A stretch of 64,000 nucleotides of DNA from Lepidurus packardi (Eukaryota; Arthropoda; Branchiopoda; Notostraca; Triopsidae), in the NCBI GenBank assembly GCA_023053545.1, contig JAKZAN010000007.1, positions 5,332,001 to 5,396,000 on the forward strand. The letters are read 5' to 3'. Below are positions 1-64,000 of the stretch, piece by piece; within the stretch, counting starts at the first letter, position 1, and the number at the start of each line of letters is the position of its first letter. Made by a program: the position numbers and the translations under genes. Below the pieces are notes generated by a model. That model did not search any database, was not told the origin of the DNA, and was given only the letters and a program-made list of their open reading frames with translations.

Positions 1-3000
1 TTTTGTATCGTCATATGGTGTCCTTGAAATCGTATTTTTTTCTCATAAGAGCCGTGGTTATTTGCTACATACCAAGGCAAACGGCCACATAAATTTTGTT
101 TTATGTCTCGTAAAACTTCTCTAGCTAGCTATGCATTCTAGAACGTATAGAGCTGAGCTTATATGGCAGCCTTAATTTATAAGGTTAGTGCGGTTACTAA
201 TCGTATAAAAGTCGCAGGTATACAAGGCATCTGTTTCAGTTCTATTGTACCCGATTTCGAGCTCAATGTAGTTCTGTAGAGCTGTGTTACGAGGCTACTA
301 CACCCTCATTCTCACCAACACGAGATAAATTTACCCTAGACCGTCTTCCAGACGACCAGGCATTAACGCTTTTTTTCTTTTCATAGCTAGACTACCCTTT
401 TCGCCATATTTGGAAGTTGGAATCTGCGTGAGCTCGTTACCTTAAAGAAGCGGCATGCTAAATTAGTGTGTTAAAAACTGAAGCCAGCAATTGCACATCA
501 TACGAAGCTCGCCTAAAACAGACTTTCTGGCGCTTTACAATACTGGGTTCGCTTTTTATCATCTGCTTTCCCCCTTTTTAAACCAAGGCAACTAAGGTGC
601 CGACAATGTGACCGGTAAAATAAATAAGAGGCCAATGGCCTTTCTTTCGGCCTTTTACCTGTTTCATTGGAAGACCTTGGCCACTACAGAGGACCCCATA
701 TTAGCAAGCCCTTGGCTTTGTGCATCAGAGCTCACTGTCACAATTTTAGTGTGTCTTGCGGTCAAGGGCAAAGAGTCAAAGCGTTTGGCGAGCAAACATA
801 CTGCCATAATGAATCAAAAGTTAAGGAGCAGTATGCAGTGGCGTTGAATGCTCAGTGAACCGAGTTTTCCACTATACTAATCCCAAGGACTGCTTTTCTT
901 TTTAGGAGGGGAAGCTCTTTGTAGCTGTATAAGGCTGACATTACTGCTTGAGCCTTGACTCTTTCGCACAGGTTCTTAAAGGTTGTTGGTATTTAACGCC
1001 CGGATGTTGAATCACAAGTTGGATTTAAAACAGCATTCCTGGACTTCCGGCTGTATTTCAGCGGAGCATTGCCGCAAAAGTTAGTCTTTCTTCTTCCGGT
1101 TATTAGTGCTTATTTACGTTGTCAAAGAACAGGGGAGCAGTTTTAAAAAAAATTTACCATGGAACTTCCACATCTTAAATCCTTGGGAAGTAGGGGAAGT
1201 TTGGCTCCATGATTAGTGCAGAAATTACGTGTGGGAAGCTTCAGTATGGTTCTTTGTCTGTTAAGCTACGAGTCAGACTAACACTTGGATGTGCTAGAGG
1301 TGTGCGTCTCGTTATCTTCCAAGTTTCATGTTACTCTGTAGATGTTATTGGGTACGAGTAGGCTTGTGCAATATGTTACTGCTTCTCTTTTGTGAAGGTG
1401 TCTAAATAAGGGGAGGTAGCAACATGGTTCTTTTTCTTTTGTTTAAATCACACCAGTGTTTTATCAAACGAATTGTTGAGAATTTCAGCCGGAATTGCCA
1501 TTTTAGATGAAGAACCTGTGTAGGGTGCGGACGCACCTGGCTGTTTAGCTCCCAGCGAGGTGAACTTGAACTTGCATTGCCGTGCAGCTCACACGTGAGA
1601 TTCGCAAGTTCCCCGAACTTGAAAAAGGGAACAAACCCGAAGTAAAATTTTGCATGAACAAAAAGCTTCGGGGAAGTGTAGGAAAGGAAAATTGGTTGCA
1701 GACGTAATGCCTGGTTTACTCATTTTTAGACGGAGGAAGTTCGTGCCGTAAAATTTTACATGCGAGGTACCTGTACATCAGACGCCCTTTCGCAAGCCGT
1801 GGTGTGCAACCTCTCCACCCTTGACTTATGCTAATGAACTTGCGGACAGGGCCTGATAAAGGGCTGGCAGCTATAGTTAAAGCGTGCGATGCAGTTCACG
1901 CTAGGATGCCATGCATCTCTCGTCCGAAAGGGAAAGGGAAGCCAATTGCGGGGTTTTTTGCAATGTAGACTAGGTCCCCAGTCCGTCACCACTGCGTGAA
2001 TTGGCAGACATCCATAACAGCCTTCACTCTCTATTTAGGGTTGGTCAGGGTCTTGTAATGAAGATCTACATACATATGCATATTTATATTTCTGGGATTG
2101 TTAACTAGAAGGGTTTTCTATTGTATGCAGTTTACAATTATTAGCATGGTCTAGCATTGCAGTCAAATGAGCAAGTCGTTTAGAAATGAGGCTAAACCGG
2201 TCCCGCGTGCTGTTTGCGACCATATTCGTGCGCAAGCGCTCTATACCGTCTACTTTAGTTTAGAAAGAGAGCTGGAAGCGTTCCACTCTATACTATCCGC
2301 ATCTCGTTTTGTTCACGTCAAGTCTCTGGTGCCGGTCTGCCAGCCTGCGTGAGTGGCGGTGCTTTGCGTAGACACGATATTCCGAAGGGAACCGGGACTA
2401 GCTGTATGTTGTATGGCATTCCATCTCGCGTAGTGAAACTAGAAATCGTGCAGTTGTAGGAGAACGTGGAACGTGGCTGGCTGGTGGCAAACTGTGTGGA
2501 GCTCAAGCAAGTTGCAAAGACAATAGGAAGTGTGATACAATAAAAAGCCAGGGCAAGTTCTTCACGAATTTAGATCCCCGTTATACGCTGGACTTCAGAA
2601 AGTGGCTGTGGCTCGTTTTGTTATTTTTGAAAGCTCGCGGTGGGAAAAAGAGCTGGCTCATTGTGGGATGCTGGCATTGCTCAAGTCTGTTAAACTAGCT
2701 ACGCCAAAGTAGTGATTGGAACGTGGTGAGTAACACTCAATGGCCATGTGCTTCGGCGATCTTGATGTGTGTATACTCCAAACTTTGATTAAGCTAGTGC
2801 CAAAAGGTGCGAGAATTTTGCCCGTGACGCATGCCTCGCTACTTTTTCCATTTCTGCTCTCGACCGACTCTTGGCTCCTTTTCTTCTGCATGTGAGACCC
2901 TTGTGCGTAAACTGGGGTCGATGCCCGGGTTACTCGACTATTCTGATGTCTCCGAGCGCTAGTGCCGACCATTGATAATTCAGTGTCAAGTCACTTTTTT

Positions 3001-6000
3001 GCTTTTCGCCAGCTTTTTGCTCTGGATATCATCATCTATGCTTAATTACAAGCTTATCAGATTCAAAGAGCTTGCCCGCTTCTTGTCTGTTTCATACCTG
3101 AATACTAAGTTTTATGTGTTGAGTTGCGAATTTCGTGCTACTCGCTTCTTATAATCCTAAAAACAATAACTATTTCTTCGGTGCTAGCATAGGACGAGCA
3201 CATTACCCTTGGCCGGTTCTCTAACAAAAGGTCAGGCACCTTAATCGCAGAACCCACGGTTAAAAGCAGGGAAATGTCTGGCATGCTAAGTAGCGAAATT
3301 GCAGCAAGGTCAATGAAAATTCGAGAAGACGTGCAAAGAATTAACTATTAGACGAGGCAGTTTTTAAGTTTCAACCATTAGTGCTTGCAGCTTAGTAAGA
3401 ACACAGGAAAATAATCGTTATATTTTCGCATAAACCAAATGTTTGCATCTTGGGCAACCTTATTACGTCAGGAATTTTGGTATGTGGCTGGTAAACAAGT
3501 TCGAAGGCACGACATTGTGGCTCCTTGGAACGGTACCAGACACAGGAAGCAACCAACGTTATTTTATTTTCAGTTGATTTTTAATTTTATCACTAAGTTT
3601 TTCTTCCAACGGGGGTTTCATGCAAACATGCGAAGTTTCAGACAAGTCATGTGATGCGTGTTTTGCGTACGGTCTGACACGATTAAGACCTTTTGTTTGA
3701 ATAGATACCTTCCATTGATCGCGTCGTCGTACATTGTCTCAGCCTTGTTTTTCATGAAAAGAACTATTCTATAGTCTCGTCTTTGGCTTCTTTCCAGGTT
3801 TGGCTTGGTCAAGTGATTCCATTAAAGGGCACCAAGTCGACTTAGCGTTTGACTTCCCGCACTTCAGCTAGCTCTCCGGGAGAGTTTTGTTCAATTTATA
3901 GTGCGTGATTGTCTTTGTGTGGTTTCTTCATCCCCCCCTCCCCCCAGTACCTTTCCTCTTGAGTATTCTCGAGAGGAAACCGCCTTACTACAACGGATTG
4001 AACGATGATCATATCCAAGGACCTTTTTTTGCTCGGTGACCAAGAATATTTTCGGCTACCGCGAGACGATCCCAACAGAGCCATGGCCCGAGCAGTTTCC
4101 CGGTAAGTTAAACGGTTTAATCACCTATTCTGCCATTGTAATCCATGGTACATTGTACAGGTTTACGCATATTATTGTGGTTTGGTAATTTTTATCGCAT
4201 TCAGTACGAGGTTGGAGGTACTTAGTCTGTCATGAATCGATCAATCATCCTCTAGAAATCGCAAATCGTTGGTCGCTTTGACTGCTTGATGTATCCTTAG
4301 ATGTGCGGTATATTCAGCCATTAAAGGCTCTCCCTGCGGTTTAGCTGTTTAATTTCTTGTGACATTGAAGATATGGACAAACAGATGGGTTTGTTGGCCA
4401 GGAACAACAACTCTGTGACGTCCCTGGCCAAGATTTATGGCATGTTGAGACATTCGTTACTCGGGGTTTTCCGCTGTGTAAGATAACCGCCCTTAATATG
4501 TTAATGGACTGGAAGAGAAACAAGGGACTAAAGGCCATATTCATTTTCAAGGTGACCTATTCCGGAATTGTAATTGGTAACCACTTTTTTATAGTAAGCG
4601 GGCTAATTAGCGAACGTTGAAAGGTTCAGTTATGTGTTCGTAGTGAAAAAACTTTTCACAGCCGGCTTTTTCAAACAGTGCACATTTCGCTATAAATCTT
4701 GAAATTCAGGTTTCTTTAGCTCGTTCGACAGGCCAAAGTACGGGGAAGTTTCCCGACAGTTCCTTGTCGCCATACAAGAAAAAATTCATCGAAAAAAGGA
4801 GGAACGGAAAGACAAAAATGCTGAAACGAAGGTTGAAAGCATTGCCATGCAAATTAGCTGGCCGTGGTATAGTAGGAAGATATGCGCACACTGCGAAAGC
4901 CAAACCTCACCCATATGGCATTTCCTCACACTCGATTCCCATTATGGGTTTTGCGTAGCTTCAACGAATCAATCCTAAATCATGTGATTTTGGGTAGGCT
5001 TTTCCGTTTGTATAGCGTTAAGTTGTTAAATTGTTTATTAAATTGGGGTAAAAAGCGTGCCTGTTTTAACAAGAAACGATTATGTGCCGAAAGTAATGTT
5101 AGGAAAGCAGGTATACAATAGTGCTGCTTTGCGTTTGGTTTGAGCTACTAAACGCGGCACAGCAACAGCCAAAACAGGATTCCACCTGTCTTCGCAACTT
5201 CCCTTGCCGATGTGTTACGAATCATAGTCCGAGACTGTGAACGAGAGAGGGCGAAAAAAGTCCCGATGGTTTAGCTTTAGCATCGTTGGGCAACATTTCG
5301 CATAGCAAGGGCATTGATACTCTCTCCAGGAAGACCTTGAAAATTTACATGCTGAACTTCTGTTATATCTTAGACTTGTCTTAGGATGTAGGTATAGGAA
5401 CCAAGCCAAGTCTGTAGGTTTTCTGGTCTGCATTATAGCGTCTACGGCCTTCGCTTTAGCAGGTTTGCAAGCTGCAGCACCGTACATACAGTATAGTATA
5501 GTAGTACGGAGTCCTGCTCGTCTAGTGTAGTTAAAATACCGCTCTTTAGTTTCTGGTCTTTCCGGAAGGTATTTTCTCTCGCCAAGGTCGAAAACCGTCC
5601 GTTAACTTTTTTTTCTTTCTTTTTCGAAGTATTTTTTATCGTTAGCCTTCTTTTCTTGGTCGTCCCAACCGTACAGAATTGAGATTGACCTTACTCAAGC
5701 TATAAAAGATGAAAAAAAAATAATGTTGAAATCCAAAAAACCACTTGTCATTTGCATATAAAGCTAGACATGCTTCTACCAAGAGAAGCTAGAACTGTGA
5801 CCTTGACAGCGGAAACCGAGTAACCTGTATAGCGTTATGTAGTACTGCAGGTAGTATCTCCTGAAGTTCCAAAGTCTGTCGTGAATGCATATTTTTTATC
5901 AGCTGCTTATCAAGCAAAAAAATCGAAGACTGCGTTGCGTATGTCTTTTAAAAAAACATAGATTGAGCATACCTTGAGAAGTCCATATAAAGACCATCAG

Positions 6001-6779
6001 ATGTGATAATGTTGAATTAGGTACGTATTGTTATGGCAGTAGGCGACCTTGCCCACGCCCAATTCAAGGTTAACTTTTATCAGGGTTATGGAATCACAAA
6101 GGTTCCCCGACTCAGTTCTGATGCAAATATGTACGGTACGCACCTTGCTATCGCTTGTGATAGTTAAATGGATCAAAGGATATCCCCTATCCAGTCCCTT
6201 ATACGCGCTTACAACATTCCCTTGATGGTAGTTACGCAAGTGTTTACTTTTAACTCCCTATAACGAGCTGGAAACGGTGTTCCCAGATTCCACAAAACCG
6301 AAGTATCTGGATCAACCCAGTACAAGTGACTGCTAGATAACCTTTGCGTTCAAACCTATCTCTGTACGCCTGATGCAATAAAAGACTTTGACACATTGGC
6401 CAATCGAATCAGTTTCTGGAATCAACGCGCGTCACGTGAACGTTATTTATTTCTTTATTATTAGCACTGGGGTGCGATATTTTCTTTTAGAAGATAGTTA
6501 ACGTTCAAGAAGTAGTTTGTAGGATTGAGAACGCAATCTGCTGACCAGTTTGGGTCAACTCACCTATCCATTTTCACAGCGGAAAGGTGATATTGCTTGT
6601 GCGAACCGGTTTTTCCTAACCTAGTGAAAGATCGGAATGGGGATTTAGTCTTTTTTAATATCAGAAAAGGTTTTGTGCTTTTGTTTTAGTCCTTCTGGAA
6701 ATGTGAGCTAATAACCACAAACCCCCGTATGGATTACTAGATGGAATAATAGATATCTTCTCGGATTTCAACATGTTTT

Positions 6780-6985
6780 TTTTACTAGTTTCTTCTTCTC
6801 CTTTTATTCTTACTATTGTCTTTTTTATGTCTATTTTATTGTTTCTTATATTCTTATTGTTTATATTTCTTATATTCTTATTGTTGTTTTTTATTATATG
6901 CTTTTTTAATTAGTGTTTTTAAGGGTGTGAGCAATGTTTACTATATTTCTTATTGTTGTTATTATTATATTCTTTGTGTCGTTAC
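6780..6985. repeat. T-rich imperfect tandem/low-complexity tract
   Basis: The tract is composed of TTCTTATT-type words. A 19-base word (TTTCTTATATTCTTATTGT) occurs at 6,842 and again 24 bases later at 6,866, with decayed copies before and after. It looks like an old simple-sequence expansion and has no coding potential. Confidence 0.7.
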
Positions 6986-8220
6986 GAAGCTACAAGCAGA
7001 CATAGAGTACTGGTCTGTCTGCGTACCAGCTGCGTCAGTAAATCAATAATTGAAGGAGCAGGGAGAATTCTTACCTTTTACCGTTGTTCCCGTTCACCGT
7101 TGCTGCTGGTGAGACTTGTCTCTGTTCTTGTTGAAATTCATTAAATCGGGGAGCTGAAGGCAAATAAGAGGATGGCGATGTTGAGGCAATGCAATAGACC
7201 GAACATTACGTAACAACTACACTGATAAAGAAGTTAGAAATATTGTAAATTTAAACAAGGAAATTATGTGGGCCAAGGCTGACGCACAAGTCGCATTCCC
7301 TTATTAGGCCCGAAAAAGAAAAACAGTCTAGGAGAAAAGGCTGTCTTTTAATTGTAAGCTATTTTACAGGGGTATGAGGGTTTTTGGCGCTTCAGAATCG
7401 CTCAAAAGGTTCCCTCTTTCTTTATTTTTATCCCATTATACAAGTTTAGAGGTGTTCCGTAATAGTTTGAAGCTAGAAAGGTTAGTTTCGTCCCATATTT
7501 TTGTGATTACGAATGACCTGGAATTTGGGGTTTATACCTTTCGGTTGCTAGAACTGTTTTAAGTAACGTGATTCGACACCATGACCTGTTTCTTTGGGAA
7601 TTGCGTTATGAAAGGGAAAGCAATCGTATGCTGGTGTACTGAGGGAAGAAGGTAAAGTCGTCGTAGTGTATGCCTTGGAAGAGGATTTCGGCAAACTTAA
7701 CAGAAGGGGGCAATGTCCTCAAGATTTTGTGGAGAAGGTGAAAACGAAAACGCGTCGATCTGGCAAAGTTCCGTTGAAAGTGTCTGAAAAACAAGCACAC
7801 GGAGCTTAAGTGCGAAGTATCATGTCCCAGAAGCCCACAATTACAACACATAGCTTTTCTGCTTAAGAATTCTTTAGTATCTGCCACGTAGTAACCTACT
7901 CGCAAATGGCTAAGTGCAGGTCCTGGAAAACAGTACTGCAGTGTCAGATTTTTGTGTTGATTTGCCTGTTCGGAGCTTGGAGATTTGTGACTTTAGTGGA
8001 GGGTTATATTTCATTGTTGGCTTCTTGTTTTTTTTCCTTTCTTTTTTTTTTTAACAATAACAAGGAACATAATAGAGCGGAAGAGAAAGTTGCTGCTGGC
8101 TGTGCTAGTTGGCAGCCAAACTGGAAGAACCAACAATCCGGAATCCTTGCAGAGAAGCCAGCAAGCAAGCGAGATGTACTGAACGTTTTAATAGACCAAA
8201 AACCTGGACTAGCTTTGCCA

Positions 8221-8237
8221 CCCCCCCCCCCCCCCCC
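8221..8237. repeat. Poly-C tract, 17 bases
   Basis: An uninterrupted run of 17 C. It is one of several pure C runs in the window, the others being at 61.6, 61.9 and 62.6 kb. An open frame crosses it but gives only a proline run without other protein-like character. Confidence 0.9.
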
Positions 8238-11200
8238 TTCTCTTCTAAAAGCAAGGGTCAACCACCGTGATATAGAGCGTCACATTATTTTAAGTCGACG
8301 AACTGCAGAATTGATGCTCGCTTCAGTCAGGAGTTTTGCGCTACGGCACGAATTTCCTCTCACATAACTGAATGAAGCAATCTTTGCTGCCAACCACTTG
8401 CTCCTCGTTACAAAACGTGTAACGCAAAATCATAACACTGAGAACAAAAAGGGACAATTCGGCCAATCTAACGCAAACGAACTGTGGCCACAAACACCCC
8501 GAGTAGCATGATTGAAAAGGACGCCAAGCCAAGGCGATTGATTTATATATAGGTCAGATAGCTTTATTATTACTTAAATGTTATGTTGAAGGCAGCGTTT
8601 TGCGCAAACTGCTGCCATGAGGAGCATACCCGTGTATTGGAAACAAATTTCCTGGATAACGGACTTCTAGCGTTCCCCTTTTGCCTTTGTAGAAGAGAGA
8701 ACCCTTCTCTAAGAAATAATACACTGTGTATTATTAAAAATCACTATAAAGGCCAACAACAAGCTTTAATAAATGTTTTTTTTAGGAAGTCTACAATTTT
8801 GCCAATACCTATTAAGTTACCCAAAGATTGGTGATGCGTCATTTAGCTTTTAGATTGCGACCGATGAGGTAGCAACCACTCCAAGTGAAAGTACTGGTAA
8901 TTTGCACAAACATCGTTGGCTTGCCTGGTTTTCATTTTCTTGTGACGCAAACCTGCATATGTTGATACGTGGGAAGAATAGCGTAGGTACACAGAAATCG
9001 TTCCGATCCCTATTGTGTGATAGATTCTGTATACTAGAGATGGTTCAGCTTTAAATAACAACGTAAGCTCCCGGGGTGTTTTTGTTCTGTCTTCTTGCGC
9101 CATTCCATCCTGTGGATGCTGATTGGAGGGTTCTTAATAAAATCCAAGGAAAGGATATTTTTGTTGAAATAGCAGGGAAATCGCTCAAAAACAAGCTTTT
9201 CAGTGCTGCTGATGGCATTCCGCACGTTATTTTCCTGCCTCTGCAAGTCTATATTACGACGTGTTTTCTGGGGGCCACTGAACTCCGAGGACTTCGGTGA
9301 CGACGTGGCCTACTTTCTGTGCCAAGACCAGTTGGCAGTCCCCATTATATTTTTCCATGCTAATAGGATTAATTGTCAGGAGTTGTAAAAGGCCCTTGCC
9401 GTGCGCAGTTGCTGTTCTTGGTTTTTGATTACGCATGTTAGGGATATAAATCCTGTGAGTGGGATTTAATGGCATTCCCAGGCGAGTTATTGGAAACGGA
9501 CTAAATTTAACTCCTATCCAAGGTACACGAGGTTTTTTTCCTATAAAAAAAGAATAATGAAGGGATCCGTTAGAGTCCAGTTCGGAGTTGGGGATCATGT
9601 TGCTCAGTCCGAGTTCGTTCACCTCAGTACTTTTCTTGCCTTCGATATATCGCCGCCTCGTGTTTGTCTCTTTTTTATTATTATTTCTTGCTTTATTATT
9701 TTCGTTTTGCCACAGAAAATATTTCGAAAGTCAGGCGGAAACTTCAATGCGGAGCACGCAAGCGCCCGTATGTTGTCCCGTTCTTAATTAGCGTTATCTT
9801 GCGATTTCCTAGGTATGGTCTTGTTTGTTAGAGGCAACTAAGAGACCTTGTGAACTCTTGTTATGGCCGGCCGCCCGTTCACGTTATTGTATATATCCTA
9901 TCCAACCGATCGATTGAACAGACAAAGGGACTCGTGTATGCTATTATAAGGAAATCTCGCTAAACATATGGAATGGCACGTTGAATGTCTTTGTTCTGTT
10001 TCTTTGGTATTTTAAGGGGGAAAAAACGAAAATTCGTCCTATTTTTTGGTTTGTTTTGGTTCTCGTGAGAACGAACTGATTGAATGCAGCCAGCTTCCGT
10101 GAGGCGTGTTATTAGTATTGTCCTTTTGTATTTGGTCGGACGGCCCGGGCCGGGGCATCGTGATAGGGCAATAACCTAAAGTCGACCTACTTGCTGCTAC
10201 AGACCCTTTTTGCTGATACCTACAAAAGCGCTTGCGATGCAGCACCCTAGTGATCATTCAGCACGAATGTAAATGACCAATGACGTCACTTAACTGCTTT
10301 CCTCCAATACCGCTATTCTTGCTTTCGCTCTAACGCTTCACCATCATTTCCCATTGATTTGGAGAGGGACAGCCATAATTTTAAAGGTTTTTACTGTAGC
10401 GTAACTTTGATGGAGCCCGGAGCTTGAATCCGCAACCCACTAATCTGTATACTAGCGGCTGTGTTTTCCTCTTTTTTTTGGGGTTGGTTTTGTATTGTTT
10501 GGTGGTTAGTGTTTTTTATTATTATTTCTTGGCGCTTTTTTAATGCGGCGTGAGATTTTGGTCAAAGAATTCACGAGCTCAAAAGTTCAAAGACCCTCTC
10601 AAGGCAACCGTACACAAAGATCTGGGCTAGTGTGTATATGTTCCCTCCGCGCTGCTATATATGTTGCACGGGGGATTGCACGAACGTCGAGCTTATAACA
10701 GCGCTATGCAGGCGTGACAGCGAGGGAAAAAAGGTGAAAGTTACCATGCAGTTTGCTTGAGGAAATTCAAACAAAGAAAAAAGGGAATAAAAAAAAGAGA
10801 ATTAAAACTAGAGCCAAGAGTGCTTTGAATGCAAGTGTACAGCTCCAGAGCCTGCGCAGGTCATTGAACCCGCGTCATATAGTCCCACAAAACGTCAATA
10901 TGAGAGGCGGATTAATTAGCAAAGTCTTAACGTAGCGCACCAAGAGTCTTTCAAGTTCAGGATTGGAATTTGCCTGTCAGAATTTAATGTTAAGTAGTAG
11001 TTTAAAGGCATACAATAAACAAATTTAGGGATTTCAAGTCGTATATTTGTTGTACTTTAAAGAATAATTGCTAAGATTATTGCTAGTCAGGATCCGGGGC
11101 CTTTTTGGAACCGTAAATGGGACAATCACCGGGGAATTATAAAGGATAGCAAAAACATCCGTTTAACGCTTTTGCGTAGCCAATCTCTTCTTTCTGGATC

Positions 11201-12240
11201 AATTTCGTCAGCGTTCACTGGGGTTTTGCTGATGATTTAGCGGAGTATTTCCACGAGTCCATACTCCGTAATCCAGGACATCAGAACAGTATCAAATTCT
11301 TTTATTTTTTAAACCGGTCAAGGTACTAGCAATTGGAGCGATCCATTCCCGCAGACAGAGAGGTGAACGAACCCTCGTTTCGTTTTCATACGTTACCAAC
11401 GGAATGTCTTGGCCGCAGACAACATAACAAGCTGACTTTTTTGTGTGTATTCTGAGGCTTGGTATGTGGGATTGTTTAGAACCAAGCAACGTGGAATTAA
11501 AATGCCGACTTTCTGAAAAAAAATATTCCTGTTGACTTTAATTTAGAGTTTTTTCTACGGAATTCGACGAAACGAGTCATGACCCCTCGTCAAAAATCAT
11601 TCCTTGCAACGGTACTCCCGGAGTGACCGTAAAGGTTGGGGGGAGGGGGGTCGTCTTTGCAGTTAGGTGTAAAGAACCCAGCTTCTTTACCAACTATGTT
11701 AGTCTATAGCAACCCTATAAGTACTACACTAGTACTAAGTTGGTCATTCTCTCCTCTGGCTGTACGGGAGTAGTTCCCACAATTGTGTCTTGCCTGCCTC
11801 TCGTGTCACGCCTTTGACGCCCTCACGCCTAAATCGTGCAGCCTTGCCCATAACGGCATACTGCCGAGACGCAGCTCCATGGATCGCTTGCTCTATATCC
11901 ACATAGAGAAGTCCCGGTCGTCACTATAGAACCAGTTGACCTTGCCTCTACTTCCGAAAAGTGCTTTGCTTTCGAAGTATATAGATGGAAACACGCCTTT
12001 CCATTTAGAGACCATAATCGGACGACCTGTTGGACCTTCTACACGTGAGACTGCACAAGCAGCTTGATTCTTGCAGTGATACTAGGGATATGGTTCCCAA
12101 ACACGACGTTTCAGTTTAAAGCAGTGAACTTGTGGTGTAAGAGCGCGAAATCCTCGCCATATTATCGTTTCCTTGGGAGTTGAAGTCCTTTTTACAGTGA
12201 TTATCCAGTGGTGATGTCGAAGTTGGATTCAGTATATATA

Positions 12241-15200
12241 ATGTCTCCCAAAGAAGCATTGCTCGGTCGCATTTCAAGGTAGTTTAGGCTTACTTGCTAT
12301 TGCGCAGATTTGATTTTATCCCTCCTCCCCACTGGTGAAAACCTGCCTTACAAGTCCCATTTCTTGAGGATATAAGCTAAAAAGACGTCCTTATGAGGTT
12401 TTTAGGGATACCTTTCTAAGGCAGGTAATAAAACTTGGGCCCCAAGCGTTAAGTTTAATGAACCGTGAAAAAATTGGAGGAGATTTCAAATTATGGATCC
12501 AGCAAGTGAAGTGTGCCTGGCCATAAATAAGTTGATAATTTAATCCGGAAGGATTCGATGCTGACACGATGCTCGATCATGGACTGCACAACGCAAGGGC
12601 ATTGACTCACGCATTCTGTAGAATATCGAATTGAGCGAGTGAGCTCTTTGCGAGAAAAATCCCTAACAGCTGTTAAACGAGTTTTCTGTTTCAACTTTCG
12701 TTTGTCACACTCGTTCATACATTTGATCGGTATTTGTACACTTTTGCCCACATTGCGGGGATTTTCTTATGTTAATTTGCGTCTGATTTTCCTGTTTTCT
12801 TGTCTATTTGCAGATCGGACAGCAACAAAACTCAGCCCCTTGACCTGCAATTTTCCGATCTGACCGTCGCATTAGGCAAACACCCCAGCAAACGAATATT
12901 GTTGGATGGCATATCTGGCCATGTCCGACCAGGAGAAATGTTGGCTGTTATGGGGCCTTCAGGTATCGACCCTTTAATTAATTTTTTTTAATAAAGGGAA
13001 TTTTCTATTTAATTTTTAGCTTTTCCTTCTTTCTTTGGAACATTCATAATACTTTATTGCTAACGTTTATTGCATTCTTTCGTTTATGTAGGGTCCGGGA
13101 AAACCACCCTCCTTAATGCCCTGTCCGGAAGATTACCCGAGGGAATGATGGAAAAAGGACTCATTATGCTGAATGGAGAGAAGCTGAATAAAAAACTGCG
13201 CAGAAAAATCTGTTACGTCCTGCAACACGATATTTTCTTTCCTGGTCTTACCCTCAAGCAAACATTACGGGTAGGTGGGCTAGCGTGACAGGGAACGTTT
13301 ATGTAGTTACTTTGTAAACGTAGTTGGCAATCTCAACGTCTTTGCTGCGTTTTTTATTCAAATAGGATTGCTAAAATTGTACTTATTTTCTTTGCAGTAT
13401 ACGGCCATGTTACGACTACCGGATGAACTATCTTATGAAGAAAAGATGGAACATGTCAACCATATTATCAAAATTTTAGACCTGCAAGCGTGCCAAGATA
13501 CAAGTAAATATAACTTTGCGTAGTAGCAAAAGCTGTGCTCACCATTTTGTTTCTTTTGATTCGCAGTTATTGGAGACAGCATGATGAGGGGTCTGTCTGG
13601 TGGCGAGAAAAAGCGAGTCAGTGTTGCTACGGAGCTGCTTACAAACCCATCCGTCATGCTATTAGATGTAATTGTTCCGTACCAATAATGGTCCCCTAAA
13701 AAAAAGGGAGTTAACTTTTCCTTTTGTAGGAGCCTACATCTGGCTTGGACTCGAGCACAGCGCACAAATTAATGTCCACTTTGCAGCAGTATGCGCGCCA
13801 AGAGCATAAAACTGTCGTCATAACTGTTCATCAACCATCTTCTCAGATCTTTTATATGTTCGACCGACTCCTGCTACTTTGCAGCGGCCAGGTAAGGCTT
13901 TTTTCTTTTTACTCGAGCCTTCTCCGAGACCTTGAGCGTCTGGTTATTTTTAGACGGCCTATTTTGGCAAAGCCAGGAAAGTGGTGGACTTTTTTGACGG
14001 AATAGGATTGCCCATTGAGCCTCATTATAACCCTGCTGATTTTATTTGTGAGTATCTAATACAATTCTTTAAATTAAATCATGACAGTTGTGGCTTGTGT
14101 CTTTTTAGTGGAACAAATCCGTGGACGTCCGGAAACACGCGAAAGGATAGTGAATGCTTACAGAGAGTCATCTGTTCGTCAGCAATTTCCTTCGCGGTTT
14201 ATCACGGACATGGAGGCCAATTACATGACGTCCACCAGTACTCTGTATGAAAACTTCCTGGAGGGTTCTCAGGAACTTAATGGTACTTATAATTTTTTGT
14301 ATGTTAAAAGGAAAGCAAAACAGCATCCAATTGTTGGTGTAGATGCTGCCGCGGTGACAGAGCAACAAGTGCCTGAATGCGTGTGCCAGACTCCTACGTG
14401 GCTTATCCAGACAGACTTGGACAAACCGAAACAATTAGAAACACGGGTGGAGATTGACGGACACCTTGCCACCGTGTATAGTAGAATAGGTACTTTTCTC
14501 TTGCTAAATATTCGCCATAGGGGAGCATATAGCAATGTATCTTTTGTTGTGGTATTAGTTAAAGAAGAGGATAGTAGTCGGCCGTCATCGTGGTCCGATG
14601 GGTTAAGTCATTCCAGTCAGGATAGTCACAGTCAATGCGGCGATAAAAAGTTTCCAACTTCCTTTTGGACGCAGTTCAAAGTACTTTCCGAGTCCAGACT
14701 GTGAACCAACGAATCCGTTGACTCATCTTCTTCTCGAATTACCGTTTTAGGTGCTGTCCCAAAGAAATTTTGCTGAAGCTCGCCCTCGTATGCTGTCCAA
14801 ACTCAACGCCATACAAACCGTTACCTTAGCAATTTTGGCAGGTTTGTTATGGTGGCAGAAAGAAAGAAGTGAGCAGCATTTGTCAGATATTCGAGGCTGG
14901 ATGTTTTTTTCGACCACGTACTGGATGTTATTTGCACTTTTCGGCGCCCTTCACTCATGTATGCGTTATTTGACACCTCATAAGAGAAACGAGATGTTAA
15001 TCTGCGGGTCTTTAGTTCCTCAGGAGCGACCTGTCATTAATAAAGAAAGACAATCTGGAGCTTACCGCCTTTCAGCGTACTATTTAGCCAAGATGGTGGG
15101 CGAGTTGCCTTTAACAATCGCGTTGCCAGCTGTGTATCACATAATATCCTACGGAATGTTGGGGTACCATAGCACTGGGGTCTTTTTAGCCCTGTTAGCA

Positions 15201-15977
15201 TTTTTAGTACTCAACACTATCGTAGCTCAAGTAAATATCACTAGAATAAAAGGTTTTAAGAACGAGCACACAATTTTGTTGCTTTTTTTAGAGTGCAGGC
15301 TTATTTATTGGAGCAGCTTGCATGGACGTCCAGACTTCTGTCACTATTAGTGCACTTTATACACTGACGTGCCAATTATTCGGTGGATACTTGGCCACTT
15401 CTATTCCATCGTGGATGAAATGGATGCGCTACGGATCTATGGTTCACTATGCCTTCCAGAATATGCAAATCGTCCAGTTCTCCTGGGAAAATATAGCGTA
15501 AGTCCTGAACTGAAACCTTATTCTGCGCTGATCGCCGTGCAACAAATCCCGTTACAACCCCTCAGCTAAGCTACCTTCACTTGTCTTTTTGTTCTTCGTT
15601 CCCTTTTTCATTGCCATCAGCTTTCGCGTTTCGTTGGCTCCAGTGCTGCAATGCAATTTACAGCTGTATAAAATTCCTGCGTGATAACCCTTGCCGCTTT
15701 TCTGCACTGGGATCTAATTTCTCTTAATAACTTGTTGGATTGTTTTATTTTTAGGTGTGCATCCCGGGAAAATACCATAAACGGGTACCGGGAAAACAGT
15801 TCCCGGTTTGAGGCTTGTCAATCCGGCAAAGCGACGATCCCTGCAGATCAAATCTTGACATCTTTTGAAGGATATGATTTGGAAATTTGGGGCAACACTT
15901 TGGTGCTCTTGGGCTTCCTGGTCTTATTTCGAGTGGGCGGGTATCTTGTCTTGCGCTACGTCAGAAAACCGCGGTGA
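12241..15977 (+). CDS. ABC transporter, subfamily G half-transporter
   Basis: This encodes a membrane half-transporter (ATP-binding domain followed by membrane domain) that would dimerise to export lipids or similar substrates. Exons read: 12241-12278 (inferred first exon), 12814-12962, 13092-13270, 13398-13503, 13567-13667, 13730-13891, 13954-14047, 14109-14489, 14565-14680, 14751-14958, 15016-15230, 15292-15497, 15755-15977. They total 2178 nt in frame, about 725 aa. Visible motifs are Walker A GPSGSGKTT, signature [10 protein letters not shown], Walker [15 protein letters not shown] and the switch histidine in [10 protein letters not shown]. The membrane part has the ABCG hallmarks [26 protein letters not shown] and [18 protein letters not shown]. 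The start at 12241 is chosen because its donor leaves two bases that complete the arginine codon of the next exon. The 75-base intron at 14490-14564 has no stop in frame and could be retained. The family is certain; substrate and orthology are not. Confidence 0.93.
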
Positions 15978-16821
15978 GAGTGAACAATAGGGACAAGGGA
16001 AAGGCTTTCGTGAGGCAGGCAACTACACAAAGTGCAATGCAAACCCAGCTTATGCCATGGATGATCAAACCACCCAGAAAACTGAGTTTTCATTAATTGC
16101 CAATGATGAAATCGGTTCCGTTCGCCACGACAGAAGCAATACGCTAAGCAACATCAAATTATTGCTTCTCTTATTAATGTACGTCCTTCAAGATACCTTC
16201 AAACCGGTTCGGTAAACAGGGGTTTTATGCTTCACTCTTTCAATCCCTTTGATGACTGTGATTTTACGTAGGATTTCGTGATAACTAACGAAAACTTGCA
16301 AAGTGAAAAGCGAGAGAAACCAGCTGGGTGGCTGGTCTACCGTAAAAATGTGCAGTGTTTGTGACTTGTGCAGTTTTTTAATTCCTTATCTCACCGTCTT
16401 TTCCTTCTCCTGCTGCGGTTGTTAAATTTGTCCTTTTTTCCTTATCATTACTTGATTTTGATTTGATAGGTTAATATGAAATAATTTTGTAATTTCCTGT
16501 TGTATAGAGTCCAAGATGACTGCTTATTTGTGCCTGTGATATAGCTTATGCCCGCCTCTTTTGAACAACCCAGAGAAAGCATAATTGGAGCAATTTTTGT
16601 GAACAACGTGCATATACCATTAAATTCAGAAAGAATGTTTTACATATGTTACAGAAAAAGCACTCGCATCATTTTTTCGTTACAAATTCAGTATCATATA
16701 GACGTCGTTGATTGTGAAGGAAGCGAACACACAACTTCTCTTTTCACTACTCCGGAAGGGCGAGGGCATTTCGGTCTATGAAACTCTGGTTGATTTTACG
16801 TACATAAGCTAATTATTTGAC
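15978..16821. other. Convergent 3' intergenic region
   Basis: This lies between the ends of the ABCG gene (+) and RBM48 (-) and presumably contains both 3' UTRs. I see no further gene. Confidence 0.6.
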
Positions 16822-17792
16822 TTACTCTTTGAAAACAATCCTTTTTAAAGAGACTTGTCTTGGAATTAAGGCAATTGAAATGGTAGGATTAGTTTGCCTT
16901 GAATGAGGGAATAATCCTGTAGGTCGCGTTGGTAATTCGGGCGTATACTCGGAGACGGTATTTACATTGGAATCGGCTCCTGTTATAGGCTTTATTTGAG
17001 GGTTGCTTCCACCTCCTGTCTCATTCCAAATTGCGTATTTTTTCCTCGTGTCATGCAAGTCATGCGAACCCTTTCGCTTCAGGCCTTTCCCCTGGATTCG
17101 ACTGGGGTTATAGTAAGGAAACTGTTAGTAATGAACATTATTCTTGGTAAGTACTTGTAAAATCGATCGTGATTCTGATAGGGTGTACTGCAAGTTCGCA
17201 AATGAATCGATTTTCTTCGATCTACAAGCTTTTCCCTGGTGTCTTCTAAAGTTTCGAGTTCAGGAGCATAACATACATGAAGGACACCACCAAAAAACGA
17301 CCTGTTATCCAGATGACGTTTAGCAAACCTGACAAAACTTTGCATAAGTACTCCGTACAAAATATTAAACGCGTAATGGTACCTTGCCGTTGTTAGTCTT
17401 TTGTAGGTGAATAGATAAACATCCGTGAATTCTTCGCGAGGATAATCTGACAATTTGGATGATCCGTCTAGTTCACCGAACTTGCGACAGAGATTCTCTA
17501 ACTCCTCATGAATAGCAATAGAAGGCACACCGAATATTAACAGGTGACGAGATTCATCATTGACCGTGTAAACCTAAAACATAATAGGTCATTATTGTTT
17601 GCTCGAAAATCGAGAAAGTAATGACTTAAATTTATAAGGGGCATAAAAACTTGATTTAACAATAACAGAAAAGAAAACGTAACGAACTTTAATAGCTGTT
17701 AACTTCTTTCCTTGTCGATAACGTGCCCGCGTTGTACATAAAGCTTGCTGTTCATGATGAGGCATTTCCTTAATTGCGGATACTTCGGACAT
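16822..17792 (-). CDS. RBM48: RNA-binding protein 48
   Basis: RBM48 is an RRM protein that in other animals acts with ARMC7 in minor (U12) spliceosome function. Exons on the minus strand are 17792-17688, 17573-17155 and 17101-16822, 804 nt in frame, 267 aa. The N-terminus carries the family segment HHEQQALCTTRARYRQGKK. After the first splice comes an RRM-like core with LLIFGVP, EFTDVYLFTY and SFFGGVLHVCYAPE, then ETLEDTREKL, matching the order in vertebrate RBM48. The 53-base second intron is supported by a TTACTAAC branch site and frame continuity. The first donor (GTTCGT) is weak, so that boundary is approximate. The C-terminal tail is poorly conserved. The gene is head to head with TAF10. 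Confidence 0.88.
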
Positions 17793-18099
17793 AACTTCAA
17801 TAAAGATAAAAATTGTACCTAGAGATCAGAAAAACACGTGTCAGACACCACAACAGTAATATTTCGCAGTGTTTTTGTTGAACCCCATGAACTTAAAGAG
17901 CAAGTCAACAAGAGTCGCTTGATGGCGGCACTTTTCGTTAGGTTTGGTGCGCTGTGGTTGTACTGGCGTAAGTACTACTCTACAAACTTTCCTTTCCTTG
18001 TATGTCGGCAGTTAATTGGCGTCTTGTTATTGAAGTAGGAGAGTTTATAAGCAAGCGACTTTTTTTTATTCGTTATACAATTCACTAGGTATCGCCATC
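17793..18099 (+). promoter_or_regulatory. Divergent promoter and TAF10 5' exon/intron
   Basis: RBM48 and TAF10 start codons point away from each other across this interval. A GTAAGT donor at about 17,968 and an acceptor before 18,090 suggest a leader exon with a short intron for TAF10. An ATG at about 17,922 is in frame with TAF10 through this splice and would add an N-terminal extension. The ATG at 18,100 has the better context. No TATA box is visible. Confidence 0.5.
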
Positions 18100-18649
18100 A
18101 TGGAAACGGACAATTATGATGAACAAGCATCCTCACAGGATGGATTGGACAACAACCCAAATGGCACTGCTGAGCAAGCCGCCCTTATGCAACAAGATGC
18201 AAAAACTCTAGGACGGCCACTGTCCGAGTTTCTTACTACGCTGGAAGACTACACTCCTACAGTAAAATTACAGAGCCAATATACATAAATAATTAACTCG
18301 TCTCCTTCGCTTTATTAGATTCCTGACGCTGTCACAAACCACTATTTGTCCTGTGCAGGCTTCGATGCGTCTGACCCTAGAATGTATAAAACAATGAAAT
18401 CCGTTTTAATAATTCTGACAGACATATTTCGTTTCTTGTAGAGTACGTCTAGTTTCTTTGGCAGCTCAAAAGTTCTTATCTGACATTGTAAATGATGCTT
18501 TGCAACATTGCAAAATGAGAGGCTCGACGCAGGTTGTTACTTCAAAGACCAAAGGTAAAGACAAAAGATACGTTCTCACTGTGGAAGATCTCGCTCCTGC
18601 CATGGCTGAATACGGCATCGTTTTGCGGAAACCTCCGTACTTTTCTTAG
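18100..18649 (+). CDS. TAF10: TFIID/SAGA subunit TAF10
   Basis: TAF10 is a histone-fold subunit shared by TFIID and SAGA, so it acts in RNA polymerase II initiation in the nucleus. Exons are 18100-18261, 18319-18383 and 18442-18649, 435 nt in frame, 144 aa. The N-terminus is acidic and Gln-rich. The conserved core runs from about residue 40: [16 protein letters not shown], then [45 protein letters not shown] and [16 protein letters not shown], ending KPPYFS. All are diagnostic of TAF10 in order, and the length fits the short arthropod forms. Confidence 0.95.
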
Positions 18650-20159
18650 ATTATTTTCGTTTGCTTTACGAATTATTGTTCTGTATGCCTTTCCAACATA
18701 TTTTGTTATTACAAGTCCTTTCTGTACAACAAATTGCTAGAAACAATAATTCCATGTGTCGTAACAGTAAGGAAGGAAGGAAACGCGTTTTTCTAACTTG
18801 GAATGAAGGAAGGAAGCAATTATGTCAACCCGAACTGAGACAAGGTTATATTCCAAGGCCTTTCACATCGCTCGCGGCTGCACTTTGGTTATTTATAAAA
18901 AGTCATGACCTTTCTCATGTCATAGTTTGGCAACCGCGGTGATAATATTTAGCGTACGGGTACCCCAGGCCTGGGACACACCCATAATTTTCAATTGTGT
19001 TGCCTAACGCCGTCCTCTTTTGGCAATGGAACCGCGTAAACCAAAGGAGAAACCCGTGATAAAAGTTGGAACACAAGACGTGTGTTTGTATCGAAGGCGT
19101 ATACGTAGTAGAAGACTTGTCCTACATTGAAGGACATGAGAGGAGTAAACAACATTCTCACGTTGGCTAGCCAGACGACGGGTTAAAAACGGAAAGAGCG
19201 TTTGACTATGCTTGGATTCTTGTTCTAGTCCCGACCGTGAGCTATACACATCGGATATAAAAGTACTTGTGAAACGCCTTGTGATTTCGAAGCCTTCTCC
19301 CTAGAAAGGTAGGCAACAACGGGTTTTCCTTATTATTCCCAGGGTATGGGCAATTCCGGGAAAGGCAATGGTTCCTTTTCCCCCGTGCGAGGAGTTTTGT
19401 CAGAAACCCAATAAATTTTCAGCAGGAAAACCGACACTTCTGAACCTCTGTCAAGTCCCTAGACAAGAGACAGAGAAAAGTAGCCCTATTTTTTTTAAAT
19501 CTTGGAAGAAGCCTTTAAGCAGAAACAACCGGGGGTCCCCCGTTGACTGAACTTTCATCGTATATAAACCTTCAACAATCCCAGCACTCGATCATTCTAA
19601 TCTTCTTATTGATGAGGCTGGTATTGTAATTTCGTCCCGTGCGTTGACTGAAGTGTTTGAATTGAGCTAAAATATAACAGTAAAGATTCCGTTCATTACG
19701 GCTGCGCATTAACCGTATTGTGTGTGCGGGATTTTAGCACGTGCGGGTATCTTTTTTTGAGAGATCAGATATCACAACAACAACTGATAAGTGAACAATT
19801 ACATTCGTCCTTCTTACGGTAACGTATTGCAAAATTTAAACGTCTCTTTCGTTATCTTATTTTCTTATTCATTGTTGATAGCAGACAGTAAACCATAGTG
19901 TGTGTACTTTTGCATCCTGCAACTTTTGTTTCAGTTGGTTTAGCTTATTGGAAAGTGTACCAACATCCAAGTTGTAGTTCATAAAATAAAAGGGTGATCG
20001 ACTAGGGGAGCTGTTCTCGAGGATCAGCTAATTACTTTTTATTCATGTTTCTTATCAATGGAAAACTAATTTTATTTTTATGTATGCTGTAAAATGTGTG
20101 TGCTAAATTCATTTGTATTGAGCATTAAACAGCTTTTAATGCTTGTTTCTTTTTTATAG
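18650..20159. other. Intergenic, possible promoter of the PFKFB-like gene
   Basis: No exon that I can support. There is a TATATAAA box at 19,561-19,568 and another TATA-like TTTATAAAAAG near 18,890. Either could belong to the downstream gene, whose first coding exon is not identified. Confidence 0.4.
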
Positions 20160-21583
20160 CAAGCTGTTCGAAAGTGTATTACCGATTCCAGAGCTTGGGA
20201 TGATTGCAAATTTCACCGAAACATTGAAGCAGCTCTTGTCCTGGCTCCATACTTTGTCCTTGTACGGATTGTATCTCCCAGCAATGGACCAGTTAAAGGA
20301 GCAATTGCAGAGGTTACGATTCGATCAAGAAAGCTCGGTAACTACATTATAGACTACATAAGCTCGCATCAAACCCATTATGATCTCCCGTTACAGTTTT
20401 GGCTTGTCTTTGGTGAACAGGGCAAAGAAAGGGACGGTAACGGCACGCAAACGGTGGAGTCCATTCCTACTTTACATTCCCCTGGTCAAACACTAACGGT
20501 CCTTATGAACCGTACAGCCCGCCATAGAACTATCTACTTATCGCGGGTAAAATTCTAGCACACAGTACCCTTGATTAATATACATATTGTTAAACATAAC
20601 TTTTATAAAAACAGCATGGAGAGAGTGAGTACAATGTGGCTGGAAGAATTGGCGGAGATTCAGATTTGTCCCAACATGGTCGTAAATACGCAGAGGCCCT
20701 GGCGCGTTATTTCCCGAGTCATATTATACCCCAGTGTACTGATGCTGAATTGAAAGTATGGACGTCATGTATGAAGCGAACTCAGCAAACGGCACATGGC
20801 ATTAAAGTACCACAAGAGCGACTGGAAGCCCTTAACGAGTTGAACGCTGTAAAGCTTCGGGTCCAATTCTTTAGGATATATAAATATCTTTTTAATGTAG
20901 GGTGTTTGTGATGGGATGACGTATGAAGAGATTGCCGATCGCTATCCACACGAGTTGGCTGCAAGAGATGCAGATAAATATGGCTATAGATACCCTGAAG
21001 GAGAATCGTACGCCGATGTGCTCGATCGTGTTCAACCAGTTTTATGGAGACTGGCGGGAGAAACCAACGTTTTTATTGTCGCACATCAAGCCGTCATTCG
21101 CTGCTTGTTGGCGGCCCTCACGCACAGCAGTAAAGGTAATTATTGCCTTCGTTGTGTCTTGCTTTTCTAGACCTCATTAGTAATTGGATTATTGGTAACT
21201 TCGTTTGGTATTCAGATGAGCTCCCGTACATTCATGCGCCTTTACACACCGTTATGCGGGTTACACTCTCTCCATCAGGGCAGTATCAAATGGAGTTGAC
21301 GCCCCTAAGGGTAGCATGTGTGGATACCTACCGAGCGAAGCCCATAGTAAGTACACTTTTTTGCCAAACGTTTATAGGAGTTGCTTTCCGGAGCAGTGCT
21401 GAACGTAACAAGCTTAGGTTTTTTCTTTCCTTTTTTAATGCTCTTGCGTTCAATTTGAGGAAAGCCAGCGGGGTTCAGGGTATAGTATTAAAAGGACGCG
21501 AGATCAAGCACATGCGTTATCGTGTCTTGGACAAAACATGGAATCGATCCTGTCATAGTCGTGCAAGTTTAGTGGTGCCGTAG
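20160..21583 (+). CDS. PFKFB-type histidine phosphatase domain protein, 5' end not found
   Basis: Exons are 20160-20546, 20615-20848, 20901-21135 and 21216-21346, plus a last exon ending 21583 (start probably 21479). The second exon begins with the histidine-phosphatase signature after RTIYLSR, giving RHGESEYN, then [53 protein letters not shown] and [11 protein letters not shown], then [13 protein letters not shown]. These are the fructose-2,6-bisphosphatase half of PFKFB, with catalytic RHG, the second Arg and His, and the acidic NEL region intact. The first visible exon (129 codons) shows neither the kinase P-loop nor other PFK-2 motifs. It has beta-strand-like hydrophobic stretches, and a second frame is also open over 20,160-20,337. 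A true start codon is not identified. The product is probably a sugar-phosphate phosphatase; a full bifunctional enzyme is not supported here. Confidence 0.8.
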
Positions 21584-24500
21584 GAAACCGCATACTATAA
21601 TTATTCCTTGTTAGCCACTTACATTTCACAAGGGGTGAACACAATTCACTTCTGATTTTAGATTTACTTCACTGGCTTCTCGAGCTTCTACGTCAAATAG
21701 GAACAAATAGAAATAGAATAGGAACTCTTTATTTTTCTTTATTTATGTTTTTCTTGGTCTCTTACAGAATTGTAGTATCAACCGAACAAGAGAAGAAGCT
21801 TTGGTTACTCTTCCTTCTCATTTTTAACTACGAAGATTTTTGAAGCTGTGTACGTTATATGAGTGTAACTGAGTTTTCGTAAGGCTTTTTAAAGAACGGA
21901 AAACCTGTCCTGAGAATCTTGTATGTTATTAGATATCGTGTTATTTTTTTGGGATATCCTGTGGTGATATTTGTATTCGCGGGCGGCAGTTACGGAATTA
22001 GTACGCTCAGTCACTAAAGTTTGCACACCCAAGTTCAAGTTATGTTTGCAACACTATCCGCCTGCAAGTGCAGTTGCTGGATAGAAAAATGCTCGGTTGG
22101 TGTCGAACCAGTTAAATGTGTCACACTAAACTGATAATTAAGAACGGTCTGTGTGTCCTGGACTGTAACTTCTTATAGAAAATGTCTTACCAGCGGTGAC
22201 GGTTTTCTATACATTATGGTCAGATTTTTATTATGTTAACATCGTAGTCTCCCATGATTTGATGCGTTGAGACAATGAGTTATTGTAGTAATGTTTGACT
22301 TGTACATATATTTTTTTCCTGATAATCGTCCATGTATATGATTTTTATTATAAACCGGGATTCCTCCAGTTCAATCGCGTTTATTACTTGCAGTTTAAGT
22401 ACCCCATCAATTTTGTTTTGGCACGGTTAATTCTTTAAATTCTGCTGTACGGTGCCTTTCATTCCCATGATGTATAAGTAGTGCTATTCATCACTTCGCG
22501 TGACAGGCGCCTTACACTTTTCTTTCTAAGCTGACAAAGTTAAATTAATCACCAGAAACTTAAAAATCAATACTTGGGAATTAAATTCCTTTTTGTCCTG
22601 TTTGCCGATGAGTGCCAAATTGCGTCTCTGAATGCAGTTCGCTGAAAACCAAAGCCGAGAGCAGCGAAGGCGACTCGTGTTTCCATAAGAAGCTTTTTAA
22701 AACTTAGTTACTGGTTACACTTGGGGGGAAAAACAGAAAGGAACAAGAAAGAGAGTTTATCGTCACCAGAATCTCGGCTTATGAGAGATCGGGCGTGAAA
22801 AGCATCCATGAAAACAACAAAGTGATACGTCTTAGTCTCAGTCTCATGAGCCCATCTCTGGTCATAGCTCATAGGACGTTTTATGTGATTCCACCGATCA
22901 TGATCATCATGAAGAAACTTCACCTATATGTATGCCGATACTTTCGCTTTTGTGCTACGAAGCCTTATTTTTATGGCACTCTTTATTTCCTTGCCCAATC
23001 TCCACCTTTCTGGGGAAACGGCACTATCAAGCCTCTTAGAAGGTCTCTAAAAATATCCAACGAGTGTGATAAGTGCCAACCTTCCGTCCCACATCAAAGA
23101 GGAGCCCTATATTGTCTGCCTATCATATTAGAACGTCGCGGTCGTAGAAAAAATCCAGGCAATGGCCGTTTGGACGGATCTGCGATATATTAGAAACGTG
23201 AATGTATTTTCCACTCTTGTCCTGCCTCTTTGTGGAAGCTAATGGCATCGCCATGTCTGCTGAGCGAAACAACACTGCACGAACAGCACATGTGCTTCAA
23301 AACTTGGGGTTTGGGATTTGATATGTCCTAACTTAATCATACCTAATACTATATCCTAGAGGTTGAAAAGCTACGAAGGACCACCAAGAAAACAAGACAA
23401 CATGAACCATAAGGGCGAATCGGAAGTTCTGAGCGTTAACTGCTGTTGCTGCGGAACTGGTTCCGTTATGGAGAGCATGGGCGTTACTTCGGGATGGCCA
23501 AGGAGGCAATACTAGATCGGTGGGTGCTGGAATGATTTCGTTGCAGTACGAGACGAAACAGCACGAGCTGCAGGACTGGGTATGGGTCGAAAGTACATTA
23601 GGTTTCAGAACTTCGATAAAGTTAAAATTTCCAGAAGCTGCTTACCGTGAAGTTGCCCTGGCGACGGCATCCCATATCGACACAGTCGTCTTTAGTCGCA
23701 CATTTTTTATTGACGAGTACACTTACGCCGGAATGGTCGATGGCGTGTAAGGTATGGCAAGCATCGGCGCCTATTCATTTGCATAATTGGCAGAACCCAT
23801 TCATTTAAGCGGAGATAGCAAATTTTACACTGAATAAATTTTTACCGTCCTGGCATGGGCGGTCGATGGCAAACTTGTTGCATACGTTGTTATCCGTTAC
23901 ATTAAAACAGACGTAACACGTAATTGCTATTTGTTAATTTCCAATTTGCATATCCGAGGCAGCATAGGAAAAGCAGTTAAGGAAATTGGGGAAAAGGAGA
24001 AAAAACACACATTAGTACCGTGAGTGAGGGTATAGCGACTTGTCGGCTATAATTACGTTCTTTAACAACGCCGTGCACCCCCCTTCCATCTTCGTACAAG
24101 ACCAGGAAAAGGACTACCAATACGCTTCCAAGCAACCGCATGGCTTTCAAGTTGCAGCTTCCAAGGCAACCATTTTATTTTTGCCTTCCTTTGCGGGTGC
24201 GGAAAACCACCTAAGAACAAAAATTCCATTACTCCTTTGTTTTTTTAAATCCAATAAAGAACCTTGCGCGCAACTTATATGAAATGTGTTTATAGCCTTA
24301 TAGTGGGTGGCTGAAACACATAGTTGCTTTATAACTGCCTGTGAGAAAAGCCTCACTCGAGTTGGCCTGACGGTCGCTCGAGCACACTCGAGTCGGTAAT
24401 TCCTTTGCAATGCCCGCATAGTTTATAACGGAGGTTTTGTTCTGGATCTGCTGATTTGACAACTTTACTGTGGCCTCAAAGTGACTTCCACTTACCCACC

Positions 24501-27500
24501 GATATCTTATTCGAAAGGCTGAGATGCAACTCGAGACCTATTGGCAGGGACCCCAAAATTTATAGTTTTTATAGAGTTATAAATGCCAAGCTAGGGATAT
24601 ATACCCAGTCACGTTTTCATGCATGACCAATTGCAGGAAACTCAGAGAAAACGACAGATTTTTAATCACTATTATCAACAACTCATAAAGGAGGCCATTC
24701 AGCAACCTTATTGCTCTTCAAGGACTGCTTCGTTCTATAGCATAGGTACTCATATAGCGCTACCCAAAATAGCTGAAAAAATATTTATCTTTTAGCCCTG
24801 CTATCTTACCAATGCGATGTATTAGTTATGTAAGGGTTATGCTAGTGTCCCAGATCCGGACCATCAGTTTGTTATGCAGCCACTATAACAACATGTGTGG
24901 GTAAGCAATGAGCTTTCTCACTTCGCCCAGCATTCAATCTAGCTTCTTCTTAGTAATCCGAATTCCAATTACTTCAGGCCACTGATCATTAATAGTCAAG
25001 AATACTGGCAATACAAGCAGCGGACATTCCATTTGCCTTTGCTAGCAGAGATAATGTCAGGTAATTACGATATTTTAACCCCGTGTAAGACATTTTTTTA
25101 CTTCTATCTTCGCATTTTTCCCAGCTGTTCAGCCGTGGATAATAAGCCACCCTAGAGATTTCGGATGGGGTTATACCATTTTTGTAAATTTTATTTTTAC
25201 TTTATTGGGCCTTATCGATTGGTAGACAGTGGGATGGCTACCCGGAGTTCTTACATTGAATGGCCCGCGTGCTTTATCCTCGCCGAAGCTGAAAAAGGAA
25301 TGTATCCTTGTCTCGCTATACTGTAACATATTTCTACCCTGGAACGTCGTTTGCTTTGGCTTTGTAAAAGGAAGCCGGGACAAGAAGAACAATCGAATAA
25401 AAACAAAATGTAAGGCTGTAAACACAAATGCTTAAATTGAAAATTCGATTTTTGTCTCTTGAGCCACTTAGTGCAAGAGACCGCACGCGAGGGAACATTA
25501 GTGGGGTTGCATATCGTATGTGCATACTGTGCTCGCTGCGTTAGGTTTATTTGCCTTTGCATTAGAATGCCAATCAGCGCGAGCGTGTTTATGTGGAGTA
25601 TGGGGAGTTTGCAAGTGGAGTACTGTCACGTGAAGCTCGGGAGGATCGTAAATACGTTTGTACAATCCGTTAGGCATTTCTCCGAGCGGCTCTATGTTTC
25701 TATCTCCCTCGCTTGGAAGAGTTCTAGGGAGATATACGTCGACCTATTCTGCTTTTTATCCGGTATAATGCACGACGCGATAACCCAAGGAACACACCCC
25801 GCTAAGCTTTTGCTACTGAGTGATTCAAAACTTAAAATTCAGCTTGATCTACGCAGCTTCTTTCAATGCTAAATAAACATAAAAAGAAAGAAGAAACCAC
25901 ACAAGCCGTTACCAAGATGGCCTCTGGGAACCTAGACGGAGTGAAAGAAATTGTTTTCTTTCCGTAGCCAGACTTGGGTACTTTGACTAACAGGAATTTA
26001 GTTTACTCGTGGAGAAGAGCCTCTCAACTCTTTCGGGGATCTAAGTCACGAGCTCGCGACTATTGTTCTGATATGTCGCGATCATACGAGAATGGAAAAT
26101 TTCTATAAAGGACTGTATCCGTTTCCCTGGTTGGTATTTACTTGGCTTAGATGAACAGAAAAGCAGACTTCCTTGTAGGATATTCTTTCTTTCTTTTTGC
26201 CCTTCACCTGCTCGATGAGCATGAGCTGCTGTTTAACCAAGCTATCAAAATCGAATTTCTGCCCTCTTCTCCCAGTACCCAGGTAACGTCGCTGAAAAGG
26301 AACAACTGTAACTGCCGGAATAATTGAACGAAACGTGAGGCACCTGGGTGTACAAATAATGAGTACCTAGAGGGTTTTTACAACGACCCGGGCTAACATT
26401 AAATTGCCGCTTTCTTGCGGAATTGTCCCGTAGCATTCCCCTGTCGCGGAACGCGTAAGCAAAACGGGATGTCATTTTCTCTCTTCGGACTAGCGGAGAG
26501 TACACACTTAAATGGTTACGATGTACAGAGCAAGAGAAACAATCCCCAGGTTGGTGTCCATCCATGGTCAGTGCAACTTCTGAAGATCGTAAAAAAAGGA
26601 AAAAATTACTTACTTAAAAAGGTTTGTCTTGTAAAGTTAAGAGAGCGGAAGATTTGATTTTCTGTCAGTGCGGCTGGCCAAATAGTGATTTCCGTGCCCC
26701 GTTGGGCTAGTCTTGGGATGCAAGAGAGAAACAGCGGATCCGTTGAAGAGAGAATTCCGGTGACGACTGGGCGGGAACAAAGCTCGCCCTTCCTCTTATA
26801 TAGATCGGCAGGCTAGCTCATACGGATTCTGAACATTCTTCCTATACTCCATATCCTGCCCACGGACGCAAGAAGTCTGGGGTTTCTCTCAGAGAAGCAT
26901 CAAGACTCGGAAGCTGGAAAAGATAAAAGAACCAAAAAGAACGAGAGAGAAAAAAAAGATGAATGACAAGCCAGTAACAGGGAGACATGGAGTACGAAAA
27001 TACGATTTGATGAGCTCGTAGGGTTCTTGCTGCAGGCTCTTAGTTCGGATAGACACGCAGACTCGTACCACGGATAGGTTTTATTCTAATAATCGAGTCA
27101 TACTTTTGTTCTGAAATGTAGTTTTTCTTTGTATCGCTCTGGACAGCTAAGGTCCTTATGATCAAAAGGCACCGGTTTGTCTTTTCCAACATTTTTCGAC
27201 CCGTGTCCTTGCGTTTATGCATTAGCTTAATCTTGCCATGACAGAACCATCTGAGACAAAACGAAAGTTTTCTCCTCAAAGATCTCCAAAATGGAAAGAA
27301 TACAACAGAAGCATGCGTCGATGGATGCACGCCAAAAGCCTGTCTCTAACAGATAAGACGTTTTCTCTTATGGTTATAAGGGCCAAGAATAAAAGATAAT
27401 ATAATTTAATCTGTATCTTTCTTGATTAAGAAAGCTATCATTTGCATTGTATTTTTCATTGTTAACAACATGTTCTAATAAAGGGAGGAAATAGACCGAT

Positions 27501-27550
27501 CATTGACAGTTACATTTTCTCGGTAACTCTCATTTTCATTGTTCTCTCTG
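21584..27550. other. Gene-free stretch, about 6 kb
   Basis: No recognisable exon, RNA gene or transposase. Several open frames of 80-140 codons exist (for example near 22.8, 25.5 and 26.3 kb), but they lack domain character and overlap each other on both strands. A cluster of three CTCGAG sites lies at 24,356-24,395. Confidence 0.55.
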
Positions 27551-28654
27551 TTAAAGGGGGAGTAAGGTTTCAAAATGAAAAAATATATGTTATAGAAGAG
27601 ACCAAACTACATGTTCTGGCTGAAGAACCCCTATGTCAATTATGCATATTAACCGAGTAATTAATTATTTAGCGGTTTTAGCCCCGCCCCTTTCCGCCAA
27701 AATTCAAATTTTCCTATCCTTATAACATTGGCGGACAGTTGGCCGGAGGCCTAGCGACTTTACCTATGAACGCATTGAAAATCGATCCCGGTTCTCATAG
27801 GGACCGTACCGTGACCTTTCTTTTGAATGCTTAAGCAGTTTTTTACGCGCTTTGGTTACTTCACAAACTTAATCACAAAAAACCACTTTTTCTTCGCGCC
27901 ACGACGGGAACGTTCCGTTCTGTGGCTCAACGAACGTCAACGCCGCGAGCGTGGAGCTCACAACCTGTGTCAGGATAGCCTGCCGGACTAACATATTGGG
28001 GAGAGCTAGGCTAAGAAGCCTTGGAACGCGTGTTATCCAAAGTCGACATTCCAAAGCGTGGTCTTGTATACGTGCTGACTATTCGCTTGTTTAGTTTATT
28101 AGTTTGTGTCTTCATAAGCTTTGAATTAAAATGAGTGATAACGATAGTGATAGTGATAACGACTTTGGATAACACGCGTTCCAAGGCTTCTTAGCCTAGC
28201 TCTCCCCAATATGTTAGTCCGGCAGGCTATCCTGACACAGGTTGTGAGCTCCACGCTCGCGGCGTTGACGTTCGTTGAGCCACAGAACGGAACGTTCCCG
28301 TCGTGGCGCGAAGAAAAAGTGGTTTTTTGTGATTAAGTTTGTGAAGTAACCAAAGCGCGTAAAAAACTGCTTAAGCATTCAAAAGAAAGGTCACGGTACG
28401 GTCCCTATGAGAACCGGGATCGATTTTCAATGCGTTCATAGGTAAAGTCGCTAGGCCTCCGGCCAACTGTCCGCCAATGTTATAAGGATAGGAAAATTTG
28501 AATTTTGGCGGAAAGGGGCGGGGCTAAACCCGCTAAATAATTAATTACTCGGTTAATATGCATAATTGACATAGGGGTTCTTCAGCCAGAACATGTAGTT
28601 TGGTCTCTTCTATAACATATATTTTTTCATTTTGAAACCTTACTCCCCCTTTAA
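27551..28654. mobile_element. TTAA-bounded foldback (long inverted repeat) element
   Basis: Two arms of 495 bp (27551-28045 and 28160-28654) are inverted copies of each other, with one mismatch noticed by eye (GGTTTTAGC versus GGGTTTAGC) and no length change. A 114 bp spacer separates them. Each outer end is TTAA followed by AGGGGGAGTAAGG inward, so a TTAA target duplication with terminal inverted repeat fits. TTAA duplication is typical of piggyBac-type transposition, but the ends do not start with the usual CCC, so the family is inferred only. The spacer contains a start codon at 28131 opening a 13-codon acidic frame (MSDNDSDSDNDFG), which may be the beginning of a parental ORF cut off by the inversion. 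No transposase is present, so it would be non-autonomous. Confidence 0.85.
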
Positions 28655-28856
28655 TAAAGCGGTTTATTCGGCCCCATTTTCCTTTTCCCCACAATAGTTG
28701 GCCTTTCAATCGCTAGGACAGACTATGGCGCCAGCTCCTGGGGCAGCTTGCAACGCCAAGCTTGTAGGTTGGTTAAACTGGGAAGCTGGAGCTTGTGCAG
28801 TGTTTTGACGGTTGATAGATTTTGTCTTGTGGTTCTAGTGATGATAATTACGTAAA

Positions 28857-31609
28857 ATGGCTGCGCGTGCCCCCAATCCTAATTATTCCAGCCCTAGCCC
28901 AAATGTTACGGTACATGCCCAAGGTCCAGCGGCGTCTTCCAACGTCAGTGGCGTCGTCGGAAATATGCCTTTAGCAGCAGGACGCGGGTATAACGCGCAG
29001 CCGCCCGCCATGAGACCATATCAGGGACCGGCGTACGGACAGCCACCGGTAAGCTATACGCTATAGCTATTATCACAGATTGTTGTCCTTTAGATTGTTA
29101 AATACCTTCAAGAGGAGCCTGAGCTTCCGATACGAATAATGGTGTGGCTTTATTATCCCAATTTACAGCTTATTATTTTCTATTACTGTTAAAAATTGGA
29201 TATTAACTGGTAGTTTTGGAGAACTGTGCCTTTACGTTTGTAGCTTATACTTTTGATGCATTTTTGTGTCGCATGTTCTTTCTGCCACGGTTGACAAAAG
29301 CCTTCAAACGTGCACTAGTTTCCATTAACTAAACAAAGCTTCTGTCTTGATTGACGTGTATGGCTTCTTACCTACACGGTTGACTCGCAGCTCTCAGGAA
29401 TTGATAATAAGTCCTTGTTTTGGTGTAAGGATAGAGCAGTGGTTAATCGAATTTTACAAAAAGCTCTTAGAGTTGGCTCTGTTTCTCGTCGATACATGTT
29501 TAGAGTTGGCTCTGTTTCTCGTCGATACATGTTTAGTGCTACTATATTTCTTATTCTTTAGCGTCCAGGCTTCAATGCTGGACCTGGCATGGGTGTGTCT
29601 AGTCCTGGACCAGCCCCAAATCCAGGAATGATCCCAAGACATCAGCAGTCACCTACTTTTGGACAAATGAGACCAGCAATGCCCATGGGTCCCCAGCCGG
29701 GCGGCAAAAGGCCAGGAGATTCAAGGCCAATGCCACCCCAAGCGAAAATGTAAGCAAGTGCGATCGCTAAGTACAGAACCTTGTTCTAATGGCATCTTAC
29801 TATAGAGAATATGGACCAGCCAAAAAGAAGAAAAAACTAGCCGATAAGATTCTACCCCAGAAAGTCCGAGATTTGGTGCCCGAGTCACAAGCCTATATGG
29901 ATCTGCTGGCATTTGAGCGCAAGCTAGATGCTACAATCATGAGGAAGCGCCTGGATATCCAGGAAGCTTTGAAGCGTCCCATGAAGCAAAAACGTAAACT
30001 ACGAATTTTCATTTCCAATACCTTTTACCCTGCCAGAGAGCCAACTGAGAATGAAGAAGGCTCTGTGGCTTCTTGGGAACTGCGTGTCGAAGGAAGACTG
30101 TTGGAAGATGCCAAGCCGGGAAGTACCACGACGAGCGCGTCAGATCCTTGCAAAGTGAAACGCAAGTTTTCTTCCTTTTTCAAATCCTTGGTGATTGAAT
30201 TGGACAAGGACCTTTATGGTCCAGACAATCATCTGGTCGAATGGCACAGACAAGCATCCACTACTGAAACCGATGGTTTTCAGGTTAGCTACCCGTAGGA
30301 ATATTTTACGAAGAAGTTAAATTTGCATATTTTTAGGTTAAACGCCCAGGAGACCGTAACGTACGCTGCACAATATTGCTACTATTGGACTATCAGCCAT
30401 TGCAATTCCGACTGGATTCGCGGCTGGCTCGCTTATTGGGTATTCATACCCAGACTCGGCCCATGATCATTTCAGCCTTGTGGCAGTATATAAAAACGCA
30501 TCATCTGCAAGACGCCAGTGAGCGCGAGTACGTCATATGTGACAAATACCTGGAAAGCGTTTTTGGCTGCAGCCGGATGAAATTCGCTGAAATTCCACAG
30601 CGTTTGAGTTCACTTTTACATCCCCCGGATCCGATTGTCATCAATCACATTATTAGTGTGGAAGGCACTGAAACAAAGAAAACAGCCTGCTATGATATTG
30701 ATGTGGAAGTGGATGATACACTCAAGACCCAAATGAATAATTTCCTTCTGTCGACAGCATCTCAGCAAGAAATCCAGGTATACCTTTTTTTTGTTTACAG
30801 TCTGAGCTGTCTCATTATTTCTCGTGAACGGTATGATCTTATGGAAAAATTGTCGTAATATTTTAGAGCTTGGATTCCAAAATCCATGAGACAGTCGAGA
30901 GTATTAATCAGCTGAAAATAAGCCGCGAGTTTTTCTTAAGTTTTGCCAAAGACCCACAGCAATTTATCAACAAATGGCTCATCTCGCAATGCAGAGATCT
31001 GAAGGTACGTTTTCTTACTGTTTTGTGTGTGATTTTTGTAATTTTTTTTTTCTTTGGAACTTTTAATTTTTGTTTCAGTTTCCTTCTAACTTTCAACTAG
31101 AACCGCCCTAGGGATTTCTTAAGATTACTTTTTTATACCTAGTAATTTAGCATGAGTCTGCAGTCAGTTTTTTGTCCGTATTGCGTACGGAAGTGTTTGA
31201 CTAAATTTCTTCTTCAGTGCTAAAAGCGTAACTAAAAGTTTGAGACTTAGCAAGATTCATGGAACCATACATCCATCCAATGGTTCCGTCTCTGTTGTGT
31301 GAAGTTACTCTGCTTGTTGTTGATTGTAAAAATTTCTAGGTTATTTTGTGAGTTATTTTTCTTTTAGCTGCCTCGATTTTCTAGTTTGGGTGTTTTCTTA
31401 CGAGCCCAAATGCGTTTTCTTTGTCATAAATCTTTGTTTTTTGTGCCTTATAGACGATGACGGACGTAACAGGCAATCCAGAAGAAGAGCGTCGAGCCGA
31501 GTTTTACGATTCATCTTGGGTACCGGAGGCCGTCAGTCGATACTTTTACAACAAGGTTAATCAAAAGCGTGCTGAATTGGAACAAGCACTGGGCATACGG
31601 AACTCTTGA
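28857..31609 (+). CDS. SMARCD1: SWI/SNF subunit SMARCD (BAP60/BAF60)
   Basis: SMARCD is an accessory subunit of the SWI/SNF (BAP/PBAP) chromatin remodelling complex that links it to transcription factors. Exons are 28857-29048, 29562-29749, 29806-30283, 30337-30777, 30867-31004 and 31454-31609, 1593 nt in frame, 530 aa, close to the usual 500-550. The N-terminus is Pro/Gly/Gln-rich. From about residue 125 comes the family core: [35 protein letters not shown], then [11 protein letters not shown] and [14 protein letters not shown]. The SWIB domain is at roughly residues 305-380 ([33 protein letters not shown]). The C-terminal helices are also conserved ([19 protein letters not shown]). Arthropods have one such gene; the symbol is the vertebrate orthologue group. 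Its promoter must lie in the roughly 200 bp after the foldback element, or inside that element. Confidence 0.95.
29468..29533. repeat. 33-bp perfect tandem duplication in SMARCD intron 1
   Basis: Two adjacent identical 33-base copies, 29468-29500 and 29501-29533 (TAGAGTTGGCTCTGTTTCTC...), lie about 30 bases before the acceptor of exon 2. The perfect identity suggests a recent slippage event. Confidence 0.9.
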
Positions 31610-33056
31610 AAGGATAACGCACTTATTCCTTGCTTTTGAACTAAGTGAAGAGGTTGTTTGAAATGACCTGATGTCTGTAATGCTTACCTAATTCTCGTTT
31701 TTTTTTTTCTCAAGAGCTGAGACGGAAGTTCTGATGTATTTTTTTTTTTTTGTGCGCCGTGCAAGGAAATGTATGAACTAATCTGTGACATGATGCTCAC
31801 GCAGCCGAAGCGTTATACACTTTAGAACTTGTAAGATGTGTACCTTTTTTAAATTTATTTATTTTACATTTCGTAAGGTCGTAACGAATTTTGTCGTCTG
31901 TGAGCCACGGGTTCTTCTAAAGTTCTTTATCGCCTTATAGTACGCATTTCATAGGAAGGGTTAAAAAAAGTTTCTTGGAGCTACTGTGTTTCAAGAAAGC
32001 CGTTGCATTATGAAGTAATGCAATGTCTATGGTAATCGAGCAAGCTGGCTCCATAAAACCACATTAGCTCGTACATGGGACGGACGATGCCACGTTATTC
32101 CCAACGGGGTAACTGTTGTGCGCTACACTAATCAGTCGCCTGAGCCGCGACGTTCGGTGTATCAAATAAACATAAACGCACGGTAGGGTGGACATCACAT
32201 CACCGAGTTTATGTTTTGTAGAATTCAAATCTGACTTGACAAACATTCCCGGAGAGAAATACCCTATCTTGATATCCATGAAAATAGCAAGCAGTGGTTT
32301 TTCAATCTCTTCCAACAGCTCATTCTGTGAAAAGATACTCCAAGAGCTCATATTTACGCGGTTAATGAGTTTCACGACTTCCGTCCGAAAGCGTCTTGTA
32401 CGTTGGGAACAAGTGAGCTAAACCTTACTATACTTGAGTCTTGGCTATTCTTTTTAGCCGCAATGCGGACTGTAGTTGAAGAGCCTAAAGCACAAAGCAA
32501 GCGAAATATTTTATCCAATAATATAAAAACAAAAAAAAACATTCTATTGTATCATTTGGTAGTATGTATAGTTCTGTTAATATTAATAAGTGTGATATAA
32601 AGAAGGACGATACAAGAAAGCGTAGTTTATTGCGTGGAAGGAAAGCATAGCATCAATCTATGTGGGATTGGCGGTTTCCCTAATCAAGTTAGGTCATTTA
32701 TAGAAGGAATAATGGAAAGCTGAGTTTCAAATTAATTGGAAAATTTAATTACAAAATTATTTAATTTTCTTTATTAAGCGAGTTACGGAAACCAAGAAAA
32801 GTGTACCAACCTGCGGAACCGAAATCACCACCAACTTCCGGCCAAGATAAAAGCTTTTCCGTTCAGATTTTTTTTTTGCTTTTTTTCTCCATTAATAAAG
32901 ATCATTTGGATGGCAGTTGTCAATTGCCATTTTTGTGATGCATTAGTGCATTGTGGTAGGAATAAACAAGGCAGTGCACATCAGGGCGGGTTGTGCTCTC
33001 GAAGAACTTGTCTGTTACTTTTCACGCATCCTCCCACTCACTCGGACCAGCTTAGC
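31610..33056. other. Intergenic, SMARCD 3' UTR and proctolin upstream region
   Basis: Poly-T runs follow the SMARCD stop. Open frames at 32,064-32,421 overlap on both strands and are not recognisable. Nothing else is supported. Confidence 0.5.
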
Positions 33057-33064
33057 TATATAAG
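33057..33064 (+). promoter_or_regulatory. TATA box of the proctolin gene
   Basis: TATATAAG with an initiator-like TCATAC about 30 bases downstream (near 33,088). A strong donor, GTAAGTATC, follows at 33,175, and the next good acceptor lies 3 bases before the proctolin start codon. Confidence 0.7.
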
Positions 33065-33087
33065 GTCGGATTCCAACACTTTCCGAG

Positions 33088-33174
33088 TCATACATTCTGG
33101 TAGCCGTGAATCAAGCAAGTTTTAGCTTAAGACCCCAGTTTACCGTTATTTACGAACTTCACATCGTATCCTAT
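33088..33174 (+). other. Putative 5' UTR exon of proctolin
   Basis: Inferred leader exon from the start site set by the TATA box to the GTAAGTATC donor. The intron would run 33175-34217, ending TTTTCAG. There is no protein-coding content. Confidence 0.55.
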
Positions 33175-34220
33175 GTAAGTATCAACTAAATCCCGTGTTA
33201 TGCCGTGTTAAGTTGCGTTCATTTACCTTCCTGATTATTCTTCTGATACTCGTACAAGGTAAATAGAATAGTTAACTTTAATACGTTAATTCATGTACCT
33301 ACGTTTAAAATTATATAGCAATTTAATTCCACCTATGTATGTTCTAGATTCTAGATACCAAGATTACCTTAGTATTCTCCCCACTCCGTTTCAGATTTAC
33401 GAGAAGAGGGATTCGGTGTTGTTGTTTTTACTTTTTCCATTGTAAAGTGTAGGTATTGTGCAGTTTGTTAGCTACTACTTGATTAAGCTGTTATGACAGC
33501 TTCCTTGTTCCAAGCCGCTATTCAGAAATGATTTAAAGCGTGAGCGGTATCCAGGTGGCTTGGTGAACCAAAGAAATTGGACGACCAATGATCTTGGCAC
33601 TCGATTTCTTTAGCTTCTACCGTAGCCTGCAGTTATTCCTTGCCCGTGGTAATGAAGTATAATCTATTGTGTAGACACTTGACACGATAACTTGTTATAA
33701 AGCTCGGTTTCCCTCGCTAGTTGTATTATTTCTTTTTCCATCCTTAAAAATGCACCCTTAGGACTAAATTTTTGAAGTACCCGTACGTTCATGTAAATAC
33801 TCAAGATAATGATGCCTGGGCTATTTTGCCGCCAGGTAATAATGTTTTTTCCCCTTTCTAATCTTGGCTTTCTTTTTTTACATTTCTTTTTAAGAGGGAA
33901 AGGCTAGTCGGAGTATCTCTTGAGTAACCTTCATTATGCTGCAATAGTGAAGTACGCACTTTAGTTATCATGCTGAAATCCGTCAATGTAGTTAGATCTA
34001 TATAGAACATTATTTCCCACACGGGTACAAGGAAGTTTCGCAAGGAGAATGGGAGTCAGCAGAACAGGGAAATGTGCTCGTTTTCTGGACTATTTACGTT
34101 GTATCGTTATACTTTAAGTCCAAGATCAAATCATGAAAGCTAACGAAACCATTATCCCAATTTACGACAGGCTTACGTCAGCTCTTTAATAACTATGCAT
34201 GATCTGTATGTTTTCAGAAA

Positions 34221-34789
34221 ATGGCTTGTCGGATGTTGGTCATGGTCTTGACGGTCTTGGTGCTTGCAATGGTCGTAAACCAAGCCCATTGCCGGTACTT
34301 GCCTACACGTTCGGATCCCTCGGTTCCCCTTTGTCCCGGAGTTGATCCTCGAATGGAACACATAGTTGACGTAATGCGAGAAGTGAGTATCTATATCTTT
34401 ATTTCGTTTTTATTCGCAAAGACAAAAGCAAACCTTTGAAAAGGCAAGCCTCTTCGAGTAATAAAAGGCCACTGAAAGCAAAAGGTTTGGAATCTTCCAA
34501 GATCAGGTATTTCTTAACGAGGTCATGTGATGACCCGGTTCAATTTCGAAATTCCGATGATTTCGAATTCCAAACCGTTCGAGCTTTTGCAAGGTAAAGG
34601 ACTCGAGAAGGGCTAGCGACATTTGACAGTGTTGTTGGTTATGAAAGGAATATTTGAGAATTAATTATGAACCAACCAATTTCTGACTTCCTTGCAATTA
34701 TGTTTTCTCCTTTTTAGTTAATAAAGGCCGCCTACGAAGAAGGAAGGGCTTACAGGGATGGGGAACACCGTAATGCTGCCAGTTTTTAA
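34221..34789 (+). CDS. proc: Proctolin precursor
   Basis: The product is a secreted precursor of the neuropeptide proctolin (RYLPT), a co-transmitter and hormone that enhances visceral and skeletal muscle contraction in arthropods. Exons are 34221-34382 and 34718-34789, 234 nt in frame, 77 aa. Residues 1-24 form a clear signal peptide (hydrophobic MLVMVLTVLVLAMVV, ending QAHC). The peptide RYLPT occupies residues 25-29 immediately after the likely signal cleavage, followed by a single Arg at 30 that provides the C-terminal processing site. This layout is the same as in known insect proctolin precursors. The remaining 47 residues are an acidic/helical spacer (MEHIVDVMRE, KAAYEEGRAYRDGEHR) of unknown role with one more Cys. 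No second peptide copy is present. The start is the only ATG that gives a signal peptide, and it follows an acceptor by 3 bases. Confidence 0.93.
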
Positions 34790-35533
34790 AACTTGGTTGT
34801 CTGCGTATATGTATAGCACCTTATACATGCATGCAATTAACCAAAGCACGTAACTTCGTGTTCGTCCGCCAATGTTCTCCCAATCCCTTTCATCCTCACA
34901 TTGTATTTCCCTTTGTGTTCTTTACCTCATATAGTTTAATAGTATAACAATACATCTAACCGAACTAAATTATTGTTCTTTCGCGGTTTTTTACTATATA
35001 ACAAAAATAAAATTAGGGGGATGGGGAAATATTCCTTGGACTTAACTGTTGATCATCCTTTCAGAGCACGTATTTTTCTTCAGGGTGTGTCGAAGACACA
35101 GGTCTATTCTTACAATACGGACTTCCTCGAATCCAGTTAGTATAACAGATCTTATTGAGTTTCCTTTTCGTTTTGATCTCAGCTACGTACAAAGTAACTG
35201 CGTTATGATAATGACCATCCGGACGATTTCCCTGCAGAGCATCTTTCTCTTACTTAGCTCAATTTATTCATTGACCCATGTGCTTATCATAATTGAGTCG
35301 TATCTTTTCCCATGCAAATGTACTATTTCAATTGCTTGTAACAAGAAGAGGCAACAGAAAAATAACTGTAAAAAACTCATCCCTTTCCGGTTCTTTCACC
35401 TGTTTCGTTCAAGCAGAAGTAGCAGTTGACCCCGATTTTAGATAGGTTGTCAGGTCGAAAGCATCGACCCGGAGATTTAAACCCCTCTCACCTTAGCTTT
35501 GCAATCCCGTTATGGTGGATAGTTGGGTCCCAC
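34790..35533. other. Intergenic
   Basis: Contains the proctolin 3' UTR and upstream DNA of the proline-rich gene. A 126-codon open frame at 35,049 is low-complexity and not supported. Confidence 0.5.
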
Positions 35534-35540
35534 TATAAAA
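35534..35540 (+). promoter_or_regulatory. TATA box of the proline-rich secreted protein gene
   Basis: TATAAAA with an initiator-like TCCAGTATT about 28 bases downstream, then a leader of roughly 90 bases to the start codon at 35,651. Spacing and sequence are typical of arthropod core promoters. Confidence 0.75.
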
Positions 35541-35650
35541 AGCCAGGTACCTTCTTGGAATCCAGTATTCGACTCGACAATTTCGCCACTGCACATTCAC
35601 TTCTTTAACTGATAGCTTCTTTCAAGTGAAAAACGGGCCGGGATAGTAAC

Positions 35651-37205
35651 ATGAAGCTACAGGTAAGACTACTGCAGAAACTAAGTACAATATCCACGGT
35701 TAACCTCAATTTATACTTTTATTGTCATAACGTTTAGATACTGACTTGCTTTTGCGCATTACTGGCTGTCGCTTTAGCCAGACAAGAAGTTGAACAATCT
35801 GTTGCTCAGGATCGCGGCGATAAAGCAGTAGGTGACATCAAAAAGCTGTCAAAATTTCCATGGGGGCTTTATCCAATCTGGAAGATCCACAAGTACAAGG
35901 GAGTCTCGTTGAGACCGGTGCCCATCGGTATCCTGCCCCCAACGTACCATCCCCCTCCAACGTACCCAGCCCCTCCAGCCTACTCAGCTCCTCCACCGTA
36001 CTCAGCTCCTCCAACATACTCAGCTCCTCCACCGTACTCAGCTCCTCCAACATACTCAGCTCTTCCACCGTACTCAGCTCCTCCACCAGCCTACGACAGT
36101 TACAAGCCGCCATATACTCCTTCTCTGCCCATTGCTCCAGTTAAGCCTTACAAAACAGTATCATCTTATTCTGCACCACCACCAAGTTATAGTCCCGCTC
36201 CTGCTGTATCGTCGTACGGTTCACCACCGTCCTATTCTCCAGCTCCTCCTTCTTACGACCAAGCCCCAGCACCTGCTCCTCTGCCTGCCTCATCCTACGC
36301 TGATCCAACTCCAGCTGGTCCTTCTTATGATCAAACTGCTCCTACGCCTTCGTCTTCTTATGCCCCAGCTACCATTGCTCCTCCACCTGTGTACGAACAA
36401 CCTCAACCTGCTGCGCCATCTTATGACCAAGGTCCTCAACCCGGAGGTCTATCTTACGGCCAAGGTCACGCTCCAACCGTGTTTCCAAATCCTGGTGTAA
36501 CTGGTCAAGATTCCTTCGCGTTTGGCGGATCACACAGTTCTGCTGCCGCTGCTTCTATGTACGGTCAAAACTACCCAGTACCAGCTCCTCAATACGGCGC
36601 CCAAGATTCATATGCTCCCTCTTACCACTTCCCGTCCCCAGCACCCATGCCTCAGATGAGCTACGGTCCCCCACCAGCTCCGTTGTATGCACCCCAGTAC
36701 CCTCAATCCCCTGCACCTTACAACTCTCCTCAATACCCAGCTCAGCCGTCTTACGGCATGGGTCCTGAAGGAATGAATACGCCTCAAATGCCTAATTCTC
36801 CTTACAGTATGGCTTCTGAAGGTATGCCGATGCCTCAAGTGGGCAATTTTGCTGGCTATGGGAGTGTCCCCTCGCAAGATATGGGAGGGGCTTCAATGTA
36901 CGCTCCTCAAACGCCATGGTCATGGGTAAGTGTAGCATACTTACTGGCTTTTCCTTTTATCTCCCTAATCCTGTTTTCTCCTTTTTATTGTTAATTAGTC
37001 CCAGCAGTCAACGTACGGGCAAGGCCCAGCAGCTCCCCAGTATCAAGACCAAGGTGCTGCATACGGAATGAGCCAGCCTGAACAGAGCGGCTCCTACGGC
37101 CCCTCAGGCACCGGCGCTGCTGGTGGAAGCTATAGTTTGCCGCCTGCTGAAACGTACCATGAACAGGCTAGTTATGAGCAGCCTCCTTCAGCCCCGACAT
37201 ACTAA
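35651..37205 (+). CDS. Secreted proline/tyrosine-rich repeat protein
   Basis: Exons are 35651-35662, 35738-36925 and 36999-37205, 1407 nt in frame, 468 aa. A 4-codon first exon (MKLQ) joins ILTCFCALLAVALA to make a signal peptide, a gene structure common in cuticle and other extracellular structural proteins. After a short charged segment (about residues 20-75) the rest is Pro/Tyr/Ser/Ala/Gln-rich. First come six hexapeptide repeats of the type YSAPP(P/T/L), then looser PSYDQ, PAPQYG and YGQ repeats. There are no further membrane spans and almost no Cys. It is probably an extracellular matrix, cuticle or secreted adhesive protein; I cannot name a specific family (no chitin-binding R&R motif seen). 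Confidence 0.85.
35981..36088 (+). repeat. 18-bp coding tandem repeat, six units
   Basis: Six units of TACTCAGCTCCTCCACCG and variants. The third codon pair alternates CCACCG/CCAACA, giving a 36-bp higher-order period, so expansion probably happened in steps of two units. Confidence 0.9.
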
Positions 37206-37439
37206 GAGAGGAACTAGTGTAATCAAAGGGAAATGGTGTGAATATGTAAGAAAAAGTCCGTTTTTTATTTTGTCTTCAAGAAGGGCAAAGAAAAAGTAGC
37301 CAATACGGTGCAAAGTAGAGAGGGAAGTTTACTCGTCTGGATTACGTGTGCTCCTCCGTAGTTTGTTGAAAATGAAACTTTACAATGTAGAAGTGCCGTT
37401 TTTTGTATTGTCCATGAAGTAGCATACATATTACCCTGT

Positions 37440-40235
<2,796 letters not shown>

Positions 40236-40431
40236 GTTTGAAGGCGCTACTAAAATGCTACAACCCGACGTGTGTCAGCCGCTAAATCCGCACTTGCGAT
40301 CACGCTCCGCTAGAAGGCGCGCAAGTTTCAAGAAAAGGCCAAACAATTCGCAGCTCCTCCCCTTTCATGGTAAACACCGATTTCTGCTGGTACGAAAAAA
40401 GACCTGAAGTGAAGCTAGTAAAAGAAAGAGA
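40236..40431. promoter_or_regulatory. Bidirectional promoter of PRPF40 and VPS50
   Basis: Only 196 bp separate the two outward-facing start codons. There is no TATA box. The region is moderately GC-rich around 40,260-40,330 (CCCGACGTGTG, CGATCACGCTCCGC), consistent with a housekeeping divergent promoter. Confidence 0.6.
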
Positions 40432-43400
40432 ATGGACTTCAAACAGAAGTTAAAAAGCTTCATCCATAGACCCGTAACTATCATTTGTTCCTTTTCAATA
40501 TACCCAATTGGATCAACAAAGCTAAACGTATTTCGTATTACATGTTTTTCAGGAAACGAATTTATTGTCTGCAAATACAACATATCACGATACCAAGACA
40601 CTTCCCCTCTTGGGCATAGCTCGGGATTCCGAAGCAGAAATTCGCGAATTTCTCTCTGACCCGTTAGCAGACCAAGAAGTTCTGGAAAGCATAGAGGACA
40701 TTTATTTCCAAGAAGGTGCAGATACCAGTAATTTTCAACTGCAGGTAATTTGTCTTTTCATATTTACGATAGAGTAAGTTAATTGGTAAACTTTTAATGT
40801 TTCACTTTTAGAAATTGCATCCAGATCTTGATCTTCAGACCATAAATACTGACCGTCAAAGGCTGTTGAGACAACTAACCGTAGTTTCCAAAAAGGTTTT
40901 CTCATTAATCCTTCAAAAGCAGCCACAATGCTTAGAAGAACTTGAGAAGTACAATCGTTTTTCCTTTTTCCTTTTACTTTAGAGCCTAATTGATGGCATT
41001 TCTAGTATCGTGGAAATTCAGGATGAGTTAGACTCGTCGTTGGGAATGTGTCGTAGCGGACGCATGCAGTTAAGTGCCGCAAAGCAAGCGTTAGCCACGA
41101 CTTCACTGGATCTGATTTCCAACTATAAGAAACGTGAAATGCTAACTGATGTTCATCAGTATTTACGGACCATTCAGACATTGGTAAAAGTGGAAATTTT
41201 TCCGGGATTTATAGCGTTTTAGATCTATTGTTTTTTCGTTTTATAGCGAAAATCTCAGCTAAGACTTCAAGAATTGTTAAAAGAAAATGATTTTCCCCAA
41301 GCTCTTCAGTTATTACTCGAAAGTCAAAGCCTTGCTGTTAATTACAACCAATTCGATTGTGTAAAAGAGCTGACTGTCAAATTACAAGATACTCTGGAAT
41401 CAGCGGAAGATCAACTGGATCGTGCGTTGTTGAAAGTAATGTTTACCATGTATAGCTAAGCACTTTGATAAAAGTCTACTGCTTACAGATTATCCAGGGT
41501 TTCAACCGTGAACACTACAGTCAATTGCAGCAAGCCTATGGCTTGTTGGGTAAGCGTCCTGCCGCTCTGCAGCAATTGCTCCTGCACCTCAGCTCAAGTT
41601 TACATCAGAGCGCCTTGACTGTAGTAAGAGGTTACGTTGAGTTGTGTAGAGATACGGATGGCAAGTTAAGTAACGTTCACGCCTGGGATTATCAAGATTG
41701 GAGCAGGGTAAATATTACCAGATTTTTTTTTTTTTTAAATAAAGACAAAAGACAGATTGTAACACTTTTTTTATTAGCGGGTCTCATTAGATTGCTTGTT
41801 GGGATGTTTGGAAGATGTTTGTAAGAGCATCTGGCGACTTCTGATGGCCTATCAGCAAATACTGTCCTGGCATCGTTTGGCCGTGTTTACGGTGTCGGAA
41901 TCTAATGGAGCTGACGCTAATGGTGGTGAGGAAAGTGATCTCTTACAGCGACTGGAACAAGGACGTAACCGGATATGGCAAGACGCTCAGTCCAAAATAA
42001 AAATCTTGTTACAAGGAGTACCTCTTCATCAATTGAAAATGGACGATTTCCTGAAAGTGCTCGATTTGGGCAAAAAGTACGTTTAATGTTTCCGTAGTAC
42101 CATGATAATTTATTTTATACATATACAGGTTGATCGATATTGGGACCGAGTTCGTAGGCAGTGACTCGGAAATAGTTCAAGAAGCTTTGCGACAACATAG
42201 TGTCCTGTATTTTAAGCATTTCCATAGTGCTCGCCTAGAAGAGTTGCGAGTTATCCTGGAGCATGAAGGCTGGGAAATTTGTCCCATGCGAAACGGTTTT
42301 TCTGTTTTAGAATTGCAAGTAAGTTGTACTTAAGCTGTTTACACAGATTTCCGCTCCGTGTCTAACGAGCTTTTTGTAGGAATTTTCTTTTTTAAAGAAA
42401 CCTCCTTCCAGAGCGACTTGCATAGATGCGTCTGTGCAATCGACCAAGTATTTTGACGTTTATGCAGACTCGTGCCCTTTTGATACGACTACGGACGAAA
42501 CCTTTCTTGGAGAAAGTTTCTTGGTAACACAACGATTTTTCGCGTTTAAGTTTACTTAATTGCATCTGTGTATTGTATCAAGGGTGAACAGACTGTAAAT
42601 GATGGTGAAGATGAAAAAAATGACTACTCTGCACGCATTAAAACTGACACGATATTCACCAACACGGCATTAACTCTGCTCAGATTATGTGGACGTTATG
42701 TGCGTCTTATGGGTTTGTTACAACCCATTGCGTTTGACGTCCTTATATGCCTGAACCAATTACTGGACTATTATTTATACACCGTTCACGTGTTTTTCGC
42801 CGAATCACAAGTAATAGCTATGGTTTCCCTTGGATTTTTTAAATTTTCATTAATTTATTTTTCATTGAGTTATTTTTGCATTAGTCTTTCGAAGTGTACC
42901 CCAAGCTTATTAGTGTTGTAAGAAAGATTGAAGAGTGTTTGATACTGAAGGCCGATGAGCCAGTGGGAAAAAACAAAGTCTGTACTTCATAAATTTTTTC
43001 GTAGGTTTTATGCATTCTTATACTGTATTTTCCTAAGGTTCCAGCACCAGAAGCTCCTCCGGATCTTGACACTGGCCATCCTGAGTCGCTTTACGGACTT
43101 TCGATTCGTTTAGTGGCGGCAGAATCAGTGGTGTCTTTGGCAAAGCAAATGGAAGTATTGCAGCCCGTTTTAGAGCAGTTGCTGCCTTCTACCAAGCATT
43201 CTGCGTTAAAACTGTTCCTTTCTCAGGTATAGTTTCGTGTTTTATTTGGAGCTGTACTAAGTTGGATTGGTATGGTTATGTATTGGTAGTCGAAGTCTGT
43301 TGCCTTGCTCCTGCGAATACCAGTTTACGCGTCTATAGCTCACCGCATTATAGACTGGGATCTTTTAGTGAGCCACATAAATAAAGTTCCTTGGGATATC

Positions 43401-46251
43401 CGGGAAGTTATGAGCCAGCACAGTTCCTACGTGGACACGCTTATAAGGGTAAGTAACGAATCCTTGTATTGAAATTGATTTAAGTTACACCAGCCAATCT
43501 AGTACAATATTAAGGCAATTAGGTCGTCAAAGCAACCGAAAAGCGCCCATAAATAAATGTGTCGCTCTTTCCAACTTGCTGTTCTATTCACAGTTTACGT
43601 ACTTTGCAGCATTGTCGGTTATAGCATGTAATATTTGCTCCTAACATGGAGAACACTTTGCAGTTCGATTCTGCTTATCTTTTTATCAGTTTACAAACAT
43701 CACAAGTCAGGGGTAGGGCATCGGATTTAGTTAGCGCGGATATGTGCAAGTCTTCCGTGGAAAGGGTCAGGCGGGAGCGGGTAAAGGGCAACTCTGCCCT
43801 GGTCGTTTTCAGCGCTCGCTTTCGTTTCAGAAGAGTGAACGTCGTCTCCGGTTACCTCGGACTCGATATTTTCGTCATCTTCATTGCGCCCAAAGCCAGG
43901 GTTCATGGGAAAGCTAGGGTAATTAAAAGGAGGATAATAAAATGGAGTTTGCGGGAATTCCGGACCTCCTGCTCCCGGAAAACCATGCGGGGGGTAGCCG
44001 GGTCTGGGAGGGTAAAACACCCCAACTCCAGGATTGTAGTTGGGATTGAATGCCGGTGGACGCACGTAGTTGAAGTCCGTAGTGATCCATTCGGCGTCCC
44101 CCTTGGGGTCTTCCCATGAGTTGGATATCGTGGTGTAGCCTCCCGTGAAATGTGTGTACGCTGCTGTACTGTCTGTGTTGTCGGAAAAATTGATGGAATC
44201 CGTTGTTGTTGTACCAGTCAGAGTGAAGTCAGAATTCCCCGGTGATGGCGTTACTATCGCAGTGTCAAACTGGATACTATCATTAGCGCTATTTGGCTGC
44301 GTCGTTACGGAAGCTGAAGAAGTCCCTAAAGAGGATGAATTATAGGTCTGGCGAAATGTTGTGACCGCCAATTCAGGTATCGCCGTAGCCATTGGAGTAG
44401 TGAGAGGATTTAAAAACGTGGGAAATTGCCCACTCGTTAATGAATTGGCCTGAGAGTTGGGAATCGAGTTGAATATGGGACAGTTGGCGTGTGGGTAGCT
44501 TTCCCAGTCATAAGCATTAACGCGTTGATTAAGAAGTAAACGTTGAATGCGGGATTCCAGGATAGGGTCGACATCATAGGAATCGTCTTTGGATAAGAGA
44601 AACGGTAGGGAAATGGACTCGAATGGAAAAGCCCAACATGCTACCACTGCTGCATAGTAATCGTAATCTGTAGCAATGACGGTCAGTCGAGCTTGTCCCA
44701 GGGAATCTAAAAGGCATTGAAAAACAGAGGGGGACAAGATGATTAGAATTCAGTGACACGGATAAGCGTTGAAGGAAGTTTGGGTTTACTTAATGGCCAA
44801 GGTAGTTTGATTTGAAAGCTGCCTGGAAAGCCAGGATTGGCAATCAAGTGCAAATTCCATTGCGTACTCCATTCTTCTGGGCAAGTGGGCCATTCCATGT
44901 CAAGGCTGAGCCATTCATTAGCTTTCAGAAAAGTACGGTCATGTTTGATTGGGCGATTCATTACACAATGTTTTTTTTTTTTTTTGTTTTTTTTTTTTTT
45001 ACCTGTGTTCGATCTTCGTATTGTAAATTGGTCTGCGGTTAGGTTAAACACGGGAGACGTACAGCTCGAGCAAGTATAAAAACCGCGTGGCATCCGCAGA
45101 ACATTCCAGGCTCCTGCAAACTGGCAATTGATTAGTTAGTCTGTGGACTCTCCCTATTTTCAGTTGAATCAGTTACTGTAGTTAGGTTAAATTCGGCAAG
45201 TGGTGTGGGTGCAGGACACGGTCCGGGTTGAAGTTGTAAGCCGTTCCCGAGCACCACGCTAATTAGGTGCACTAGATAGAAAATAGCAACAGAGGAGGTA
45301 TCTTTAAAGTTCATGGTTGTTGCACCCGGTATAGGACAGGACTGAGGGCAGAAGCTATATTGGGGATGAGATTGGTCTGTAGTATAGGTGTGTTTCCGAT
45401 CTGTGTTGGGCAAGTTCAGAGTTTCCGGTTCCGGTTCTAAATCTCATATTGATGCACAGAGGAGAAAGACAGGAAGGGCGTTATAAATTTTGATTAAGGA
45501 GACCGTATTTTTGTTATTTTTATTTTTTGTAGGGGGGTTCTTTTAATTTCTCCATGTATGTGTCAATGACATGGAATGTTCAAGTTATGGCTGAACTCGA
45601 TATTGGTGGACTATTTGCATATTAATTTATGGATCACTAGTTTCGGTCGGCATTTCAAAGAGAAACTTTCACCTTCTTTTCTTCTTAGGAATTACAAGTG
45701 TTTAGCATGCGATTGGAAGCCATATCAACCCATATTTTCGTTCCTCCGGAAATCTCGAACTTGTTGTGGGACCAGATACTGCGTCGTTGTAACCGGGCAT
45801 TGCTGGAAGGGTAAAACGTCCTCACGTTTTATGTCTCGGTGAGACAAATTGATTTGTCATCCTTTTGCACCTTAAAGGTTTTCCAACGCGAAAAAATGCA
45901 CGAATGAAGGACGAGCTCTGATGCAGTTAGACTTAAGACAGTTCTCTGTCAAGGCTGAAGCCTTGTCCAAGATTAGACCTCTGCCGGACCTTGGTCTGGT
46001 GGAAACGTATATCAAAGCGTATTATCTTCCCGAGGTGGCTTTGGATGAATGGGTGCACAAACATACGGTACTTTCAAAGCAGTCCGTCTGAAGGCGGTTT
46101 TTGAGACATTTTCAAGAAAAAATATCTCTTGTAGGAGTACAGTCCCCGACAGTTGGTGTCGCTTGTCCAGTGCGTCGCCAATTCGCACAAGAAACCTAAG
46201 CTAACACTAGCCAACTTGATTGAAGAACTCCAAGAACTGAGTAGAAGATAG
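40432..46251 (+). CDS. VPS50: Syndetin / VPS50, EARP complex subunit
   Basis: VPS50 is the specific subunit of the endosome-associated recycling protein tether, which it forms with VPS51, VPS52 and VPS53. About 16 exons give roughly 900 aa (human 964). It begins MDFKQKLKSFIHRP, like the MQKIKSLMTR start of vertebrate syndetin. Family landmarks in order are: DPLADQEVLESIEDIYFQEG; VVSKKVFSLILQKQP; the VPS54_N-type coiled region LLTDVHQYLRTIQTL and LQLLLESQSLA; KLQDTLESAEDQLDRALLKI; QQAYGLLGKRPAALQQL; RIWQDAQSKIKILLQG; FVGSDSEIVQEALRQHSVLYF; TDTIFTNTALTLLRLCGRYVRLMGLLQPIAFDV; IIDWDLLVSHINKVPWDIREV; NEGRALMQLDLRQF; and VETYIKAYYL. The intron between 43,450 and about 45,685 is by far the largest and contains an antisense lipocalin gene. 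Some exon ends are approximate. Confidence 0.93.
43727..45314 (-). CDS. Lipocalin (apolipoprotein D-like) with long low-complexity tail, nested in VPS50 intron
   Basis: Exons on the minus strand are 45314-45177, 45120-45003, 44921-44790 and 44706-43727, 1368 nt in frame, 455 aa. The first exon gives a signal peptide (SVAIFYLVHLISVVLGNG) and the lipocalin opening PGPCP...AEFNLTT. The next exon starts FAGAWNVLRMP, corresponding to the conserved G-x-W of lipocalins (WYEI in apoD), followed by CSSCTSPVFNL. Exon 4 begins with the second signature, TVIATDYDYYAAVVAC, and then LSKDDSYDVDPILESRIQRLL. The barrel ends near residue 208 at HANCP. The remaining about 245 residues are Ser/Thr/Asn-rich, then Pro/Tyr/Phe/Gly-rich (NPGFGRNEDDENIE), without domains. 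Typical lipocalins stop near 200 aa, so this tail is unusual. A likely secreted carrier of small hydrophobic ligands. Intron 2 contains a T-run on the + strand (A on mRNA). Confidence 0.86.
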
Positions 46252-49194
46252 TCAACCGCAAAAACCAAATTGTTCTTAACATTCCCAAGGTAAATAGAAC
46301 GCCTTTTTTTCGCTTTTTGGTAAAATGAATTGTTAATTGTACACGTATTTTGTTTCATACTTTCTTAGGTGACAGTGTTGTGTGAAATGAAATCGAATAT
46401 ATCATGCTGGTTTTTTCGAGCAACTTGTATTACTAAAAATTATGAAGAGGGGGACAATTGTAGTCCGAGAAAGGGGGCGGTAGACAGCTTGGAAATACTT
46501 TTGTGTGGAAAGAAGCAAAGGGGGGTTAAACGGTAAATTCGTTGAAGTTAGGTATTAGATGCTGGTTGCTGTCGTAACGGCTACTCCATTCACAGCATCC
46601 TCCGTCTTCTTTCTATTGCTTCTTTAAGGTAAGAGGCCAAAGAGGGGGAATAGGAAGAGAGGATGTAAAAGCGCAGCTAACATTCATCACGTGCAGCCTG
46701 AATAGCTAACACAGGTAGTCTTTTAGTTAGAAAAGGAGGGACAGGCCTTCTAACCAAATGAATGAACAACTCCCCCATTGTCGTGTACAGTACTGGTCAC
46801 TGCACACTTGCTTAACTTTGCCTTTGCTTCCCGATCCATATCGTTTTGTAAAACCGTTTTACGATTTCATTTCCTCCTTCTCTCTCTCACGTCTTTGTAT
46901 GTATTATTACTGTCATTTCTTCTGCTTTTTAGCCTATTCGAATGTTTTTTCCGGTATTTTCCTCTTGGCTAACTCTGGGAACGTCTCGTCTTGCATGATA
47001 AAAGCAACGGCCCAATTTTTTATGCTCTTAAATCCCTGATGTCCGCGGTCTCCTCGGATGCCGCTCATCCAGCTTTCCTGAAGCATGGTCAGGTTCCATA
47101 CGCCAAAGCCAAAAACTAGCATTCAATCCTAAGAAAGTTTGAATGGCTTGCCGAAAGCTTTGAGTCGTCCAAATCCCCTAGGACGAGACCAAGACGGTGT
47201 GTGGTTTGATGCCAGCGCAAGTCTTACTAGGCAGATCAACAGCATCCGTAACGAGTCGTTAACAGCCCATGGGCAACGGGCAAACGGGCGGCGAAGTTGA
47301 AGTTTCACCGCCACACAAGAGGCAAAGTGAAGTGACGCATGAATTGACGAACGTTGTGGGGACTAATATGTTGGGTGCGGCTCTTCGGGGTTCGAAATAG
47401 GAGACGGCTAGGGAAACAAGGCGGGGCACGGGGCGTCCTTTACTCGACTGCACTTTTTCTCAGCGACGGGAAAACGGCGACGTCCCTTTTCTCGGGCTAG
47501 CAACACACTAGCCCTGTCTTTCTTGAATGAAAACGAGGCGCAACGGAAGTGGCTCAAGTTGCTCTACCTCCCCAAAAGGAATTATCCTTACTATATCCTA
47601 CGTGTGTATATATAGCGTAACCATCCAGTCGTTAGGTCCTTCGCGAGAACTTGAATGGCAGCGTTTGTTTAGCACTCCCGTTAAGTTCTCTCTTTTTTCT
47701 TTTCTTTTTTCTTACTATGGCGTTGGCACGTTGTTCTTTCCATCTCTGAGCTACGATTTGGCCCTTGATAGCTTCCGACATGAACCAGCGGCGGACAAAC
47801 ATGTCGACTTTTGCCGACTTTGTCGGTTTAACCCGTTCAGTTTTTCTTGTCTTTTGCTTATGCATTGCTGGTCGACTGGTCTGTCCGAAAGCATGAATGA
47901 AAGGGGAAGGGAAATGCCAATTAGATGGCCTTCGGTCTTGGAAGCCAATTAGATACCCTAGGAACAACTTTCTTGGGTGCCTCTTGCCTCTTCTTGTTGT
48001 CAAAACGACGGATGACCTGCCGGTGTCAAAGGTTGCCTGACAAGGGGTTATGGAGAGTGCTGTAGGCGGCGGAATTCAGGGGCGTGTGCCTTGAGTATTC
48101 CATTCTCACGTATACAACTTGTGGCCTTGTAGCTACGCCACGAGCTTTTGCAGGCGAACTTTCGTGAGCGTGAGCAAAAGTACTTCGTGCAAGCCATGTT
48201 TTTCTAGTCTGATAGTCTTTTTCCGGTCACGTGTCAGAATACCCCTCGAGTTATAAACCTCAAGCTTTTCCGATTCTCGATGGCGTGTACATTTTTCTGA
48301 ACGAACATTTTCAGGTCATGAGAAAATTGGAGGAATGGCGCTCAACTCCTCCGGCCGTGGGAACGAATTAACGGTGCGGAAATGTGAAAGAGTACACGTG
48401 CCGTTTAGCTGTCCGCCATGCCAGCATGTTTTTTTCCTCTAAATCTCCTTTTTATAAAACGGCGAGAGTAAGATAGCCCGCTGGTCTCTTTTATTGCCCA
48501 CAGTCTCAGTCCTAAATGCATTGCCTACTTGATTAGCAAAGGAACCCCAGCTTTTCAATGCCGACCACAAAAAAAGCCTATTGAGGAACAACAGTCAAGT
48601 TCTAATTGTCCTGTATTCATAGGAGATACGACTTGGCCGCGCGGCATTCTTATGGTTCATAACTAACTCCAGCAGCCAAGTGAAGTAAGTTCCATCCAGT
48701 CATATGGTGTGACAGCCGCAATCATCCCTTATGCTGTGATTTGGGCGCTTTGAGACTTGCATCGCACACCTGTTGCGTTTCTGTGCCAAGGCACCGTGCA
48801 ATTGAACCGAAAAGTACACTGACTTCCATGACAACTGGACTTTTTTCTTATAACTAAGACTTGTATTTCAAGGTATCGCGGCTCTCTTTCTATACAAAAC
48901 CCGCATATTTAATATTTACATATCTCTTGGAAAGTTCTTCTTCCCCCCAGCAGCTTGACAAACTGTCCAACAGATGCAATTTTTAAGCGTACATGGACCC
49001 CTTTTTTGAGAAAACAGAAAAAGTTACGCAAGGAAAGTAGCACTCTCATCTAAAGTATGTTCAACTTTTTCGTTTTCCTATCCGTGATGTTTCTTTCACT
49101 TGGATCTATCAAAGCTTGTCTAATGTCACAAAATGTTTTTTTGCCCATTTCTTTCGTTTTTGGCCATTTCTTTTTATGGTTTTTTTTTTTTTTT
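46252..49194. other. Intergenic, about 2.9 kb
   Basis: No gene supported. Overlapping open frames at 47.5-48.0 kb on both strands (up to 141 codons) have no recognisable domain. It presumably contains the VPS50 and HES 3' UTRs. Confidence 0.5.
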
Positions 49195-50104
49195 TTACCA
49201 TGGCCTCCATACGGGATCTTCCACATATTGTGACTTTTTGGGTTGCGTATGTTGACTCAAGTCCTCGGGAGCATCCGACTCTGGATTGCTCTGCATATCA
49301 GTGTTTGATGACGCTACACTTTCGGATCGGAATGGTGATGCAGGCGAGAAGATTTGTTTGTTGTATGTATGAGTTCCGGGCAACATGTAGGAGTATGCTC
49401 CGGCAGGTGGTAAATGTAAAGGGTATAAGGGGAGCGACGACACAGATTCAGGTGATTGGGCCATCTCAGGGGTGATGGAACGAGAAGGCGACTTATCCAA
49501 TAGTACATTGTGATCAACGTCAGTTGTGCTATGGATGTTTTGCAAACAGCGTTGTAAATGGGCGGCGAGGCGGTGTGCCATGTCAGGCGCTTCGTTGCAT
49601 GGCGTATGCTGTAAGATTTCGCTGACGAGTCGCGTACACTCGGAAAATCCAGCTCGGAAACGGGCAGCGAGATCATCAGGAGTAACTTGGTGTGTAAAAT
49701 CCTCATTTTGTTGGTGCAGCCTTTGGACGTGACTTACAGTTAGTTCCAAAATATCGGCCTTTTCCAATTTGGCTGGTCGAGCTCCCTGTTTTCGTTGTAA
49801 AAATTAAAAAAAAAATTATCATGAATACCCAAACTATTAAACAGTTTAACTTTTTTCTTCATTACCTCTTTCTTTACACTATTGGCTTCGAGAAGCAACC
49901 TTTTTAGGTCGTTGAGACTCTGGTTAATTCGAGCACGGCGCTTTTTCTCCATCAAAGGTTTCCGTACCTAGAAGTAGAAAATGACACTATTTAGTCAACT
50001 AGTTGAGGTAAAGGCTTGCAACAGTTTTGACTCATTACTTTTCGGCTCTCGTTCACTTTAGGTGCCGATTTGACTGTGGTTGCTTTATCGGTCTGGGTAC
50101 CCAT
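49195..50104 (-). CDS. Hairy/Enhancer-of-split (HES) bHLH-Orange repressor
   Basis: A nuclear transcriptional repressor of the HES family, typically a Notch target. Exons are 50104-50039, 49967-49866 and 49785-49195, 252 aa in frame. The bHLH domain is split by the two introns: basic region with the family proline, RKPLMEKKRRARINQSLNDLK, then GARPAKLEKADILELTVSHVQRL. The Orange domain is at about residues 90-135 (FRAGFSECTRLVSEIL through AHLQRCLQNI). The protein ends in the WRPW tetrapeptide that recruits Groucho, immediately before the stop. Between them lies a Ser/Pro-rich segment. The gene is isolated, with about 3 kb or more of gene-poor DNA on each side. It could be the orthologue of an E(spl)-complex bHLH or of another HES gene; the sequence alone does not tell which. 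Confidence 0.96.
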
Positions 50105-50131
50105 GTTGTGTTATGTGTTTAGGAAGGCACA

Positions 50132-50139
50132 CTTTTATG
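50132..50139 (-). promoter_or_regulatory. TATA-like box of the HES gene
   Basis: On the minus strand GCATAAAAG lies about 30 bases before the start codon. If used it would give a very short leader; alternatively the leader is longer and this is coincidental. A Su(H)-type site TGTGGGAA lies upstream at about 50,969. Confidence 0.45.
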
Positions 50140-51481
50140 CTCCAAACTGTTCGGACTGCGCTCTGTTCACTGCTTGGCGTGCGACCACCGACTGTGGGTG
50201 AGCTCGGTGTAGTTGGACCTCGAAAAGGCAAAGGAAGTTGGCCGCGTGTCCTGCCTCCAGCATGCAGCAGTTGTACTGTACTTCCAGTACCAAAAGACCG
50301 AAGAGGAAGAGGACGTAGCTTTTATGTCTCTTAAGACACACGACCGCCGCACGAAATCTCGACGAGCTTACTATACAACGTTAGGTACCGAGGATGTGGT
50401 TTATGTGCGACATGTGAAATATAGCGCGGCTGGCCTCAGGAATACCTTGCGACCTATCAAGAGTTGCTAAACGGGCCGCATTTTCGAGTCCTGGCGTCTT
50501 TTTTATAGCAAGAATTGCCAGGTAAAAAGACACATTCTGGACCTCCAAAAAGCATACTCTGGGTTGTGGTAGCTTCTCTCTTATACACTGCATGTACGAC
50601 GTGTGTGGCTTCTGGAAACGCTGCTTGATTAAGCCGCATTAGGTCGTTTGACTTTGTCGCCCAGGTTGCAAACGGGCTGGAATTGATGGTACTGGGTGAA
50701 GTCATTAATCCTTTTGACCGTCCGCAAGGCGCTTTAGCGATTGGGGGTCCGATACGGCATAGTTTATGCATCATTGGGAAGAATGTATTCGAGGCAAGAC
50801 GGACGATGGAATCCTTGCTGTTGGGTTGGCTAATGAAACGGGCTTTCGGTTTGGATGAAAGTCACACGCGCCGGGTGCGCATTCTTGATAGTATTTTCCT
50901 TCTTATTTTATCTCGTATGGAGAGCATTTGTGAATATCGTGGGTGGTGTTCCGTGGCTTTCCAGGCGCTGTGGGAACTTTCTTCAGCAGAATCATTTTTT
51001 ATGTATTTGTTCGGACGTCAAGCTTTTGGGCATACCACCCAAAATGCTTGTCGCTATTGCACCTGATTGTATGCATACACATGGCAGACAAGTAAGAAAA
51101 AAATCAGTTGAATTCTCTTGTACCATCATTAATCAATAGGCCGTAACCCTTGTGAAACCCCTTTGAAGTGATGTCGACTAGCTATGGCCTAATGGTTCTT
51201 ACTGCACAAACATCTTTTCATGCGTTGGTGAGGGGTGTTTATCCTTTTCCACCGTTTCTCTGCAGCTCCTTGTCATCGTCATTGGGCCCCGTTTGGAGAG
51301 AACAGTATCAAACTCACAGGTGACGTTTCGCTGGCATTTCCAGAAGCATTTTTACCCTTCACCAGAAAGCTCTAAACCCTTCCCAAATTGTTTACGGTAT
51401 TCTTCTTTACAGGGCAAACCAACACTTCGGGATTCTGAAGAGTAGCGGAAAGCTTGTAATACCCTTGGTTGCTGTGGATTA

Positions 51482-51513
51482 CAAGTAGAAAAACCACGTG
51501 GTTTTTCTGCTTG
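51482..51513. repeat. 32-base palindrome centred on an E-box
   Basis: The central 22 bases AGAAAAACCACGTGGTTTTTCT are a perfect palindrome. The arms extend to CAAG/CTTG with a single mismatch. The centre is CACGTG, the canonical bHLH-Zip E-box. Confidence 0.9.
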
Positions 51514-53081
51514 AGCGCATTTCTTACCTATTGCCTAATTCCCTCGATCGGCTACCGGAAGTTCCGTCTTTTCAGAAGATTACCCTCGGTTGGATCACTC
51601 ACAGTGTAATAGGCCCGAATCTGGTCTTGGTTCGGGTGACCAACACGGAAAAGTTTCATTGAGGATTTTGGGTCCCCGATGCGGTGCCGCCAAACGCCTC
51701 TCTATCCATGAAAGCTTCTGCATACAAAGCTTTTGAAAACTTTAGGGCGGCAATGGCATATAGATAGGTCTCGCGGTGCTCTATACCGGTTACATAGAAG
51801 AAGCTGAGATCTGTATGGGGACATGAGAACCGTGGAAGACGTGAGGAGGAGGTTCGGTTCGATCAAGTACTTTTTCAAGATCCCTTAAACGAGGTAAATA
51901 TGGGCACCTTATGCGACCTTTTTCTATTTTGTCCCTTTGACAAGTGATTTTCTAAAAGGGACATCCCAAGCGCTCCACTGTGTGCTGTGTGGAAACCCCT
52001 CACCTATTTCTCCTCCTAAAGTCAAGGCGGGCGTAAATGGCTACAAAGGGCCAGAGCGGCGGGGCTCCATTACAGCTCCATTGAACCATGTTATTGAGCC
52101 CGGAGAAGCTCATCCCAAGTGGCTGAAACCTGGACGTCCTGCTGCTAGCAGGTATATATGCGACGATGGGAAACACAACTGTCGCAGCCACACCTGGAAG
52201 TCGCGAATAACGAGGGTATATAACGCTCCCTAAAATCTTTAGTTATGAACCCCTTGAAAATCAAATAAAACCAGTCACAGGTACTGGTGCTCTATGTTCG
52301 TTCATAGACGCATATCTCTCTCTATATATATACTTGTTGGTAAGGGCCTGGATACTTCAAAATTGGCTTCCTATGGAGTTATTGGTCCAGACAACCTTCA
52401 TAAGAATTGAACGAGCCATTGATACTGTGAACCCATCTCTATTCGCTCTTTAGGGTCATATTAAAGTTTAACAAGTTTTCATTTCATGGAAGCAAGAGAG
52501 CCCATGACGATTTATTGGGGTTTTATGGTATAAATTAGGGCTGCTGGGCTCGCCGTTCGAAACTGCTGACCAAAAGGCGGTTATGCTTCGACATCCAGTT
52601 ATAACTATTAAAAAGATTTTCCAGGTTTTCTTGAGCAACGGTACGCTTCTATTGTACTGCAGTCCATTTACGTTAGATAAAGGTGAACCATCCGTGTACC
52701 TGATAAGGCAAAGTGACCTACAGGTGAGATTGGATGAGCATGTGGTCATCGTGGCCGGTGATCCATGTCCATTTTTGTTCCTTATTGGTTCCGTCTTAGT
52801 TTTTAGTCATGGAGGTCGTAACGACGAATTTCCCATCTAAACTATCGAGAGGGGGGCTTATCATATCATTCCCGCCTCTTTATACCTATTTTGTTGAGAA
52901 CTTTAACACACCCGGACATGCGGGTCCGAGATACGTAGGTGTTGAAAATATCGCGACCACCTGTTCAGTACTTGTCTTCTGATGTTTGCACCTCAAAAGA
53001 TGAAAGTAGCGTACGCTCCTTAAATTCTTGAACATTTGACAAGCAAGTGACGAGAACATGTTGCACAGCAGCTAAAATGCG

Positions 53082-53309
53082 TTAGTTTCCGCTTGGACAT
53101 TCGTATTCCCTCGGGAGTTTGGTTGTCTGGTTGTGGTTGTTGCTCTTTTGTAAAAGAGTTTGTCCGTGTTGAATGACGACATGTTCGTCGTGGTTGTCTG
53201 TGTTCGATAATCCACGTAAACGCTCCATCACACTTGAGCGGCGATTTTTCTGGATGCGACAAGCTCTTTTGATCCTTTGCATTGGCCTTAAGAAGTCGAT
53301 GGAAGACAT
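53082..53309 (-). CDS. Possible small basic protein, unrecognised
   Basis: A 75-codon frame begins at an ATG in CAAATG context: MSSIDFLRPMQRIKRACRIQ and so on. The N-terminal half is basic and helix-prone; the second half is polar (His/Asn/Gln-rich). The frame is open 200 bases further upstream without an ATG. A TATA-like GCATAAAAAG on the same strand lies at 53,526-53,536. I do not recognise a family. Its position 3 kb from a HES gene recalls E(spl)-complex Bearded-type genes, but the NxANE(K/R)L motif is absent. It may be spurious. Confidence 0.25.
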   Translation of the reverse strand: MSSIDFLRPMQRIKRACRIQKNRRSSVMERLRGLSNTDNHDEHVVIQHGQTLLQKSNNHNQTTKLPREYECPSGN

Positions 53310-53980
53310 TTGACGGAAAGAAGGCGGTGGTAGTGCTTTACTGCTGGCAACCCATCCATCTCCGTTAGCCGGGGCGTTTTCACACCTGAAGACTGTAGAC
53401 GGGAAATACCTGCTGCGCTCAGTCAAGCTTGACCACAGCAGCTCAGGAAAAGATTCGATGAATTGAAAGTAGGAGAGCGAGCGACAACGACATGATAGGC
53501 AAAGGGTCACATTCTTCGTCTCTCGCTTTTTATGCGGTATTCTGCGTTGTCCCGGTCAACCAAGCAAAACCAAGTTATTCATGCAGAACGTATTGATCTA
53601 TTGGCCATTTATTTTAGTTCTATTCTGATAACTATTTTCCGGAAGTTACCAAAAAGAAATTTTATCAAGGAAGGCACCAGTAGGCTCATTTGATCAGGAA
53701 ACTATGGATCTCTGAATGAACTTGCGATTCGCTGCTTATCATTCCCTCTTTTCGTAGGTCCAGTTTCAGTACTTAGTGTTTAGAAATAAAGTCGCAAACA
53801 CGTGAGTAACTAAATTTATAAACTTTGTCCAGCTCAAGCTTAATGCCTTTATACGTTGTATTTTTTTGCGTGAGGTCAAGCTAACTCAACTTGAAAGTAT
53901 TTTGACAAAAACTTATCGACTATCCTTATTTAACTTGCAATTATGTGGTACTGTCTGCAGGCTCCGGTGCCAATGTTGTT

Positions 53981-56770
53981 ATGAAGCACGCAAATCATTC
54001 AAAAACAAAGGCCCCTCCACGAACTTCGAATACTAAAGTCGTAGACGCTTCGTACCTTCGTAAAGCTAAAGCTGATGTAGTAAACCTGTGCGGAGCAGTT
54101 CCAGACTCTGCGAACAAGCCCCAAAAGGGGCAGAAGAGATTCAAACCTACAACTCGGAAGCAAGCGAGAAAACAGCAGCGTCAGCTGAAAAAGCTAAATC
54201 GACAGGAGCAGCATGTGAAAAAGTACGGTAAACATGTTGCAGCCCTCCAAGACGCGGACGACGTTCAGGGGTCTAGTGACCCTGATGATGAGCACTTTCC
54301 AGAGGATAAAGTCAAAGAACCTACTCCTAAGAAGGCTTTACAAGTTGCAAAAAAACAAGATGAGGAAGCAAAATTGCGAAAGAAGAAGCGGGAAGAAAAG
54401 GAAGCTAAACGCCAACGTGTTCGCCTCTTGCGAACTGCCAATAAAGATGAAGATAAAATCATTAAGCAAATGGAGAAGCATTTGAAGCTGAACAAGAGGA
54501 AAAGCAAGACATTACCCAAGTCTTTTGTTGAAGATGGGCTTGACTGTAGGTTTTCTTTTTTGAAATATAAATAATATACATTAAGCATAAGAACTTACGT
54601 ATATCTTTTGTTCTTTTTAGATTTACTGGACTTGTGCGATGAGGAAACCCGCGGCAAAATCGCTAAAGAAGAAATGGATTTTGGGAATGTTGAAGTTGAC
54701 TTTGAAGATGACTTGGCAGCTGTTGTTCAGAAACCTACAAAGAAAGAAAAGAAACTCGTTGCCCGAAAGGCGAAAACAAGCAAAACTGGCACTATTGACA
54801 GTCAAAGTAGTGATGACGAGTTTAATGGAGACATGAACGAGGACGAAGAAGAAAATGACTATGACGTTGAAGAGGAATTGAGTGAGGATATGGATTATTC
54901 CGGTGAAGAAGGCGTAGATGCGGACAGTAATGAGGACAGCGATGAATACGATGAGGACAACGATGTTATGGACACAAATGACAAGTATTCCTCGACCTCG
55001 AAAGAAAAAGGAAGGAAGTTACCAGCTCATTTGACAGAGACATCGGAGAAGAAAGTTACATTTAAAATGGAAGAGGACGAGTCCTCGGACGGTGACGAAG
55101 AATCTGAGGAAGATACTGATGAAGAGACTGATAAACCGGAAAGCAAACTTTGGGAAGATATTTACGGTCGTCTGAGAGACAAGGCCGGTAACATCATCAA
55201 GGCAGATCAGCCCGTGGACACTGTAACTGGTCGATACGTACCACCTTTTCGCCGCCAGGCTGATGATACGGATGACACTTTGTTAAGACGTACCTTGAAA
55301 GGTTTGTTGAATCGCTTAGCCGAAAATAACATAGCCTCTATTGCCAATCAGATTGAAGAATTATTCTTGAAGCATTCACGACAAACTATGCATAAAGTTC
55401 TTAGCGGACTCTTTCTCGACTCGCTAATTACTCCCATTTTAACGCCAGAACGACTGACACAAGAACATGCCTTGCTTCTTTCCGTGCTTCATGCCAATGT
55501 TGGGATGGAAGTTGGCGCCATGATGTTGGAAACTATTGTCAAACTCTTTGACGAGCTATACAAGACACAGCCTACAAATGTGCAGTCAAAAGAGCTGGAC
55601 AACCTGTTGCTTTTGCTTGCTCATATGTACAACTTTAAAGTCGTAGGTCATACTTTGATGTACGATATCATGAACCACATTGTCGAGCGATTTGAAGAAA
55701 AGGATGTGGAACTCGCATTGTTGGGTTTCAGGACCATTGGCTTTGGTTTACGCAAAGACGATCCCACATCCTTAAAACAGCTCATCGTTTCGGTGCAGAT
55801 CAAAGCATCACAAATGGCGTCCAGCGATCAGTCTCGGCTAAAATTCATGCTCGAGGTCATTATGGCCATCCGCAACAATCACATGGCAAAGATTCCAGGT
55901 TATGATTACAGCCATGTGGAACATTTGAAGAAACTGAACCGGTCTTTGATTCGAAAAGGGGTGTCTAGTACTCCGTTACAAGTTCATTACCATGAACTCT
56001 TGTCGGCCACTTCGCGTGGAAGATGGTGGGTGGTAGGATCAGCTTGGGAAGGGCATGGTCCAGAGTCGAAAACAGCCAGTAATCAAGCCAGTGCTGCGTC
56101 GGGTACGCCCAACTTTAGCGCCGAGTTGCTCGTATTGGCTCGGAAGCAGCGGATGAATACCGAAGCACGTCGAGGGATATTTTGCATCCTCATGACAGCC
56201 GAAGACTTTCTGGAAGCTTTCCAACGGCTCATGCGCCTAGACTTGAAAGGAAACCAAGAGCGAGAGATACTCCATGTCATTTTACATTGTTCCTTACAAG
56301 AAAAGCAGTTTAATCCCTACTACGCACATTTGGCGTCCAAGTTTTGTCTCACGGACAGAAAATACCAGCTTAACTTGCAGTTTGCCCTATGGGACAAATT
56401 TCGTGAAATCATGGATCTTAAAGCGTTTCAAATCTCTAATTTGGCCAAATTTACTGCCTTTCTGTTGTCGGCTCAAGCGTTACCATTGAGCGTGCTCAAG
56501 GCGGTCGAGTTTTCGGCCATGGATCGAACGCTATTGCGGTTTACGCGGCAACTTTTGCTTTCCTATTTGTTACAAGCTACTGAAGACAGTTTGCAAACTT
56601 CGTTTACTAAACTACGCACTGATAAACTTCGCGTATTAAGAGAAGGTTTAAGGCTGTTTTTGCATCATTTTCTGTTGAAAAATATTGATAAGATGCCAGC
56701 AGAGGAGTCAGCCAAGTTGCAACAGCGAGTGCACTTGGTGGATCGTATCTTGTCGGCCGAGGGGCTCTAG
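53981..56770 (+). CDS. NOM1: Nucleolar MIF4G domain protein 1 (Sgd1-like)
   Basis: A nucleolar protein of 40S ribosome biogenesis (yeast Sgd1 orthologue). Exons are 53981-54545 and 54621-56770, 2715 nt in frame, 904 aa. The N-terminal about 200 residues are Lys/Gln-rich with coiled-coil character (KQARKQQRQLKKLNRQEQ). A strongly acidic region follows (about residues 260-380, DEDEEENDYDVEEELSED). From about residue 420 there is WEDIYGRLRDKAGNI, PVDTVTGRYVPPFRR and then the MIF4G domain (LKGLLNRLAENNIASIANQI, HALLLSVLHANVG, LLLLLAHMYNFKVVGHTLMYDIM). A C-terminal MA3 domain starts near NTEARRGIFCILMTAEDF. The start codon is the first in the exon after an apparent 5' UTR intron. Confidence 0.95.
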
Positions 56771-56973
56771 AAGAATACAACTGAATGAGGATTTCTAAAT
56801 TCAAATAGCTTTGTATTTCAAGTGTCAGGTTTAAACAGCAGTTATTACTTTGTTCAAGAATTTTTATACGTAAAAAGTGTTTCTTTCTTCAGGTTGCTTG
56901 TGTGAGTGGCACACGCACTGAGTGCGATCACAGTTGGAAATGCACAGTAAGAGCATGTTAGCCTCGAACTCTT

Positions 56974-57754
56974 CTAGTCAGTGTGCGCCTTGGCGGTCAG
57001 TACTCCATCGCGAATGATTCGCCGTCCCATGGTCACGACTGTGATACCCCCAGAGAAGACGACAAAGGGAAGCCAAAGCTTGAGACGTTCTGGAGGTCGG
57101 ATAAGAGCCGGAACCGTACTACTGACCCAAATGTGCAACAAGGATGCGAATATAGCCGACCCTAGTCCAACCGTTAAGCCTGCGGCAGAACGATCGAACG
57201 CCCACCAAAGCGCTGCACACAAAGCTGCCAAGGTAAATGTCAACTACAAAAATAGTCAGGTTAGTTTTTGGGCCGTTCTTTGTTTGCACGGTTTACTTGA
57301 AGTTCTGATGGATAATCAACTTTGGCGGATGCGTGATTGATTCCTACGAACAAGGCTGAACACCTTAATACACCACTCCAATCTGGAGTATTGGTGGGAG
57401 ATTTTCCTAAATACTCCTCCAAGCTAGGGCAGAGTAGACCTAATGTTGCTACAGATCACATTTTATTAGTTTTTTTTTCATTCATACAAGAGCAAGTACC
57501 TGCCAAGGCTCCTACTAACGGAGGCAGCCACCATTCTTCCAATAGAAAATCCACCCATTGTTCGGAATTTAACATATTTGGTCGCTGAAGAATGATTAGT
57601 TTATGCAGGAGAGTAAAGGATGCGCCAGCGGCGAATAATAGACACGGTTTCCATAAATTATTCAATCCATTTACCGTTAGCTTACTAAAAGATCGAAAAG
57701 GTAAGCGGTTTTCTAAAAAACTTGTAACGATAAGACTTACCCTATAGACAACAT
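56974..57754 (-). CDS. INSIG: Insulin-induced gene protein (INSIG)
   Basis: A polytopic ER membrane protein that binds SCAP and HMG-CoA reductase in sterol/lipid feedback. Exons are 57754-57741, 57684-57500, 57439-57297 and 57243-56974, 612 nt in frame, 203 aa. Family landmarks are EEWWLPPLVGALAGGLLCPSL, the highly conserved LFVGINHASAKVDY, LTFTLAALCAALWWAFDRS, WLPFVVFSGGITVVTMGRR and a C-terminal KAHTD similar to the EKPHSD ends of vertebrate INSIGs. About six hydrophobic segments are visible. The first exon gives only MLSIG; this start is chosen because its phase (two bases left) joins cleanly to the second exon. The N-terminus is therefore shorter than in INSIG1 and an upstream alternative exon is possible. 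Transcribed from the same strand as HPRT. Confidence 0.93.
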
Positions 57755-57902
57755 GTTCCCGGTTGGATACAATAATTCAGCAGTACAAAACAATGTTTCT
57801 TGATGCACCTTTCTGGAGTGGTCAGACTGTTGTGAGCATTTTTGCTAGACCAGGATCCTAAAGGCCTAACGATCACCAAAACAGCGAATGCTTGAAGAAT
57901 AT

Positions 57903-58091
57903 CACGTGGAACTACATACGCTTTCGCAGACGTGTCTGCTTCAATATTTTGCGCCAGCTTCCCATGTACAGTGAGCGCCGATGGATCGGGCGACTGTAGC
58001 TCACCAATCCCAGGCATGAGGCTATGTGACGTCAGAGCATGGCACGTTTTTGCGGCCAATCGCAGCAAATAGCCTTGCCGTGTAACGTCAC
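57903..58091. promoter_or_regulatory. Candidate INSIG upstream region with E-box and CRE sites
   Basis: Upstream of the INSIG start are CACGTG at 57903-57908, a full CRE palindrome TGACGTCA at 58027-58034 and a half CRE, AACGTCAC, at about 58,084. Clustering suggests regulatory function, but none is proven. Open frames overlap on both strands here and are not supported as genes. Confidence 0.35.
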
Positions 58092-58445
58092 AGTAGACAC
58101 ACTTTTGGAGGTCAATGGAAGGATCGATAAAGGACCGGTTTTACACTTCCATCCAGTTCGTCCTCGTGAACTTGAAGCAAGTTCACATGGACGCAAATAC
58201 TATTGTGTAGTATGCTTTTTTATTGTATACATTGCAAACTATTTTTGCTGTGACAAAATTTTAATAGAAAAGAAGAACACAGCTATTTTTAAATCTTGTA
58301 TTTCCAAAAGTCACGTCTCTGAACAGGAATGGTATGTTATGTGAATGCAGTGCTCCATCTCGTGCAAAACTATATTTTCATGGAGCGGAATATTTTTTGC
58401 GGCCGTTATCGTTAATAACGCAAATATGCTGAATAACAAGGACAA

Positions 58446-59193
58446 TTAGCCAACTGTACTTAAAATATACTTAATACTTGCATCTAGATCACGGAAGTGT
58501 TCATTGAAGTCTAGGGCGTAACCAACAATAAATTTGTCCGGGATTTCGAAACCACAATAATCAGGACGATAGCCATTAGATATTGGCTGCCGTTTTACCA
58601 GCAAAGAAGCAACCTTGACGCACTTGGGTTCGTAACTCTGTAACAAATCCAAAAGCTTGATCATGGTTCGACCCGTATCGATGATGTCTTCAACAACCAA
58701 GACATTTTTGCCCCTTATTCCGTCCAAGCTATCGCCGCCAATGACTTCAAGCTGACCAGGTAAATCGTTCTAAACAAAGACGCTATAGTTCATTTGAAAT
58801 ATTTTTTTAGAAAACACCTCACGTGGTAGCTGCGAAGACGAATAAAGTCCACTGAAAGGGGAACCGAACGATCGGCATGATTCCGGTTTAAACGATTCAG
58901 TTTGTCTAAAAGATCCGTGTAGAACTTGTACCCTCCCTTCAAAACACATATGGCAGTGAGAGGTTCTTGACCAAACTCCGTGAAAATGTCTTTCGCCAAG
59001 CGTTCAATCCGGTCTTGAATGAGTCCAGATGGAAGCATAACATCGTCCAAGTCGTCCTCGTAATGTTTTGGAATGCAGAATGCATCTAATGGATAACCTA
59101 CATAGTTGTCGGAAATCTAGTAAATGCAGGTTTAATACGGCTAGTATACGGCAGGACTTGGCTTACCGTTATGGCTTCAACTTTCCCTGGCAT
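58446..59193 (-). CDS. HPRT1: Hypoxanthine(-guanine) phosphoribosyltransferase
   Basis: A cytosolic purine salvage enzyme that converts hypoxanthine/guanine plus PRPP to IMP/GMP. Exons are 59193-59167, 59116-58823 and 58769-58446, 645 nt in frame, 214 aa (human 218). Visible motifs are the substrate loop [24 protein letters not shown] followed by [15 protein letters not shown], the PRPP-binding/catalytic loop [24 protein letters not shown], the purine-binding [18 protein letters not shown], and FRDL near the end. The N-terminus has the usual [26 protein letters not shown] segment. The first exon encodes only 9 residues, MPGKVEAIT. Confidence 0.96.
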
Positions 59194-59731
59194 GGCTGTA
59201 CCTTTGTTGATTGTTTGAGAGCACAAAAACAGGGTAGGTCCTATCGGGTGTTCAGGCTCAGACTTCAGGCTAGGGAAAGAAAATGATTCTTGCCCTAGTA
59301 GTGTGGCTAAACTCGAGGTCGACCCGAGTTGGAAACAGTGGAAAGGTTTTTCGATTATGTTTTAGTTGATTCACTACGTTAAGCGTTGACTTATTGGCGT
59401 GAACTGAAAAGCAGTGCTATGCTGATGCTCGGGCTCTTCCCCGGCCATGCCTTGAGTGGTTTTCTAGGTAGCCGGTTATCTGCGAAAGCTTTCGTCGTGT
59501 TCAAGGTCGTGCACGTGACGACCATGTGACCCAAATACTTTCCCCAAGAACGACGTGTGAAATGGCGTTTAGAATTAACCAGCTGCACCTATCATATGTA
59601 TTAACACAATGCGGGGTTGTTACGGTGTGTATTTCATAGATGTGTTTATAGTCAAAGCTGGCATAGAGGTCACCTGATTGAGCGGCCGCATTTTAGGTTT
59701 GTGAGGTTTGTCAACCAATGTGATAAAACAT
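59194..59731. other. Intergenic, HPRT upstream region
   Basis: No gene seen. HPRT promoter elements must be here, but no TATA box is evident. Confidence 0.5.
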
Positions 59732-59989
59732 ATGGATATTTGGAAAAATTATGCAGCACAACTACGAAATGTCAAGGTTCAAACGTTTTTTACCTCCGCG
59801 AGAAATGCAAGTTCGACCGGACACCGTACTGAAGCCAAACTGAATTACCCTTTACGCCCCGTAGTTTTGGGAGCATCTAGTTTGGAGACGACAATATTGG
59901 AATGTTTGAAGGCTGTTTCGACACTGGCGCCTACCTTTTCATGCCCAGAACTTTTCAGACCAACAAAAAACGTGAAAAGGAAAGTTTGA
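59732..59989 (+). CDS. Possible small protein, unrecognised
   Basis: An 85-codon open frame from ATG: MDIWKNYAAQLRNVKVQTFF, then a Ser/Arg/Ala-rich stretch and TEAKLNYPLRPVVLGASSLE. The first 35 residues are rich in Arg/Ser/Ala without acidic residues after position 2, so a mitochondrial targeting role is conceivable. The stop is followed by AT-rich DNA. No family is recognised and no intron is evident; it may be a chance frame. Confidence 0.3.
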   Translation: MDIWKNYAAQLRNVKVQTFFTSARNASSTGHRTEAKLNYPLRPVVLGASSLETTILECLKAVSTLAPTFSCPELFRPTKNVKRKV

Positions 59990-60143
59990 CAATTGTGTTG
60001 TATGTGTGAGCTTTACATAAAAATAATGTAGACCGAACTCTTAGCCTTGGAATTATTTTGAATGACGATTGACTCGAAATAGAATTGATAATTGTTTATT
60101 GCATTTAAAATACAAACAAGGAAAAACAAAAAAATAATGAAAA

Positions 60144-60217
60144 CTTCTAAAAAATACATCGTTATAAGCGGATCGTCAAGCTTCTAAAGAATACATGGCT
60201 ATGGGCGAACCGTCATA
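60144..60217. repeat. 37-bp imperfect tandem duplication
   Basis: Two adjacent 37-base copies, 60144-60180 and 60181-60217. Both begin CTTCTAAA(A/G)AATACAT and end CGTCA(A/T)(G/A), and they differ at several positions, so the duplication is old. Confidence 0.75.
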
Positions 60218-60315
60218 TTTTTATAAATCGAACAAAAAATTAATCACACTGGCTGTATACACCAGCTTTGTTCATGTGCTCAATTTATACATTTTTTAAC
60301 AGAGTTATATATAAC

Positions 60316-60385
60316 TGCATGACCACGTGGATAACACGCACGACTATGGACCAAGAGGTCCCCAGTTCGATTCCCGGTCGAGGCA
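60316..60385 (+). repeat. tRNA-like fragment (tRNA pseudogene or SINE head)
   Basis: The segment CGTGGATAACACGC resembles the D-arm/A-box part of a tRNA. AGTTCGATTCCCGG, 36 bases further on, matches the T-arm/B-box (GGTTCGANTCC type). Overall length (70 bases) and spacing fit a tRNA, but the anticodon and acceptor stems do not pair well. A degraded tRNA gene or the 5' head of a tRNA-derived SINE is more likely than a functional tRNA. Confidence 0.45.
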
Positions 60386-61566
60386 CTTTATTTCGTCAAA
60401 AAAAACGAAATTTTAAATGTTTCCCTTACCCTGTGCCTTATACTTTGCCGGCAAGGGTTCTATTCCCATATTCGAAATTGTGATGCTTTGGCATTACGAG
60501 CTGGAATATCGGGGATAGATTCCGAGCAGAGGAGTTGGAAAGGGGCGAGGCCCTCAACTTTTCACGATTTTTCAAGGGGACCCCCTTGATACAGTATTAT
60601 TCCTTATGGAGAAAAGCCCTGAAGAAGCTTTTCTAGCTTGAAAAGGAGCCACGCCCACTTTTTAGCGCATTCCACCAATAGGATTCGTCCAGTTAGGAAA
60701 ACACGCCTTCTTTTCTAGCGGATTTTTTGAAAAATCACGCAAAGATATTCAAAATTTTCCCATTTATTGCAAAAATTACAAAAAATACAAAAAATACATT
60801 TTTGGAAATTAGATTTTAAGGGGAACATTTTGGTACAACAAATAAGGAATTCCAGTGGGAAGTAAAACATCTCATTTGCACAATATTAGAATCCAATTTT
60901 TAGAGCTAAGAAAAGTCACAGAACAAAAATTCCAACAGATTTAGAAGGCAGCACTAGAACAATGTTTCTGCAGGGATATTTTACAAGAAAAACAACAAAA
61001 TATGAAACAATTCTTCTCAAAAGTTTTACAGTATACACAACGTTGAACCCACAGGGTGCCTTGCAGATTTGGAAAACAGCGCTAGAGCAATGTTTCTGGA
61101 AGGGGGCTAGGGCTAATGACAACGCAACACAAGGACGACTCGAAAGAAGGCCGCCGGATTGTGACACAAGGCCGACGAGTTCATAATCTTCTAGGGACCA
61201 AATTAAATTACGAAAATGATGAGCAAATTGATCCGATCCTGGACGCTGATTTTAAATGGAGAATCACAATCATTTCCTGCTTGATCAGGTCTTCTGCACG
61301 ACAAAAGTTGTGTCATCTACCGTTTGTCGTTCCTCGATTGTAATTCACCATTATTACATCCTTATTTACATGTGAAGATAATTCACCTTTTGGAACCTAA
61401 CCGATAGAGGATCTGCGGTTCTCTGACACGCTGCGGACAAATTCGCATCATGGGATCTTTTTGAAAAGACTCAAATGGAGACATGAGATTTTTCACAAAC
61501 ACAAACTCACAGATCTCACAAACGTGAGATTTTTCCCAAAGTCGACCGACCAGGTGTAGGTTCGGA

Positions 61567-61586
61567 CCCCCCCCCCCCCCCCCCCC
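61567..61586. repeat. Poly-C tract, 20 bases
   Basis: An uninterrupted run of 20 C, preceded by GGTTCGGA. Confidence 0.9.
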
Positions 61587-61859
61587 ATTTTTCCTTAGCT
61601 ATCCTTCGACCCCGAAACCTTCCGAGACTTCGTACTCCCTTTTCTCGCGGTGTCGTGAACGTCCTTGGAAAAAAAGAACAAGAATAAAAACGGTAAAATT
61701 GAGCTATTTTAAACACTTTAAAATCAATCTATGTTCTATGACCATGTTAACCAACATGTTCAAACATAAAGTGTACTCTTCGATTAGGGAAAGATACCAG
61801 TAAGCCACTCTGGAAAAAATTCAAACAAGTTCTTACCTCGACTGAGCGAACACGTGGAT

Positions 61860-61884
61860 CCCCCCCCCCCAAAAAAAAAAAAAA
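61860..61884. repeat. C11-A14 compound homopolymer
   Basis: Eleven C followed directly by fourteen A, preceded by CACGTGGAT. Confidence 0.9.
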
Positions 61885-62588
61885 CAGCAACAATCTTGAA
61901 AACACGCCAAAATCGCAGCCAGAGCGTTAAGGAACCACAAACGGAGTGAAATCCTGTAAGAGATGGAGATTTGACAGGGACCGAGTATGCCGGCCATGCG
62001 GGAATTTGTAATATTTACGTTTTTTAAAATTGCTAAAAATCGGATTTTGAACGTTTTTCTGAGGATAAACAAAATCTTCGTCTAACTAGAGGAAAGGGAA
62101 GGCAGAATATAGTAACAGTAGATGATAATCGAATTAATGGCAATATGTAGCCAATGGAAGCGAATACACTTGGAAACGTTCGAGAAAATGTTCAAAATCT
62201 ACTGACGTTTACCCCCGAGAATAATATCGAAAATGATCAATAATCAGTTACTTTTAGTAAACAAAATGTGATAATATGCAAGCTAATTGCATAATACTTA
62301 AGTCTTTCCTTTTAAGTGTTTAACTTACAGTTGAATAAAGGTCGGATGGGAGACGAAAAATGTAAATAAAACGGGAGCAAATTATCTGACTTGTACTCTT
62401 GTACTTGGTGCCTGTTCGCAAAATGGCTGGCGGGATTAATTCCGTCGACTACGCAAAGAGGCGGAGTGCCTACAGAGGGCTGTAGCCATTCGCCATAGGC
62501 CATGGGACACTAGCAACGGGGAACGTGATTGGGAACTGGATTTTTTTTTAATTCCATATTCTGGCATTTTGCGGTTTAGCAATACTAT

Positions 62589-62606
62589 CCCCCCCCCCCC
62601 CCCCCC
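62589..62606. repeat. Poly-C tract, 18 bases
   Basis: An uninterrupted run of 18 C followed by AAAC. Confidence 0.9.
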
Positions 62607-63803
62607 AAACAAAATAGGAAAATAACAATGAATAACTGTAAACAACAAATAACAAGTAACTGTACACAACAAATGGATAGGAACGAAAATTGTGGAAATT
62701 CCACGTCTCCTAGCCATAATTGGGGATTAAGCAAAAAAACTTCCAATTGCTTACGACGATGTATGAATGGAGACATATAAACATTCGTTTACATGTATAA
62801 ATAAATAACTAATAAGCCAAATTCATAAGAACGAAAGCTGCAATGAAAGGAGGACGGACCTACTTTATTCCTTTAATTATTACGGATCTATTGCAGTATA
62901 ATGAACTGTTTAATACATTTTAAAAGATCTTTCCTTAATCTCACACATATCTCCCCCACGTGGCAAGCCATGTTTTCACTCAGCTTCATTTGCATAACAG
63001 GCGAAAAAATAAGGGTGTCTCTCCTACAAAATTTAAACAACAATTACCAATTGGAGCAGGCAAAAGGAGAAAAAGAATAACCCAGCGGCATCTAGTTTGA
63101 GCTTGTCCATCCCAATTTCAAAAAATCGTCCGTTTTAGACGTTAAAAAAAGCCTACACTCCCAAACGTTTCAATTAAACTTTGTACTGAAAACACTTGGC
63201 ACAAAATTCCAAATGAAGCTAAATGAATGCTTATAAATTAACACGAATGTTGTTCGTAACTGCAGAAAGAGTAAGCTCCACATATTCAGCTAAAAACACA
63301 ACTATTCTGTTATGCATAACAACAGGTTCTTTCTAAACATGTAACTTGTTCGGCTTTGCGAGCGCGACTGCAAGTAGGACAAGGCTGGGCAAGTTGGGCA
63401 AATCACCCCTTGCAGCCATTCCAGTAACGCGCGCTATTCAAATTCGATGGAATTCTCAAGTAAAATACATTTTTCATAGTTTTAACTTTGCAGCAACAGG
63501 CCTATAAAAATTACCCAGCATAACCCAGTTACTTTCATTTCGTTTCAATCGGTTCTTGTATGGTTGGCACGAGTGGGTTAAACTTTTGTAGCCCACTTTT
63601 ACCTTTCTTTAACATAGACTCATAATAAAACTACTCATTTCTATGTTCCATGGACTAGTGGTTCTCAGGGGAGGTTTTAGTTTTTGTTCTTCCTCATTGT
63701 TTGGCATATTGTCATGAACCGTGACGTACACATGCAAGCTACCCAACAGTAAATTAGGTCTGCTGAGCTAGCTTCCACGATTTAAAGTTTGTATTAAAAT
63801 CAA

Positions 63804-63854
63804 ATGAGTATTAGTAATCAATGAGTATGAGTAATCAAGTTAGTATTAGTATCA
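63804..63854. repeat. 17-bp tandem repeat, three units
   Basis: Three units of the type ATGAGTATTAGTAATCA (63804-63820, 63821-63837 and a diverged copy 63838-63854). Confidence 0.8.
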
Positions 63855-64000
63855 AATCAAATCGCTGCTACGAAAGCAGCGCTTTTCTTTCTTAACTTAT
63901 AGAATACTGAATGTGGTCCTTGCACGCGGAGAAAAAACCTTGTACGAACAGATAATTATGAATTTGTTAAGTTTTCTGAAATAAACTCTTGGTCCTAAAC

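Follow-up and report, generated by a model that had tools for sequence, protein, structure and literature searches.

The palindrome found in a 64,000-nucleotide stretch of Lepidurus packardi DNA (hereafter, the window) is best explained, with a probability of roughly 0.94, as a non-autonomous, MITE-like foldback that would have arisen by deletion from a Kol0-type Kolobok transposon of the same genome. Comparison of assembled sequences allowed us to establish the anatomy of the element, its parents, its target-site duplication and several copies that have different flanks and one common deletion junction. According to our working model, an internal deletion in one of the parents, parent A, would have brought together 599 bp from the right end and, beyond 10 bp of filler, 495 bp from the left end, and this deletion would have left little but the two repeats and hence a near-perfect palindrome. 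The foldback would then have been moved in trans by the parental transposase, by cut-and-paste, into TTAA sites, one of which lies upstream of SMARCD. We infer such mobilisation by the putative parental transposase to be the likely course of events.

Structure of the foldback element

The original prediction of a near-perfect 1.1-kb foldback with TTAA ends and about one difference between its arms was borne out at positions 27551-28654 of the window, and the same structure was found at four further loci. The element is 1,104 bp long and carries TTAA at either end (27551-27554 and 28651-28654), from where both ends read inward as TTAA-AGGGGGAGTAAGG. With TTAA counted, each arm measures 495 bp; the left arm occupies 27551-28045 on the plus strand and the right arm 28160-28654 on the minus strand, with a spacer of 114 bp in between (28046-28159), and the inverted repeat makes up 990 of the 1,104 bp. 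Automated repeat detection returned 500-bp arms at 99%, which overshoots each end by five bases. The sole mismatch between the arms is located at arm position 126 (T at 27676 versus C at 28529), where the right arm has the changed base and the left arm keeps the parental one. No open reading frame of 120 aa or more overlaps 27551-28654, no tandem repeats were reported inside the element by a tandem-repeat finder, and an Rfam scan of the window at gathering scores gave no matches.

The foldback ends 202 bp before the putative ATG of the neighbouring gene (28857), in agreement with the predicted distance of about 200 bp to the SMARCD start. The putative first coding exon (28857-29049, plus strand), which lies outside the element, was assigned by reading and has no Pfam match. 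Farther downstream, an exon at 29789-30298 matches SMARCD chains of solved complexes (E 4.4e-75); judged by its sequence, the gene beside the foldback is SMARCD. A perfect 33-bp tandem duplication is present at 29467-29536, downstream of the putative first exon and ahead of the conserved one.

Full-length parents and deletion junction

A search of the 108.6-Mb assembly with one arm, as had been proposed at the outset, gave at least 58 matches (best 40 of 274 candidates scored). It revealed other TTAA-flanked copies as well as pairs of matches that delimit long elements, the full-length parents, which encode a putative transposase. Parent A is 5,502 bp long and is represented by two complete copies, L031 (contig C49) and L033 (C3), which are 99.84% alike; one end of a third copy, L039, is short of about 700 bp. 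In parent B, which has a length of 5,584 bp, the complete copies L063 (C4) and L064 (C114) are one mismatch apart, and a third copy, L065, runs past the end of its contig. The terminal inverted repeats of both parents measure 517 bp with the TTAA. Within single elements, the two repeats differ at one position in L031 (511), at two in L033 (134 and 346, counted without the target bases), at one in L063 (220) and at none in L064.

When read inward, the right end of parent A (L031) is identical to the left arm of the window element, and the match continues into the spacer up to right-end position 599 (28046-28149). The 10-bp filler follows at the deletion junction (28150-28159), and the right arm then consists of the outermost 495 bp from the left end of parent A, with the one changed base at 28529. 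This make-up implies an internal deletion of a long-repeat transposon with no new inverted duplication. A simple inverted duplication of one transposon end was ruled out, given that the parent has 517-bp repeats at both ends and that the element joins a right to a left end with filler.

These comparisons bear on the initial suggestion that the element is either young or under gene conversion, which was right in part. Similarity of the arms was inherited, given that the inverted repeats of 517 bp are near-identical in the parents themselves (0 to 2 differing sites in the four complete ones). The mismatch at position 126 is common to four identical copies at different loci; it therefore predates their spread and has been left uncorrected in them since. 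Over longer times, the repeats evolve in concert (see below).

Among the relatives of parent A, L032 (C33:6470-13561) is a deleted copy with a nested element of about 5.65 kb, which has inverted ends GGGATCCCGGAAT and lies at a TA. One of its open frames, of 421 aa, is found at 100% identity in six places genome-wide, in addition to relatives of lower identity, and two open frames of the nested element had no Pfam match over the cut-off. In L038 (C8) and L040 (C46), a lone left end of parent A lies inside 5-kb stretches that are 99.9% alike; near L040 there is also an open frame of Helitron type with 1,528 aa (PF14214, E 2.2e-22).

Target sites

Target sites were counted in 30 two-ended elements, which have 30 distinct left flanks; the one-ended elements L038, L039, L040, L041 and L065 were left out. 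TTAA was present on both sides in 29 of the 30, which supports the predicted TTAA-targeted insertion, and TGAA on both sides in the remaining one (L033). This TGAA pair shows that the four bases are duplicated target and not element sequence.

Three of the four complete parents (L031, L063 and L064) lie in arrays of the 20-bp satellite GAATTAATTCAGTCCGTAAG, many units of which contain TTAA. At both parent B loci, L063 and L064, the satellite register is kept, by our own reading, if one TTAA is counted. At L031, joining the flanks gives a sequence 4 bp different from the next satellite unit; there is thus no clean empty site at this locus, which is less telling than L063 and L064 and counts against our explanation. 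A single genomic copy with no empty allele had been named beforehand as evidence against a mobile element. The several copies exclude the first half of that statement; as to the second, a search of the assembly for an unoccupied form of the window site recovered nothing but its two flanks, which likewise counts against a transposon derivative.

Genes of the parents

Just inside the left repeat of the parent lies the gene of a putative THAP-DDE transposase, and just inside the right repeat a KolX-like gene, both directed towards the interior. In parent A, a THAP domain is encoded by a plus-strand open stretch spanning 737-964, whose ATG is at 746 (PF05485, E 6.1e-9, 37 bits versus a cut-off of 23.9). 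Downstream of it lie two long open pieces, at 1680-2714 and 2718-3392, and the gap between the open pieces reads by eye as a short intron beginning GTAAGT. The long pieces contain the motifs GDG..CDSPGHCAKYC, TDRH, FDVWH, HVADRH..CCEH (H2CH-like) and HTGEIE. In relatives from the same genome with 32-37% identity, GDG, DSPGH.AKY, TDRH and FD(V/I)WH were found again, as were the H2CH-like stretch and, from the last motif, one glutamate, and the cysteines flanking the first motif are not kept. A Pfam search of the parental DDE exons matched no transposase family and no piggyBac model; the motifs, read by eye, and their conservation point to a DDE transposase with DxxH and an H2CH zinc motif.

The first codons of the minus-strand gene of parent A, 63 bp inward of the right repeat, read MSDNDSVSS. 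Two pieces of this gene were aligned to PF20478 (P2RX7_C), one with 37.1 bits (3.9e-9), above the cut-off of 23.5, and the other with 21.0 bits (3.4e-4), below it. Judging by these two pieces, parent A probably encodes the KolX-like protein that characterises Kol0. The spacer of the window element retains the stretch preceding this gene, its ATG (28131, right-end position 581) and its first 19 coding bases, all within 28046-28149 on the plus strand. We had considered this ATG as a transposase start, which was ruled out, as it begins the KolX-like gene on the opposite strand.

Given that the two parental genes point inward from just inside the repeats, any promoters retained in the foldback would be convergent across the spacer and might produce double-stranded RNA. 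A hairpin RNA of 500 bp is possible in principle, as an RNA fold prediction for the foldback pairs 493 of the 495 left-arm bases with a minimum free energy of about -1010 kcal/mol. The palindrome could accordingly be viewed as a host hairpin-RNA locus, kept since its transcript feeds an siRNA pathway, and both this stable predicted fold and the plausible convergent transcription would be in line with such a role. We nevertheless regard a host locus as very unlikely, because the palindrome belongs to a set of many interspersed copies with target duplications, and a mobile element accounts for these with no need of a host role.

For the transposon derivative that we favour, the superfamily was judged by published descriptions. 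Kolobok elements have TTAA duplications, RR..YY termini and C/DxxH between the second D and the E (PMC9587614), and their THAP, H2CH and AG termini are described in PMC6004289; the THAP DNA-binding domain is usual in Kolobok, not universal. All 30 two-ended elements end in AG..CT, that is, in 5'-RR..YY-3', and these termini agree together with TTAA both with the Kolobok definition and with the T2-MITE motif TTAA+AGGRR (PMC9587614, PMC6004289). KolX is encoded by the Kol0 lineage and resembles the C-terminal region of P2X7 with its cytoplasmic-ballast fold (PMC9587614). According to the same source, a protein resembling part of KolX occurs in a few piggyBac families, so that KolX alone is indecisive between the superfamilies. 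As far as tested, the parents show the marks of a Kol0-lineage Kolobok, by comparison with these descriptions.

The doubt about a classical piggyBac element that had been voiced from the terminus was justified, and the element appears to derive from Kolobok. The termini of piggyBac elements are CCY. An origin as a piggyBac element or piggyBac MITE, from the other large superfamily that inserts into TTAA, would account for the TTAA that flanks 29 of the 30 two-ended elements on either side, but it is extremely unlikely and was rejected. The termini are AG..CT, and RR..YY termini mark out Kolobok (PMC9587614); moreover, THAP, DxxH and a protein similar to P2RX7_C are encoded by the parent, and no Pfam model of piggyBac matched its DDE exons.

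Copies and sister forms

The junction of the 1,104-bp type is present in at least five places, namely the window, L042, L043, L044 and L045, which have different flanks and target duplications at each. The first four are letter-identical and have the arm mismatch in common; L045 is one base longer (1,105 bp) and lacks it. A sister foldback of 1,067 bp has a 183-bp spacer, which we used as a query for further copies (best 40 of 43 candidates scored). The full spacer was found at 99% or more in at least 19 places, among them three A-armed and 14 B-armed 1,067-bp copies, L066, which is a B-armed 1,053-bp copy, and L041, which shows one arm only. In addition, L037 represents a single 1,064-bp type and L034 a 2,680-bp deletion. 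The B-armed 1,067-bp copies are identical in 13 of 14 cases (reference counted), with L075 differing at one spacer base, and we take this near-identity as a sign of recent spread. The foldback has no coding capacity, its ends are common with an autonomous-looking element and it exists in several interspersed copies, as expected of the Foldback/MITE type.

Palindromes are a known artefact class, and doubling of one arm in a chimera, made during assembly or amplification, would fit arms differing at one site, but a chimera is virtually ruled out, on the assembled sequence, by the recurrence of one junction at five or more loci with different flanks (four of them letter-identical) and target duplications at each of the five, by the 1,067-bp sister with its 19 or more full-spacer matches and by the non-palindromic parents, which bear the same inverted repeats.

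Arms change in pairs

The sister foldbacks allowed us to compare arms of different type around one spacer. L036 (A-armed) and L035 (B-armed), both of 1,067 bp, have the same deletion junction, an identical 183-bp spacer and 40 arm differences. All 40 are mirrored, corresponding to 20 positions altered in both arms, and there is no mismatch between the two 442-bp arms of L036 or between those of L035. One B arm equals the parent B repeat up to position 442 and the other up to position 448, and the spacer is parent A sequence; the spacer of parent B itself is 93-95% alike and carries an insertion. B arms around an A-type spacer imply that both arms were replaced with the middle unchanged. Drift within the palindrome had been considered for the version with 96% arms and was dropped once parent B showed the same arm sequence.

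Mirrored differences were also observed between the full-length parents. When L031 was compared to L064, 27 of the 28 A/B differences in the left repeat were mirrored in the right repeat, and the two repeats of one parent are about 99.6-100% alike. Eleven of the 27 mirrored differences fall within the first 61 bases (positions 19-61), adjoining the cut site; this is a region in which transposase binding is expected. For the transposase exons, comparison of A with B gave a dS of 0.34 and a dN of 0.076 (ratio 0.22; 557 codon pairs, common terminal stop skipped). By region, A/B divergence is lowest, about 1%, at element positions 518-940 (THAP exon with the sequence leading up to it), rises to 5% for the repeats and reaches 13% for the first DDE exon. 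This uneven divergence, by which the parents are mosaics, points to exchange or recombination between families A and B. Together, the long repeats evolve pairwise here, in concert over longer times, as reported for Galileo.

Regarding the direction of change, the A-type interior favours A-armed copies as the earlier form. Exchange of arm pairs by conversion through the palindrome is plausible as one of several routes, which include two independent conversions and a recombinant parent. We also put forward a tentative scenario, although we would place the odds against it: the 1,067-bp foldback with an A spacer might have taken B ends on both arms by conversion of one arm and subsequent arm-to-arm copying through the palindrome, whereupon its driver would have changed and its copies spread. 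The excess of B-armed over A-armed 1,067-bp copies (14 versus 3; best 40 of 43 candidates) is cited with this reading. If it were true, the palindrome would be a device that lets a non-autonomous element swap its driver in one step.

Other observations in the assembly

COX1-family genes with open frames were noticed on the small contigs C52, C214 and C43, of which C52 and C214 look bacterial. Many nuclear COX1-like copies have TGA codons (C6:697216, C4, C2, C38), and one nuclear copy is open under the invertebrate mitochondrial code across its COX1 part, bar one stop, and seems to be of arthropod type. These findings suggest bacterial companions and numerous nuclear mitochondrial inserts.

Discussion

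The parents described here resemble Kol0 Kolobok elements such as Kolobok-1_XT in their TTAA duplication, RR..YY termini, THAP domain, DxxH, H2CH-like motif and KolX-type second gene (PMC9587614, PMC6004289), and their AG termini are those of the full-length Kolobok copies of Xenopus (PMC6004289). They differ in having 517-bp repeats that are nearly identical within an element, whereas 16-base end stretches given for Xenopus in PMC6004289 differ between left and right. Xenopus also harbours T2-MITEs, presumed non-autonomous Kolobok elements, which have in common with the window element TTAA plus terminal AGGRR, the lack of autonomy and subfamilies with homogeneous young members (PMC6004289). 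Unlike the T2-MITEs as presented in that source, the window element consists of inverted repeat almost throughout, and its genome was found to contain full-length relatives whose ends match.

In its architecture, the foldback is reminiscent of Galileo and other Foldback-type elements of Drosophila, which likewise show long inverted repeats, derivatives consisting of two repeats only and chimeric copies (PMC3573991). In Drosophila mojavensis, Galileo chimeras with two repeats of one subfamily around the interior of another have been described, with 98-100% repeat identity within a copy (PMC3573991). Galileo belongs to the P superfamily and makes 7-bp duplications, in contrast to Kolobok with TTAA here, and its repeats are internally repetitive, while no tandem repeats were reported for the window element. 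As Galileo shows the same kind of chimera, we file the foldback with already known kinds of element. Judging by their titles, the two papers of the library searched that pair "Kolobok" with "foldback" are on satellite DNA; a Kolobok foldback described alongside its parent may therefore help annotators.

A palindrome beside the promoter of a chromatin gene can now be described from its parent and deletion junction through to its target site, its copies and its sister forms. One compact genome contains the full-length relatives along with derivatives formed by deletion and derivatives with swapped arms, all nearly identical, and this offers a clean natural setting in which to study what keeps long inverted repeats similar and whether both ends of a palindrome can be traded at once.
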